From a virus, in IMG/VR virus record IMGVR_UViG_3300035703_000214, positions 1-37,723 of that record: a stretch of DNA of 37,723 nucleotides; one strand, given 5' to 3'. The notes beneath the pieces were generated by a model. That model saw nothing but the letters and a program-made list of their open reading frames with translations, was not told the origin of the DNA and did not search any database. This document shows positions 1 through 37,723 of the stretch, one piece after another (within the stretch, counting starts at the first letter, position 1; every line of letters starts with the position of its first letter). Made by a program: the position numbers and the translations under genes.

Positions 1-1
1 T

Positions 2-121
2 CAAACAAGCACCGAAGTAACAAATATGAGTTCTATTTTATTTTGGGACTCAAACACTACAATAACGCAAACGCAGTACAGTGTTTTGGATTCAATCATT
101 AAGCAAATAATCTTAACTTAA
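2..121 (+). CDS. C-terminal fragment of a LamG-like (concanavalin-fold) virion protein, 5' truncated by window edge
   Basis: This frame is open from the window edge to a TAA at 119-121, about 39 residues. Its segment SSILFWDSNTTITQTQ aligns by eye with the C-terminal strand of the LamG-like protein at 29731-30531 (ISVAVYFNSALSDANV), including the following helix before the end of the protein. It is therefore most likely the end of a jelly-roll, lectin-like virion protein, the same family whose N-terminus begins at 37552. An internal ATG at 26 exists but has no convincing ribosome binding site. The frame starting at base 1 is also open (to 102) but gives a less protein-like sequence. Confidence 0.5.
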   Translation, partial: QTSTEVTNMSSILFWDSNTTITQTQYSVLDSIIKQIILT

Positions 122-122
122 A

Positions 123-251
123 ATGCCCCTCCTCCTCATCACCCTCTTGCTCTGCTCCTGCTCGCCAAAGAAGCACACGGAGAACAATGCCCTCCCAGAT
201 TACGGGGAGATGGGGGCGGCCTCTGATGCTGGCAAAGTAAAAAGCGAATGA
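123..251 (+). CDS. Small lipoprotein, 42 aa
   Basis: A short ORF begins one base after the preceding stop and ends in an ATGA overlap with the next gene. The first 15 residues are a hydrophobic signal sequence ending in a lipobox (LCSC, acylated Cys expected at residue 14), followed by a polar tail of about 28 residues. This is a typical small phage lipoprotein and could act as an outer-membrane spanin or a superinfection-exclusion lipoprotein. It sits directly upstream of an XhlA-like membrane protein, which favours a role in lysis or the envelope. No recognisable ribosome binding site is visible, so translation probably depends on coupling. Confidence 0.6.
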   Translation: MPLLLITLLLCSCSPKKHTENNALPDYGEMGAASDAGKVKSE

Positions 252-403
252 GTGCAACGGAAGATCAAGAGACTCCAAGCTGGCGGGACTTTATGGCAAG
301 CCTCAAGTTCTTGGAGGCCGAGGGCTACATAGAGATATTCTATAACGACAAGGGCGAGCAGATGGTTCGGATTGCCCCCGGTGCAGAGAAAGCAAGGCTA
401 TGA
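248..403 (+). CDS. Hypothetical protein, 51 aa
   Basis: This small ORF is joined to both neighbours by ATGA-type overlaps (start at 248 in the previous stop, stop at 401-403 in the next start). The product is soluble and acidic at the N-terminus. A short predicted beta segment around residues 27-45 (EGYIEIFYNDKGEQMVRI) looks like a small folded domain. No family is recognised. Its reality rests mainly on the precise overlaps and its position between a lipoprotein and an XhlA-like protein. Confidence 0.55.
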   Translation: MSATEDQETPSWRDFMASLKFLEAEGYIEIFYNDKGEQMVRIAPGAEKARL

Positions 404-654
404 GTGCAGACCAAGTGGCAGACTTGAGAGAGAGACTCGCCCGAATAGAAGAGAGGCAGGTTAATCTGATTGCGGTTTTAGAGCGTCACACTAGCGAAAT
501 AGCCGAATGGACGGGGAGGATGAACGGCAAGGTGGATACCCTAGAAAGGGATGCCCACACCATCAAAACAAAGTTATGGCTAGTTGCCCTAGTGTCGGGG
601 GCTGTATTCTCTACAATCTGGGAACTAATCAAGGTGCGAGTGTTCCCACGATAA
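400..654 (+). CDS. XhlA-like membrane-anchored coiled-coil protein (holin accessory)
   Basis: 84 residues. Residues 1-57 form an amphipathic heptad-rich helix (ADLRERLARIEERQVNLIAV and on), and residues 58-77 form one hydrophobic membrane segment followed by a short basic tail. This layout (N-terminal coiled coil, C-terminal anchor, 80-90 aa) is that of the XhlA/hemolysin family. In PBSX-type phages that protein works with a holin and endolysin in host lysis. Here it follows a small lipoprotein gene, but the endolysin lies 8 kb away. It could instead be a structural or membrane-attached tail accessory. The family call is moderately sure; the role is inferred. Confidence 0.6.
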   Translation: MSADQVADLRERLARIEERQVNLIAVLERHTSEIAEWTGRMNGKVDTLERDAHTIKTKLWLVALVSGAVFSTIWELIKVRVFPR

Positions 655-655
655 T

Positions 656-676
656 TTGACACAAGCAAAGGAGATT
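656..676 (+). promoter_or_regulatory. Late gene-start cassette (TTGACA...AAAGGAG)
   Basis: TTGACA at 656 is followed by AAAGGAG at 667-673 and an ATG at 677, 21 bases downstream of the TTGACA. The same arrangement recurs before at least six other structural genes. The AGGAG is a strong Shine-Dalgarno. The TTGACA resembles a -35 box, but no -10 box sits at the right distance. Confidence 0.45.
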
Positions 677-712
677 ATGCAAAACACACTTTCTAATGAG
701 GTTTCAATCTAA
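677..712 (+). CDS. Possible 11-aa leader peptide coupled to the tail tube gene
   Basis: ATG at 677 follows the best Shine-Dalgarno in this area (AAAGGAG, 4 bases upstream). It encodes MQNTLSNEVSI and stops with a TAA that shares its last base with the next ATG (TAATG at 710-714). Ribosomes loaded here would be passed directly to the 712 gene, which has no good site of its own. It is either a true leader peptide or the former start of a longer gene. No regulatory sequence within the peptide is recognised. Confidence 0.4.
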   Translation: MQNTLSNEVSI

Positions 713-1059
713 TGCCCGCCGTCACGATTGGCACGACTGGTCTTTCTTTCGGCTTGGTTGCAGAGGCTGGCATTGGATTAGTTCAGAGCTTTTCAGAGGC
801 TCGTAATGTAGAGAAGAACGAAGTTCGTAATAACGCTGGCGATATTGTTGCTGTCGGATACTATAACGCCACGACCTCCTATTCACTCTCGGTTGCTATT
901 ACTGGTGCTTACAATGTAACCGCTGGGGCGGCTCTTGCGGCCTTGGCGAATGCAACCACCCTCGGAACAACTCGCATCGACTCCATCACGCTAAACAAGT
1001 CTAACGATGCGTTTGTGACCCTCGACATCTCGGCTACTGGCTATCCGAACGTAAGCTAA
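712..1059 (+). CDS. Putative tail tube / major tail protein, 115 aa
   Basis: The product is small and beta-rich. The core pattern (VRNNAGDIVAVGYYN, then YSLSVAITG, then an N-D-A-F-V-T-L-D-I strand and a terminal YPNVS) resembles short tail tube-type proteins of environmental siphophages, in which a conserved N..G(D/E).VA..(F/Y)YN strand pair forms the tube wall. Position supports this: it precedes the gpG/gpGT-type chaperone and tape measure genes, where lambda gpV lies. At 115 residues it is short for a tube protein, so a minor tail protein is an alternative. Translation is probably coupled to the 677-712 leader by TAATG. Confidence 0.5.
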   Translation: MPAVTIGTTGLSFGLVAEAGIGLVQSFSEARNVEKNEVRNNAGDIVAVGYYNATTSYSLSVAITGAYNVTAGAALAALANATTLGTTRIDSITLNKSNDAFVTLDISATGYPNVS

Positions 1060-1078
1060 TAGAGGTTCTAATCCTCTA
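1060..1078 (+). other. Small intergenic hairpin
   Basis: TAGAGG (1060-1065) and CCTCTA (1073-1078) can pair around a 7-base loop directly after the stop of the 712 gene. There is no T-tract, so it is not an obvious terminator. It may protect the mRNA end or affect initiation at 1095. Confidence 0.3.
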
Positions 1079-1094
1079 ATGAAATCCTAAACTT

Positions 1095-1469
1095 ATGACC
1101 GAAGCCTATTGGGGAACGACTAACATAAAAGTGGCTAGTGCCGTTGCTTCATTTGGTGCAAAGCCAAGACAGCTAGACCCAGTAACAAGAACGATCAAAG
1201 AGGACGGAAGCACTCAAGCGACATTCTGGTTTGAGGCTGGTACTGCGGAAGAGGCAAGGGCAGAAATGGAACGTACTTGGGCAGAAATGAAAAGTGACCC
1301 AGAAAGCCCTATCCGATATGTCCGTGCCGCTTTAGAGAACCGAGAAACCTTCCTAGGACTGCTTAAAAGGGCTGTGCCTGTTCGTGTGATACAAAGGGGC
1401 GGGCAGACGCTATTGATTTCAGAAAACGCAACGTCAGAGCAAAGAAGGGCAATCCTCAAACACCTATGA
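1095..1469 (+). CDS. Hypothetical tail-module protein, 124 aa
   Basis: The soluble product is 124 aa, with a helical middle (residues about 50-95) and charged residues throughout. It lies between the putative tube gene and the gpG-like chaperone gene, whose start it overlaps (ATGAG at 1466-1470). No family is recognised. Its position, conserved spacing and same-strand overlap suggest a tail assembly factor or minor virion protein. The leader GAAATCCTAAA before the start resembles the one before the 30563 gene. No Shine-Dalgarno is apparent. Confidence 0.6.
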   Translation: MTEAYWGTTNIKVASAVASFGAKPRQLDPVTRTIKEDGSTQATFWFEAGTAEEARAEMERTWAEMKSDPESPIRYVRAALENRETFLGLLKRAVPVRVIQRGGQTLLISENATSEQRRAILKHL

Positions 1470-1846
1470 GCATATCACTAGAAGAAGAACTCAATTCTGC
1501 ATTTATATCCCCCCACAGGGAGTTTATGGGCGATAAACTAGCCCCCTATACTGAAGGCTCAAGATTGTTGCTTTTACAAGTAAGAGATGACAACGATTCG
1601 TCCTTCTACTTTATATGGTCGTTTGTGTTTATCCATATCTTGCTCAATAGAAGCAAAAAGGAAGCCATAAAACTAGCGTGGAACAGGGATTTGTTCAGAG
1701 AGAAGATAATGGAGTACATTGAGGGAAAAACTGAAGCAGACCGAGAGGTTGCAACAACAATTGTTTCCAACATTTTAGACGAAGCCCAGAAGGGCAAAGT
1801 TGATGTTATCCCAGCCCCCCATCAGCCCGACTTGGGAAACGCCTAA
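1466..1846 (+). CDS. Tail assembly chaperone, unshifted product (gpG-like), 126 aa
   Basis: Mostly helical 126-residue protein just before the frameshift extension and tape measure genes, matching the place and size of lambda gpG-type chaperones. These coat the tape measure protein and bring tail tube subunits during tail assembly. The function rests on synteny and on the canonical slippery heptamer GGGAAAC near the 3' end (1834-1840), four codons before the TAA. Residues 1-120 are common to this and the frameshifted product. The start overlaps the preceding stop. Confidence 0.65.
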   Translation: MSISLEEELNSAFISPHREFMGDKLAPYTEGSRLLLLQVRDDNDSSFYFIWSFVFIHILLNRSKKEAIKLAWNRDLFREKIMEYIEGKTEADREVATTIVSNILDEAQKGKVDVIPAPHQPDLGNA

Positions 1847-2052
1847 CGCCAGCGGGAACAGCAAGTTTCGTGTTCTCGTTGGCAGAACGAACCGGGTGGG
1901 GCATAGATTATATCTTATGGGACATTCCTTTAGCCCTAATCACGCAAGCAACCCACACTTACCTATGGCAAAATGGGGTGAAGTGTAGGCGGGTGCTTAC
2001 AGAGATTGGCGAGGATAGGGCAAACCTAGAGAGGCTATTGGGCTTAACATAG
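1466..2052 (+). CDS. Tail assembly chaperone, -1 frameshift product (gpGT-like), about 195 aa
   Basis: A -1 slip on G GGA AAC (1834-1840), in the zero frame of the 1466 gene, carries translation past the TAA at 1844-1846 into an open frame ending at 2052. That adds about 70 residues. The extension contains WGIDYILWDIPLALITQATH, a pattern typical of the T part of phage GT chaperones (a W..DY...(E/D)(M/I)P motif near the end). Frame +1 is closed by a TGA at 1801, so the shift must occur between 1804 and 1844, which brackets the heptamer. Lambda uses GGGAAAG at the same place. The ratio of the two products usually sets correct tail assembly. The extension lacks its own good start; the alternatives are GTG at 1870 or an overlapping gene. 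Confidence 0.7.
1834..1840 (+). other. Programmed -1 frameshift slippery site GGGAAAC
   Basis: A canonical X XXY YYZ heptamer in the zero frame (G GGA AAC), followed after one codon by the stop. The A- and P-site tRNAs can re-pair in the -1 frame. No obvious strong downstream stem was identified by eye, as is also true of lambda. Confidence 0.7.
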
Positions 2053-2062
2053 AGCAAAGAAT

Positions 2063-2851
2063 ATGATTACCGTGGAGCTATTAAACCAAGCCAAGTTTGT
2101 CCACAAACTGCAACAATATCAGCAGGCATCTAAAAAGAATATGGCTGATGTGATAAATCAAAAGCTAGGGGATGTTGCTGTTACTGCCATAGGAACTACC
2201 TACCGAACTAACGCCGCACAGATAGCGTCAGAACTGCAACGAGTTGAGGGGCAAGTTGTGACCAAGAAAGTTTTTAAGCCATTTGGCCTTACAAAGTCTG
2301 GCAAGGTTAAGAAGCGGAAGATTGGTGAATATGTAGTAGGGTATAAGGCAAAATCAGTAAGTTATGTTGGAACATATAAGCTAGTGAATTGGTTGCTAAA
2401 AAATAGAGGGCTGGCAACGCTGGGAAAGACAAAGCAGGGAACTGGTGGGCTTGGTATGGGCAACACACCCGGCACGATTGGAGCATTAGCTAGAAGGCTA
2501 GTGGCTGGTAGGAAGCGATCTATTAACTACATTAGGAACGGATGGGCGGCGGCGGCTTCTGTGTTTGGAAAAAGGGCAAGCCTTACTAGGGGTGATTATA
2601 GCCAAAAAGCAATTCAAAGACTTGGTGGTGGAACAAAGGCCGACAGCAAGAAAAGCCAAATGGAAGGCATTATCTTTAATCGTGCTGGTGACCTTGACAC
2701 AAGATATTACCCAGTAAGGAAAAGGGCTATTTCTGGTGCAGTTAAGGTGGGAATGCCGGGTCTTAAAATGGCTATTGAAAAGGTTATGAAAGATATGAAT
2801 GTTTATCTTGCCCGAAAGAACAAAGAAGCAAGTGACAAGCTGAAATTGTAA
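2063..2851 (+). CDS. Hypothetical tail/virion protein, 262 aa
   Basis: Basic, lysine-rich 262-residue protein between the GT chaperone and the tape measure. The N-terminal 55 residues are helical; a glycine-rich middle (about residues 125-150) precedes a helical stretch (ALARRLVAGRKRSINYIRNG), and the C-terminus is helical. No family is recognised. Position suggests a virion morphogenesis or minor tail protein. The leader TTAACATAGAG 19 bases before the ATG is a weaker form of the TTGACA gene-start cassette seen before other structural genes. Confidence 0.65.
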   Translation: MITVELLNQAKFVHKLQQYQQASKKNMADVINQKLGDVAVTAIGTTYRTNAAQIASELQRVEGQVVTKKVFKPFGLTKSGKVKKRKIGEYVVGYKAKSVSYVGTYKLVNWLLKNRGLATLGKTKQGTGGLGMGNTPGTIGALARRLVAGRKRSINYIRNGWAAAASVFGKRASLTRGDYSQKAIQRLGGGTKADSKKSQMEGIIFNRAGDLDTRYYPVRKRAISGAVKVGMPGLKMAIEKVMKDMNVYLARKNKEASDKLKL

Positions 2852-2852
2852 T

Positions 2853-4277
2853 ATGGCAGACGCAACACAAGAATTAACGCTACGAGTCCGAGGGGATAAT
2901 AGCGGAGTAGATAAGGCAGTTGCAGGGACAGAAAGGGCAGTAAAAAGCCTTTCTGTTAGCGGTCAGAGGGCTGGTGTAGCGTTTAAGAACTTTAGCCGTA
3001 ATTTGGCAGAGGCTAGGAATGCAAGCGATGTGGCTTCTTCGGCGGCTGAAAGCCTTACGCAGATTGTCGGCAAATCTTTGATGGGGGCAGTAGCGATTGG
3101 TGCGGTCAAGATATTCACAGACCAAGTCAATCGGATGGGGGAGATGCTCAAGGAGACAGCAACAAACGCCCAGAAGTCTTTTGATGATATAGAAAAAGCA
3201 GGGCAAGCGATGAGCCTATCAGAAGCCATCGCCCAAACCTCTGCCATTGATGCGAACATTACCTCCATCAATAACAAGCTAACAGAACTTAACCGAAGCC
3301 CATTCCAAAACTTTATAGCTGGTGCAACTGGGGCGAAGGCAGAGCTTGAGGCATTAGTTAAAACCAATCAAAGATTAAGAGATGTGAAACTTGCCGAGGG
3401 ACTGGCAAGCGAAAATGCTAATGACGAGTTGATGTCTGGCCTAGACGCAGAGGAAAAGAAACTGCGTGATATTGATAATGAATACAGAAAAAGACAGAAG
3501 CTCGCACAAACCATAACAGACCCACAAGCCTCTGCCTCATTTAAGAAAGATGCTGGCGAGATAATGGCAAGGCAACGCAACGCCATTCTAACCAAACAAG
3601 CCAAAGATAGAGCAGAATCTCAAATCAAATTCGACAAGATGGTTTTTGATGCCGAACAAAAGCTGGCAGACCAAGCAGAGGCTAGGGAGAAAAAGACAGA
3701 GCAAGAGCGAGTGCAGAGAAGGATAGACAACAACAACCGCATCTATCGTGAGGAACGCTACAACACAGACGAAAAGATTAAGATGGACACCGATGCTGAC
3801 GATAGGGCTTTTCAGCGTCTTGTCCGTAATGCGTATCGGGCTAGGGAGGAACAGAAGAAGGCTCAACAAACAGCTACCGATGTTTCTGGTGGAGTTCTTG
3901 GTGCAAGCAGGGCTGGGCGACAAGCCCTCGATGTAGCGAGAAAACAAAGAGAGCAACAACTAAAAACAGAAAACTTCAAGACTGCCCAAAAGATTGCACC
4001 AACTCAAAGGGATAGGGAGAAGATGGCCGCCCAACAAGTTGCAGGGGAGATGCCGTCATTGGCAGAGAGAATCCAAGGAGGCATAACTGGTGTTGACCCA
4101 TCCCAACTTGCAAGAGATGCGGCGGCCAGTAAGTTTGAAAAAGACAGGGCATTTACAAAAGGTGGTGCAACTGCATCTGGCAAGCTTGGAGAAGAACAAA
4201 GCAGTTTGGGTAACGAGACGCTACAAGCATTAAAGACTCTTGTTGATCTAATCCAATCTGGAACGGTGGTAAAATAA
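2853..4277 (+). CDS. Tape measure protein (short), 474 aa
   Basis: The sequence is long, helical and Ala/Gln/Lys-rich. It begins with a short beta start (QELTLRVRGDNSGVDKAV), typical of tape measure N-termini, where D-(N/T)-SG-(V/L)-.KA marks the repeat that binds the tail end. One hydrophobic segment lies at about residues 66-92. The rest is a heptad-rich coiled coil (residues about 110-340). It follows the frameshifted chaperone as in lambda-like phages. Tape length generally scales at about 0.15 nm per residue, so a tail of roughly 70 nm is inferred. No peptidase or lysozyme domain is visible. Confidence 0.75.
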   Translation: MADATQELTLRVRGDNSGVDKAVAGTERAVKSLSVSGQRAGVAFKNFSRNLAEARNASDVASSAAESLTQIVGKSLMGAVAIGAVKIFTDQVNRMGEMLKETATNAQKSFDDIEKAGQAMSLSEAIAQTSAIDANITSINNKLTELNRSPFQNFIAGATGAKAELEALVKTNQRLRDVKLAEGLASENANDELMSGLDAEEKKLRDIDNEYRKRQKLAQTITDPQASASFKKDAGEIMARQRNAILTKQAKDRAESQIKFDKMVFDAEQKLADQAEAREKKTEQERVQRRIDNNNRIYREERYNTDEKIKMDTDADDRAFQRLVRNAYRAREEQKKAQQTATDVSGGVLGASRAGRQALDVARKQREQQLKTENFKTAQKIAPTQRDREKMAAQQVAGEMPSLAERIQGGITGVDPSQLARDAAASKFEKDRAFTKGGATASGKLGEEQSSLGNETLQALKTLVDLIQSGTVVK

Positions 4278-4278
4278 T

Positions 4279-4932
4279 ATGGCATTTGCAATCGTTGGTT
4301 CATCGCTTAATTCCTCAACGACAGCAAAGGTTTTGCAAAGACAGAACCTCAACAAAGAGCCTAATGGCCTAGAGACAATCATAGAGGCTTACGCAATTGC
4401 AACAGCAAACAGAGACACGATTGTTCCAGAAAAGAACACGCCTCATTCTGTTTTCTCATCGCTTAAAAAATACCCACGAATGGTCGTAGAGTCTGTAACC
4501 ACAGAGGAACAAGATGGAGGCATCACTCAAATGCTTGTTACCTATGTTGGGCTAACAACAAGCACTTTGCCACCACCAATTGTAAGACTAATCCCAACAG
4601 TTGGTGCTGGTATATATGGGCCACCCCTAACGATTGAGGCAGAATTTGTGACTGATGTTAACGAAACGGATTTTATTAAGGGAAACATCAATGCTACTGC
4701 ATCCATTAAACTTGGGAACATTAGCTTTGGTACGGTCAATCAAATGCCACCATTTATCAATGGAACACAAATGCCAGCAAATCCAAGACCCGCTGGTGCA
4801 GTTCGTAGGGCTGGTGCTTTTGGTCAGTATTTTGGCTATTGTGTAGAGGCATTCAGTTGTGAAAGAAGGGGGCTATTTCTTATTGCCCGAACAACATACA
4901 TAGAGAAGGAAGGACTATTCAGAATAGTTTAA
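4279..4932 (+). CDS. Distal tail / minor structural protein, 217 aa
   Basis: Starts one base after the tape measure stop. It is rich in beta strands, Thr, Pro and Gly (for example TLPPPIVRLIPTVGAGIYGP) and ends with a Cys-containing strand region. In siphophages the genes after the tape measure encode distal tail, hub and fibre proteins, so a baseplate or tail-tip role is inferred. No named family is recognised. Confidence 0.6.
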   Translation: MAFAIVGSSLNSSTTAKVLQRQNLNKEPNGLETIIEAYAIATANRDTIVPEKNTPHSVFSSLKKYPRMVVESVTTEEQDGGITQMLVTYVGLTTSTLPPPIVRLIPTVGAGIYGPPLTIEAEFVTDVNETDFIKGNINATASIKLGNISFGTVNQMPPFINGTQMPANPRPAGAVRRAGAFGQYFGYCVEAFSCERRGLFLIARTTYIEKEGLFRIV

Positions 4933-4938
4933 TGCTTT

Positions 4939-5190
4939 ATGAGAGAAAACCAATTAAACGAGCTTCAAGGAACATCAATTCTCACGAAGTCTTTTTTCAA
5001 CAGATTGATTAGAAGAATTGAATGCACAAAACCAATCGCAGGAGATGGAATTGAAATATCAGAAAAAGATAATGGATTTCAAATTTCTACGGCTTCTACG
5101 GCTGTATCTGGATTTACACCAATTACTCTCAATGTTTGCTCTGGATTGGATCAAATTAGAATTGAAGTTCTTGGCCGAATTTTAGATTGA
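4939..5190 (+). CDS. Hypothetical small tail-tip protein, 83 aa
   Basis: 83 residues: a helical N-terminus (about 1-30) followed by short beta strands (GDGIEISEKDNGFQIS). That strand pattern resembles the trimeric fibre connector segments (GxGIxIS...G..I) of phage tail fibres. It lies between two tail proteins and is probably a virion component. The gene is AT-richer than the next one. Its stop TGA lies inside the TTGACA cassette of the next gene. Confidence 0.55.
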   Translation: MRENQLNELQGTSILTKSFFNRLIRRIECTKPIAGDGIEISEKDNGFQISTASTAVSGFTPITLNVCSGLDQIRIEVLGRILD

Positions 5191-5207
5191 CATAAGAGGA
5201 CACTTAA
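5187..5207 (+). promoter_or_regulatory. Late gene-start cassette TTGACATAAGAGG
   Basis: TTGACATAAGAGG at 5187-5199 stands 21 bases before the ATG at 5208. The identical 13-mer precedes the 34982 gene. The TGA in it is the stop codon of the preceding gene; AGAGGA is a fair Shine-Dalgarno. Confidence 0.5.
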
Positions 5208-6848
5208 ATGGCTCAATCTCTAGACATCTACATTGACACAACCAATGGAAACCTAGTGGCCGCTGGGTCGGCTAGGAACGGGACGCTCCCCACCCTTACT
5301 CGCAACGACTCCTACAACCTTCGAGTTCGCTTGCAAGAGAGAGATACCGAGGGATTCCTTCGAGATTTAGATTTAACTGGTTCTTCAATTAAGCTGGGCA
5401 TCGGTGGGATTGATGGCGACCCAACGGACGGACAATTTCGGCTTGTTCTTAATAGCATTACATCATCGGCCATCTCTTTCAACGCAACGACTACCCAAGT
5501 CTATAACGCCATTTCTGCAATCGCTAGTTCTGGCGTTGGAGTAACGACTTATGGTAATGAAAATTTTGCCTACCTCATCACTTCCGCAACCCTCAACACG
5601 GCTATGTCTTTTGGGGGCGATGCCTTTACCCTTTTTCCAACTAGCTCGGTTCTTGTAAGTACTCGCAGATTTCCAACCGCATCAGTTGCCGCCCAACAAA
5701 TCATTCGTCTTGTTCGCAACCCCGCCGTGTATTCAGATACATTCGTTGCATCTCCTACCGCTGGGGTTGTGTCGCTTACAAAAATTCAAGATGGCTCTTC
5801 TACGCAGAATGAAACCTATGATTTGGCCGTTGGTTCTGACGCAGAGGGGGGCTCGGTTGTTCTTAACTTTGGTGCTAACTCAACAACAGCCATTCCAGTT
5901 GGTGCAACTGCGGCTAGCTTCCAAGAAGCCCTCACATCAATCACGGCGATAAGCAACGGAAACATAAGCGTTGATGTTGGAAACAATGCGGGGAACTATT
6001 CGATCTCTTTTGTTCGCAACCTTGGCCTAACCAACATCACAACTGCCCTCACTCTGGATGCGAGCGGAGTTATCTTCGGCAACTTCTTGCAGACAACCGT
6101 GACGATGGCAACTGCTGAACTGGACGAACTATTTGCCGAAGACGGAACAGATACAATCTCGCCCAAACTTGAGGTTGAGCTAACACAAAATGGCAATCCC
6201 AAGACGGTTCTGCAAACCGATGTAACCGTTCGCCGTGATTTGATTACGAGTGGTAGTGCCGTTCCCGCCGCCCAAGCCAGCTACCTTACTGCCGCCGAGA
6301 GTTTCGCCGCCTTTGTTCGCAACTCAACAACTGGTGTAAATTCAACAGCCAGAGGGCTTGCTGATTCTTCTGCCGTAACCTCTGTTAATTTCGGGGCAAG
6401 GACTCTAAACAATAGTGCTGGAACACAAGTAGTTTCCTATGGTGCTGGGTTGGCCTTTGCAAATACCCCTATGGGATTCTATGGGACAACGGTTACAGCC
6501 CAACCCGCAAACATCAATGTCGTTTCTGGTTTAATCAATACTGGCCTTATTGCAAATGGGACAACCTACGGAGTGCTTCCGCAATCTCCTCGGACGCTCA
6601 CCACGACTGCCTCAATTAACTTCGGCCTAGTGAACTCAAACTCAACAGTATCAAGCCAAGTCACAGTCACAGGATGCACCCTCAACGACATCGTGCTTCT
6701 CGGCCTACCCCCTGCCGTGTGCCAAGGATTATCGTTCTTTGGTCATGTTACAACAGGAAGCGTGGTGGAGGTCGATGCGGTCAATGCGACCAACGGCAAC
6801 ATCACCCAATCCTCGCAAACCTACCGAATCACCGTCATCGGTTATTAG
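5208..6848 (+). CDS. Tail fibre-like protein, 546 aa
   Basis: The beta-rich, Ser/Thr/Asn-rich protein has low Lys content. The N-terminal 150 residues resemble phage baseplate attachment domains (LVRNDSYNLRVRL-type strands). The middle carries two similar beta segments with an FxxAL..I..I pattern (about residues 90-115 and 225-260), suggesting internal duplication. The C-terminal 80 residues (INFGLVNSNSTVSSQ through a terminal TYRITVIGY) match a beta-sandwich domain common at the C-termini of environmental phage fibre proteins. It probably forms a host-contacting fibre or tip. The start is set by the cassette ending at 5207. Confidence 0.65.
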   Translation: MAQSLDIYIDTTNGNLVAAGSARNGTLPTLTRNDSYNLRVRLQERDTEGFLRDLDLTGSSIKLGIGGIDGDPTDGQFRLVLNSITSSAISFNATTTQVYNAISAIASSGVGVTTYGNENFAYLITSATLNTAMSFGGDAFTLFPTSSVLVSTRRFPTASVAAQQIIRLVRNPAVYSDTFVASPTAGVVSLTKIQDGSSTQNETYDLAVGSDAEGGSVVLNFGANSTTAIPVGATAASFQEALTSITAISNGNISVDVGNNAGNYSISFVRNLGLTNITTALTLDASGVIFGNFLQTTVTMATAELDELFAEDGTDTISPKLEVELTQNGNPKTVLQTDVTVRRDLITSGSAVPAAQASYLTAAESFAAFVRNSTTGVNSTARGLADSSAVTSVNFGARTLNNSAGTQVVSYGAGLAFANTPMGFYGTTVTAQPANINVVSGLINTGLIANGTTYGVLPQSPRTLTTTASINFGLVNSNSTVSSQVTVTGCTLNDIVLLGLPPAVCQGLSFFGHVTTGSVVEVDAVNATNGNITQSSQTYRITVIGY

Positions 6849-6854
6849 GCCGAG

Positions 6855-6866
6855 AGCCGAAAGGCT
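6855..6866 (+). other. Hairpin with GNRA-type loop at the start of the 6870 gene
   Basis: AGCC (6855-6858) pairs with GGCT (6863-6866) around a GAAA tetraloop, three bases before the ATG at 6870. The only Shine-Dalgarno-like bases (AAAGG) are in the loop and 3' arm, so the hairpin could modulate initiation. Confidence 0.35.
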
Positions 6867-6869
6867 GAA

Positions 6870-7547
6870 ATGGCATATACTCTTGCGGCAAATCTTAATC
6901 TTACAAATAAGCCCTGCTGTTCAGAAAACCCTTGCCAGCCTTGTTATAGTGTATCAATAGACGCAGAGTATTCATTTGAATGGAGTGATGTAGACCCAGA
7001 GACTAATGTTGGAACTACTCAATACTCAATAACTAAATTAAAAGGAGGGGCTACAATTTGCCCCGGTGATGGCAACACAATTAGCATTATTAAAGACTGT
7101 ATAACTGAAGGATATATTCGCACTGAATTTGCAGAGAATTATTTATGTTGCGGCGGGAATCTTGCCTTCATAAGAAACATTATATTCGATCTCTGTGATG
7201 AAGAAGAAACTTGTTCTTGTCTGGGAGATTTTACTGAAAACTTTCATTTTAATAAGGTTGGCGGGAGTGTTGCTGTTGGATTTACACCAACACTTCTTGA
7301 AAATGGAAAGTATAGTTTTAGCGTAGATTCCATTTTGTTTCAATCTGAACAAGTGAACACTTGGAGCAAACAGATAAACGCCAGAAATACCGGGATTTTA
7401 GAGTTCACTCAAGCCTATGGTTCGCCTCAATCTATAACACTTTATAATCAAATATATGGTGATAATATAACCATAGGAAGTGCATCATTTTCTGGAACAA
7501 TGGATGTTGGGGAAATAGTGTGTAGCATATGTAATGATGATCAATGA
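6870..7547 (+). CDS. Cysteine-rich virion-module protein, 225 aa
   Basis: The 225-residue protein has about fifteen cysteines, many in pairs (KPCCSENPCQPC near the N-terminus, CCGG around residue 92, CSCLG around residue 112, CSIC near the end). This suggests disulphides or metal binding. The remaining sequence is beta-rich and polar. No family is recognised. Position after the fibre-like gene and before a zinc-ribbon gene suggests a tail-tip or receptor-contact protein. It is visibly AT-richer than the 5208 gene, which could reflect horizontal exchange of host-range genes. Confidence 0.6.
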   Translation: MAYTLAANLNLTNKPCCSENPCQPCYSVSIDAEYSFEWSDVDPETNVGTTQYSITKLKGGATICPGDGNTISIIKDCITEGYIRTEFAENYLCCGGNLAFIRNIIFDLCDEEETCSCLGDFTENFHFNKVGGSVAVGFTPTLLENGKYSFSVDSILFQSEQVNTWSKQINARNTGILEFTQAYGSPQSITLYNQIYGDNITIGSASFSGTMDVGEIVCSICNDDQ

Positions 7548-7948
7548 TTATAAGGCTTAATTCTATTGTTGATTTACCGTCGGATAAGAAGGAAATTATC
7601 CTGCAAAATAGCAAAAAAATAAATAATGATTTAATTTTTGTAAATCCTAGAATTTACAAATTGACTTTATCTTCAGACACAAATCTTGGGCTTATCGAAA
7701 AAACAAAAAGCCTATCAAAATCATTGGGCAAATGGGCAACAACTGGGTTCACTTGTGTAAGCGAAAAGACATACAATGAGAGAGTCTCCATGTGCGATGC
7801 TTGTGAGTTTTGGCAACCAAGCGGGAATCTTGGTATGGGCAAATGCTTGAAGTGTGGATGTGCCAGAGGCAAGCTAAAGATTCCTCACGAAAAATGTCCT
7901 ATTGGGAAGTGGAACAGCGAACCCTTGACACCCCCTGCACCAGTATGA
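7544..7948 (+). CDS. Zinc-ribbon-like small protein, 134 aa
   Basis: Begins in an ATGA overlap with the previous stop. Residues 1-65 are AT-rich in sequence and unassigned. Residues 70-125 hold a Cys cluster of the form C-x2-C-x15-C-x2-C-x-C, then a further Cys before PIGKW, a pattern common in small phage proteins of the tail-lysis boundary and expected to bind zinc. The tail is Pro-rich. Function is unknown; it could be a tail-tip accessory or a regulator. It ends 4 bases inside the next small membrane gene. Confidence 0.6.
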   Translation: MIIRLNSIVDLPSDKKEIILQNSKKINNDLIFVNPRIYKLTLSSDTNLGLIEKTKSLSKSLGKWATTGFTCVSEKTYNERVSMCDACEFWQPSGNLGMGKCLKCGCARGKLKIPHEKCPIGKWNSEPLTPPAPV

Positions 7949-8115
7949 ACCAACTACTAGCCTTCGTTCAGTCTCAAGATGTGTTTGCTTGGTTGGGTGC
8001 TTTGACTGCCCTTCTGACAGCGGCTATCGCAGTCGCTTCTCTGTTCCCCGGTGACGAGCCAGAGAACACCTTGCAAAAGGTTGTGGATTTCTTGTCCAAG
8101 TTCTCACGGAAATAA
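7945..8115 (+). CDS. Small holin-like membrane protein, 56 aa
   Basis: The start is the ATG at 7945, four bases before the previous stop (overlap); the frame is open further upstream but that part overlaps the zinc-ribbon gene. Residues 12-36 form a single hydrophobic membrane segment (FAWLGALTALLTAAIAVASL), followed by a short amphipathic, basic tail. Size, one membrane span and position directly before an endolysin cassette fit a class III or single-span holin or a lysis accessory. Function is inferred from context. Confidence 0.6.
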   Translation: MNQLLAFVQSQDVFAWLGALTALLTAAIAVASLFPGDEPENTLQKVVDFLSKFSRK

Positions 8116-8118
8116 AAG

Positions 8119-8280
8119 ATGTGGGAGGCCATTCTCGCCTCGCTTGCTGGACTGATTGGGATTGTAGCTTGGTGGACAAAGAACAGAGCCAAGACCCGCA
8201 AGGAAAGAGACGATGAAGAAATTGCTTACAAACGCCGTCTGCGAGATACGGAAGTGGACGCTTGGATTCATCGTAGGTAG
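8119..8280 (+). CDS. Small signal-anchor protein (Rz-like inner-membrane spanin candidate), 53 aa
   Basis: One N-terminal hydrophobic segment (residues 3-19, ILASLAGLIGIVAWW) is followed by a strongly charged helix (KTRKERDDEEIAYKRR). The 3' end overlaps the lipoprotein gene at 8213 in another frame, the nested arrangement typical of Rz/Rz1 pairs. It is shorter than most i-spanins, so a holin or antiholin is an alternative. It starts three bases after the preceding stop. Confidence 0.55.
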   Translation: MWEAILASLAGLIGIVAWWTKNRAKTRKERDDEEIAYKRRLRDTEVDAWIHRR

Positions 8281-8491
8281 TTTGATTTGTGGGTGTGCAA
8301 CCACCCGCCCTTACGACATTGGGGAAGTGCCACACCAAGATTCGATTTCCGATTACATTATGCGGTGGGACAAGCTCGACCGAACCAAAGCAACCCCAGA
8401 CGAATACCGCCAGCTTTATGGGCAAACGCTCAAAACGATTTCTCGACTCGTGGAGGAGAATGAACGACTCCGAAAGAGGCTTGACCAATGA
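8213..8491 (+). CDS. Lipoprotein with C-terminal coiled coil (Rz1-like outer-membrane spanin candidate), 92 aa
   Basis: The signal sequence (residues 1-27) has basic residues, a hydrophobic core and a lipobox ICGC, so Cys28 would be acylated. The mature part ends in a heptad helix (ISRLVEENERLRKRLDQ). The gene overlaps the end of the 8119 gene by 68 bases in a different frame and overlaps the endolysin start by 4 bases. Outer-membrane spanins are lipoproteins that meet the inner-membrane spanin across the periplasm. The combination with the 8119 protein makes a spanin pair plausible, but sequence identity to known spanins is not claimed. Confidence 0.6.
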   Translation: MKKLLTNAVCEIRKWTLGFIVGSLICGCATTRPYDIGEVPHQDSISDYIMRWDKLDRTKATPDEYRQLYGQTLKTISRLVEENERLRKRLDQ

Positions 8492-8994
8492 CGATTCGAG
8501 AGGCGGTGGAAAGGTCAAGAGGCCACATCGAAAAGTGTGAGCCTAGTTTCGGGAAGAGGGTTGGGGCTTGGTACTCGGAGTTGATGAGCAAAAAGATTCC
8601 AGTTTTGATCTATTGCTCGGTGCGTACTCCCCAAGAGCAAGAGGAACTCTACGCCCAAGGGCGAACCAAGGCGGGAAGGAAAGTCACAAACGCTCGTGGA
8701 ATACCCCCGCAATCGCTCCACATTGACCAAGGAAAGGGGGCACACGCAATAGACTATGTACCCCTAGCCCGAACCCCTAGTGGCAATCTATTGGCCTCTT
8801 GGGACGATGACCAGACCTATTCGATATGCCAGAAGATCGCACAGAAACACCAGCTACGGCATTTAGAGTGGGAACAGCCCCACCTTGAGGACGCAACAAT
8901 TTCTGGGTGGAGGGAGTTAATCTCTCCACAAAAACAAGAGGTGAATAATCAAAAGGTTTCTCTGGTCAGCAAGAGGCCGTGGTCTAGTCGTTAA
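8488..8994 (+). CDS. Endolysin, M15-type peptidase (L-alanyl-D-glutamate or D-Ala peptidase), 168 aa
   Basis: A VanY/Peptidase_M15 fold is recognised from the zinc motif: Ser76-x-His78, then a 10-residue gap to Asp89 (SLH...AHAIDY), and a second His132 in the EQPHLE segment. These supply the His/Asp/His zinc ligands. The N-terminal R-T-P-x-E-Q-E-x-L-Y-x-x-G-R motif (residues 46-58) is also typical. It cuts peptide cross-bridges of peptidoglycan. There is no signal peptide, so release would need the holin-like proteins upstream. The start lies in an ATGA overlap with the lipoprotein gene. Confidence 0.85.
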   Translation: MTIREAVERSRGHIEKCEPSFGKRVGAWYSELMSKKIPVLIYCSVRTPQEQEELYAQGRTKAGRKVTNARGIPPQSLHIDQGKGAHAIDYVPLARTPSGNLLASWDDDQTYSICQKIAQKHQLRHLEWEQPHLEDATISGWRELISPQKQEVNNQKVSLVSKRPWSSR

Positions 8995-9122
8995 TGGATG
9001 ACATCAACGCAAGGCGTGGAGAAAACCCAAAAGCATTTTACCAAAAAGCACGAACTTCATTTAACGACTTTGCAAGTAGCGGCAGTCGAATCGATGGAGA
9101 AGAAATACAAGCGGGGAGTTGA
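8994..9122 (+). CDS. Possible small protein, 42 aa, TAATG-coupled to the endolysin
   Basis: The ATG at 8994 shares a base with the endolysin stop (TAATG), the kind of coupling used elsewhere in this genome. The product (MDDINARRGENPKAFYQKAR at the start) looks protein-like with balanced charges. It overlaps the 5' part of the 8998 frame, whose ATG has no ribosome binding site. It may be the real upstream gene, with the MazG-like protein starting later (ATG 9094). Confidence 0.35.
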   Translation: MDDINARRGENPKAFYQKARTSFNDFASSGSRIDGEEIQAGS

Positions 9123-9357
9123 GGAACACGGCGGCACAAAACTTTGGGAGATGCCATCGATTAAACTTGTTGAGAACGCAATCGAAGAAGCAACCGACCA
9201 GCTAACCTATCTACTCACCCTTCGCTCCCAAATGCACATAGTTCTTGAATTAGCGAGGGACGGATGCACAGACGAAACATTGACAAATCCTCGTGCTAGA
9301 GAGTGTTGCAATCTTATTTACACAACTCTAACTGGACAATCTAAACCCCCCCTATGA
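8998..9357 (+). CDS. MazG-like / phage nucleotide-metabolism helical protein, up to 119 aa
   Basis: The segment from residue 33 (MEKKYKRGVEEHGG through EEATDQLTYLLTLRSQ) resembles short all-alpha MazG-like phage proteins, in which paired acidic helices (E..E..D...YLL) bind Mg and a nucleotide. The first 32 residues are less convincing, and an in-frame ATG at 9094 would give an 87-aa product beginning at MEKKYKRG. Neither start has a clear Shine-Dalgarno. The end overlaps the next gene by four bases. The function is a tentative family resemblance. Confidence 0.5.
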   Translation: MTSTQGVEKTQKHFTKKHELHLTTLQVAAVESMEKKYKRGVEEHGGTKLWEMPSIKLVENAIEEATDQLTYLLTLRSQMHIVLELARDGCTDETLTNPRARECCNLIYTTLTGQSKPPL

Positions 9358-10094
9358 AGCCAATTAAGTTCGTTGCTTGTGGAGACATTCACGGCGACGA
9401 ACAAGACGCTCCTTCGGTTAAAGCCCTACTCGCTTTCACGAAAGAATATCAGCCCGACCTAGTCGTTTGCATCGGAGACCTCTGGGACTTCCGAGCCATT
9501 CGCAAAGGAGCAGGGGATGAGGAGCAAGCATCCAGCTTGCAGAAGGATTGGGATTGTGGGGAGGAGTTCATAAGGGAGTTCTTCAAGTTCGGTGATGAGA
9601 GAATCTTTTTGAGGGGCAACCACGATGAACGCATATTCGATTTGAGCCGCAACTCTCGAAGCGGGATAGCAAGGGACTACGCCAATGATGGGATTGAAAA
9701 CATTGAGGCGATTATGAAAGAGACAAGGGGAAGAATGTTCCCCTACGATTCCGTTGCTGGTATCTACAAATGCGGGACGCTCTCATTCGCACACGGCTAC
9801 GGCCACGCTATGCACTCGGCCAAACAACACAGCGATGCGTATGGGGATGTTATCTTCGGGCACACCCACGCCATTGATTATTTCCGTAGCATCTCCATCG
9901 ACCCCCGCACCGGGTACAACATCGGGTGCTTGTGCAACAAGACTCCCGAATACAACCGAGGCCAGTTGCGTAGGTTGCGATGGCAACACGGATGGGCTTA
10001 TGGGATGATCTACCCCGATAAGACTCACGATGTATTCCAAGCAAGACAACGAGGAAATAAGTTCCACCTACCTACAAACATAAAATCATTCTAA
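9354..10094 (+). CDS. Calcineurin-like metallophosphoesterase, 246 aa
   Basis: All signature motifs are present in order: GDIHG (residues 10-14), GDLWD (41-45), GNHDE (88-92), a His-x-Gly segment (SFAHGYGH, about residue 145) and GHTH (169-172). These build a two-metal site that hydrolyses phosphomono- or diesters. Length fits the minimal fold. In phages such enzymes may act on nucleotides, 2',3'-cyclic ends or signalling nucleotides; the substrate cannot be deduced. It sits at the junction of the lysis and early regions, overlapping neighbours by ATGA at both ends. Confidence 0.85.
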   Translation: MKPIKFVACGDIHGDEQDAPSVKALLAFTKEYQPDLVVCIGDLWDFRAIRKGAGDEEQASSLQKDWDCGEEFIREFFKFGDERIFLRGNHDERIFDLSRNSRSGIARDYANDGIENIEAIMKETRGRMFPYDSVAGIYKCGTLSFAHGYGHAMHSAKQHSDAYGDVIFGHTHAIDYFRSISIDPRTGYNIGCLCNKTPEYNRGQLRRLRWQHGWAYGMIYPDKTHDVFQARQRGNKFHLPTNIKSF

Positions 10095-10369
10095 TGAAAT
10101 CCCCGCGAAATCCTTGGCAGAAACTTTTACAAGAACACATTTACAATCGCTTTACCCCACCACGCCCAGAGGGTTTTTATACTCGGCCAGAAATTGCAAA
10201 ATTATGGGGCTTGAAAACAAACACGACCGCAAGACTCATCAAGGATATGATGAAAAATAAAAAGCTAGAGATGCGGAAGCACCCATTCCTAATCGTGACA
10301 AAAACAAAACCCGCCCTACGGCAACTGCAAATCTACAAAATACTACCCACAAAGCCCCCTAGCAAGTAG
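10094..10369 (+). CDS. Winged-helix-like DNA-binding protein, 91 aa
   Basis: Basic 91-residue protein. Residues 28-75 show a helix-turn-helix arrangement (YTRPEIAKLWGLKTNTTARL, then a basic helix and short strands), typical of MarR/winged-helix folds that recognise DNA. The C-terminal 20 residues are basic and Pro-rich. Start and previous stop overlap. It is probably an early transcription regulator acting near the palindrome just downstream (10374-10391), but that pairing is only inferred. Confidence 0.6.
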   Translation: MKSPRNPWQKLLQEHIYNRFTPPRPEGFYTRPEIAKLWGLKTNTTARLIKDMMKNKKLEMRKHPFLIVTKTKPALRQLQIYKILPTKPPSK

Positions 10370-10373
10370 CGTG

Positions 10374-10391
10374 TTTATAGGTACTTATAAA
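10374..10391 (+). promoter_or_regulatory. Imperfect palindrome TTTATAGGTACTTATAAA (operator candidate)
   Basis: An 18-bp dyad centred on GTAC with a single mismatched pair lies in the 84-base gap between 10369 and 10454. Its inner 12-mer TATAGGTACTTA reappears as the exact reverse complement at 18372-18383, the other main non-coding gap. No convincing -35/-10 pair was found. The rest of the gap is A-rich (GGATAAAAAAAGAG). Confidence 0.45.
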
Positions 10392-10453
10392 CAATCGTTA
10401 AGATAGGATAAAAAAAGAGTAGACAACTTGGGGAAGTGTGTTAGGGTTGGAGT

Positions 10454-10654
10454 ATGCAAGCAACAACAACCAACACCGAGATGAGTGCGGTAAAAGCCAC
10501 TCGTTATTTAGTAACCAAGCATTTTACTGGTGGATTTATGGAAGGCTTAACTTGCGTGACCGAATCGCCAGTTCCATTTTATGTGGGATTCGCCCCATCA
10601 AAGCCTTACCTTGGTTCGCCATACATTGTAACCAAGACAGAAAAGAAAAGCTAA
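10454..10654 (+). CDS. Hypothetical early protein, 66 aa
   Basis: The start is supported by GGAG 4 bases upstream. The 66-residue product has a compact beta-looking centre (KATRYLVTKHFTGGFMEGL followed by TCVTESPVPFYVG), reminiscent of small uncharacterised phage proteins. No function is recognised. It is the first gene after the only sizeable early intergenic gap and so probably the first gene of a transcript. It ends directly at the first CCCCCAACCAA cassette. Confidence 0.6.
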   Translation: MQATTTNTEMSAVKATRYLVTKHFTGGFMEGLTCVTESPVPFYVGFAPSKPYLGSPYIVTKTEKKS

Positions 10655-10679
10655 CCCCCAACCAAGAAAGACCAATCAA
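10655..10679 (+). promoter_or_regulatory. Early gene-start cassette, copy 1 (CCCCCAACCAAGAAAG)
   Basis: The block begins immediately after a TAA stop and runs 25 bases to the GTG at 10680. The 16-mer CCCCCAACCAAGAAAG is identical in copy 2 (10908). It is A/C-rich and should be unstructured, with AAAG as a weak ribosome binding site. Confidence 0.55.
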
Positions 10680-10907
10680 GTGATTGAACAACAAGAATTT
10701 CAGCCAGAATTCTATAAGGTACAAGCGATTGTGCCAAAACAGTTGAGAGTTTCAAGACACGGAATATCCAAGACCAAGGGGGGTGCAGTTGCAGGGGAAT
10801 CTCTCTGCTGGCTACATTGGAGAGACACGGAAATTTACAATGAAGAAGCAAGGATAAAAGAAGAATACCCAGATTGTGAAATCCAAGTTGTCTGGAAAAT
10901 GAAATAA
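10680..10907 (+). CDS. Hypothetical early protein, 75 aa (GTG start)
   Basis: The 75-residue product has a central segment (VSRHGISKTKGGAVAGES), a Trp-rich motif (CWLHWRDTEIY), and an acidic helix and strand to the end. No family is recognised. The GTG start is chosen because it lies exactly one cassette length after the preceding stop, as in copies 2 and 3. The stop is followed at once by the next cassette. Confidence 0.55.
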   Translation: MIEQQEFQPEFYKVQAIVPKQLRVSRHGISKTKGGAVAGESLCWLHWRDTEIYNEEARIKEEYPDCEIQVVWKMK

Positions 10908-10932
10908 CCCCCAACCAAGAAAGAAAAACCAA
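10908..10932 (+). promoter_or_regulatory. Early gene-start cassette, copy 2 (CCCCCAACCAAGAAAG)
   Basis: Starts directly after the TAA at 10905-10907 and runs 25 bases to the ATG at 10933. It is identical to copy 1 over the first 17 bases, ending in AAAAACCAAATG. Confidence 0.55.
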
Positions 10933-11019
10933 ATGACTAAAATCCTAATCGCATATATCATCGGACTAGTCGTAGGTGCTGGCTCAACCCTTTTCATAGT
11001 TGAGCAACTCCTAAAATAA
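10933..11019 (+). CDS. Tiny membrane protein, 28 aa
   Basis: The ORF encodes MTKILIAYIIGLVVGAGSTL plus eight residues. One hydrophobic span with a small-residue face (GxxxG-like: GLVVGAGS) covers most of the peptide. Although very short, its start is defined by the second CCCCCAACCAA cassette. It may dock to host membrane proteins; no function is known. Confidence 0.5.
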   Translation: MTKILIAYIIGLVVGAGSTLFIVEQLLK

Positions 11020-11057
11020 GGCTTGCCATAACCCAGCGAAATCCCTACAAAAAAACA

Positions 11058-11627
11058 ATGACATCCTTCCCACTACCAGCAAGGCCAGTAGGTTCAGCCG
11101 TGCCAGCGAACCACGATGAGTTCTCTGATGGGTTCTCTATCGAGGGCAAGCTGAATGGTTGGCGAGGTTGGTTTGATCAAGAAACCCAGCAGGGTTACAA
11201 TCGTCACGGCAAGTTCGCCACGAATCACAAGCTAATGGCAGATCGAATACTCGGTGCTGGCATCAAGTCTCGCTTTGTAGATTGCGAGATTATGGGACAG
11301 CGAACCAAGACTGGCAAAGGCACAATCGTTGTGATGGATGCCTTCGACCCAGCCAATCCCAAGCCTTACGCCGAGAGGATGAAAGAGATCGAACACCTCG
11401 AAGCCGTGACCTTTGATATTCCAAACAACAAGCTCCTTCGCTTTGTTCAGCTTGCCCACCACAAGATAAATGCAATCTGGGAAGAGATGAATTTTCACAA
11501 CAACAAGGCTGGCGAGGTTATCTGGGAGGGCTTCGTGATGAAGGCGATGGATGACGGCAAGTATCCCTTTATCACCAACCCAAACTACTGCTCACCCGCT
11601 TGGCAGAAACAGAGGATTCGCTGGTGA
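11058..11627 (+). CDS. ATP-dependent ligase-like adenylation domain, 189 aa, lacking an OB-fold domain
   Basis: Nucleotidyltransferase motifs are visible in order: motif I as EGKLNGWRG with Lys31 as the probable AMP-accepting lysine; motif III-like FVDCEIMG near residue 75; motif IV-like EGFVMK (157-162); and a final motif V-like WQKQRIRW (residues 182-189). Motif I usually reads KxDG, while here Asn replaces Asp. The protein ends straight after motif V, so no OB-fold domain follows. It may seal nicks with a partner, act on RNA, or be a divergent ligase. It begins the repair-like early cluster. Confidence 0.65.
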   Translation: MTSFPLPARPVGSAVPANHDEFSDGFSIEGKLNGWRGWFDQETQQGYNRHGKFATNHKLMADRILGAGIKSRFVDCEIMGQRTKTGKGTIVVMDAFDPANPKPYAERMKEIEHLEAVTFDIPNNKLLRFVQLAHHKINAIWEEMNFHNNKAGEVIWEGFVMKAMDDGKYPFITNPNYCSPAWQKQRIRW

Positions 11628-11839
11628 TTATTTTCCTCGTCGCATTCTTTGGGCTTCTGATTCTGCAAGGGGTGAGGCTCTTTGCAAAGCACATCGACCA
11701 GCAGAATTACGAAAGACGGCAGTTCTATTTGTATGTGGCCGCCGAGCTAGAAAAGATGGACAAGATCGTGGCCGACGGCAACCAGCCTAAACAGCCAGAG
11801 CTAGTCTTGCCCACAAAGAACTGGGTGGGGCGTAACTAA
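11624..11839 (+). CDS. Single-span membrane protein, 71 aa (GTG start)
   Basis: The GTG at 11624 overlaps the ligase stop (GTGA) and is preferred to an in-frame TTG at 11600. Residues 1-18 form one N-terminal membrane anchor (IIFLVAFFGLLILQGV). A charged helix follows (residues 25-50), then a Pro-rich tail. Function unknown; such anchors are common among early phage proteins that target host membrane processes. Confidence 0.55.
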   Translation: MIIFLVAFFGLLILQGVRLFAKHIDQQNYERRQFYLYVAAELEKMDKIVADGNQPKQPELVLPTKNWVGRN

Positions 11840-11840
11840 A

Positions 11841-12161
11841 ATGAAGCTCACCCCATCTGCCAAGTTCGAGATTCTATGGAAGAGTCTGGGTGGGTGGGGG
11901 TTGTTAAAGGAATATAAGTTTGCTGATACCAGAAGATTCAGATTCGACTACTACCATATCGAAGGCGTAGCCGTAGAATTGGAGGGGGGAATTTGGGTGC
12001 GTGGTCGCCATACGAATCCATCCGGGTTCTTGAATGATATGGAAAAGTATAACCTCGCCGCATCTATGGGCATCCTAGTTTTCCGTGTTCCATCCCACGA
12101 CATCAGCACCAAGTGGCTTTCCCCGATAATCAAAACTATAAACGAAAGGATAACCAAATGA
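11841..12161 (+). CDS. PD-(D/E)XK-like nuclease, 106 aa
   Basis: Compact nuclease pattern: Asp36 in RFRFDYY, then the strand AVELEGG (Glu46 and Glu48), His57 in RGRHT, and a D-M-E-K-Y-N helix (residues 66-71) followed by the terminal ILVFRV strand. This order (D...ExEGG...H...D.EK.N...G..V.R) is common in phage VRR-NUC/endonuclease-like proteins that may act as Holliday-junction or repair nucleases. The lysine expected after the acidic pair is not in the usual place. It lies between a ligase-like gene and an ExoX-C-like protein. Confidence 0.65.
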   Translation: MKLTPSAKFEILWKSLGGWGLLKEYKFADTRRFRFDYYHIEGVAVELEGGIWVRGRHTNPSGFLNDMEKYNLAASMGILVFRVPSHDISTKWLSPIIKTINERITK

Positions 12162-12376
12162 GTGATTGTGATTGTGGCTGTTGCCGACCATTGACCCCAG
12201 AAGAATATCAGAAAACCTTTGGCGAGTATGATGCTTGGGTTGCAAGCCAAAAGGCACAGCCTCCCTATCCGCATCCAGATACAGAGTTCGATATGAAGCA
12301 CGACCTTTCCGCTTTGAACTTACCCGAAACCAGAAGAGAAAACGAAGAGGGCTTTGGCGTATATCGATACGAGTAG
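12158..12376 (+). CDS. Hypothetical protein with N-terminal Cys cluster, 72 aa
   Basis: The start at ATG 12158 overlaps the nuclease stop (ATGA) and follows AAAGGATAACC; the frame is open further upstream but overlaps the nuclease. The product begins MSDCDCGCC, four cysteines in nine residues, a likely metal-binding or redox cluster. A T-P-E-E-Y helix and an acidic, disordered C-terminus follow. No family is recognised. Confidence 0.5.
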   Translation: MSDCDCGCCRPLTPEEYQKTFGEYDAWVASQKAQPPYPHPDTEFDMKHDLSALNLPETRRENEEGFGVYRYE

Positions 12377-12402
12377 CCCCCAACCAAAAAGGAAAACAAC
12401 CA
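12377..12402 (+). promoter_or_regulatory. Early gene-start cassette, copy 3 (CCCCCAACCAAAAAGG)
   Basis: Begins directly after a TAG stop and spans 26 bases to the ATG at 12403. It shares CCCCCAACCAA with copies 1 and 2 and carries a better Shine-Dalgarno (AAGGAAAA). Confidence 0.55.
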
Positions 12403-13230
12403 ATGAATGAACTAGCAGTAACCAACGGCAACGGAGTCTCAACCCACATTCGCCAAGCGACTGATGTGGCTGGGGCTTGTCGTGCCATCGTAAAAGAAAC
12501 TTGCCAACGCATAGGCCAGAAGGACTATGTGCGAGTTGAGGGCTGGCAAGCAATCGCAGTAGCTCACGGATGCGTAGCCTCCGCAAGAGATGTCGAGCGT
12601 CTCGAAGATGGCTATCGTTGCATCGGTGAAGTGAAGCGAATGGATAATGGCCAAGTAATCTCAAGTGCCGAGGGGTTCTTGGGTGATGATGAGGCTATGT
12701 GGGAGAAGCGTCCGACCTATGCCAAGCGAGCGATGTGCCAGACCAGAGCAATCAGCAGGGCTTGTCGTTCTGCCTTTGCCCATATCGTAGTGTTGATTGA
12801 TAAGAGCCTCTCAACCACCCCAGCCGAGGAAGTTCCACACGGCGGGTTCGAGGATATTAACACGGATAAGTATGAGCCAGCACCCAAGCCAGTTAAGCTA
12901 GATACAGTAAAGGCAGACTTCATTAGCAAAGCAGACCTAGCCGACATCACCAACAAGCTAAATGGGGTTGTGGTTAGAAGTAATGGCGGTGAGCCGAGAG
13001 ATATGGAGTTGAAGTTCGGTAAGCACAAAGGCTCAACCCTTCGTGAGATCGCCGCATTTGGAAATAAGGGCTTGGATTACTTGGAGTGGTTGAGCAAGCA
13101 AGACCTTAAACCCGGAGCAGACGGCAAGCCATACAAGAACGACATCATTCGCAACGAGATCATAGCGGAGATTCTTGCAGAAGCCGACTCAATACAGAAA
13201 GGAAAGCCCGAAGATGAAATCCCATTCTGA
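12403..13230 (+). CDS. Putative DNA metabolism protein with ExoX-C-like C-terminal domain, 275 aa
   Basis: The start is the cassette-defined ATG at 12403. Residues 40-130 (YVRVEGWQAIAVAHGCVA and CQTRAISRACRSAFAHIVVL) match a phage family by pattern that is often placed with recombination/single-strand annealing genes. I regard this as tentative. Residues 200-250 contain FGKHKGSTLREIA followed by LDYLEWLS, the signature of the small ExoX C-terminal-like domain found in exonucleases and phage proteins. The linker is Pro/Lys-rich. The neighbouring nuclease and ligase-like genes suggest repair or recombination. Confidence 0.55.
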   Translation: MNELAVTNGNGVSTHIRQATDVAGACRAIVKETCQRIGQKDYVRVEGWQAIAVAHGCVASARDVERLEDGYRCIGEVKRMDNGQVISSAEGFLGDDEAMWEKRPTYAKRAMCQTRAISRACRSAFAHIVVLIDKSLSTTPAEEVPHGGFEDINTDKYEPAPKPVKLDTVKADFISKADLADITNKLNGVVVRSNGGEPRDMELKFGKHKGSTLREIAAFGNKGLDYLEWLSKQDLKPGADGKPYKNDIIRNEIIAEILAEADSIQKGKPEDEIPF

Positions 13231-13390
13231 CCTAATCCAAGACATCATCAACGATGCGATGAGCAAGGCCGCCGCCCTCGAAAGGGAGCGGTGTGCCGAA
13301 CTCGTCCAACGACTGGCAGACGGAACGGAAGACCAAGTCATCCAAGACATTCTCAATGAGGTTGTCGTAGCCCTGCGGAGGCTAGGATGA
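13214..13390 (+). CDS. Hypothetical helical protein, 58 aa
   Basis: Starts at an ATG inside the end of the preceding gene (17-base overlap) with AAAG upstream. The product is one or two amphipathic helices (DLIQDIINDAMSKAAALERE) with a single Cys and ends in an ATGA overlap with the next gene. Unknown; a dimeric helical regulator is possible. Confidence 0.55.
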   Translation: MKSHSDLIQDIINDAMSKAAALERERCAELVQRLADGTEDQVIQDILNEVVVALRRLG

Positions 13391-13605
13391 GCGTTGATAT
13401 CGATGTTCCAAAACTAAAGTGGTCAATGCTTGAATGGCATACAGCCAAGGAGAATCCCAAAAAAGATGAAAGAATACTTATGGAATCTGGCGGTGTGGTC
13501 TTTAGCGGTAGGTATCTCGATGGTCGCTTTGTGTGTGCGTTTGGCGAGGTGCTTAAAAAGGACATTCGGCTCTGGTCAAGCTGGCCGACTGCACCCAAAT
13601 GGTAA
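13387..13605 (+). CDS. DUF551-like small protein, 72 aa
   Basis: The layout W-H-x4-N-P-x2-D-E-R-I-L, then G-x-Y-x-D-G-x-F and a C-terminal W-S-x-W-P-x-A-P-x-W resembles DUF551 proteins, small phage domains with a terminal W..(L/A)P motif. Function is unknown for that family. Overlaps of 4 and 7 bases join it to its neighbours. Confidence 0.55.
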   Translation: MSVDIDVPKLKWSMLEWHTAKENPKKDERILMESGGVVFSGRYLDGRFVCAFGEVLKKDIRLWSSWPTAPKW

Positions 13606-13751
13606 CTTTCCTTTCGTCCATCGGGAAAGCTTTGTGGGACTTATTCCTAATAGGTTTAGGATGTTTGTCTCTCTATCTCACCATTCTGTTTGTGAGCGGA
13701 GCATTATGGGATTTGGGAAAAGATATTCTGGAAAGGATTAAAAAGAAATGA
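13599..13751 (+). CDS. Small membrane protein, 50 aa
   Basis: ATG at 13599 lies in the last codons of the DUF551-like gene, and the TGA at 13749-13751 overlaps the next ATG (13748), so this ORF exactly fills the gap. The product has one long hydrophobic span (residues 13-36, WDLFLIGLGCLSLYLTILFV) and a basic tail ending in KKK. It was probably missed by length cut-offs. Unknown role. Confidence 0.6.
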   Translation: MVTFLSSIGKALWDLFLIGLGCLSLYLTILFVSGALWDLGKDILERIKKK

Positions 13752-13957
13752 GCGTAAAAAGATTAAAACTATTAGAGGAGTTCCACGCAATCGTATCAAA
13801 AAGATTGAGAGATTTGTTTAAGGACTTCGACCATTCGAAGCGTGAGAACTATAAGGATATCATCAATCACTTGGACTACTCACATCGCATCACTAAAGAG
13901 CTATTGGAGCGAGCCAAGAAATATCAAAAGATCGATATGGAAAAGGCCAAGAAATGA
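13748..13957 (+). CDS. Hypothetical basic helical protein, 69 aa
   Basis: The small protein is Lys-rich and all-helical (KRLKLLEEFHAIVSKRL and on), with ATGA overlaps at both ends. No family. It directly precedes the replication initiator and could be an accessory of it, which is inferred from position only. Confidence 0.5.
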   Translation: MSVKRLKLLEEFHAIVSKRLRDLFKDFDHSKRENYKDIINHLDYSHRITKELLERAKKYQKIDMEKAKK

Positions 13958-14718
13958 GGCGGGATTCCTTCTGGTTTCCCTTTGAGCCTAACCGCTGGTT
14001 GGCTAATGAGAAGCTGGCATTAGTAAGCCTTGCCTCTAAAGGGCTATGGATTCACTTACTATGTCTTATGTATAAGGCCAACGCCGGCGGCAAGCTAACC
14101 ATCAACGGACACATACCTACCCCAGAACAAATCAGCAGAATGGTTGGGCAAGATGCCAAGCCTTTACTGCAAGAGCTTGAGGTTGCTGGGGTTTATGAGT
14201 TAAAGGATGGGGCAATCTATCACGGAGGAGTGGCCTCTGGACTGGCAAAGATGGAGGAAAGATCGGCTGGGTATGCACGAAGGATGAACCATAGATCGCC
14301 CATCTATGCACCATCTATGAACCATCTATGTACCAAAGATGAGCCATCTATTGTATATAATAATAGTAATAGTAATAGTAACAATAATAGTAAGATAGAT
14401 AACAAGAAAGAGAGAGAGGGCTTACGCCCCACGCTCGTTGAATGGATTGCCTTTGCTAAAGAGATCGGATGGAGGCAGACGGACGCAGAGTCGGCTTTTG
14501 ATTACTACCAGAGCAACGGATGGAAGGTCGGAGGCAAGGCATCGGTTAAGGACTGGCGAGCGTGTGCAAGGAACTGTCAGAGACGGAGCAACCAACAACC
14601 AAAAGGAAACAACCAACCAATGAAGAAACCAATCAAATCGGGGTGCGAATCCCCACCAACCTATAAATTAGCCGGATTCAACACTCATAGCGACTGGGTA
14701 GAAGCGGGGTGTCCGTGA
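13954..14718 (+). CDS. Replication initiator-like protein (lambda O / DnaD-type), 254 aa
   Basis: Residues 1-105 resemble the N-terminal winged-helix domain of phage replication organisers (SFWFPFEPNRWLANEKLALV through LLQELEVAGVYEL). A low-complexity Asn/Ser linker (about 133-150) leads to a C-terminal domain with W-x-x-F-A-K-E-I-G-W and Y-x-S-N-G-W-K-V-x-x-K-x-S-V-K-D-W, the pattern that ends many phage O-type proteins. The gene contains an 11-bp iteron array (14278-14354) and an AT-rich tract, as lambda O contains its origin. The last 32 residues follow an in-frame early start cassette and may be a fused mini-gene. Confidence 0.7.
   Translation: MRRDSFWFPFEPNRWLANEKLALVSLASKGLWIHLLCLMYKANAGGKLTINGHIPTPEQISRMVGQDAKPLLQELEVAGVYELKDGAIYHGGVASGLAKMEERSAGYARRMNHRSPIYAPSMNHLCTKDEPSIVYNNSNSNSNNNSKIDNKKEREGLRPTLVEWIAFAKEIGWRQTDAESAFDYYQSNGWKVGGKASVKDWRACARNCQRRSNQQPKGNNQPMKKPIKSGCESPPTYKLAGFNTHSDWVEAGCP
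14278..14354 (+). repeat. Seven-unit 11-bp iteron array (replication origin candidate)
   Basis: Consecutive units begin every 11 bases at 14278, 14289, 14300, 14311, 14322, 14333 and 14344. Three central units read CCATCTATG plus two variable bases, the last reads CCATCTATTGT, and the others are degenerate (such as CCAAAGATGAG). The 11-bp period is out of phase with the codons (the protein repeats only every 11 residues), so conservation acts on the DNA. Confidence 0.65.
14355..14400 (+). repeat. AT-rich trinucleotide-like tract (DNA unwinding element candidate)
   Basis: A run of TAATAG/TAACAA units follows the iterons without a gap and encodes the Asn-Ser linker. A tract of nearly only A and T beside iterons is the usual site of strand opening. 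Confidence 0.6.
14591..14619 (+). promoter_or_regulatory. Early gene-start cassette embedded in the initiator coding frame
   Basis: CAACCAAAAGGAAACAACCA is nearly identical to copy 3 (CAACCAAAAAGGAAAACAAC) and leads to ATG 14620, in frame with the initiator. It is either an internal start for a 32-residue product (MKKPIKSGCE...) or a relic of a separate gene now fused. Confidence 0.45.
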
Positions 14719-15116
14719 ACTACCCTCAAGAGATGGTTTTAGCCGCCACAATCCACCGGGTGAAGATGTGCGAGGACAAATTGCGTGAGTTTGAGCAAAT
14801 GGTGACCACACTCACCTCTACAATGGCACAAAATCGAGCAGAATTGGCCTCAAAAGGGCTTGAAAGGTTCGTAATAGGGGTAACTACCCCCCTAGACATC
14901 CCAAAAGAGCTTATTCCGACTCGTGGAAGGGATGGGGCAAGGCGAAATCGTGAATACTCCACAGTTAAGAAGCGATGGACGCTCTGGAAACATCAACTCG
15001 ATAGCGGAATGTCGATGAGCGAGCTTGCGAGAGCTTGGGGAGTCCACAGAACAACCATAATGAACGCCAAGAGCCGTAACTTTGCCGTTCGCAAGGCCAA
15101 AGGAGGCTCAAGATGA
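14715..15116 (+). CDS. Helix-turn-helix protein, 133 aa
   Basis: The GTG at 14715 forms a GTGA overlap with the initiator stop and is preferred over GTG 14709. The N-terminal half is a coiled-coil-like helix (residues 10-50). The C-terminal 40 residues hold a clear helix-turn-helix (MSMSELARAWGVHRTTIMNA) followed by a basic end. It probably binds DNA as a dimer. It could be a regulator or a replisome loader accessory; which one is not determined. Confidence 0.6.
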   Translation: MNYPQEMVLAATIHRVKMCEDKLREFEQMVTTLTSTMAQNRAELASKGLERFVIGVTTPLDIPKELIPTRGRDGARRNREYSTVKKRWTLWKHQLDSGMSMSELARAWGVHRTTIMNAKSRNFAVRKAKGGSR

Positions 15117-15379
15117 TCGCTATGGTAGAGGCAGAGCAGTTCGAGTTGCCTTTTATGAGGACAACGCATCCTCAAAAGACGGAAGGCCACGACCAGAACG
15201 CTCGCATCCTAGCCCACTTGCAATCGGGTCGCACACTCACGGCTCTGGAAGCGCTGGATTGGTTCAAGTGCTTCCGGTTGGCAAGCCGAGTGTGTGATTT
15301 GCGGAAGGCTGGTTACGATGTGCAGAAGCGAACAGTCAAAACCAACAGCGGAAAGAGTGTTGCGGAGTATTATTTATGA
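15113..15379 (+). CDS. Helix-turn-helix domain protein (HTH_39-like), 88 aa
   Basis: Residues 28-88 fit the small winged-helix family found in phages: ARILAHLQSGRTLTALEALD, then a C-F-R-L-A-S-R-V-x-D-L-R-K-A-G-Y recognition region, then a beta wing ending EYYL. Such proteins are commonly uncharacterised phage regulators. Overlaps ATGA at both ends place it in one operon with the initiator. Confidence 0.7.
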   Translation: MIAMVEAEQFELPFMRTTHPQKTEGHDQNARILAHLQSGRTLTALEALDWFKCFRLASRVCDLRKAGYDVQKRTVKTNSGKSVAEYYL

Positions 15380-15978
15380 GTTTTGGCGGCGATAGCTCAA
15401 CAGTAGAGCTTCCCCTATTCCAAGGGGAGGATGGCGGTGCAATTCCGACCTCGCCGCTCCAACTTTTGCTTCGTACTATTCGGCACGATACTGCATTTAA
15501 TTGTTATTGTAATTGGCACTATCTTGGGGGCAACGGATTTCTTGCGTCGTTTAATTTTGGAGCATATTTTAATGGACAAATACTTGGAGCAATATCTTAT
15601 GGAATACCAAACGCAAGAAACATAAAAGGAATCTACAACGAAAAAACACAATCAGAATTCTTTGAACTTACTAGGCTTGCACTATCCGAACTATGCCCGA
15701 AATTTTCAGAAAGCCGAGTTATCTCTGTTTCAATGAAGATGCTAAAGAAACTGAATCCTTTATTGCGTGGAGTAATTACATACGCCGACACCAAGCAGAA
15801 CCATACGGGAACAATATATAAAGCAAGTAATTTCACATATATTGGGCTTACAGCACAAAAAACAGACTTATTTGTTGATGGAAAAAAGATTGGCAAGTTA
15901 AAAGGGGTAAAGTACAGCGAAATAAAAGGAGAGTGGAGAAAGAGATCGAGAAAACATTTATTCGTTAGGTACTTTTAG
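15376..15978 (+). CDS. Mom-like DNA modification protein (GNAT-related), 200 aa
   Basis: The order of motifs matches phage Mom-family proteins: H-Y near residue 48, GAYFNGQILGAISYG (62-76), ELTRLAL (about 97-103), a run SVSMKMLKKLNPLLRGVITYADTKQ in segments (127-147), and N-H-T-G-T-I-Y-K-A-S-N-F-x-Y-I-G (about 148-163). Mom alters adenine in phage DNA and protects against restriction. From about 15480 on the gene is much AT-richer than its neighbours, suggesting later acquisition. The first 30 residues look unrelated and may come from the upstream host sequence. Confidence 0.75.
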   Translation: MSFGGDSSTVELPLFQGEDGGAIPTSPLQLLLRTIRHDTAFNCYCNWHYLGGNGFLASFNFGAYFNGQILGAISYGIPNARNIKGIYNEKTQSEFFELTRLALSELCPKFSESRVISVSMKMLKKLNPLLRGVITYADTKQNHTGTIYKASNFTYIGLTAQKTDLFVDGKKIGKLKGVKYSEIKGEWRKRSRKHLFVRYF

Positions 15979-16077
15979 GAAAGCAACCCATAGGATGGAA
16001 TGCTTTTGAAGTAGCATGTCGAATAACCCAAAACCAACCCTTGCCTCAATAAAAACTCAAAGTAAGTTGCAAACTCA

Positions 16078-16374
16078 ATGAACGAAGCATACACAACCCC
16101 AGAGGCCAAGGCCAACGGCATACTTGCCGACCGCTACCCCGGCAAGGAACTGGAAAAGCTCTACGCAACAACTCGCAACCAAGCGACCATTGATATGCTT
16201 CGAGATGCCGTGTTCACACTTATCACCAACGAGATTCCGACTTGCACGATTGCCGAGGTGCTAAAGAAAACCCACGGGGCGATTCAGTACCACCTTCGAT
16301 ATCTTGAGGGCAGGGGCAAGATCAAAAGACCAAACAAGCGATGCCATTGGACGGAGGTAAAGCGTGAAGATTAA
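16078..16374 (+). CDS. Winged-helix DNA-binding protein, 98 aa
   Basis: Residues 38-95 are a winged-helix fold: a helix (TIDMLRDAVFTLI), then IAEVLKKTHGAIQYHLRYLE (helix-turn-helix with recognition helix), then a basic wing (GKIKRPNKRCHW). It follows a 99-base gap (15979-16077), which holds one GTAAGT box at 16062 but no clear promoter. It may control the operon that starts here. Confidence 0.65.
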   Translation: MNEAYTTPEAKANGILADRYPGKELEKLYATTRNQATIDMLRDAVFTLITNEIPTCTIAEVLKKTHGAIQYHLRYLEGRGKIKRPNKRCHWTEVKRED

Positions 16375-16918
16375 CAAGATGGAGGCCAAGGCAATCGAGG
16401 CACAGATCGACAAGCTCAAGACCACGATTGACAACGCAGAAGGCAAAAGAACTAAAGGGGACGAATCACCCTCAAGACGCTACCGCCATTTGTGCGAGCG
16501 ACTCCACTTCTTAACGATGAAAAAAGCCATCATCATCCTAGCCATCACGCTCTTATGTTCAAGCCAAGCGGCGAACATAATGATTCAACCCCCAAAGCCA
16601 CCAGCCAAGAAAACAATCAAGGCTCGCATCACGGCATACTGGTTGGGTGAGGACGAGTTTGGGTGGAAAAGCTCTACTGGAAAACGGTTAGTCTCTGGTA
16701 AATCTTGTGCCGTAGACCCCAAAATTATCCCATACGGAACGACCCTTCTTATTGAGGGCAAGGCATACCACGCTCACGATACTGGCACGGCGGTTATCTC
16801 ACGGAAGGCATCGGGTAAAACCAAGCTCCCAGTCGTTGATCTTTTCTATGCCACAGAACGGCAAGCAAGGCGTGAATTGGCAAGGGTGGGACGGACAGCA
16901 CTTGTAGAAATCCAATGA
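16364..16918 (+). CDS. 3D-domain (double-psi beta-barrel) protein with an internal signal/anchor segment, 184 aa
   Basis: The GTG start has the strong site GGAGG. Residues 1-51 are a polar coiled coil. Residues 52-70 (MKKAIIILAITLLCSSQA) read like a signal peptide or anchor. The rest holds the three Asp residues that name the 3D domain: Asp118 in AVDP-KIIPYGT, Asp139 in HDTG and Asp159 in VVDLF. The fold is related to MltA and RlpA, murein lytic enzymes, so it may cleave or bind peptidoglycan. An in-frame ATG at 16517 starts exactly at the signal peptide; it has no good site of its own. It lies far from the main lysis cassette. Confidence 0.7.
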   Translation: MKINKMEAKAIEAQIDKLKTTIDNAEGKRTKGDESPSRRYRHLCERLHFLTMKKAIIILAITLLCSSQAANIMIQPPKPPAKKTIKARITAYWLGEDEFGWKSSTGKRLVSGKSCAVDPKIIPYGTTLLIEGKAYHAHDTGTAVISRKASGKTKLPVVDLFYATERQARRELARVGRTALVEIQ

Positions 16919-17451
16919 ACCACCACCAAGGCCAAGACCCCGCAGACTCAATCTTGGCAAGCTATACGCCAAATATGGCCGACCACATCGACACCCTAGA
17001 AGATCGGGTGAAGGAACGGCTCGCCAAAATGAAGGCGATGAACCCAGCCATCGACCTCAACCAGCTTGCCAAATTAACAGCCGAGGTGGTAGAGCAGACC
17101 ATCAAGCACGAAGGCGATTCCCAAATGTTGAGGCATAGGCGGGACGATACATTGGACGAAGCACTACTAGCCCTAGCCAGCAACCGAAGCCCAGACAGCC
17201 TAACCTCAATCGCAAAGCGTTACATCAACCCAAGCACGGGAAAGCCCTATACCAGAGCGGCTATCTCGGCTCGCCTTACGGAGTTATCGCAACGGACTGG
17301 CCTAGTTTTACGCATCCAACGGAGCGAAAGGGTGAGGCAAATCTACAAGGAACGAGCCTTGAGGGTTCACAAAAAGAGGCGGGAGGAATGCCCCAAGTGG
17401 AACAAAGAGGCTTGGGAAAAAGGCATAAAAAAGCGAGGGAAAAAACGGTGA
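16915..17451 (+). CDS. Basic DNA-binding-like protein, 178 aa
   Basis: The N-terminal part (1-75) is helical and acidic. Residues 88-150 (SPDSLTSIAKRYINPSTGKP through ELSQRTGLVLRIQRSERVRQ) look like a helix-turn-helix with a recognition segment of the type seen in sigma-like or replication proteins. The tail is strongly basic (GIKKRGKKR). It may bind DNA or RNA. Starts within the stop of the 3D-domain gene. No family is claimed. Confidence 0.55.
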   Translation: MNHHQGQDPADSILASYTPNMADHIDTLEDRVKERLAKMKAMNPAIDLNQLAKLTAEVVEQTIKHEGDSQMLRHRRDDTLDEALLALASNRSPDSLTSIAKRYINPSTGKPYTRAAISARLTELSQRTGLVLRIQRSERVRQIYKERALRVHKKRREECPKWNKEAWEKGIKKRGKKR

Positions 17452-17738
17452 CAACTGGGTCAAAAGTAGTGTGTGTGGACGACAGATTTCCACCCGACAT
17501 CCTCGCCTTTTACAACGCCCTACCCACCAAGGATAGGCACTACACAATAAGGGGTATAGGCATAGGGGTAGCTTTGAACGGAGAGGTAGGGGAGGTGGTG
17601 GTCTATTTGGAGGGCATCAACAACCCCTTAAGCACCACGGCGCCCCACCCGGAACGAGGCTTTGCCCAGCACAGATTTCGAGAGATAGAACCACCCGCAG
17701 AGGTCGAGGCCGAGGAGTTGGCCGAGGCTTACGCATAA
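17448..17738 (+). CDS. Hypothetical protein, 96 aa (GTG start)
   Basis: The GTG at 17448 gives a GTGA overlap with the previous stop; the frame continues upstream, but that part is a shadow. The product is beta-rich with a central G-I-G-I-G-V-A-L-N-G-E-V-G-E-V-V strand pair and an acidic C-terminus. Unknown function. Confidence 0.5.
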   Translation: MTTGSKVVCVDDRFPPDILAFYNALPTKDRHYTIRGIGIGVALNGEVGEVVVYLEGINNPLSTTAPHPERGFAQHRFREIEPPAEVEAEELAEAYA

Positions 17739-17756
17739 CCAAAAGGACATCCTAAA

Positions 17757-18230
17757 ATGAGCGAAAAACAGATCGGAATGGAGCTACAAAAAACAGTACG
17801 GCTACTGGACAAGGCCAAGCAGAACGCAATCGAGCAGATGGGGGAGGCCATCGGACTGGCGGCAGACGCTGGCGACATCCTCCTATCGGCAAGGGTAGAG
17901 GGGCTAAACCTCGACACCATCCAAGAAGTAGCAGGAATAAACGGTGAGCAAGCTAGGCGGTATGAACGAGTGGCAAAGGCAAGGCCATCCCTGCAAGCCC
18001 CTACCCCCGGTGGCCTCAAGCAGTTAGCCCTATGGACTGGCTTGCTACCCGACCCCATCGAGACCTCAAACCCAAAGGCCGAGCAAGCGTGGCATAGCTA
18101 CATCATCAAGGCTCGCCAATGGCTAGCACGCAAGAGCGTGACCAACTGGACACCCGCCCAGCGTACCCAGTTCCTTGAGGAAGCACGCCCTATCGTGGAG
18201 GCTTACAAGGAGGCAGGGGGCGAGCTATGA
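17757..18230 (+). CDS. Hypothetical helical protein, 157 aa
   Basis: Preceded by AAAAGGACATCC (Shine-Dalgarno AAGGA). All-helical; residues 30-75 (IGLAADAGDILLSARVEGLN through EQARRYERVAKARPSL) recall the DUF3102 pattern of a helical bundle with a DNA-binding-like repeat. That link is weak. It is the last gene before the repeat-rich non-coding stretch and could bind there, which is inference from position. Confidence 0.5.
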   Translation: MSEKQIGMELQKTVRLLDKAKQNAIEQMGEAIGLAADAGDILLSARVEGLNLDTIQEVAGINGEQARRYERVAKARPSLQAPTPGGLKQLALWTGLLPDPIETSNPKAEQAWHSYIIKARQWLARKSVTNWTPAQRTQFLEEARPIVEAYKEAGGEL

Positions 18231-18306
18231 CCCATAAGGCACATACCCAAAAGGGATATGCGACTTACAAAAGGTGGCTTTTGCAAGTGCTTGATTTACT
18301 AGTAGG

Positions 18307-18323
18307 TTACGCATTATGCGTAA
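18307..18323 (+). repeat. Perfect palindrome TTACGCAT-T-ATGCGTAA
   Basis: Eight-base arms around one central T. The arm core GCGTAA recurs at 18407 (GCGTAAGT). It is an operator-type site. Confidence 0.55.
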
Positions 18324-18431
18324 AGCTATGGACTACAAGAACTTGCAACTGGGACAATATGGCACACTTTGTAAGTACCTATAACTACGCACACTTACAT
18401 AGCTTGCGTAAGTATGCGGTGTATCAACGAG

Positions 18432-18446
18432 TTAGGAGACTCCTAA
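18432..18446 (+). repeat. Perfect palindrome TTAGGAG-A-CTCCTAA
   Basis: Seven-base arms around one A, with further near-pairing outside. There is no adjacent T-tract, so it is not a terminator. Confidence 0.5.
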
Positions 18447-18560
18447 ACTGCCAATACCCTCCAAACAGGTTCCGAGGCGCGACTTTTTTGTGAGAGTTGA
18501 CCCAAGAATCTTTATGTCAAACACTTACACCACAAATCTTGCATAACTTTTTTAACAACT

Positions 18561-19742
18561 ATGAAATACCCCTGCTTGCTTACCAAAAAAATCAACGAAA
18601 TTTCTTCGGCAAAATATAACCCAAGAAAAATTACAGACGAGGCGATGGGTCGATTGACCAAGAGCCTAGCGGAGTTCGGAAACATCCAGCCGATCACTTG
18701 GAATGTGCGAACTGGGAATGTGGTTGGAGGCCACCAGAGGCTCAAGGTCTATAAGGCGATGGGCAAAACCGAGGTGGATGTTTGGGCGGTCGATCTGGAT
18801 GAGCAGAAGGAGAAGGCGGCCAACATCGCCCTCAACAAGTTAAGCGGAGAATTCGATATGCCGATGCTTAAAGACATCCTAGAGGAAATCGATACTGGCG
18901 ATCTAGATATGGAAATTACTGGGTTCGGGATGGATGAGATTGCATTGATGATGGAGGACGCACACCCAGAAGTCACCGAGGACGAAGTGCCAGAAGTTCC
19001 AGTTGATGCGATTACCAAGCTGGGCGACTTGTGGCTTCTTGGGGAACACCGGGTGCTTTGTGGCGACTCAACAAGCGAGGCAGATGTGTCTAGGCTTATG
19101 AATGGCGAGAAAGCAGATATGGTTTTCACCGATCCTCCTTATGGCGTTAATTATGATGGAGGACACGCAACAGATAAGCGTAGGGAAAAACTTAAAAACG
19201 ATAACTCCACGCTAATCTACGATGACTCTGTTCCAAATATGTTTAGGCACTCGAAAGATGATGCCGCACTATATCTTTGGTTTGCGGATAAGTCTGGATA
19301 TAAAATTCTACAAGCTCTCCAAGCAAATAACTATGTGATTCGCAGTTGGCTCATTTGGAATAAAAATCAGGCTCAATTCGGAGCTATTGGATCGCAATAT
19401 AAACAGAAGCACGAACCCTGTTTATATTGTTTCAAAAAAGGAAAAAGTCCATATTGGAACGGCCCGAACAATGAGGTTTCTGTTTGGGACGAAAAGCGTT
19501 CAAGAATAAACGAGTTTCACCCGACGCAAAAGCCGGTAGAACTATCTGCAAGGGCATTGGCAAATTCTTGCCCAGCAAGCGGGCTGGTTCTCGATCTATT
19601 TTTGGGTTCTGGTGCAACTCTTATTGGTGCAGAGCAAACCAAACGCAAATGCTATGGAATGGAAATCAGCCCCAACTACTGCGATGTGATTGTGAAGCGA
19701 TGGGAAAACCTTACTGGCAAAAAGGCCACGCTTGCCAAATGA
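18561..19742 (+). CDS. ParB-like domain fused to a DNA (adenine or cytosine-N4) methyltransferase, 393 aa
   Basis: Residues 8-85 form a ParB/sulfiredoxin-like N-domain (YNPRKITDEAMGRLTKSL, then NVVGGHQRLKVYKAM, the GGHQR box). From residue 150 the methyltransferase follows: LLGEHRVLCGDS, the catalytic TDPPYG at 190-195 with Asp191, and the SAM-binding LDLFLGSGATLIGAE with FLGSG at 347-351. The DPPY motif precedes the SAM-binding motif, so it is class beta. It methylates amino groups of A or C in a sequence-dependent way and may protect phage DNA. Such fusions occur next to terminase genes in many phages. Confidence 0.8.
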   Translation: MKYPCLLTKKINEISSAKYNPRKITDEAMGRLTKSLAEFGNIQPITWNVRTGNVVGGHQRLKVYKAMGKTEVDVWAVDLDEQKEKAANIALNKLSGEFDMPMLKDILEEIDTGDLDMEITGFGMDEIALMMEDAHPEVTEDEVPEVPVDAITKLGDLWLLGEHRVLCGDSTSEADVSRLMNGEKADMVFTDPPYGVNYDGGHATDKRREKLKNDNSTLIYDDSVPNMFRHSKDDAALYLWFADKSGYKILQALQANNYVIRSWLIWNKNQAQFGAIGSQYKQKHEPCLYCFKKGKSPYWNGPNNEVSVWDEKRSRINEFHPTQKPVELSARALANSCPASGLVLDLFLGSGATLIGAEQTKRKCYGMEISPNYCDVIVKRWENLTGKKATLAK

Positions 19743-19775
19743 ATGAGGACTACCCCTCCGCAGTAAAGCCATCCA

Positions 19776-20375
19776 ATGATTACCCAAAAAGAACTCCGAG
19801 AAAAGTGGGGCATCGATGCGGGGCAGTTGTCTCGAATGGTAAAGCGGGGTATGCCCCTCACTTCCGAGTCAGACGCTCAAAGGTGGAGGCTCGCAAATCA
19901 GAAGCGAGTGAGCAAATCACAGATAGCCCGAACACCATCCCCGACCTCCTCCGAGCCATTAAAAGACTCGGATGCCGAGTCATACAAATCGAAAACCTCG
20001 CTTGGCAGATTGAATCGAGCGAAACAAGCCGAGGTAGTTGCTTACTCATTGGTAGCTACGGCGGCAAACAATCAAAACCCAGTCGCTATGAGGGCGGCAG
20101 TTCAAGGGTGGGGAGAGGCAAAAAAGCGAGTCGCAGAAGCCGAAATGGAGCACGCTCGGTTCGAGGAAGTAACCAGAGTGCTAGTCAGAATGGACGAGGT
20201 GCGAGAGGTGTTCGGCAAATGGCTAGGAGCAATTAGAAACCTAATGGACGCTATGCCTTCGAGCTTGGCCGCCAGAGCAAACCCTAGCGACCCAGAATGT
20301 GCGAAAAGGGCTATTCAAGAGGGCATCGACCAAATCTTTGTTACGATTCAAAAAGCAGAAGGAGCATTCAAATGA
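19776..20375 (+). CDS. Terminase small subunit (Nu1-like), 199 aa
   Basis: The N-terminal MITQKELREKWGIDAGQLSR helix-turn-helix is typical of gpNu1-like DNA-recognition subunits. A variable linker (residues 45-75) and a helical region (residues 80-199, KQAEVVAYSLVATAAN and DEVREVFGKWLGAIRNLMD) follow, ending with a Q-I-F-V-T-I-Q helix. Its place upstream of the GpA-type large subunit supports the role of recognising the packaging site. A longer ORF in another frame overlaps it but shows no protein-like pattern. Start at ATG 19776; no clear ribosome binding site. Confidence 0.65.
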   Translation: MITQKELREKWGIDAGQLSRMVKRGMPLTSESDAQRWRLANQKRVSKSQIARTPSPTSSEPLKDSDAESYKSKTSLGRLNRAKQAEVVAYSLVATAANNQNPVAMRAAVQGWGEAKKRVAEAEMEHARFEEVTRVLVRMDEVREVFGKWLGAIRNLMDAMPSSLAARANPSDPECAKRAIQEGIDQIFVTIQKAEGAFK

Positions 20376-20500
20376 TTGATACAATCCTATGGGGAGCAAA
20401 AGTCGGAATCGGCCTTATGGCTGGAATCATATTGGTTAAGCTAATATGTGTATTTCTATTTTGCGTATTTGTTTGGGTGGCCTCATACTTCGACAAATGA
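20372..20500 (+). CDS. Small membrane protein, 42 aa
   Basis: ATG 20372 overlaps the small-terminase stop. Nearly the whole product is hydrophobic (residues 5-38, ILWGAKVGIGLMAGIILVKL continuing into a second hydrophobic run), enough for one or two spans. It is placed between packaging genes. Unknown. Confidence 0.55.
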   Translation: MIDTILWGAKVGIGLMAGIILVKLICVFLFCVFVWVASYFDK

Positions 20501-20571
20501 ACGAGTGCTTCATTGTTTTGCTGGTAGCAATCGCAATCCTTGGCATAGTGCTTCCATTCTTTGATCGATGA
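20497..20571 (+). CDS. Tiny membrane protein, 24 aa
   Basis: The ORF MNECFIVLLVAIAILGIVLP ends in FFDR. It starts in an ATGA overlap and ends with TGA overlapping the next ATG, so it fills the gap exactly. One hydrophobic span. Too short for most gene callers. Confidence 0.45.
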   Translation: MNECFIVLLVAIAILGIVLPFFDR

Positions 20572-20873
20572 AACGCTCTCCACTTAAACGCAAAACCCCT
20601 CTCAAACGAGGCGGGAAACTACGCCGAGTATCTGCAAAGAGAAAAGGCCAGAACGAAGTCTATAAAGATGTTCGAGAGAAGTTCCTAACCAACAATCCAG
20701 TCTGCCAAGTATGCAAGTGCAAGATGGCGAGCCAAGTTCATCACAGGCGAGGAAGGTTCGGGGATAGGCTCAATGAAGTAGAGTTTTTCTTGGCGGTGTG
20801 CTTTGAGTGCCATCATCAAATCCATATGAACCCAGCTTGGGCATACGCAAAAGATTATCTGGTCAAGAGATGA
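20568..20873 (+). CDS. HNH endonuclease, 101 aa
   Basis: Basic N-terminus (KRSPLKRKTPLKRGGKLRR), then CQVCKCKM, VHHRRGR, and CFECHHQIH: a Cys-x2-Cys, His-His, Cys-x2-Cys-His-x3-His arrangement of the HNH (beta-beta-alpha metal) fold with zinc-binding cysteines. HNH proteins beside the terminase are required for DNA cutting or cos cleavage in many phages. Adjacency to the large subunit supports a packaging role. ATGA overlaps on both sides. Confidence 0.8.
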   Translation: MKRSPLKRKTPLKRGGKLRRVSAKRKGQNEVYKDVREKFLTNNPVCQVCKCKMASQVHHRRGRFGDRLNEVEFFLAVCFECHHQIHMNPAWAYAKDYLVKR

Positions 20874-22660
20874 ACCAGATCGATGAGGCCAAGAACTTTG
20901 CTCGTCTTTTGTTTGAGCCAAGAGAGCAACTCTCGATTCCAGAATGGGCAGAGAAAAACCTCACCCTTTCAGCTAGGGTTACAAACATACCCGGAGCGTA
21001 TTCGACAACCCTCACGCCCTATGTTCGTGAACCCCTAGAGGCTTTTGGCGATGATTCGATTCGGCGAGTGGTGCTGGTATGGGGAGCACAAACAAGCAAG
21101 ACCACAACGATTCTAGCTGGCCTAGCGTATCGAATAGCAGAGCGACCTTGCCCCGCCTTGTGGGTGATGCCAAGCGAGCATTTGGCTAGATCATTCACGG
21201 AAACTAGGTGGTTGCCAATGATTGACGATTGCCCAGCCCTAGCCAAAGAGAAGCCAGACAACACCGACAAAATCAAAATCCTAGAGCAACACTTTAAGCG
21301 ATGCTCGGTCTGGTGGGCTGGCACAAGCCCATCGGCTCTTTCTAGTCGCTCGATTGCGTTGCTTTGTATGGATGAGGTGGACAAGTTCCCAGAGCAAGCG
21401 GGTTCGGGACGAGAAGCTAACCCAGTTCAATTAGCAGAGGCACGAGTCAGCACCTACCCAAACCATCTCATCATAGCAACCAGCACACCCACAACTGCCG
21501 ACTCAATCATTTGGAGCGAGTGGCAAAAAGGGGATATGCGTTTCTACTTCGTGCCTTGCCCTCATTGTGGGCATAAGCAGAAGCTAGTATGGGGGCAAGT
21601 GAAGTGGGACGAGGCCGCCAAGATTGAAGATGGGGTTTATGATTTTAAGCTGGTTAAATCCTCGACTTACTACGAGTGCGAGGGGTGCAAAGAAAAGATT
21701 ACAGACGGACAGAAAACCAAGATGCTTCGAGAGGGCGAGTGGAGGGCAACCAATCTAAAGGGCGAACCAGCCAGACGCTCCTACCACCTCAACGGCCTAT
21801 ATGCCCCTTGGGTATCCTTCGGAAGTTTGGCGGTGAAGTTTCTACAAGATAAGCACAATGGAATCATAGGGCTTCAAGACTTTGTGAACCGAGTTCTAGC
21901 CGAGCCTTGGATGGAACACGAATCGGAGAAGATGGAAATTGTGGCTGGCGATTACAAGATGGGCGAGGTTAGGGTGAATGAGAAACTGATTATGGCTTGC
22001 GACATCCAAGAGGCGGGGGGCTTTCACGCTTGGTGCGTTGTTAGGGCTTGGGATATTGAGGGCAGATCACGGCTTGTGTGGGCTGGGAGGCTAGAGACTT
22101 GGGGAGACATCCAAGCCAAGGCAGAGGAGTTTGGGGTTGAGTCAAAATGCGTTTTCTGCGACTCGGGCGATCAAACCAGAGATGTTTATTATAATTGTTG
22201 TAAGAACGGATGGATGGCCTTGGTCGGTTCAGATCGCACTAGCTTCTCTGAAATTGTAGGGGAGCAAAAACTACAACGCCCCTACGCTCGAATTGCCAAC
22301 GGCGACCCATTCAGCGGTAAGGCAGTTCAATCAAGGGCGGGGTGGAAGTGGAAGTTCTGCCCAGTTTGGCGATGGTCGAACCCATCCATCAAAGACATCC
22401 TATCTAACCTAATCAAAGAACCCGGCTACATCGCTCTCGACACCCCCGATGTTTGGCGAGTGCATATCGAGGCAGAGGTGAAGGTGCGGGTAAAAAATCC
22501 TATGACTGGCAGGGAAAGGCTTGTGTGGAAGCAAGTCGGGAAGCATAATCACTTAATGGATTGTGAATGTATGAACATCGTTGGGGCGGCCTTGTATGGG
22601 CGGTTGAAAGTCTCGCCCGCAAGTTTGACAGAAAGTGAGTTTGATAATGGCGAAGGGTGA
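20870..22660 (+). CDS. Terminase large subunit, GpA family, 596 aa
   Basis: The start is the ATG at 20870 in the HNH stop; the longer frame overlaps the HNH gene. The N-terminus (residues 17-60, E-Q-L-S-I-P-E-W-A-E-K-N-L) is typical of GpA. Walker A-like G-A-Q-T-S-K-T lies at 72-78 and Walker B LCMDEVD with Asp168/Glu169. A zinc-ribbon-like CPHCGH...CEGC pair sits at about 230-265 and the nuclease domain after residue 330 (FCDSGDQTRDVYY and others). It translocates and cuts DNA into the prohead together with the small subunit. Confidence 0.85.
   Translation: MNQIDEAKNFARLLFEPREQLSIPEWAEKNLTLSARVTNIPGAYSTTLTPYVREPLEAFGDDSIRRVVLVWGAQTSKTTTILAGLAYRIAERPCPALWVMPSEHLARSFTETRWLPMIDDCPALAKEKPDNTDKIKILEQHFKRCSVWWAGTSPSALSSRSIALLCMDEVDKFPEQAGSGREANPVQLAEARVSTYPNHLIIATSTPTTADSIIWSEWQKGDMRFYFVPCPHCGHKQKLVWGQVKWDEAAKIEDGVYDFKLVKSSTYYECEGCKEKITDGQKTKMLREGEWRATNLKGEPARRSYHLNGLYAPWVSFGSLAVKFLQDKHNGIIGLQDFVNRVLAEPWMEHESEKMEIVAGDYKMGEVRVNEKLIMACDIQEAGGFHAWCVVRAWDIEGRSRLVWAGRLETWGDIQAKAEEFGVESKCVFCDSGDQTRDVYYNCCKNGWMALVGSDRTSFSEIVGEQKLQRPYARIANGDPFSGKAVQSRAGWKWKFCPVWRWSNPSIKDILSNLIKEPGYIALDTPDVWRVHIEAEVKVRVKNPMTGRERLVWKQVGKHNHLMDCECMNIVGAALYGRLKVSPASLTESEFDNGEG
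22625..22646 (+). promoter_or_regulatory. Late gene-start cassette (TTGACAGAAAGTGAG)
   Basis: TTGACA lies 22 bases before the ATG at 22647, inside the end of the terminase gene. The GTGAG is a poor Shine-Dalgarno. Same spacing as other cassettes. Confidence 0.35.
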
Positions 22661-22883
22661 TTTCATTGGGCTACCCCTTGCCACCCTAACTTCTCTTCGT
22701 GATAAGTATATCACTTGTCTTGAGGCGATAGCGGTGGCGGGTTCAAGCTATTCGATAGCTGGTCGTTCGTTTTCAAGAGCGAATCTCGGTGAGGTGAGAG
22801 ATACGATTATGGAGCTAACCCTAGCCATTCAGCAAGCGACTGGCGCTAGGGTTCGCACAACCTACGCAAACTTCGGCTCGTGA
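22647..22883 (+). CDS. Head-tail connector, gpW-like, 78 aa
   Basis: The start is taken at ATG 22647, not the upstream GTG 22635. The product has gpW-like features: a helix with L-x-x-L-R-D-K-Y, then a beta hairpin (SYSIAGRSFSRANLGEVRD) and a helix with V-R-x-x-I-M-E-L. It lies between the terminase and the portal as in lambda (A-W-B). gpW joins the filled head to the tail. The stop overlaps the portal GTG. Confidence 0.7.
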   Translation: MAKGDFIGLPLATLTSLRDKYITCLEAIAVAGSSYSIAGRSFSRANLGEVRDTIMELTLAIQQATGARVRTTYANFGS

Positions 22884-25800
22884 AAAAAGCCTCTCTCAAT
22901 CTGATCGACAAGGCGATTGCCTTTGTAAATCCTCAAGGGGCAGTTGATAGGCTTGTTGCTCGTCAAAGGATTAAGAACTTCGAGTATGATGCGGTAAAGT
23001 ATTCAAGGCAACGCAAGGGGCCGAGCCAGTTGTCGGGTGCGGAAGATTATCGTTCTAATTATGACCGAGTAGAGTTGATGAAAAGGGCGAGGGATTTGGC
23101 AGAGAATGTTGGCCTTGTTCGCTCCATCCTTATGAAGTTTGCCAGCCATACCGCCGCAAACATTTCCTACCAAGCCAGAACCGAGAACCCCGAAGTCAAT
23201 ACCGAGGTCGAGGCATATTGGGCAGAGTGGTGGGACAAGTGCGACATTTCCACAAGGCATACTGGTTCGACACTTATGCAGGTGGCTATAATGTCGATGT
23301 TGCGAGATGGCGATTTTTTGTTTTGCCTCGTGCGTGATTCTGATGGCAATCTAAAAATACAAGGCATTGAGGGTGATAGACTTGGAGACCCATTTAAAGT
23401 CTATACTAGCTCGGAGTTAATTGGTGGAATCCATATCGATCAACGGACTGGGGCACCAACGGCCTACGACATTTATAGCCGAAGCATTGGCGATATGTAC
23501 ACCTATCAAGTAACGATTCCCGCAAGCCAAGCCTTCCACTTATTCGACCCACTCCGCATTGACCAGTACCGAGGAATCTCCGCTTTCCATACCGCAATCA
23601 ATGACGCAACGGATATTCACGAAATCGTAGGCTTCGAGAAGATGTCGGCCAAGGTTGCTTCTAGCCAGAGTGCAATCATAAAGAGGAACAATAACAATGC
23701 TTCCGATCTCTCCTCGCTCACAAATGACCAAGACATTAACGGAAGCCCAATCAAGCTCGAAGCGATTGAGTCTGGTAAAATCTCCTACCTAGAACCGGGT
23801 GAGGACATTGTTTTCCCCGATGGGCCGAGTCGTCCCTCTGGTGCATTCGCAGAGTTCCACAAGATTCTACTCCGCAACATTTGCTTGGGCGTTGGCATCC
23901 CTTACAGCTTCGCCGTAGACCCTTCCGCTATGAGTGGCCCGACAGCCCGACTAGAGATGCAACAAGCAGGGCGAACCTTCCGTAGATACCAGAAGCTACT
24001 AGATGATAAAGTTCTTCGCCCAATTAAGAACATCGTTATTGCCGATGGGGTTGCAAGGGGATTGATCGAGAACAATGTTGGGAGCAGAACGACTAGGGGC
24101 ATTTTCAACTTCGGGGCGAATGTCTCGATTGATTTGGGCAGAGAATCCGCTTCCGCAATCTCCGAGTTCAAGACTGGCCTTCGCACCGCCGCCGACATTT
24201 ACGCCGAGCGAGGCCAAGACTTTGAAAGTGCTATGCGACAAAGGGCTATTGAGGCCAAGCTAGTTAAGGATTTGGCTGGGGAATACGAAGTTTCAGCAGA
24301 TACAATTTCCGACATCGCCGCAGAGGGATTGACCAGAGATTCACAAAAAGCACAAGCAACCCCAACCGAAGGCGAGCAAACACCCGCTGGACAACCTTCG
24401 GACGAGGATATGCTTGGTGGTGCTTCGCTCAATGGGGCACAAGTCGCATCCCTTATCAATGTTATCAATGCCGTGGCTATGGGTGCGGTTTCCAAGGAGG
24501 GTGCAGTATCTATCATCACCGCCGCCTTCCCGACCATCAGCCCAGACCAAGCAAGGGCAATCATCGCTGGGGTCAACATTGGAACAACCATTCCGACCAC
24601 CAAGGAGGAGAAACAGCAAATTGGGAAAGACCAAGGCGGGGATACTTCGGGAGGCTCAACACCCCCAGCCCCAGAACCTACAACGCCCCCGACCGCCCCC
24701 GCTGGCACTTCTCAAAAAAAAAGTAATTTAGAGATTCTGGAAAGCCTCGACCCCGCATCGATTAAGATGCTGATTGAGGGGATGATGGGCGGGATTGAAT
24801 TGGCAAAATATGATGGGATTGATTTTACCCCACCACAAGGGGCTAGGGATGCCGCTAAAAGAGCCTTGGATGTGCGGGAGGGCAAACCATCCAGCCAACG
24901 AGGAATGACCCCAGTAGGCATCGCTAGGGCGAGGGATTTGCAAAATGGGGTTAAGATGTCGCCCGACACTATCCGAAGAATGAAAGCCTTTTTTGATAGG
25001 CACGAAGTAGACAAGAAGGGTGCAACTTGGGATGAGCAGGGCAAAGGATGGCAAGCGTGGCACGGATGGGGTGGCGATGCTGGGTACGCTTGGGCAAGGA
25101 AAGTAGTTGGACAGATGGAAGCAAGAGACAAGAAAACAGAGTTCGTTGCTGGCAGAGATTGTGGACAAGATGAGGGTGGAACTTTCGGGCCAGATAATCA
25201 ATGTGCGGTAGGCTACGGCAGACCGCCACTCAAGGGAGGCTATACCCCAACCCGACCCGGTGGGAAATTCCCCAAGGATTACAAAAGGCCGACAGAGCAA
25301 AAGAAAGAAACGCCTAAAGGGAAACCATTACCGCCAAAGCCTCTCCCACCAAAGCCGTTGCCCCCAAAGCCACCCCTTCCAAAGCCAGAGCAAACCAAAC
25401 AGCAAAAAGAGATTAGCGATATTTCTGAAAAATTTAGAAAGGATGGAGTCTTAAATTCTCTTCCAGATAATTTAGAAAGAGTAAAAGAAATAGAATCATC
25501 CTATAATAATCTAAAGGCCAAAGGATATGCAATCCCGCCACCAGAGTTTCTTCTGCAAGGAAACCTAGAAGAAAATTATGGGGCGAGCTACGCTGGAAGC
25601 TATGCAGTTGCAACAACAATGGCGAACGGAAGCCCAGCTATTATATTTGATAAAAAATTCAACGCAGAAGGCAACTCCCTAAAAGACGAGTTAAATAATA
25701 ATGTTAAGATAAAGTGGCTTGCCACGAATGACTTATTTGCTCACGAGTATGGACACAATGCCCATATGAAATTACTAGGAGAAGAAAAATCAGCACAGTA

Positions 25801-25978
25801 TATAAAACAAAAACTAACAGATAATGAGACTAGGGTTGCTTCAGAGGTTAGCGATTACGCAAAAACTAACCCGCTAGAATTTGTGGCCGAGACATTTGCT
25901 GGTCACGTGAATGGTAAAAAATATAGCAAAAGCGTATATAATCTTTATAAATCCTACGGAGGCCCGAAACTAAAATGA
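22880..25978 (+). CDS. Portal protein fused to extra domains and a C-terminal zinc metallopeptidase-like domain, 1032 aa
   Basis: Residues 1-490 are a lambda gpB-type portal (MKKASLNLIDKAIAFVNPQG; R-D-G-D-F-L-F; the DPSAMSGPTARLEMQQAGR segment). Beyond normal portal length come a domain (about 648-752) with FTPPQGARDAAKRALDVREG and ARARDLQNGVKMSPDTIRR, known as a common phage add-on, and a CGQDEGGTFGPDNQCAVG segment. A Pro-rich repeat linker (812-838) leads to a metallopeptidase-like domain with HEYGH at 955-959 and EFVAE at 1000-1004 (third ligand candidate). The final ~190 codons are AT-rich. It may be processed or be a single very long portal; GTG start, GTGA overlap. Confidence 0.75.
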   Translation: MKKASLNLIDKAIAFVNPQGAVDRLVARQRIKNFEYDAVKYSRQRKGPSQLSGAEDYRSNYDRVELMKRARDLAENVGLVRSILMKFASHTAANISYQARTENPEVNTEVEAYWAEWWDKCDISTRHTGSTLMQVAIMSMLRDGDFLFCLVRDSDGNLKIQGIEGDRLGDPFKVYTSSELIGGIHIDQRTGAPTAYDIYSRSIGDMYTYQVTIPASQAFHLFDPLRIDQYRGISAFHTAINDATDIHEIVGFEKMSAKVASSQSAIIKRNNNNASDLSSLTNDQDINGSPIKLEAIESGKISYLEPGEDIVFPDGPSRPSGAFAEFHKILLRNICLGVGIPYSFAVDPSAMSGPTARLEMQQAGRTFRRYQKLLDDKVLRPIKNIVIADGVARGLIENNVGSRTTRGIFNFGANVSIDLGRESASAISEFKTGLRTAADIYAERGQDFESAMRQRAIEAKLVKDLAGEYEVSADTISDIAAEGLTRDSQKAQATPTEGEQTPAGQPSDEDMLGGASLNGAQVASLINVINAVAMGAVSKEGAVSIITAAFPTISPDQARAIIAGVNIGTTIPTTKEEKQQIGKDQGGDTSGGSTPPAPEPTTPPTAPAGTSQKKSNLEILESLDPASIKMLIEGMMGGIELAKYDGIDFTPPQGARDAAKRALDVREGKPSSQRGMTPVGIARARDLQNGVKMSPDTIRRMKAFFDRHEVDKKGATWDEQGKGWQAWHGWGGDAGYAWARKVVGQMEARDKKTEFVAGRDCGQDEGGTFGPDNQCAVGYGRPPLKGGYTPTRPGGKFPKDYKRPTEQKKETPKGKPLPPKPLPPKPLPPKPPLPKPEQTKQQKEISDISEKFRKDGVLNSLPDNLERVKEIESSYNNLKAKGYAIPPPEFLLQGNLEENYGASYAGSYAVATTMANGSPAIIFDKKFNAEGNSLKDELNNNVKIKWLATNDLFAHEYGHNAHMKLLGEEKSAQYIKQKLTDNETRVASEVSDYAKTNPLEFVAETFAGHVNGKKYSKSVYNLYKSYGGPKLK

Positions 25979-26859
25979 CCTACAATAAAGAAGATTTCGA
26001 TAAAGAAAAATATGACAAGGCGATGGATATATATATTAGAACTCTTTTCAATGGAAAAGATATTCCATCATTGGATGATGCGGAAACTAAAAAAGAACTA
26101 GCAGAACCAGCCTCTTGCCCAATCGCAACCCAAGACATCAAAACAAATCTAGCCAATAGGCAGACAGCGGTTGATGATGCGAACTACGGCCCAGCCAATC
26201 CGAACGAACCCAACGAGGACTACTGGAAGGACAAGGCAGACGAGTTCCAAGGCGATGTAGCAACGGCCAAGAAAATGCTTTGCGGTAATTGTGCGGCCTT
26301 CGACCAGAGGAGCAAAGTTCTAGGGTGCATTAAGAAGGGCATCGGAGAGGACGCAAACGAAGTGGCTATTGGTGGCGATCTAGGTTACTGCGAGATATTT
26401 GATTTTAAGTGTGCGGCTAAAAGGACTTGTGACGCTTGGATTGTTGGCGGGCCGATTACAGACAAGAAAGAAGAACTAGCCCGACCAGTCTCCCAAACCC
26501 CTGCTCCTCCCAAGGAACGAATCAAAGGCTCAAAGGAGAACCCCAAAGGCACGGCATCCACAAGGAGCAAGGCTGGCGACATAGAGATTTCAGAGCAGAA
26601 CGAAGAAGCCCTCAAGAACAAGATTGCCGAGTTCAAGGACAAGCACCCATCAAGGAAAGCCCCCACCCTTGGAGCATTGAAGAAAGTGTTTAGAAGGGGG
26701 GCGGGTGCGTTCTCTACCAGCTTTAGGCCAACGATTACCGGGGGGAAGCCCAACTCACGCAACGCTTGGGCTATGGCAAGGGTGAACAAGTTTCTCAAGA
26801 TGGCTGGCGGAGGCGAGGTTAAGAAGTCATACCGAGCGGCAGACGGCGATCTCCTTTGA
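25975..26859 (+). CDS. Phage head-module protein with Cys cluster and DUF5824-like C-terminus, 294 aa
   Basis: The N-terminal 45 residues are AT-rich in sequence and unlike the rest. Residues 45-100 (CPIATQDIKTNLANRQ, then DANYGPANPNEPNEDYW) and the Cys cluster (CGNCAAFDQ at about 103, then YCEIFDFKCA and TCDAW) form a likely metal-binding module common in environmental phages. The C-terminal 80 residues (RKAPTLGALKKVFRRGAGAF, then WAMARVNKFLK) resemble DUF5824, found in phage head genes. The place between portal and protease suggests a minor head protein. ATGA overlap at the start. Confidence 0.6.
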   Translation: MTYNKEDFDKEKYDKAMDIYIRTLFNGKDIPSLDDAETKKELAEPASCPIATQDIKTNLANRQTAVDDANYGPANPNEPNEDYWKDKADEFQGDVATAKKMLCGNCAAFDQRSKVLGCIKKGIGEDANEVAIGGDLGYCEIFDFKCAAKRTCDAWIVGGPITDKKEELARPVSQTPAPPKERIKGSKENPKGTASTRSKAGDIEISEQNEEALKNKIAEFKDKHPSRKAPTLGALKKVFRRGAGAFSTSFRPTITGGKPNSRNAWAMARVNKFLKMAGGGEVKKSYRAADGDLL

Positions 26860-26875
26860 CATAATCTAGGCATTT
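26856..26875 (+). promoter_or_regulatory. Late gene-start cassette TTGACATAATCTAGG
   Basis: TTGACA 20 bases before the ATG at 26876; it overlaps the previous TGA stop. AGG near the start is a weak ribosome binding site. Confidence 0.4.
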
Positions 26876-27943
26876 ATGCCTTTACCCCTACCTTCCGCAG
26901 ACGAATCAGAGCAAGACTTTGTATCCCGCTTTATGGGTGACGAGCAAGCTATCAGCGACTTTCCAGACGAACAACAAAGGGCGGCGGTTGCCTATTCTAC
27001 TTATAGGGATGAGGAGATGGAGGAAATGGAGCTAGGCGGGGTGAGCATTTTGGAGGTGGGAGAGGCTAAAGGACACGACCTTTTCGTGGATAAAACAAGC
27101 CTAGAGACCGCCCTAAAAATTATGCAGAAAGCCAAGAATGGCGTGAAAATTAAGATGAATCACGGCTCTGGTTTGGAGGCAGTTTGCGGGTTCGCCAGAA
27201 ACCCCCGCATTGAGGGAGACAAGCTGGTTGCCGACCTTCGCCTTCTCCGCAACTCTCCCCACTACGGCCTAATCAAAGAGATGGCCTCCGAAGCCCCCGA
27301 CCAGTTTGGAATTTCCCTAGCCTTTGTGAATGAGTCCGAGACGATTGATGGCAAGGATTACATTCGCCCCCAGAGCATCGCCTCTGCTGATTTAGTTTCC
27401 AGCCCAGCCGCCACGAATGGATTATTCGAGGAGATGGTGAAGTTTATGGAAAAACTCGGTTATGTGCAGGGAGGCAAGAGCATCCCAGCCGTAGCCAAAG
27501 AAGCCGTGGAGGAAGCTCCACTTGACAAAAAGGACAAAACCAATATGGAAAACACAGATTACAAAAAAGATATGGACGAAATTAAGGTTCGTCTCTCTGC
27601 CTTGGAAGAGGCGATGAAACCCAAGGATGAGGAAAAGAAAGAAGAGATGGCCTCGGAAGCTCCCAAGATCGTCATCGAAAAAGAAGATGAAGATGAAAAA
27701 GAGGAGACCAAGGAAGAGATGAGCGAAGTGGTGAAGAAAGTTCTCACCGAGTTCGGCATTAAGCCCATCTCTGCTTCGCCCGTGGTTGAAGCCCCTGCGA
27801 AGGTTGAACCCAAAACTTTTGAAGCACTCGTGGCCGCCCATAGCGACTACTCCACTTCAAAGCTCAAGGCTATGCAAGCCGTGATGCTGTCTAACCCCAA
27901 GGAATATAGCGAGGCTCTGTCTCGTGGTATTACCAAACTCTAA
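26876..27943 (+). CDS. Prohead serine protease with C-terminal scaffold (lambda C/Nu3-like fusion), 355 aa
   Basis: Residues 17-45 hold a short motif common in phage proteins (FPDEQQRAAVAYSTYRDEE). The protease core follows: His96 in MNHGSGLEAVCGF, Ser147 in FGISLAF and Asp172 in SADLVSSPAA, a likely catalytic triad of a prohead-protease type. The C-terminal part (from residue 224) is acidic and coiled-coil (KKEEMASEAPKIVIEKEDED), the kind of scaffold that shapes the prohead. An in-frame ATG at 27545 with its own leader could produce the scaffold alone. Confidence 0.75.
   Translation: MPLPLPSADESEQDFVSRFMGDEQAISDFPDEQQRAAVAYSTYRDEEMEEMELGGVSILEVGEAKGHDLFVDKTSLETALKIMQKAKNGVKIKMNHGSGLEAVCGFARNPRIEGDKLVADLRLLRNSPHYGLIKEMASEAPDQFGISLAFVNESETIDGKDYIRPQSIASADLVSSPAATNGLFEEMVKFMEKLGYVQGGKSIPAVAKEAVEEAPLDKKDKTNMENTDYKKDMDEIKVRLSALEEAMKPKDEEKKEEMASEAPKIVIEKEDEDEKEETKEEMSEVVKKVLTEFGIKPISASPVVEAPAKVEPKTFEALVAAHSDYSTSKLKAMQAVMLSNPKEYSEALSRGITKL
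27522..27544 (+). promoter_or_regulatory. Late gene-start cassette within the protease gene (TTGACAAAAAGGAC)
   Basis: TTGACA at 27522 is followed by AAAAAGGAC and an in-frame ATG 23 bases later, as in intergenic copies. It marks an internal start. Confidence 0.45.
27545..27943 (+). CDS. Nested scaffold protein (Nu3-like), about 132 aa
   Basis: Initiation at ATG 27545, with AAGGA upstream, would yield the acidic, coiled-coil C-terminal half of the protease gene (MENTDYKKDMDEIKVRLSAL). In lambda, Nu3 scaffold is made the same way from within gene C. The start cassette and the domain boundary coincide at residue 224. Confidence 0.5.
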   Translation: MENTDYKKDMDEIKVRLSALEEAMKPKDEEKKEEMASEAPKIVIEKEDEDEKEETKEEMSEVVKKVLTEFGIKPISASPVVEAPAKVEPKTFEALVAAHSDYSTSKLKAMQAVMLSNPKEYSEALSRGITKL

Positions 27944-27961
27944 ACCAAAGGATAAAAGAAA

Positions 27962-28324
27962 ATGTCTACTCAAATTGATGGTAATTTTCGCACATTCGGC
28001 TCGGCCAATGCTATCTCGGCATACCGATTCGTTCAGCCCGACACCACCACGGCTGGCTTCGTTAATGTTGCGGTAACTGGTGCAACCAAAGCTATCGGCG
28101 TGACTCAAGAAGATGTTGTCGCTGGTGGTTTCGTGGCAGTTAAATTGTTCCACCCAACCTTCTTCGCAACCGTCTCTGGCGTTGCGGCAGTTGGTGATAC
28201 GCTAAAATTTGATGCGTCTGGCTTGGTGACCACATTGGCCGCCAACCTCGTGACGGCTGGTGTTGCACTCGAAGCGGCTACAAGTTCGTCAGCCGTTATC
28301 GAAATCGCAGTACCGATGTTCTAA
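27962..28324 (+). CDS. Head decoration protein (DUF2190/gpD-type), 120 aa
   Basis: Start has AAAGGATAAAAGAAAATG. The product is beta-rich and Ala/Val/Thr-rich with TKAIGVTQEDVVAGGFVAV, typical of capsid decoration or cement proteins that bind the expanded capsid. It lies between protease/scaffold and the capsid gene. No membrane segment. Confidence 0.7.
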   Translation: MSTQIDGNFRTFGSANAISAYRFVQPDTTTAGFVNVAVTGATKAIGVTQEDVVAGGFVAVKLFHPTFFATVSGVAAVGDTLKFDASGLVTTLAANLVTAGVALEAATSSSAVIEIAVPMF

Positions 28325-28361
28325 ACAACAACAACAACAAACAAAGAAAGAATAATATAAA
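28325..28361 (+). promoter_or_regulatory. Unstructured (ACA)n leader of the capsid gene
   Basis: The 37-base gap reads as five ACA repeats, then A-rich sequence with GAAAG and AATAATATAAA before ATG 28362. It has no G-C stem and no strong Shine-Dalgarno, so it should stay unfolded. Confidence 0.4.
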
Positions 28362-29324
28362 ATGAGCTTTATTTCTGGTGGCACGACAATTCGTGCAGAC
28401 ATTAACCAAGCCTTGATCGAAGCCCCCGCAGAGATCGGTTTGATCGGTGCGGAAGTTCTCCCTCTCTTGCCCGTTCCGGCAAAGAGCGGAACTTACCTCA
28501 AAGTGCAGACGGCTGATGCCGCTCTGTTAGATGCTGATGCGGCGAAGCGTTCGGCTGGTTCTGAATACGCTCGTGCGGCTCGGAAATTCACTTCCGATAC
28601 CTACGATTGTATCGAGACTGGCTTGGAAGAGTTGCTCGACGATTCCTTCCGTGCTGATGCTAATCGCTTCTTCCAAATCGAAGCCGAAACAGCGAGGTTC
28701 TTGCTCCGACAAGTTAAGCTCTCCCACGAAAAGCGGGTGGCTGATTTGTTGTTCGCAACAACGACTCCCTTCACCACGGCTGATTTAAGCCCCACGGCTA
28801 ACTACACCGAAGCTAACTTGGCAACCATCAACGCCCCTGCGGACGTTGCGGCTGGCAAATTGGCTCTCAATCGTTTGGGTTATGCGGCCAATGCGGTGAT
28901 TATGTCGGCCAATGTGTACGAGCGAGTTCGTCGTACCACCCTCCTACAAAACCAATTCTACGGAGTTGTGTCGAATACTGGTGGTCGTCTCCTAGACGAA
29001 GCACAGATTGCCGAAGCGTTCGGTGTGGATAAAGTCTACATCGGTCGTGCGGCCATCAACTCTGCTAACAAGAACAAGCCTTACTCTGGTTCGTTCATCG
29101 TTCCAGACACCAAGATCGTTGTTGCCAATGTTTCGACTGGTCAGTTCACCGCTGGTGGATTGGGTCGCACCTTGGTCTGGTCGGAAGATGCTCCCGGTGG
29201 TTTCGTCTCCGAGAGCTATCGTGACGAGGCTCGTCGCTCCAATGTTCTCCGTGTTCGTATGAACACAGCCGAGAAAGTCATTGATGCGAACGCCGCCGTC
29301 CGTATCACCACGACCTACAGCTAA
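28362..29324 (+). CDS. Major capsid protein, 320 aa
   Basis: Typical HK97-fold capsid features by pattern: N-terminal arm (INQALIEAPAEIGLIGAEVL) with K-S-G-T-Y, a long helix (LLRQVKLSHEKRVADLLFA), a P-domain region and a C-terminal E-S-Y-R-D-E segment (GGFVSESYRDEARRSNVLRV). It follows decoration and scaffold and precedes a strong terminator, as expected for the most abundant gene. It forms the icosahedral shell. Confidence 0.8.
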   Translation: MSFISGGTTIRADINQALIEAPAEIGLIGAEVLPLLPVPAKSGTYLKVQTADAALLDADAAKRSAGSEYARAARKFTSDTYDCIETGLEELLDDSFRADANRFFQIEAETARFLLRQVKLSHEKRVADLLFATTTPFTTADLSPTANYTEANLATINAPADVAAGKLALNRLGYAANAVIMSANVYERVRRTTLLQNQFYGVVSNTGGRLLDEAQIAEAFGVDKVYIGRAAINSANKNKPYSGSFIVPDTKIVVANVSTGQFTAGGLGRTLVWSEDAPGGFVSESYRDEARRSNVLRVRMNTAEKVIDANAAVRITTTYS

Positions 29325-29352
29325 AGATTGGTTGGTTGTTTCCTCCGAAGAA

Positions 29353-29390
29353 GGGGGAGCAGGGGAAACCTTGCTCCTCCTTTTTCTTTT
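29353..29390 (+). terminator. Rho-independent terminator after the major capsid gene
   Basis: GGGGGAGCAGG (from 29353) pairs with CCTTGCTCCTCC (to 29380) around a GAAA tetraloop (29365-29368): 9 core plus outer pairs with two G-U. A tract TTTTTCTTTT (29381-29390) follows. It is the only strong terminator seen. Confidence 0.85.
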
Positions 29391-29411
29391 TGACATTAGG
29401 ATAATAAAACT
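29389..29411 (+). promoter_or_regulatory. Late gene-start cassette (TTGACATTAGGATAATAAA)
   Basis: TTGACA begins within the terminator T-tract and lies 23 bases before ATG 29412, with AGGATAAT between. GGATAAT is too near for a -10 box; the element may serve initiation of translation. Confidence 0.4.
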
Positions 29412-29708
29412 ATGGCAGACCTTTCCAATTCCGAACCTTACTACGACCAGATTTCTCACGCCGCCAGACCCGGCACAAGGTATGTGGTCACAACTGGAAC
29501 AGCAATCACAACTCCTAACGAGTTCGCTGGCATCTATGTTATTACAGATACAAAGTTTGCAAGCATCTCCTCTGCCGTAACTGGCTTTTCGAGCCTTGCT
29601 AATGCTACTGCGGCCTCTGCCTCTACCATTAACGCTGGGATTTATCTTGCTGGCACTTGCACAGCATTCTCTATTCATAGCGGAATTGTTCTTGGCATCG
29701 GTGACTAA
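29412..29708 (+). CDS. Hypothetical head-module protein, 98 aa
   Basis: The small protein is Ala/Thr/Ser-rich. The pattern GTRYVVTTGTAITTPNEFAG (about residues 21-40), followed by beta strands to the end, resembles small phage capsid-associated or fibre-accessory domains. It follows the terminator/start cassette and precedes a LamG-like gene. No family named. Confidence 0.5.
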   Translation: MADLSNSEPYYDQISHAARPGTRYVVTTGTAITTPNEFAGIYVITDTKFASISSAVTGFSSLANATAASASTINAGIYLAGTCTAFSIHSGIVLGIGD

Positions 29709-29715
29709 AGCTCTG

Positions 29716-29731
29716 TAAGGTTAAATCCTTA
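29716..29731 (+). other. Hairpin covering the ribosome binding site of the 29731 gene
   Basis: TAAGG (29716-29720) pairs with CCTTA (29727-29731) around TTAAAT. The AAGG Shine-Dalgarno is in the stem and the last A is the first base of ATG, so folding would hide the start site. Confidence 0.4.
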
Positions 29732-30531
29732 TGATGATTAAAGGCGGTATTCGGATTGGTGGGCTAGGAATATCTGGTTTCGATGCAGATGCCGTTGCAT
29801 ACTTCGAGAGGGCTGGCGTGACGGATGCCACGGCTAAAGGACAAATCAATGCGTTTGTAAAAGGCATAAAGGATTTAGGTCTTTACAATAATATGGTTTC
29901 TTGGCCTCTCCGTTCCTCTCAAAATGCTGGAACTGGCACGACTGCGTATAGCTTGGGTGGGGCAGGGATTTTTAATGGCACGCTAACCAATGGGCCGACT
30001 TGGGGTACGGATGGTGTTATATTTGATGGTAGTAATGATTACATTTCTGGGTCTAGCTCCATATCAACAAATAATACTGGAACTATATTTTATTGTGGAA
30101 TACACGCAACAATGACTGGCTCTCAAAAAGGGGTAAATATAAATAAGATAGAACTTGGAAAAGCAGAATCTGTAAGTTTTGGAATTGAGGCAACTCAACT
30201 AGTTCCTCCATTTTCGACTGTTGGGCGAGTCACACAAATATCTGGCTTTGGAAGCGGTGTCAGATACACGGCAACTGGCGTTTTTATTCCATCATCAACA
30301 ATAATGAGTCGCTTCTATAATGGAGCATCTAAAGAAACCAATGGAGCCGCGGTATATGGAGCATTTGAGACAGATGGCATATTCATAGGAACAAGGTCTC
30401 CTACTAACAGTAACTTCAACGGGACTATTTCAGTAGCAGTTTATTTCAATTCGGCCCTTTCGGATGCAAATGTGCTTGCTGTTCACGATCTATACAAAGC
30501 TACGCTAGGAACTGGCCTTGGATTGCCATAA
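29731..30531 (+). CDS. LamG-like (jelly-roll lectin) virion protein, 266 aa
   Basis: N-terminal A-D-A-V-A-Y-F-E-R-A-G-V-T domain (residues 21-52) with Y-N-N-M-V-S-W-P-L-R-S-S-Q-N, then a beta-rich LamG fold (GVIFDGSNDYISGSSS, and the end ISVAVYFNSALSD then NVLAVHDLYKA). Similar N- and C-terminal halves occur at the two window edges. Such domains bind glycans or stabilise capsids and tails. It precedes the sugar enzyme cassette, so glycan contact or decoration is plausible. Confidence 0.65.
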   Translation: MMIKGGIRIGGLGISGFDADAVAYFERAGVTDATAKGQINAFVKGIKDLGLYNNMVSWPLRSSQNAGTGTTAYSLGGAGIFNGTLTNGPTWGTDGVIFDGSNDYISGSSSISTNNTGTIFYCGIHATMTGSQKGVNINKIELGKAESVSFGIEATQLVPPFSTVGRVTQISGFGSGVRYTATGVFIPSSTIMSRFYNGASKETNGAAVYGAFETDGIFIGTRSPTNSNFNGTISVAVYFNSALSDANVLAVHDLYKATLGTGLGLP

Positions 30532-30562
30532 TTAAAAACTAGAAATCCTACTGAAATCCTAA

Positions 30563-32212
30563 ATGAAACACGAAATCTCACTCTATCTCATAGCTGGCAA
30601 TGAAGAAGAATACATTGAGCGTTGCCTCAAATCGTTCTCAATCGCAAAAGAAATGGTTGTTTGTATTTCTAGGGGGTCAGCTACGCCCGACAAGACCGAG
30701 GAAATTGCCAAAGGATTGGGGGCGAAGATCGTTCACTACCAGAATAAAAGAACTGATTGGAATCACATAGATGACTTTGCCACGGCAAGGAACACGGCTC
30801 TTGAGGCTTGCTCAAGCGAGTGGTGTTTATGGGTCGATGCTGACGATGTAATGGCCGAGGATGGGGCGAAGGTTGTCGAGGAGGCTATTGACCTTGCCAT
30901 TCAAAAAGACGCTCACCTAGTGGCGTTAAAATACAATGTGGACAATGCTGGACTTATTCCCCTCCGAGAAGAAATTTCCAAGAGGGGCACTTGTAGCTGG
31001 AAGAACCGAGTTCACGAAATGCTGGTTTGCAAAGAGCCAAACAAGACGATTGGCGTGGATAAGATTTTCAGAATCCATAAGCCTCACGGATACAAGCCAA
31101 GGAGTGCAGAGAGGAACTTGAACATCTTGGCCGACACGCTTGCCCCAGCCGCCAACTCCCTTTACTACCAAGCCCAAGAGTATTTCTTGTCTGGGCAGAT
31201 TGAAAAGTGCATTGATTCAAGTATGCGAGCCTTGGCATTCCCAGAGCTAGAGGACACGCTTCGCTACGATGTGCTTTGCAACTTGGGTAGGGTAGTTCCA
31301 GAAAATGAGAGGCTTGCTTATCTTGGACAAGCCGTAGCCCTGCAACCCGATAGGCGAGAGGCTCATTTCTATATCGCAAATCATTGGTCGGGCAAGGGAA
31401 GCTGGATAAAGGCTTATGGGGCAGTTCGTTCTTGTCTGACCCTGCATCGCCCCAAAGCTCACTACTGGAATCTGGTCGAGGCAATCTACAACTGGCAAGC
31501 GATGGACTTATACGAGACGGCTTCGGTGTGCGTTGGAGAAACTGCCGAGGCTGAAAAGATTAAGAAGATGCGACCAGCACCAAAGATTAGCATCGTCCAC
31601 GCTACAAGGGGTAGGCCACAGATTGCTTGGCAGAGGCGATGGATGTGGCTTTCTTTGGCCGAGAAGCCCCTAGAGATTGAGTGGCTATTTATGGTCGATC
31701 ATAACGACCCAACCGACTACACCCCCCACCAAGCCATTAGGTGCAATCCGGGCGGGATGATTAACGCTTGGAACGCAGGGGCAAAAATAGCCAAAGGGGA
31801 CATTGTTATTCAAATGAGCGATGACTGGACACCACCCCGCCATTGGGATGCCCTAATTTCGACCGCTATTGGGGATACAACGCAAGAGAAAGTGCTGGCA
31901 GTATCAGATGGGCTACGGCAAGACAAGCTCCTATGTATGGCGATTTTAACGCAATCTAGGCTGAAGAAGCAAGGGCATCTATTCCACCCCGACTATCAAG
32001 AGTCAGATGGCATCTATTCAGACAATGAGTTCACAGATAGAGCCTATGCAGAACAAGCCGTAGTTGAGGCTAGACATATCCAATTCAAGCACGATAACCC
32101 TATGTTTAATGGCGGCCAACCAGACGAACAGCTAAAGAACCACAACAAACCAGAATTCTACGAGAAAGGAAAAGCGATTTATGAAAAACGCAAAGCAAAT
32201 AATTGGATGTAG
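30563..32212 (+). CDS. Two-domain glycosyltransferase with TPR-like middle, 549 aa
   Basis: N-terminal GT-A domain: SLYLIAGNEEEYIERCLKSF and a DxD-like DADD (92-95). The middle (about 205-310) is helical with TPR spacing (AQEYFLSGQIEKCIDSSMRA, then GQAVALQPDRREAHFYIAN). The C-terminal second GT-A domain starts near residue 338 (ISIVHATRGRPQIAW) and has MSDDW (Asp420/421). Family 2 enzymes transfer sugars from nucleotide donors to glycans or proteins. No membrane anchor; cytosolic. It opens the sugar cassette. Confidence 0.75.
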   Translation: MKHEISLYLIAGNEEEYIERCLKSFSIAKEMVVCISRGSATPDKTEEIAKGLGAKIVHYQNKRTDWNHIDDFATARNTALEACSSEWCLWVDADDVMAEDGAKVVEEAIDLAIQKDAHLVALKYNVDNAGLIPLREEISKRGTCSWKNRVHEMLVCKEPNKTIGVDKIFRIHKPHGYKPRSAERNLNILADTLAPAANSLYYQAQEYFLSGQIEKCIDSSMRALAFPELEDTLRYDVLCNLGRVVPENERLAYLGQAVALQPDRREAHFYIANHWSGKGSWIKAYGAVRSCLTLHRPKAHYWNLVEAIYNWQAMDLYETASVCVGETAEAEKIKKMRPAPKISIVHATRGRPQIAWQRRWMWLSLAEKPLEIEWLFMVDHNDPTDYTPHQAIRCNPGGMINAWNAGAKIAKGDIVIQMSDDWTPPRHWDALISTAIGDTTQEKVLAVSDGLRQDKLLCMAILTQSRLKKQGHLFHPDYQESDGIYSDNEFTDRAYAEQAVVEARHIQFKHDNPMFNGGQPDEQLKNHNKPEFYEKGKAIYEKRKANNWM

Positions 32213-32435
32213 GAAATCAAAAAAGGGAGAGAATACGAAGGGGCTTGGTATAATTACCTTCGGCAAGTCTAGCATAGACAAAACAAAGTATGTGCTAGTG
32301 GATATTACCTATGATGATAAGGCTGGTAAGGAATTGTATGAGGCTGGGATGTTTGCCTTAAAGCACGACCCAGAAGCCGTCATTGAGTACGCAATCAAAA
32401 AAGCATTAGCGGGGATGGCAAAATGCAAGAGATAA
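32181..32435 (+). CDS. Hypothetical small protein, 84 aa
   Basis: Starts 32 bases inside the glycosyltransferase gene. Product is basic at the N-terminus (MKNAKQIIGCRKSKKGENTK), with beta strands (GLGIITFGKSS then YVLVDITYDD) and a helical C-terminus. Unknown; it lies inside the sugar cassette. The end overlaps the next gene by 13 bases. Confidence 0.5.
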   Translation: MKNAKQIIGCRKSKKGENTKGLGIITFGKSSIDKTKYVLVDITYDDKAGKELYEAGMFALKHDPEAVIEYAIKKALAGMAKCKR

Positions 32436-33031
32436 CAATTCACGATTCATTTGGAAAAGCCCTTGCAAAATATAGCGAGGGGCTGGATGTTGGCCTAGAG
32501 ATCGGGGGAGGAACTGGGGATGGCTCAACTCAATGTATTAGGACAAAAAGGCTATTCAGCATAGAGAACCATCCAGACCGCATCGGCAGGCATTCGATGA
32601 ACCTATCCGCAAGGGGAGGCGTTGCCATCAACGGCACAGCAACCCTATCGAAGCTATGGATGAACAAGAACGACATTGAGGAGTTCTACCGAACCACCAA
32701 AACAAGCCTCAATCAGTATCCACTCGAAACAGTTTTAGGCTGGCACAATGTCTGCCTAGAAACCGCCTACCCATACTCGACCAACGCCATCGAGGACATT
32801 CACTTTGAGCATAATGTAGATTTTAACTTTGTGCTGATTGATGGCTCGCCTTTTTCTGGTGAGGCCGAGTTGCGTTGTGTTCGTCCTTTCCTAGCGGAGA
32901 AGGCAATCATCGCATTGGACGATGTGAACGACATCAAGAACTTGGCGAACTATAACAAGCTCAAGGGATTTGGGAAACTGCTCTGGGAAGATTGGTCGGT
33001 GCGTAATGGTGCGGCCATATTTGAACTATGA
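32423..33031 (+). CDS. Class I SAM-dependent methyltransferase-like protein, 202 aa
   Basis: SAM-binding region GLEIGGGTGDGSTQ (about 25-38), then FSIENHPDRI with acidic residue after beta-2, and FNFVLIDGSPFSGEAELRCV near 137-156 and IIALDDVND around residue 168. This resembles methyltransferases acting on small sugars or O-antigen precursors (Methyltransf_24 type). It lies with other sugar enzymes. Substrate unknown. Confidence 0.65.
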   Translation: MQEITIHDSFGKALAKYSEGLDVGLEIGGGTGDGSTQCIRTKRLFSIENHPDRIGRHSMNLSARGGVAINGTATLSKLWMNKNDIEEFYRTTKTSLNQYPLETVLGWHNVCLETAYPYSTNAIEDIHFEHNVDFNFVLIDGSPFSGEAELRCVRPFLAEKAIIALDDVNDIKNLANYNKLKGFGKLLWEDWSVRNGAAIFEL

Positions 33032-33540
33032 CCAAAGGAATCATCACATCGGAATCACCCGAAATCCATTGGCAACATCTTAATGTGGCTGGAGGTAGGG
33101 TGCTTGACTTGGGGTGTGCGTTCTGGACAGAAGCAGAAAGACAAGAGGGCAATGGCACAACCAAGTATTTTCTATCACAAAAGCCAGAGTTTTATATGGG
33201 GGTGGACATAAACCAAGGAGACATTCAAACCCTTTCTCAACAATACCCACAAGGAAAGTTCTTGTGCGAAAAGGCAGACTCCGCATTTCAAATGGATACT
33301 TGGATAACAGAGAACTCCATCACCCACATTAAGTGCGACATCGAGGGAGACGAGACTCAACTTTTGCAGATTGGGAATGTCCACAATCTAAAAGAGATCG
33401 CCATCGAGCTACACTATTCAGACGCTTGGCTAAAAGAGTTTATTGATTGGTTTGATTCGATTGGGTTTGAGTGCTACCGACACGATTCAATTTCTTTTTG
33501 TGCAGAGATTAGCGTTATCTATGGTCGCTTAAAATGCTGA
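33028..33540 (+). CDS. FkbM-like methyltransferase, 170 aa
   Basis: Motif I VLDLGCAF (about 25-32), acidic VDINQGD near 58-64, and the FkbM-type IKCDIEGDE with Asp104 and Glu106. FkbM enzymes methylate hydroxyls of sugars or polyketides. Starts in an ATGA overlap with the previous gene. Confidence 0.7.
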   Translation: MTKGIITSESPEIHWQHLNVAGGRVLDLGCAFWTEAERQEGNGTTKYFLSQKPEFYMGVDINQGDIQTLSQQYPQGKFLCEKADSAFQMDTWITENSITHIKCDIEGDETQLLQIGNVHNLKEIAIELHYSDAWLKEFIDWFDSIGFECYRHDSISFCAEISVIYGRLKC

Positions 33541-34301
33541 CCATCTTTACCATCGTACTCAATGGGATGCCCTATATCCAGAGGCATCTAGCAGAGTTTC
33601 AAAAGCTAAAGATTCCGTGGGAGTGGAGGATTGTCGAGGGAGTGGCCGAGCCTCTTGGATGCACCCGCTGGTGCAAGCAAGTTCCAGAGAAGTACCACAA
33701 GAACTTCGTAAGCGTGGACGGAACGCACGAATACCTTGAGAGCATTAGGGGCGAGAATGTTTCAGTCTATTGGCAAGCAAAGCCCTTCCCCGGTAAGCTG
33801 GCGATGATTAGTGAGGCGTTGCGAGGAGTGGAGAAGGGGGTTGTGATGCAGATTGATTCCGATGAGATATGGAGAGCCGATCAGCTAGACGCAATCTTTG
33901 GGCATCTCAAGGGATGCGAGGAGGGGCGAGCGATGCAGTTCCATTGTAACTATTATGTTGGGCAGAATAAAAAAGTTGTGACTAGGGAAGGATTTGCTTC
34001 GCATTGGTACGAATGGTTGAGGGCTTGGAAGTGGGGCAGAGGAGTTGAGTTTGTTAGCCACGAACCACCCAAGCTGAATGTCCAGTCGATGATGATTCCA
34101 AGGGGGGTGACAGAAACTTGGGGGCTAACCTTTGACCACTTCGCCTATGCCACAAAGGAGCAAGCCCAATTCAAGGAGGATTTCTATGGGTATAAGGGAC
34201 TAGTCGAGGGATGGGAGAGGCTACAACAAGCCACTAGCCCAGTTCGGTTGAGGGATTACTTCCCATTTATAACAGATAAGAGCGTTGCCGATGAGTGTTA
34301 A
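33534..34301 (+). CDS. Glycosyltransferase (GT2-like, DxD), 255 aa
   Basis: N-terminal LTIFTIVLNGMPYIQRHLAE is a family-2 start. QIDSDE (Asp108-x-Asp110) is a metal-binding DxD motif. The rest lacks a membrane segment and includes several Trp residues and a FDHFAYATKEQ segment. It is the third glycosyltransferase-related gene here. Overlaps both neighbours by a few bases. Confidence 0.7.
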   Translation: MLTIFTIVLNGMPYIQRHLAEFQKLKIPWEWRIVEGVAEPLGCTRWCKQVPEKYHKNFVSVDGTHEYLESIRGENVSVYWQAKPFPGKLAMISEALRGVEKGVVMQIDSDEIWRADQLDAIFGHLKGCEEGRAMQFHCNYYVGQNKKVVTREGFASHWYEWLRAWKWGRGVEFVSHEPPKLNVQSMMIPRGVTETWGLTFDHFAYATKEQAQFKEDFYGYKGLVEGWERLQQATSPVRLRDYFPFITDKSVADEC

Positions 34302-34965
34302 AACTATCAAATACTCGCAGAGGCTTGGGGATGTGCTTCGTTGCCTACCAGCCGCCAAGCATCTAGCCGACCAAGGCCACGAAGTTTTCTTTGATTGTTT
34401 CGCCCAATACCACGGAGTTTTTGAACTGACCAGCTATGTGAAGGCTGGGCATAGGATGGGCGATGTTATCGATCTGGAAGTATGGCCGAACCAGTACGAG
34501 GCTTATAGGAAAAGCAAGAGAAGCTGGACTGACTTTGTATATAGCCATCCAGAGATTAAGGACGCAGACAAGACCAACATTGTCCTAGATAAGCTAGACG
34601 ATAAACCAGCCGAGGGACTCCCAGAGCCTTACAACCTAGTTGCCCCATTTGGGCTATCCCAAGGCTACTATCGAAACCCGCTAGAGCTAATCGTTAGGGC
34701 TAGGCAAACTATGGGCAAAGATAACTTCTTTGTGCTATGTCCAGATGATATTAAGATTCAAGGGTTAAACACCTACACCGCCAAATCACTTGAGCAGATG
34801 GCGAAGGCAATCCGGGGGGCTACTGACTTTTGGGCGATCAATAGCACCCCGATAATCCTTGCTTCGGCAACCAGAAGAGACAAGCAAACTAGCTTCTTTC
34901 CGCAGAAAGATGAGTGGGAAACCGACAACATTTTCAGCTTTGAAGGTATGATAACTATGGATTGA
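34291..34965 (+). CDS. GT-B glycosyltransferase-like protein (heptosyltransferase/GT9-like), 224 aa
   Basis: The start is taken at ATG 34291 within the overlapped previous gene. Residues 1-40 (VKTIKYSQRLGDVLRCLPAA and LADQGHEVFFDC) recall the GT-B N-terminal Rossmann domain of heptosyltransferase-like enzymes. Later segments (YNLVAPFGLSQGYYRNPLEL; WAINSTPIILASA) match the C-terminal donor site pattern (G-x-S-x(1-3)). It is shorter than full enzymes. Confidence 0.6.
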   Translation: MSVKTIKYSQRLGDVLRCLPAAKHLADQGHEVFFDCFAQYHGVFELTSYVKAGHRMGDVIDLEVWPNQYEAYRKSKRSWTDFVYSHPEIKDADKTNIVLDKLDDKPAEGLPEPYNLVAPFGLSQGYYRNPLELIVRARQTMGKDNFFVLCPDDIKIQGLNTYTAKSLEQMAKAIRGATDFWAINSTPIILASATRRDKQTSFFPQKDEWETDNIFSFEGMITMD

Positions 34966-34981
34966 CATAAGAGGTGGTTTT
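34962..34981 (+). promoter_or_regulatory. Late gene-start cassette TTGACATAAGAGG
   Basis: The same 13-mer as at 5187, 20 bases before ATG 34982, overlapping the TGA stop of the last sugar gene. It marks the return to structural genes. Confidence 0.5.
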
Positions 34982-35299
34982 ATGGCTGGCAGTATCCCCA
35001 CCTCCTACTTCGCAACTGACCTCTCTTATATGATTGAGGACTTGTATCAATCCGTGACTGGCTTGGGTTCTAACTCTGTTTCTGCTTCCGTCACAGACCT
35101 AACCACGGCAAGCGAGCTAGAGATAGGCGGCGAGGTGTTTAGGGTGACGCAAAGCCTAGTCGTTTTAGCTTCTGGAATATCTGCCCCAGTCATCGGCTCT
35201 CTTTGCACAGTTAGCGGGGTGGAGCGTATGATCGGAGGATTTTCGCAAAGCACAGATGGCCTTTCCTTTACCATCGAACTTGCGGAGATTACGACCTAA
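34982..35299 (+). CDS. Head-tail joining protein candidate, 105 aa
   Basis: Compact beta-rich product with TASELEIGGEVFRVTQSLVV, a pattern of head-tail connector or stopper proteins; the gene lies before two tail-completion-like genes, as in siphophages (connector, then tail terminator). Overlaps the next start by one base (TAATG). Confidence 0.55.
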   Translation: MAGSIPTSYFATDLSYMIEDLYQSVTGLGSNSVSASVTDLTTASELEIGGEVFRVTQSLVVLASGISAPVIGSLCTVSGVERMIGGFSQSTDGLSFTIELAEITT

Positions 35300-35715
35300 T
35301 GGCCTCGATAGAGAGGGAGGTTGAGAACGCCCTCCTTAATGTAGTTTCTGGTGTTACTGGGGTGAACTTCTTTACGAGTGAGAGAGGCACGGCTAGGACG
35401 ATGCCGAGCGTCACAGTTCAAGCCCAGATTGGGTCAGAGGAACTTGTGCCTTTCTCTGGTGTGTTCAAAACCCCTGCCTCGATAACCTATGTAGCAAGGG
35501 CAGATACAACCGCTAGAGCCGACTTTGACGCAAAGTTTTACGACATCCTAGAGCAACTATATCGTGACCCAGACCTAGCAAGCTACCTTACAGCCAACTC
35601 AAACATTACTTTTTATGTAGCAAAGGTAACTGGGGATAGTCCAGCCGTGATAAGCCAAAACCGCACTTGGTCAAGGGCGATGACTTTAGACATTACAGCA
35701 ACGGCAAAGAAATGA
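35299..35715 (+). CDS. Tail completion/terminator-like protein, 138 aa
   Basis: N-terminal helix (IEREVENALLNVVSGVTGVN), strands (MPSVTVQAQIGS, ASITYVARADTTAR), a helix (DAKFYDILEQLY) and an end WSRAMTLDITATAK match the fold order of tail terminator/completion proteins. The next gene is its paralogue. Tail terminators cap the tube before head joining. Confidence 0.6.
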   Translation: MASIEREVENALLNVVSGVTGVNFFTSERGTARTMPSVTVQAQIGSEELVPFSGVFKTPASITYVARADTTARADFDAKFYDILEQLYRDPDLASYLTANSNITFYVAKVTGDSPAVISQNRTWSRAMTLDITATAKK

Positions 35716-36203
35716 CTAATAGCGTTCAAATCAATGTGGAGGATGCGTTAGACAACATTCTGGCTAATGTCTCTGGCCTCAATGTCTATAAGACCAATCG
35801 GGTAGGGGCAAAGCTATTCCCCTTCGCCACAATCTCGGCATCGGTAGGGGGGCAGTTGCTTGGGAACTATACCGGGGTCTATGAAGTGGCTGTCACAATC
35901 GACTACTCCGACACGGCGGCCAAGATTAGCCAAGAGGCTTTTGACGCTGAATACTGCTCAATCTTTGAGGCTTTATACTCTGAAACGCCACCCCTCTTTA
36001 CCAAAATTCAAAGCAACATAGTCGATACCAAGGTTTATACGGCAAGGATTACTGGTCAAACCCCAACCATTCGGACGGCTAAAAGGGCTTGGCAAAGGGG
36101 ATTGAAGATTAGCCTTATCTGCACCCCATCAGAACTAGACGATGGCTTGCGATTCTTGGATTTCAGCGAGCAAAGAAACTCGATGTATGTGGCAGTCATT
36201 TAA
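35712..36203 (+). CDS. Tail completion-like protein, paralogue of the preceding gene, 163 aa
   Basis: Same order of elements as the 35299 product: VEDALDNILANVSGLNVYK, then FPFATISASVGG, AVTIDYSDTAAKISQ, EYCSIFEALYSETP and AWQRGLKISL. Tandem duplication is evident. It has a longer C-terminal extension. ATGA overlap at the start. Confidence 0.6.
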   Translation: MTNSVQINVEDALDNILANVSGLNVYKTNRVGAKLFPFATISASVGGQLLGNYTGVYEVAVTIDYSDTAAKISQEAFDAEYCSIFEALYSETPPLFTKIQSNIVDTKVYTARITGQTPTIRTAKRAWQRGLKISLICTPSELDDGLRFLDFSEQRNSMYVAVI

Positions 36204-36219
36204 CAAGGGGTAAGGCTAT

Positions 36220-37542
36220 ATGGCACTTTCAATTTTAGACGGCAACCAGTCGGCAACAACACTCTCAACCATTCTATCTAGTGGGCAACATATCACCGCC
36301 CACACGGTTGTTAGCCTTGGTACGCAAGCAATTACAGATATGCGTGGTGCAGTAAGCGGAAGCGTTGTTTCAATCTCCAACTTGCCATCTACCCAGACGA
36401 TTGCTGGCACGGTGACGGTATCAAAATTTGATGTCGATGCATTTACGGGTGTTATTGCATCGGATGCAGGCGGCGATGAGCCACCAAACGGAGTTCAGCT
36501 TGGTTATTTTGATGCTGGTTCAGGATTTAGGATTGTTAATGAGGCCACACCACTACCCATCTCTGGCACGGTCACCATCGGCTCGCTTCCTGCGATTAGT
36601 GGGACGGTGACGGCGAATGTGTTTGGTCAAAATCAAACAAACTTTTTTCAAGAGCCAATTCCAGTAGATAATTATGCAAATACAAGGGCAAATGCAGAAA
36701 ATGATTTAATTGTTCCAGTACAAATCACAAACGATTCTGGGACGCTTAACGCCTCGAACCCCCTCCCCATCTCTGGCACGGTGACGGCAACTGGTCTTGA
36801 TATTAGCTCTGGAAACCAACACCCAATTCCTCTTGTGCATTGGGATGAGGGGGTATCAGATGGGAGGGCAGTTGTTGTAAAGGTTCTTGATGCAAATGGC
36901 ACAAATATAAATTTTTCTGCTGGTGTCCCCATCTCTGGCACAGTCACCATCGGCTCTGCCCTCCCCGCTGGCACAAACCGCATCGGCGTGGTGACGATTG
37001 GGGGTGGGACGGTAACAATAGGAGCAGGGACGGCACAGATTGGAACTGTAACCGCTAGTAATACAAACTTAAATAGGCTAGTTCAAGATGGGGAGTTTAC
37101 GGACACTTTTGGAGTTCCTATTATATACGCAAGAGTTGCAGGTGGGGCACTAGATTACTGGCAGGAAGTCAGTCAAATCTCTGGCCTTCCAGTAAAAAAT
37201 CAACTTACTACAGGCGGAGACATTGTCCCATTTTCTGTCTCTGGAGCAGTCACCGCTAACACCTTTGCTTTGCAAGGCACGGCAGTAACTACGTCGGACT
37301 TTACCAGCACCACCGCCTCTACCGTGCTGGCTAATTTTAATGCGACAAGGGAAGTGCTGACAATTTTTAACGAGGGGGCGGGCAACCTTCATATTTGTGC
37401 AGGGGCAACTTGCACCACTATCGCCTATCAAGTTCGTCTATCTGCGGGGGATTATTACGAGGTGCCAAATCATCAGACCACTATCACTCACTCGGCTGTA
37501 TTCGCAACGGCTGGCACGGCTCGCGTTTGCCAAGTTAGTTAG
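36220..37542 (+). CDS. Repeat-rich fibre-like structural protein, 440 aa
   Basis: The beta-rich, Gly/Thr/Ser-rich protein carries repeated ISGTVTIG and ISGTVTA motifs (from about residue 110 to 250), typical of phage fibre shafts in environmental phages. The C-terminal 90 residues (FNATREVLTIFNEGAGNLHI and then YEVPNHQTTITHSAVF) form a different beta domain. It lies between tail completion genes and a LamG gene. The leader TTAACAAGGGGTAAGG resembles the late start cassette. Confidence 0.65.
   Translation: MALSILDGNQSATTLSTILSSGQHITAHTVVSLGTQAITDMRGAVSGSVVSISNLPSTQTIAGTVTVSKFDVDAFTGVIASDAGGDEPPNGVQLGYFDAGSGFRIVNEATPLPISGTVTIGSLPAISGTVTANVFGQNQTNFFQEPIPVDNYANTRANAENDLIVPVQITNDSGTLNASNPLPISGTVTATGLDISSGNQHPIPLVHWDEGVSDGRAVVVKVLDANGTNINFSAGVPISGTVTIGSALPAGTNRIGVVTIGGGTVTIGAGTAQIGTVTASNTNLNRLVQDGEFTDTFGVPIIYARVAGGALDYWQEVSQISGLPVKNQLTTGGDIVPFSVSGAVTANTFALQGTAVTTSDFTSTTASTVLANFNATREVLTIFNEGAGNLHICAGATCTTIAYQVRLSAGDYYEVPNHQTTITHSAVFATAGTARVCQVS
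36558..36963 (+). repeat. Short in-frame repeats coding ISGTVT motifs
   Basis: ATCTCTGGCACGGT or ATCTCTGGCACAGT recurs at 36559, 36769 and 36931, with a variant at 36595. These may allow shaft length changes by recombination. Confidence 0.5.
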
Positions 37543-37551
37543 GAGTAGGCG

Positions 37552-37723
37552 ATGCCTATCTTTAGATCGCCTCTTGCCACAGCACTCGGAACAGCCCCAG
37601 ACCCAGATGCGTCTAATTATATCGCTTCTGCTGGAGTAACCAGATTACAGCAACAAATAGGAATAAATAATCTTGTAGCATTTCTAAAAGCACAAAGCCT
37701 TTGGACTCCTTTGGCTGGCGGAT
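37552..37723 (+). CDS. N-terminal fragment of a LamG-like virion protein, truncated by window edge
   Basis: 57 complete codons are visible. Segment DASNYIASAGVTRLQQQIGI and then LVAFLKAQSLWT aligns with the N-terminal domain of the LamG-like protein at 29731 (DADAVAYFERAGVTDATAKG, then FVKGIKDLGLYN). It begins with GGAGTAGGCGATG, so AGGAG is a good Shine-Dalgarno. Together with bases 2-121 it may be the same gene, split by the contig break. Confidence 0.6.
   Translation, partial: MPIFRSPLATALGTAPDPDASNYIASAGVTRLQQQIGINNLVAFLKAQSLWTPLAGG

Follow-up and report, generated by a model that had tools for sequence, protein, structure and literature searches.

The closest known system to the phage locus analysed here is the Rep initiator of plasmid pSK41 together with the pPR9 chimera. 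As described in PMC5703833, the origin of pSK41 lies centrally within rep, where four Rep boxes are bound by an N-terminal winged helix; the linker encoded by the origin is dispensable and the C-terminal domain contacts the host DnaG. In pPR9, according to the same source, about 500 bp comprising the N-terminal domain and the origin have been replaced by a phage-like version with retention of the C-terminal domain (PMC5703833). RepA_N iterons are reported to be semi-palindromes of 8-9 bp (PMC7145576). Equally, in phage lambda the iterons and an AT-rich region are placed in the middle of gene O, with the iteron number varying among lambdoid O genes and lengthening the protein, such that two extra iterons correspond to 13 extra residues (PMC7466680). 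In phage SPP1, oriL within gene 38 is described to consist of direct repeats and an AT-rich unwinding element bound by gp38 (PMC6316719), and RepA of the PLE satellites of Vibrio cholerae is presented as a winged-helix initiator that binds repeats in a phage-related element (PMC7145576).

The window considered in this study is a stretch of viral DNA of 37,723 nucleotides (IMG/VR record IMGVR_UViG_3300035703_000214). With a probability of roughly 85%, its gene at 13954-14718 encodes a phage replication initiator whose origin would be the repeat array plus AT-rich tract (14289-14412) inside the gene itself. Judged by the account in PMC5703833, the pPR9 chimera represents the same kind of exchange of N-domain and origin as observed in the family of the window. 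On the other hand, pSK41 Rep is a plasmid initiator with another C-terminal domain, the window protein does not match any Pfam family at E 0.05 including RepA_N, and the units in the window are 11 bp apart and of mixed orientation. As in lambda O, iterons and an AT-rich tract reside inside the initiator gene, but the units are spaced by 11 bp and the window protein does not match the O-like profile phrog_345, although a Vibrio phage relative sharing the C-terminal domain does. Lambda iterons are longer, with 18-20 bp. By profile the window protein thus stands outside the lambda O family, but it would work like O. SPP1 possesses its own loader, helicase and second origin, whereas a PHROGs scan of 30 window ORFs, a part of the total, detected neither a helicase nor a loader nor a primase; the PLE RepA iterons are located in a noncoding region, in contrast to the units within the gene in the window. 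Phage replication modules have reportedly been treated by Weigel and Seitz in 2006. In the open-licence literature, a search of weak scope, no paper on 11-bp iterons inside phage initiator genes was found. The original prediction that the family would be new is nevertheless too strong, as pSK41 Rep, lambda O and SPP1 gp38 are established cases of an initiator gene that harbours the origin; known is the architecture within the gene, and new are the spacing of one helical turn, the mixed orientation and the repeated swapping.

The gene (plus strand, 254 aa) was assigned from its ORF, the PHROG matches of the C-terminal part and the N-termini of relatives. An AF2 model predicts an N-terminal winged-helix domain (residues 1-113, 13954-14292, plus strand) as putative iteron reader, with pLDDT about 80-90 across residues 21-100, followed by a low-confidence segment (residues 111-156), which coincides with the array and the AT tract, and by C-terminal helices. 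The C-terminal domain (14416-14715, plus strand), conserved in alignments A1 and A2, is a predicted recruiter of replication proteins; this part of the protein matches only phrog_15768 and phrog_28809 (E 0.01), both of unknown function. A function and an origin are hereby proposed for an initiator family whose C-terminal domain is listed by PHROGs as unknown (phrog_15768). Relatives with the same C-terminal domain have N-termini that match the O-like phrog_345, phrog_1408, phrog_16167 or DUF1376/Lin1244, with L163 as one relative matching phrog_345. In named phages, related proteins have replication genes as neighbours: a Pseudanabaena phage protein related via the N-domain adjoins a replicative helicase gene, a Bacteroides phage relative annotated as replisome organizer adjoins a DnaC-like loader, a Flavobacterium phage relative adjoins a primase gene and a Vibrio phage relative adjoins a DnaB-like helicase gene.

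Units of 11 bases start at 14278, 14289, 14300, 14311, 14322, 14333 and 14344 as read from the window sequence and, as a tandem-repeat check, TRF places one period-11 array, with a score of 62, at 14300-14351 and detects none elsewhere in the whole window, so that the predicted succession of seven units has been borne out. Six units with exact 11-bp spacing (14289-14352) are convincing, of which those starting at 14300, 14311 and 14322 consist of CCATCTATG plus two bases and contain the iteron core CATCTATG on the plus strand at 14301-14308, 14312-14319 and 14323-14330. The unit at 14344, CCATCTATTGT, has a plus-strand core with one mismatch (14345-14352). The units at 14289 (CCATAGATCGC, core at 14290-14297) and 14333 (CCAAAGATGAG, core at 14334-14341) had been considered degenerate along with 14278, but are inverted near-matches on the minus strand with one mismatch each to CATAGATG, the reverse complement of CATCTATG; degenerate is an adequate description only of the weak seventh unit CGAAGGATGAA (14278-14288), which has three mismatches to the core, as seen in L003, which carries an identical gene, and is probably not a site. 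The repeat is thus best viewed as an 8-bp near-palindrome, CATCTATG, whose copies point either way and are separated by 3 bp, the order along the array being minus, plus, plus, plus, minus, plus. The highest lag-11 match amounts to 45 per 66-base stretch, a score reached by 0 of 5000 synonymous-codon shuffles (mean 32.1, maximum 43) and by 0 of 3000 whole-codon shuffles of the gene. Among 53 ORFs tested, the initiator gene ranks first by lag-11 score and by z. In a shorter stretch of 44 bases, 1 of 500 shuffles scores as high as the window gene. What sets the array apart is the spacing alone, since the single motif CATCTATG is not enriched in the window (35 sites with at most one mismatch against 26.5 expected, equalled by 8 of 100 shuffles).

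Directly after the array, as predicted, follows an AT-rich tract with 19.7% GC (14352-14412), the candidate unwinding element. Over 50 bp, the tract is equalled in AT content by a single further place of the window (7593-7670); this most AT-rich stretch of the window lies within the ORF 7544-7948, and TRF reports no iterons there. A turning point of the GC skew at the array, on the other hand, was not observed: the cumulative skew climbs through the entire window without a turn at 14.3 kb, gives no support, does not locate an origin and is uninformative.

A scan of viral contigs yielded 101 relatives, 80 of which were kept and 77 of these read together with the window upon exclusion of L032, L066 and L082 as partial; further loci, many on the same contigs, were added by scans with the C-terminal domain and the N-domains of class II and class I. 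Two scans of genome contigs (A3, A4) for hosts or prophages gave no relatives. Two classes of N-domains can be distinguished, which are homologous (36% identity, hhalign probability 99.7) and have similar models with a winged helix, a low-confidence linker over the array and C-terminal helices. Class I (FWF.FEPNRWL...) is associated with CATCTATG/CATAGATG units. Class II (W[IL]KF....WLSDE...), with a diverged N-terminal domain and a C-terminal domain as in class I, is associated with units of the GTAACG, GTCACG, GTAATG, GTAACC, GAAACG or GTCCA type every 11 bp with an occasional step of 12 bp. In the relatives, the 11-bp period persists, in all three reading frames, as the motif drifts. Own-motif arrays, defined by at least two pairs spaced by exactly 11 bp, were found in 105 of 122 distinct genes (50 of 59 in class I and 55 of 63 in class II, duplicates removed), counts that are descriptive because the class motifs had themselves been derived from these sequences. 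Loss of the period in relatives that conserve the protein, which the original prediction had named as a result speaking against it, is consequently absent from most genes. All nine class I misses display drifted 11-bp arrays upon inspection, and eight class II misses (L147-L149, L231, L235, L237, L239, L242) are without any array, indicating that the protein can exist without it. In L147-L149, L231, L235, L237 and L239, a class II-like N-domain is followed by a linker without array; if the proposed model holds, the origin of these phages must lie elsewhere. The lag-11 test on 44 bases of single genes is weak in several relatives (L056, 122 of 500 shuffles; L058, 97; L060, 236), partly because inverted units mismatch direct ones. 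As a separate observation, L255, L273-L275 and L291 combine a class I N-domain with a variant C-terminal domain (VGWMIGNKPMKNWKLCARTCQRR), a possible sign of one more recombination point within the C-terminal region.

The class I genes read are AT-rich at the position of the tract. In class II, a 7-bp repeat of the AGAAGCT type takes the place of the AT tract, and an AT-rich melting element is therefore not general; as is evident from the repeat, the element to be melted can be of another kind or sit elsewhere. In the class II loci L061, L072 and L116, the AGAAGCT/AGAGGCT repeat after the iterons codes for KLEARSQKLEAR.

Structural comparison places N-domains of staphylococcal plasmid RepA proteins at the top for both classes, barely above other winged helices. 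For class I, the list is headed by 4pql, 5kbj and 4pt7 (Z 6.5-6.8, 78 aligned residues, rmsd 2.9-3.2), with CRP, NtcA and LexA within 1 Z of these top matches; for the class II model, 4pql gives Z 8.1 with 88 aligned residues and rmsd 3.7. As matches with Z 6.3-6.8 and 7.5-8.1 are at the common winged-helix level, the modelled resemblance to RepA N-domains, tied with common winged helices, is suggestive. Foldseek with the window model against the PDB retrieved nothing under E 0.001, and the N-domain profile against sequences of solved structures nothing below E 0.8. Among viral proteins, the fold of the class II model matches replication initiators, replisome organizers, DUF1376 and Lin1244-type proteins. 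Winged helices are common in repressors, and the closeness of CRP, NtcA and LexA in the structural lists would equally be compatible with an array that serves as operator, by which the protein controls transcription of its own operon with replication beginning elsewhere. Yet we regard this reading as improbable, since the related proteins match replication-initiation profiles and adjoin the helicase, loader or primase genes mentioned above, and the sites are located in the middle of the gene beside an AT tract rather than at a promoter.

That the repeats would act on the DNA level, as assumed for an origin, is supported by their variability. In class I, the cores are less diverse than the spacers within codon positions (0.097 vs 0.302 in 24 distinct arrays), a difference obtained in 7 of 10000 permutations. 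For class II, the same comparison, made separately for three register groups, revealed no difference between cores and spacers (2091, 5783 and 2966 of 10000 permutations), which we interpret by cores that drift together. In fact, class II cores are shared within arrays (0.803 vs 0.644, 0 of 5000 shuffles; 13 of 15 representatives), with the spacer control not being significant in the 13 well-registered representatives (331 of 5000 shuffles). With all 15 representatives, which include L147 without array and L121 out of register, the cores remain at 0 of 5000 and the spacers are mildly raised (30 of 5000). Orientation-free similarity within class I arrays likewise exceeds shuffles (0 of 2000; seven representatives). 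In L113 and L117, the motif has changed to CAAGATG and the inverted unit to CATCTTG, a concerted change which suggests that the same protein would read the inverted units. A low-complexity linker or replication slippage devoid of a DNA function would be in line with the low-confidence prediction of the segment, as for disorder, and with the proteins of L029, L040 and L043, in which exactly 11 residues (33 bp, three units) are missing in the alignment. Nonetheless, this explanation is very improbable, as the period is not divisible by three, the conservation of class I cores holds within codon positions, inverted units track the motif and the iteron types never mix between the classes.

The iteron type of the other class occurs in 0 of 122 genes, and this zero cross-occurrence together with the tree of the C-terminal domain constitutes the test of co-inheritance of iterons and N-domain. 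On this tree, built by a quick method from 110 distinct DNA segments with 168 columns, a short segment which may itself recombine, there are at least 16 switches of N-domain class, at least seven of which are forced by starred, strongly supported branches, against a shuffled mean of 36.7. In a blastn comparison of the window with 20 hand-chosen loci, 12 of them class II, 11 of the 12 class II loci lose their identity with the window at 13906-13957 (L130 lacks a match immediately upstream) and all 12 regain it at 14392-14440. The break of identity near the start codon and its return in or after the AT tract indicate that N-domain and iterons have been exchanged as a block, delimited by the breakpoints to 13958-14391. 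As read from these alignments, the swap extends over the N-domain and the iterons and includes the AT tract for the most part or entirely. The repeats are accordingly inherited together with the DNA-binding domain, as looked for in an iteron origin within its gene. Co-inheritance of N-domain and sites would look identical for an operator. It argues, on the other hand, against an array that is a partition or other nucleoprotein site of a different protein such as the ParB-like protein at 18561-19742. Partition sites may consist of iterons and the window does encode a DNA methyltransferase fused to a ParB-like domain at this position, but the iteron type tracks the N-domain of the same gene and, in other phages, the period is a mark of initiator-like genes and not of control ORFs, so that such a site is hardly to be expected here.

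Considering the array, the kept period and the co-inheritance of N-domain and iterons, an initiator-bound origin within the gene, as originally predicted, appears as the best reading. We infer binding, opening, recruitment and origin activity to proceed as follows. The N-terminal winged helix would bind the 8-bp near-palindromic units in whichever orientation they occur; one helical turn apart, these would be presented on one face of the DNA, with several protomers aligning side by side on the array. Subsequently, the adjoining AT tract would be opened and the C-terminal domain might recruit the helicase, the loader or other parts of the replisome, with melting and recruitment proposed by analogy with lambda O, SPP1 gp38 and pSK41 Rep. 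Origin specificity would consequently move between phages as a cassette, and the dozens of paired binding domains and sites provide material on how winged-helix initiators change their DNA specificity. More tentatively, many phage initiators might carry such a self-contained specificity cassette, a winged helix with its own sites spaced by one turn in either orientation and running out of frame through a disordered linker. The protomers might then form a continuous filament on one face into the melting region, unlike on the longer iterons of lambda, and by exchanging the cassette phages might alter the specificity of their origins, perhaps as a way around replication incompatibility.

A wider survey covered 140 loci from two more distant relatives with 92 distinct initiator-like ORFs, some of which may not be initiators as they were chosen by similarity to the two relatives, and 74 control ORFs taken from those loci. 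Lag 10 or 11 exceeded all 200 synonymous shuffles in 43 of the 92 initiator-like ORFs versus 0 of 74 controls; for lags 13, 14, 16 or 17 this was observed in three initiator-like ORFs and no control. A period of 10-11 bp inside an initiator-like gene could thus help to find origins in unannotated phages. A 5-bp repeat present in 25 of 36 lag-10 genes is probably a separate tract; L412, L410, L418 and similar O-like relatives carry such a 5-bp tract (GATAA/GATTA or AGAAG type) in the linker. In some linkers of named phages, repeats of 11 or 12 bp can be seen by eye. In Flavobacterium phage morran9-1 (L162:1501-2184), the peptide NATALNP is found in both N-domain and linker, and repeat DNA consequently occurs also in the domain-coding part. 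Beyond the initiator gene, the window encodes a Mom-like DNA modification protein (Pfam Mom, phrog_1384) two genes downstream (15376-15978) and a long protein matched by two glycosyltransferase families in tandem (30563-32212).

What the first reader, a model, noticed from the sequence alone, without database searches (positions are those of the whole stretch)
22880..25978. Portal protein fused to a zinc metallopeptidase-like domain through a proline-rich linker
One continuous 1032-codon frame joins a lambda-type portal (about 490 residues), an intermediate phage domain, a Pro-rich linker of repeated P-L-P-P-K units, and a C-terminal domain with HEYGH and a downstream EFVAE. Phage portals are usually near 500 residues. 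An ejected or maturation protease carried by the portal would be unusual. The motif spacing (41 residues between HExxH and EFVAE) fits metallopeptidases of the gluzincin kind.
Basis: partly seen in the sequence, partly recalled or inferred. Interest (0 to 1): 0.75.

Follow-up and report, generated by a model that had tools for sequence, protein, structure and literature searches.

The report
Phage portal carrying swappable enzyme cargo
A phage's DNA-entry ring protein carries a zinc-protease domain at its tail end that close relatives replace with other enzymes, each marked by the same short peptide tag and usually followed by its own small partner protein, which suggests the phage loads its shell with exchangeable weapons for the bacterium it infects.

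Summary
The fusion is real: one open 1032-codon frame joins a lambda-type portal, a PHROG_2859 domain, a Pro-rich linker and a zincin (AlphaFold pLDDT 92; best PDB fold a zinc metallopeptidase; motif residues conserved in 24 homologues). Independent contigs repeat it.

A maturation protease is unlikely. Portals 77-99% identical to this one end in four zincin types, ADP-ribosyltransferases, other cargos, or nothing. Cargos move between portals (zincin dS 0.00 against portal dS 0.45). A flexible tag, CG-x4-GxF-x3-NxC(A/S), precedes every cargo, and also marks cargos on other portal families and a prohead protease. C-terminal cargos are followed by a class-specific small ORF; in the window it overlaps the stop (ATGA) and forms the first 40 residues of the next head gene. 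Cargo and leader diverge together (Mantel r 0.88), independently of the portal (-0.04).

Best reading: a head-borne polymorphic effector with a cognate inhibitor, working like MuF toxins but carried by the portal. Ejection, toxicity and inhibition are inferred. Portal-effector fusions are already in print; I found no report of the tag or of the leader.

The parts
22880..24319 (+). lambda-type portal (residues 1-480)
   Evidence: PF05136 E 2e-55, PHROG_21
24320..24799 (+). linker region after the portal (residues 481-640); in relatives the alternative entry site for cargos begins at residue 480
24800..25135 (+). PHROG_2859 domain (residues 641-752), helical, ending in the junction 'MEARDKK'
   Evidence: PHROG_2859 E 1e-24, model
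25157..25207 (+). tag DCGQDEGGTFGPDNQCA (residues 760-776) that precedes the cargo
25316..25393 (+). Pro-rich linker with PLPPK repeats
25400..25978 (+). zincin-like metallopeptidase domain (cargo, class A) and stop codon; HEYGH 25742-25756, EFVAE 25877-25891
25975..26094 (+). 40-residue leader specific to class A cargo, start codon overlapping the cargo stop (ATGA); N-terminus of the next head gene
26095..26859 (+). rest of the downstream gene (residues 41-294): Cys-rich part similar to proteins annotated as high potential iron-sulfur protein, and DUF5824-like C-terminus; continuous with the portal in cargo-free relatives
26876..27943 (+). probable prohead protease with scaffold-like tail (by motif and position only; no family hit)
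20807..22660 (+). terminase large subunit (gene context)
   Evidence: PF05876 E 5e-64
28362..29324 (+). major head protein (gene context)
   Evidence: PHROG_1005 E 9e-32

Best explanation
The C-terminus of this portal is a loading dock for exchangeable effector cassettes. Shown from sequence: a cassette (tag, linker, enzyme, stop, restart, cognate leader) sits between two parts that form one continuous protein in cargo-free relatives; enzymes of several kinds use the dock; cassettes move between portals by recombination; enzyme and leader travel together. Inferred: since portal C-termini lie inside the head, about 12 enzyme copies are built into each particle; they are freed in or near the flexible tag, most likely by the prohead protease, and enter the next cell with the DNA, where the zincin cleaves a host protein (takeover or anti-defence). 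The co-translated leader keeps the enzyme inactive in the cell that makes the particles.
For: Polymorphic C-termini on portals 77-99% identical: 4 zincin types, ARTs, others, or none. Recombination: cargo dS 0.00/0.05/0.02 against portal dS 0.45/0.67/0.90. Cargo-free relatives read straight through the cassette site. Tags equal cargos in number, 58 of 61 by the strict pattern and the other 3 with variants. The same tag sits on HK97-type portals, another lambda-type portal and an S78 prohead protease, i.e. head-interior proteins. Class-specific next ORF: zincin A 60/61, zincin D 24/24, ART1 17/17. Payload-leader Mantel r 0.88 against portal-leader -0.04. Zincin D keeps its partner in unrelated phages without this portal. 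Active-site residues conserved, purifying selection. Precedents: T4 Alt is packaged and injected, and portal fusions to PBECR and 2H domains are read as delivered effectors (PMC5512222); MuF toxins have neutralising immunity proteins (PMC11699363).
Against: No virion proteomics, no toxicity, no substrate. Portals are not themselves known to be ejected, so release is required and no cleavage site is known. Leaders of about 30-40 aa are very small for immunity proteins, and most are fused to a head gene, which also fits a docking role. Cargos lying inside the frame (coil, zincin C, NTase-like, ParB-like) have no partner. No host is known.
Confidence: 0.66

Rival explanations
1. The zincin is a head maturation or self-processing protease: it cuts the portal, neighbouring head proteins or tagged polyproteins, as proposed for metallopeptidases in polyvalent proteins.
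For: Iyer 2017 proposes processing of multidomain phage proteins by zincins (PMC5512222); the enzyme sits on a head protein next to tags.
Against: Near-identical portals carry an ART, another domain or nothing in its place while the rest of the head genes stay the same; a separate candidate prohead protease follows in this phage. Tags occur without any zincin (ART-only proteins).
Confidence: 0.12
2. The leader is a docking peptide, not an inhibitor: it re-attaches the downstream head protein to the portal by binding the cargo that split the two.
For: In cargo-free relatives the downstream part is covalently part of the portal; zincin A leaders are fused to it in 57 of 60 cases.
Against: Stand-alone leaders of 38-54 aa occur for zincin A and ART1, and zincin D partners are always separate, 82-86 aa, including cases where the downstream part is already inside the portal and phages without this portal.
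Confidence: 0.2
3. The cargo stays on the portal and acts in the particle or in the producing cell (for example against rival phages or late host defences) and is never delivered.
For: Portals are not known to be ejected; the enzyme is made late, with head proteins.
Against: The tag puts the same kinds of cargo on several head-interior proteins, as in known injected effectors; a free-standing late enzyme would need no head carrier.
Confidence: 0.15
4. Assembly chimera or decaying insertion.
For: Sharp G+C drop inside the ORF.
Against: Same junction in independent contigs, purifying selection, and the same low third-position G+C in all cargo proteins measured.
Confidence: 0.01

Closest known systems
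MuF polymorphic toxins of temperate phages (Jamet 2017, PMC5576092; Bxa and Apk2, PMC11699363)
   Same: Conserved head protein with variable C-terminal enzymes including metallopeptidases and ARTs; most toxin genes followed by a small ORF, shown to be immunity proteins for Bxa and Apk2
   Different: Carrier here is the portal itself, with no MuF domain found; a shared tag before each cargo; leader mostly fused to the next head gene; no lysogeny gene or prophage relative found
Polyvalent proteins (Iyer 2017, PMC5512222; Iyer 2022, PMC9503650)
   Same: Multidomain phage proteins near the packaging genes with zincin, ART, 2H and other domains; portal fusions to PBECR, 2H, Nudix and ART domains already reported
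   Different: Those works do not, in the passages read, describe a common tag, cognate leaders, or many cargo classes swapping on one portal lineage
Phage T4 Alt
   Same: Enzyme packaged in the head and injected with the DNA (PMC5512222)
   Different: A separate protein, an ADP-ribosyltransferase, not fused to the portal
Portal-zincin ORF of Halorubrum tailed virus BLv36 (OQ850970, annotated hypothetical)
   Same: Mu-type portal (PF06074) joined to a C-terminal zincin with HEVGH; next ORF overlaps and holds a PHROG_2859 domain and a weak MuF match
   Different: Another portal family, an archaeal virus; the strict tag is absent
MuF-portal fusions of Microbacterium phages (PMC7302621)
   Same: Portal gene extended at its end by another head protein; some related phages have VIP2-like ART on MuF
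   Different: No zincin, tag or leader reported in the passages read

Membership tests
Lambda-type portal proteins (PF05136) | Match to the portal family above its curated cut-off | tested here: met
   188.7 bits against 32.9, residues 55-371
Zincin-like metallopeptidases | HExxH on a helix with a downstream Glu helix, zincin fold | tested here: met
   Conserved motifs, model with helices 123-137 and 169-181 carrying them, PDB match 4l7a. No Pfam family above its cut-off
Zincin-like metallopeptidases | Zinc binding and peptidase activity | not testable with these tools
   Needs protein
Gluzincins | Third zinc ligand is a glutamate | tested here: inconclusive
   Both Glu of EFVxE are invariant; ligand geometry was not examined
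MuF toxins | N-terminal MuF domain | tested here: not met
   No MuF match in the 1032-aa protein or in the next gene
MuF toxins | Encoded by a temperate phage | tested here: inconclusive
   No integrase or repressor among the ORFs scanned; no portal relative in 84,980 genomes; many ORFs have no match and the record may be partial
Polymorphic toxin systems | Constant N-terminal part with variable C-terminal enzyme domains | tested here: met
Polymorphic toxin systems | Specific immunity gene directly downstream | tested here: inconclusive
   A class-specific small ORF or leader is there; neutralisation untested
Polymorphic toxin systems | Toxicity of the C-terminal domain | not testable with these tools
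   Needs expression
Polyvalent proteins | Several unrelated domains in one protein encoded by a phage near its packaging genes | tested here: met
   Portal, PHROG_2859 and zincin in one ORF after the terminase; some relatives have two different cargos

The most novel reading that the evidence does not exclude
The CG-x4-GxF-x3-NxC(A/S) peptide is a general, undescribed cargo signal of tailed phages: a packaging or cleavage tag that marks effector domains on several portal families, on prohead proteases and in chains of leader-tag-effector ORFs between portal and protease, with each effector held off by the leader encoded directly after it.
Probability: 0.35. Interest if true: 0.87.

Novelty: new variant of a known kind. 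Interest (0 to 1): 0.74.

Why it matters
If right, one short sequence tag would help reveal which proteins phages carry in their heads, a question now answered one virion at a time. Many uncharacterised proteases, ADP-ribosyltransferases and other enzymes, often with a matching candidate inhibitor, could be read straight from metagenomes. It would also show that the portal, an essential ring, tolerates large swappable additions.

Tried and rejected
Assembly artefact: rejected by independent contigs and purifying selection. Maturation protease: disfavoured by cargo swapping. Host from prophages: the portal alignment against GTDB genomes gave no relative. tblastn of the bare tag against isolated phages gave no match; the query is very short, so this says little. 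Six regions of isolated phages with the PHROG_2859 domain or a related zincin had no strict tag. PHROG_2859 + tag model: no significant PDB fold match. PDB sequence search with the single zincin: nothing useful; with the profile, 4l7a only weakly (E 0.4). Prohead protease identity of 26876-27943: no family hit.

Full report
THE OBSERVATION. Window 22880-25978 (+) is one open frame of 1032 codons with a GTG start. Residues 1-480 are a lambda-type portal (PF05136, E 2e-55; PHROG_21). Residues 643-770 match PHROG_2859, a domain of unknown function that also occurs in head genes of isolated phages. A linker with PLPPK repeats follows, then a 192-residue domain with HEYGH (955-959) and EFVAE (1000-1004), 40 residues apart. 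G+C at third codon positions drops from 0.53 in the portal to 0.31 in the last domain.

THE DOMAIN. Twenty-four aligned domains, the others 38-98% identical to the window's, keep both histidines, the glutamate between them and both glutamates of EFVxE. AlphaFold2 gives pLDDT 92.3 and pTM 0.88. The best match among solved structures is 4l7a, a putative zinc metallopeptidase (E 3.6e-4, prob 1.00); in the viral library the top matches include MuF-like and minor capsid proteins. Pfam matches stay below their cut-offs (Reprolysin_5, ATLF). dN/dS in the pairs measured is 0.02-0.13. It is a zincin under purifying selection; catalysis was not tested.

POLYMORPHISM. The scan of IMG/VR found 214 relatives of the portal, of which the best 80 were kept. 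With the loci their portals are 77-99% identical to the window's, yet what follows differs. Of 61 distinct complete proteins (window included), 25 carry this zincin (class A), 6 a zincin D, 2 a zincin B and 2 a zincin C (one protein has both B and C), 8 have ADP-ribosyltransferase-like domains of three kinds, others a coiled coil, ParB-like, nucleotidyltransferase-like or unknown domain, and 14 have none. The ART label for the two main kinds rests on Pfam ADPrib_exo_Tox (best member 5e-5), PDB profile hits that are all ARTs or ART effectors (best E 0.008) and PHROG_832 (0.025). The third ART kind and the ParB, nucleotidyltransferase, JAB and coil labels are by eye or from very weak matches. 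Cargo moves between portals: three pairs have zincin dS 0.00, 0.05 and 0.02 while their portals differ by dS 0.45, 0.67 and 0.90. In 14 cargo proteins measured, third-position G+C is 0.25-0.39 in the cargo against 0.45-0.57 in the portal.

CASSETTE BOUNDARIES. In cargo-free relatives the portal reads '...EARDKKQLAEPASCPIATQ...' straight into what is here the separate gene 25975-26859. In the window a cassette lies between 'EARDKK' and 'ELAEPASC': tag, linker, zincin, stop, restart codon and a 40-residue leader. Stop and restart overlap as ATGA (25975-25978). A second entry site lies after portal residue 479.

THE TAG. Each cargo is preceded by CG-x4-GxF-x3-NxC(A/S) or the shorter CGxGxGGFxxGNxC(A/S). 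Tags and cargos agree in number in 58 of 61 proteins by the strict pattern, cargo-free proteins having none; the other three carry slight variants. In loci fetched without use of the tag, 76 of 2021 ORFs have it, 75 of them in this head-gene family and the last a truncated zincin A ORF (L140), against 0 in residue shuffles. The tag region is modelled with pLDDT below 50, as expected of a flexible stretch. What it does is unknown.

THE PARTNER. The ORF after each C-terminal cargo begins with a sequence specific to that cargo class: zincin A 60 of 61, zincin D 24 of 24, ART1 17 of 17, ART2 7 of 9 (no next ORF readable in the rest), zincin B 2 of 2. Cargos inside the frame have none. Leaders are fused to the next head gene or stand alone (zincin A 57 and 3; ART1 8 and 9; zincin D all alone, 82-86 aa). 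Among 21 proteins with portals at least 85% identical to the window's, payload and leader distances correlate (r 0.88, p 5e-4), but portal and leader do not (r -0.04), nor payload and portal (r -0.02). Zincin D keeps a similar partner in tagged phages without this portal, where the zincin is 33-42% identical to the window-type ones (L298-L301); one of those partners was in the profile, so those E-values are not independent, but the alignment shows shared positions. Partner profiles hit almost only directly after their own cargo: the two zincin A exceptions are one contig fetched twice with the partner at its very start, and the four ART1 exceptions are not significant. The loci were fetched mostly by portal or cargo, so orphan partners elsewhere would be missed.

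MECHANISM. Shown: fusion, fold, exchange, tag, partner. From established knowledge: portal C-termini lie on the inner side of the head and the portal has 12 copies (general knowledge, not tested here); T4 Alt is packaged and injected (PMC5512222); the MuF toxins Bxa and Apk2 have neutralising immunity proteins (PMC11699363). Inferred: release from the portal, delivery, a host protein as substrate, inhibition by the leader. I put 0.66 on effector delivery with a cognate partner; the inhibitor role of the leader is its weaker half, docking being the rival.

RELATION TO KNOWN SYSTEMS. It works like a polymorphic toxin with immunity. It is not a MuF toxin, as no MuF domain was found. No lysogeny gene was seen in the ORFs scanned; a tail sheath match points to a contractile tail. 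Portal fusions to PBECR, 2H, Nudix and ART domains are in print (PMC5512222, PMC9503650), so a portal-effector fusion as such is known. A cultured haloarchaeal virus, BLv36, has a portal-zincin fusion annotated as hypothetical. Seven paper searches found no description of the tag, of portal-zincin polymorphism or of partner leaders fused to head genes; the library lacks most subscription journals. Hence 'new variant of a known kind', with the tag as the part that could prove to be more.

Noticed in passing
L240 (minus strand) and L201: Runs of overlapping ORFs, each made of a short leader, the tag SR(S/A)LNPCGQVAGGLFGPGNTCA and a different enzyme-like domain (ART by Pfam, zincin D, 2H-like by eye), lying between an HK97-type portal and a prohead protease.
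   Followed up: partly
L238:2433-9677 (-): An HK97-type portal of 2415 aa with five tags, each followed by an unidentified domain; one looks GNAT-like by eye.
   Followed up: partly
L307:875-4020 (Halorubrum tailed virus BLv36, OQ850970 21115-24260): A Mu-type portal fused to a zincin in a cultured archaeal virus, annotated as hypothetical; a Cys pair with Gly-Gly in the linker recalls the tag but does not fit it.
   Followed up: partly
L142-L150, ORF overlapping the end of distant zincin ORFs: A recurrent Cys-rich 58-100 aa ORF (C..C..F....C.AFP.GIP....DHR..YPGD) directly after distant zincin ORFs; the one from L142 matches PHROG_33375, function unknown. A candidate partner of another zincin class.
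   Followed up: partly
L016, L200 (gene after the portal) and L036 (second ORF): The gene after the portal can itself end in a tag and a cargo (ART-like or JAB-like by eye), so the head region has a further docking site.
   Followed up: no
window 5208-6848: Tail sheath match (PHROG_2839, E 5.5e-8), pointing to a contractile tail.
   Followed up: no
window 15376-15978 and 18561-19742: Mom-like DNA modification protein (PHROG_1384, E 1e-35) and a ParB-like/DNA methyltransferase protein (PHROG_498, E 1e-128): likely anti-restriction DNA modification.
   Followed up: no
window 30563-32212: A two-part glycosyltransferase-like protein downstream of the head genes (PHROG_13126 and PHROG_14945).
   Followed up: no
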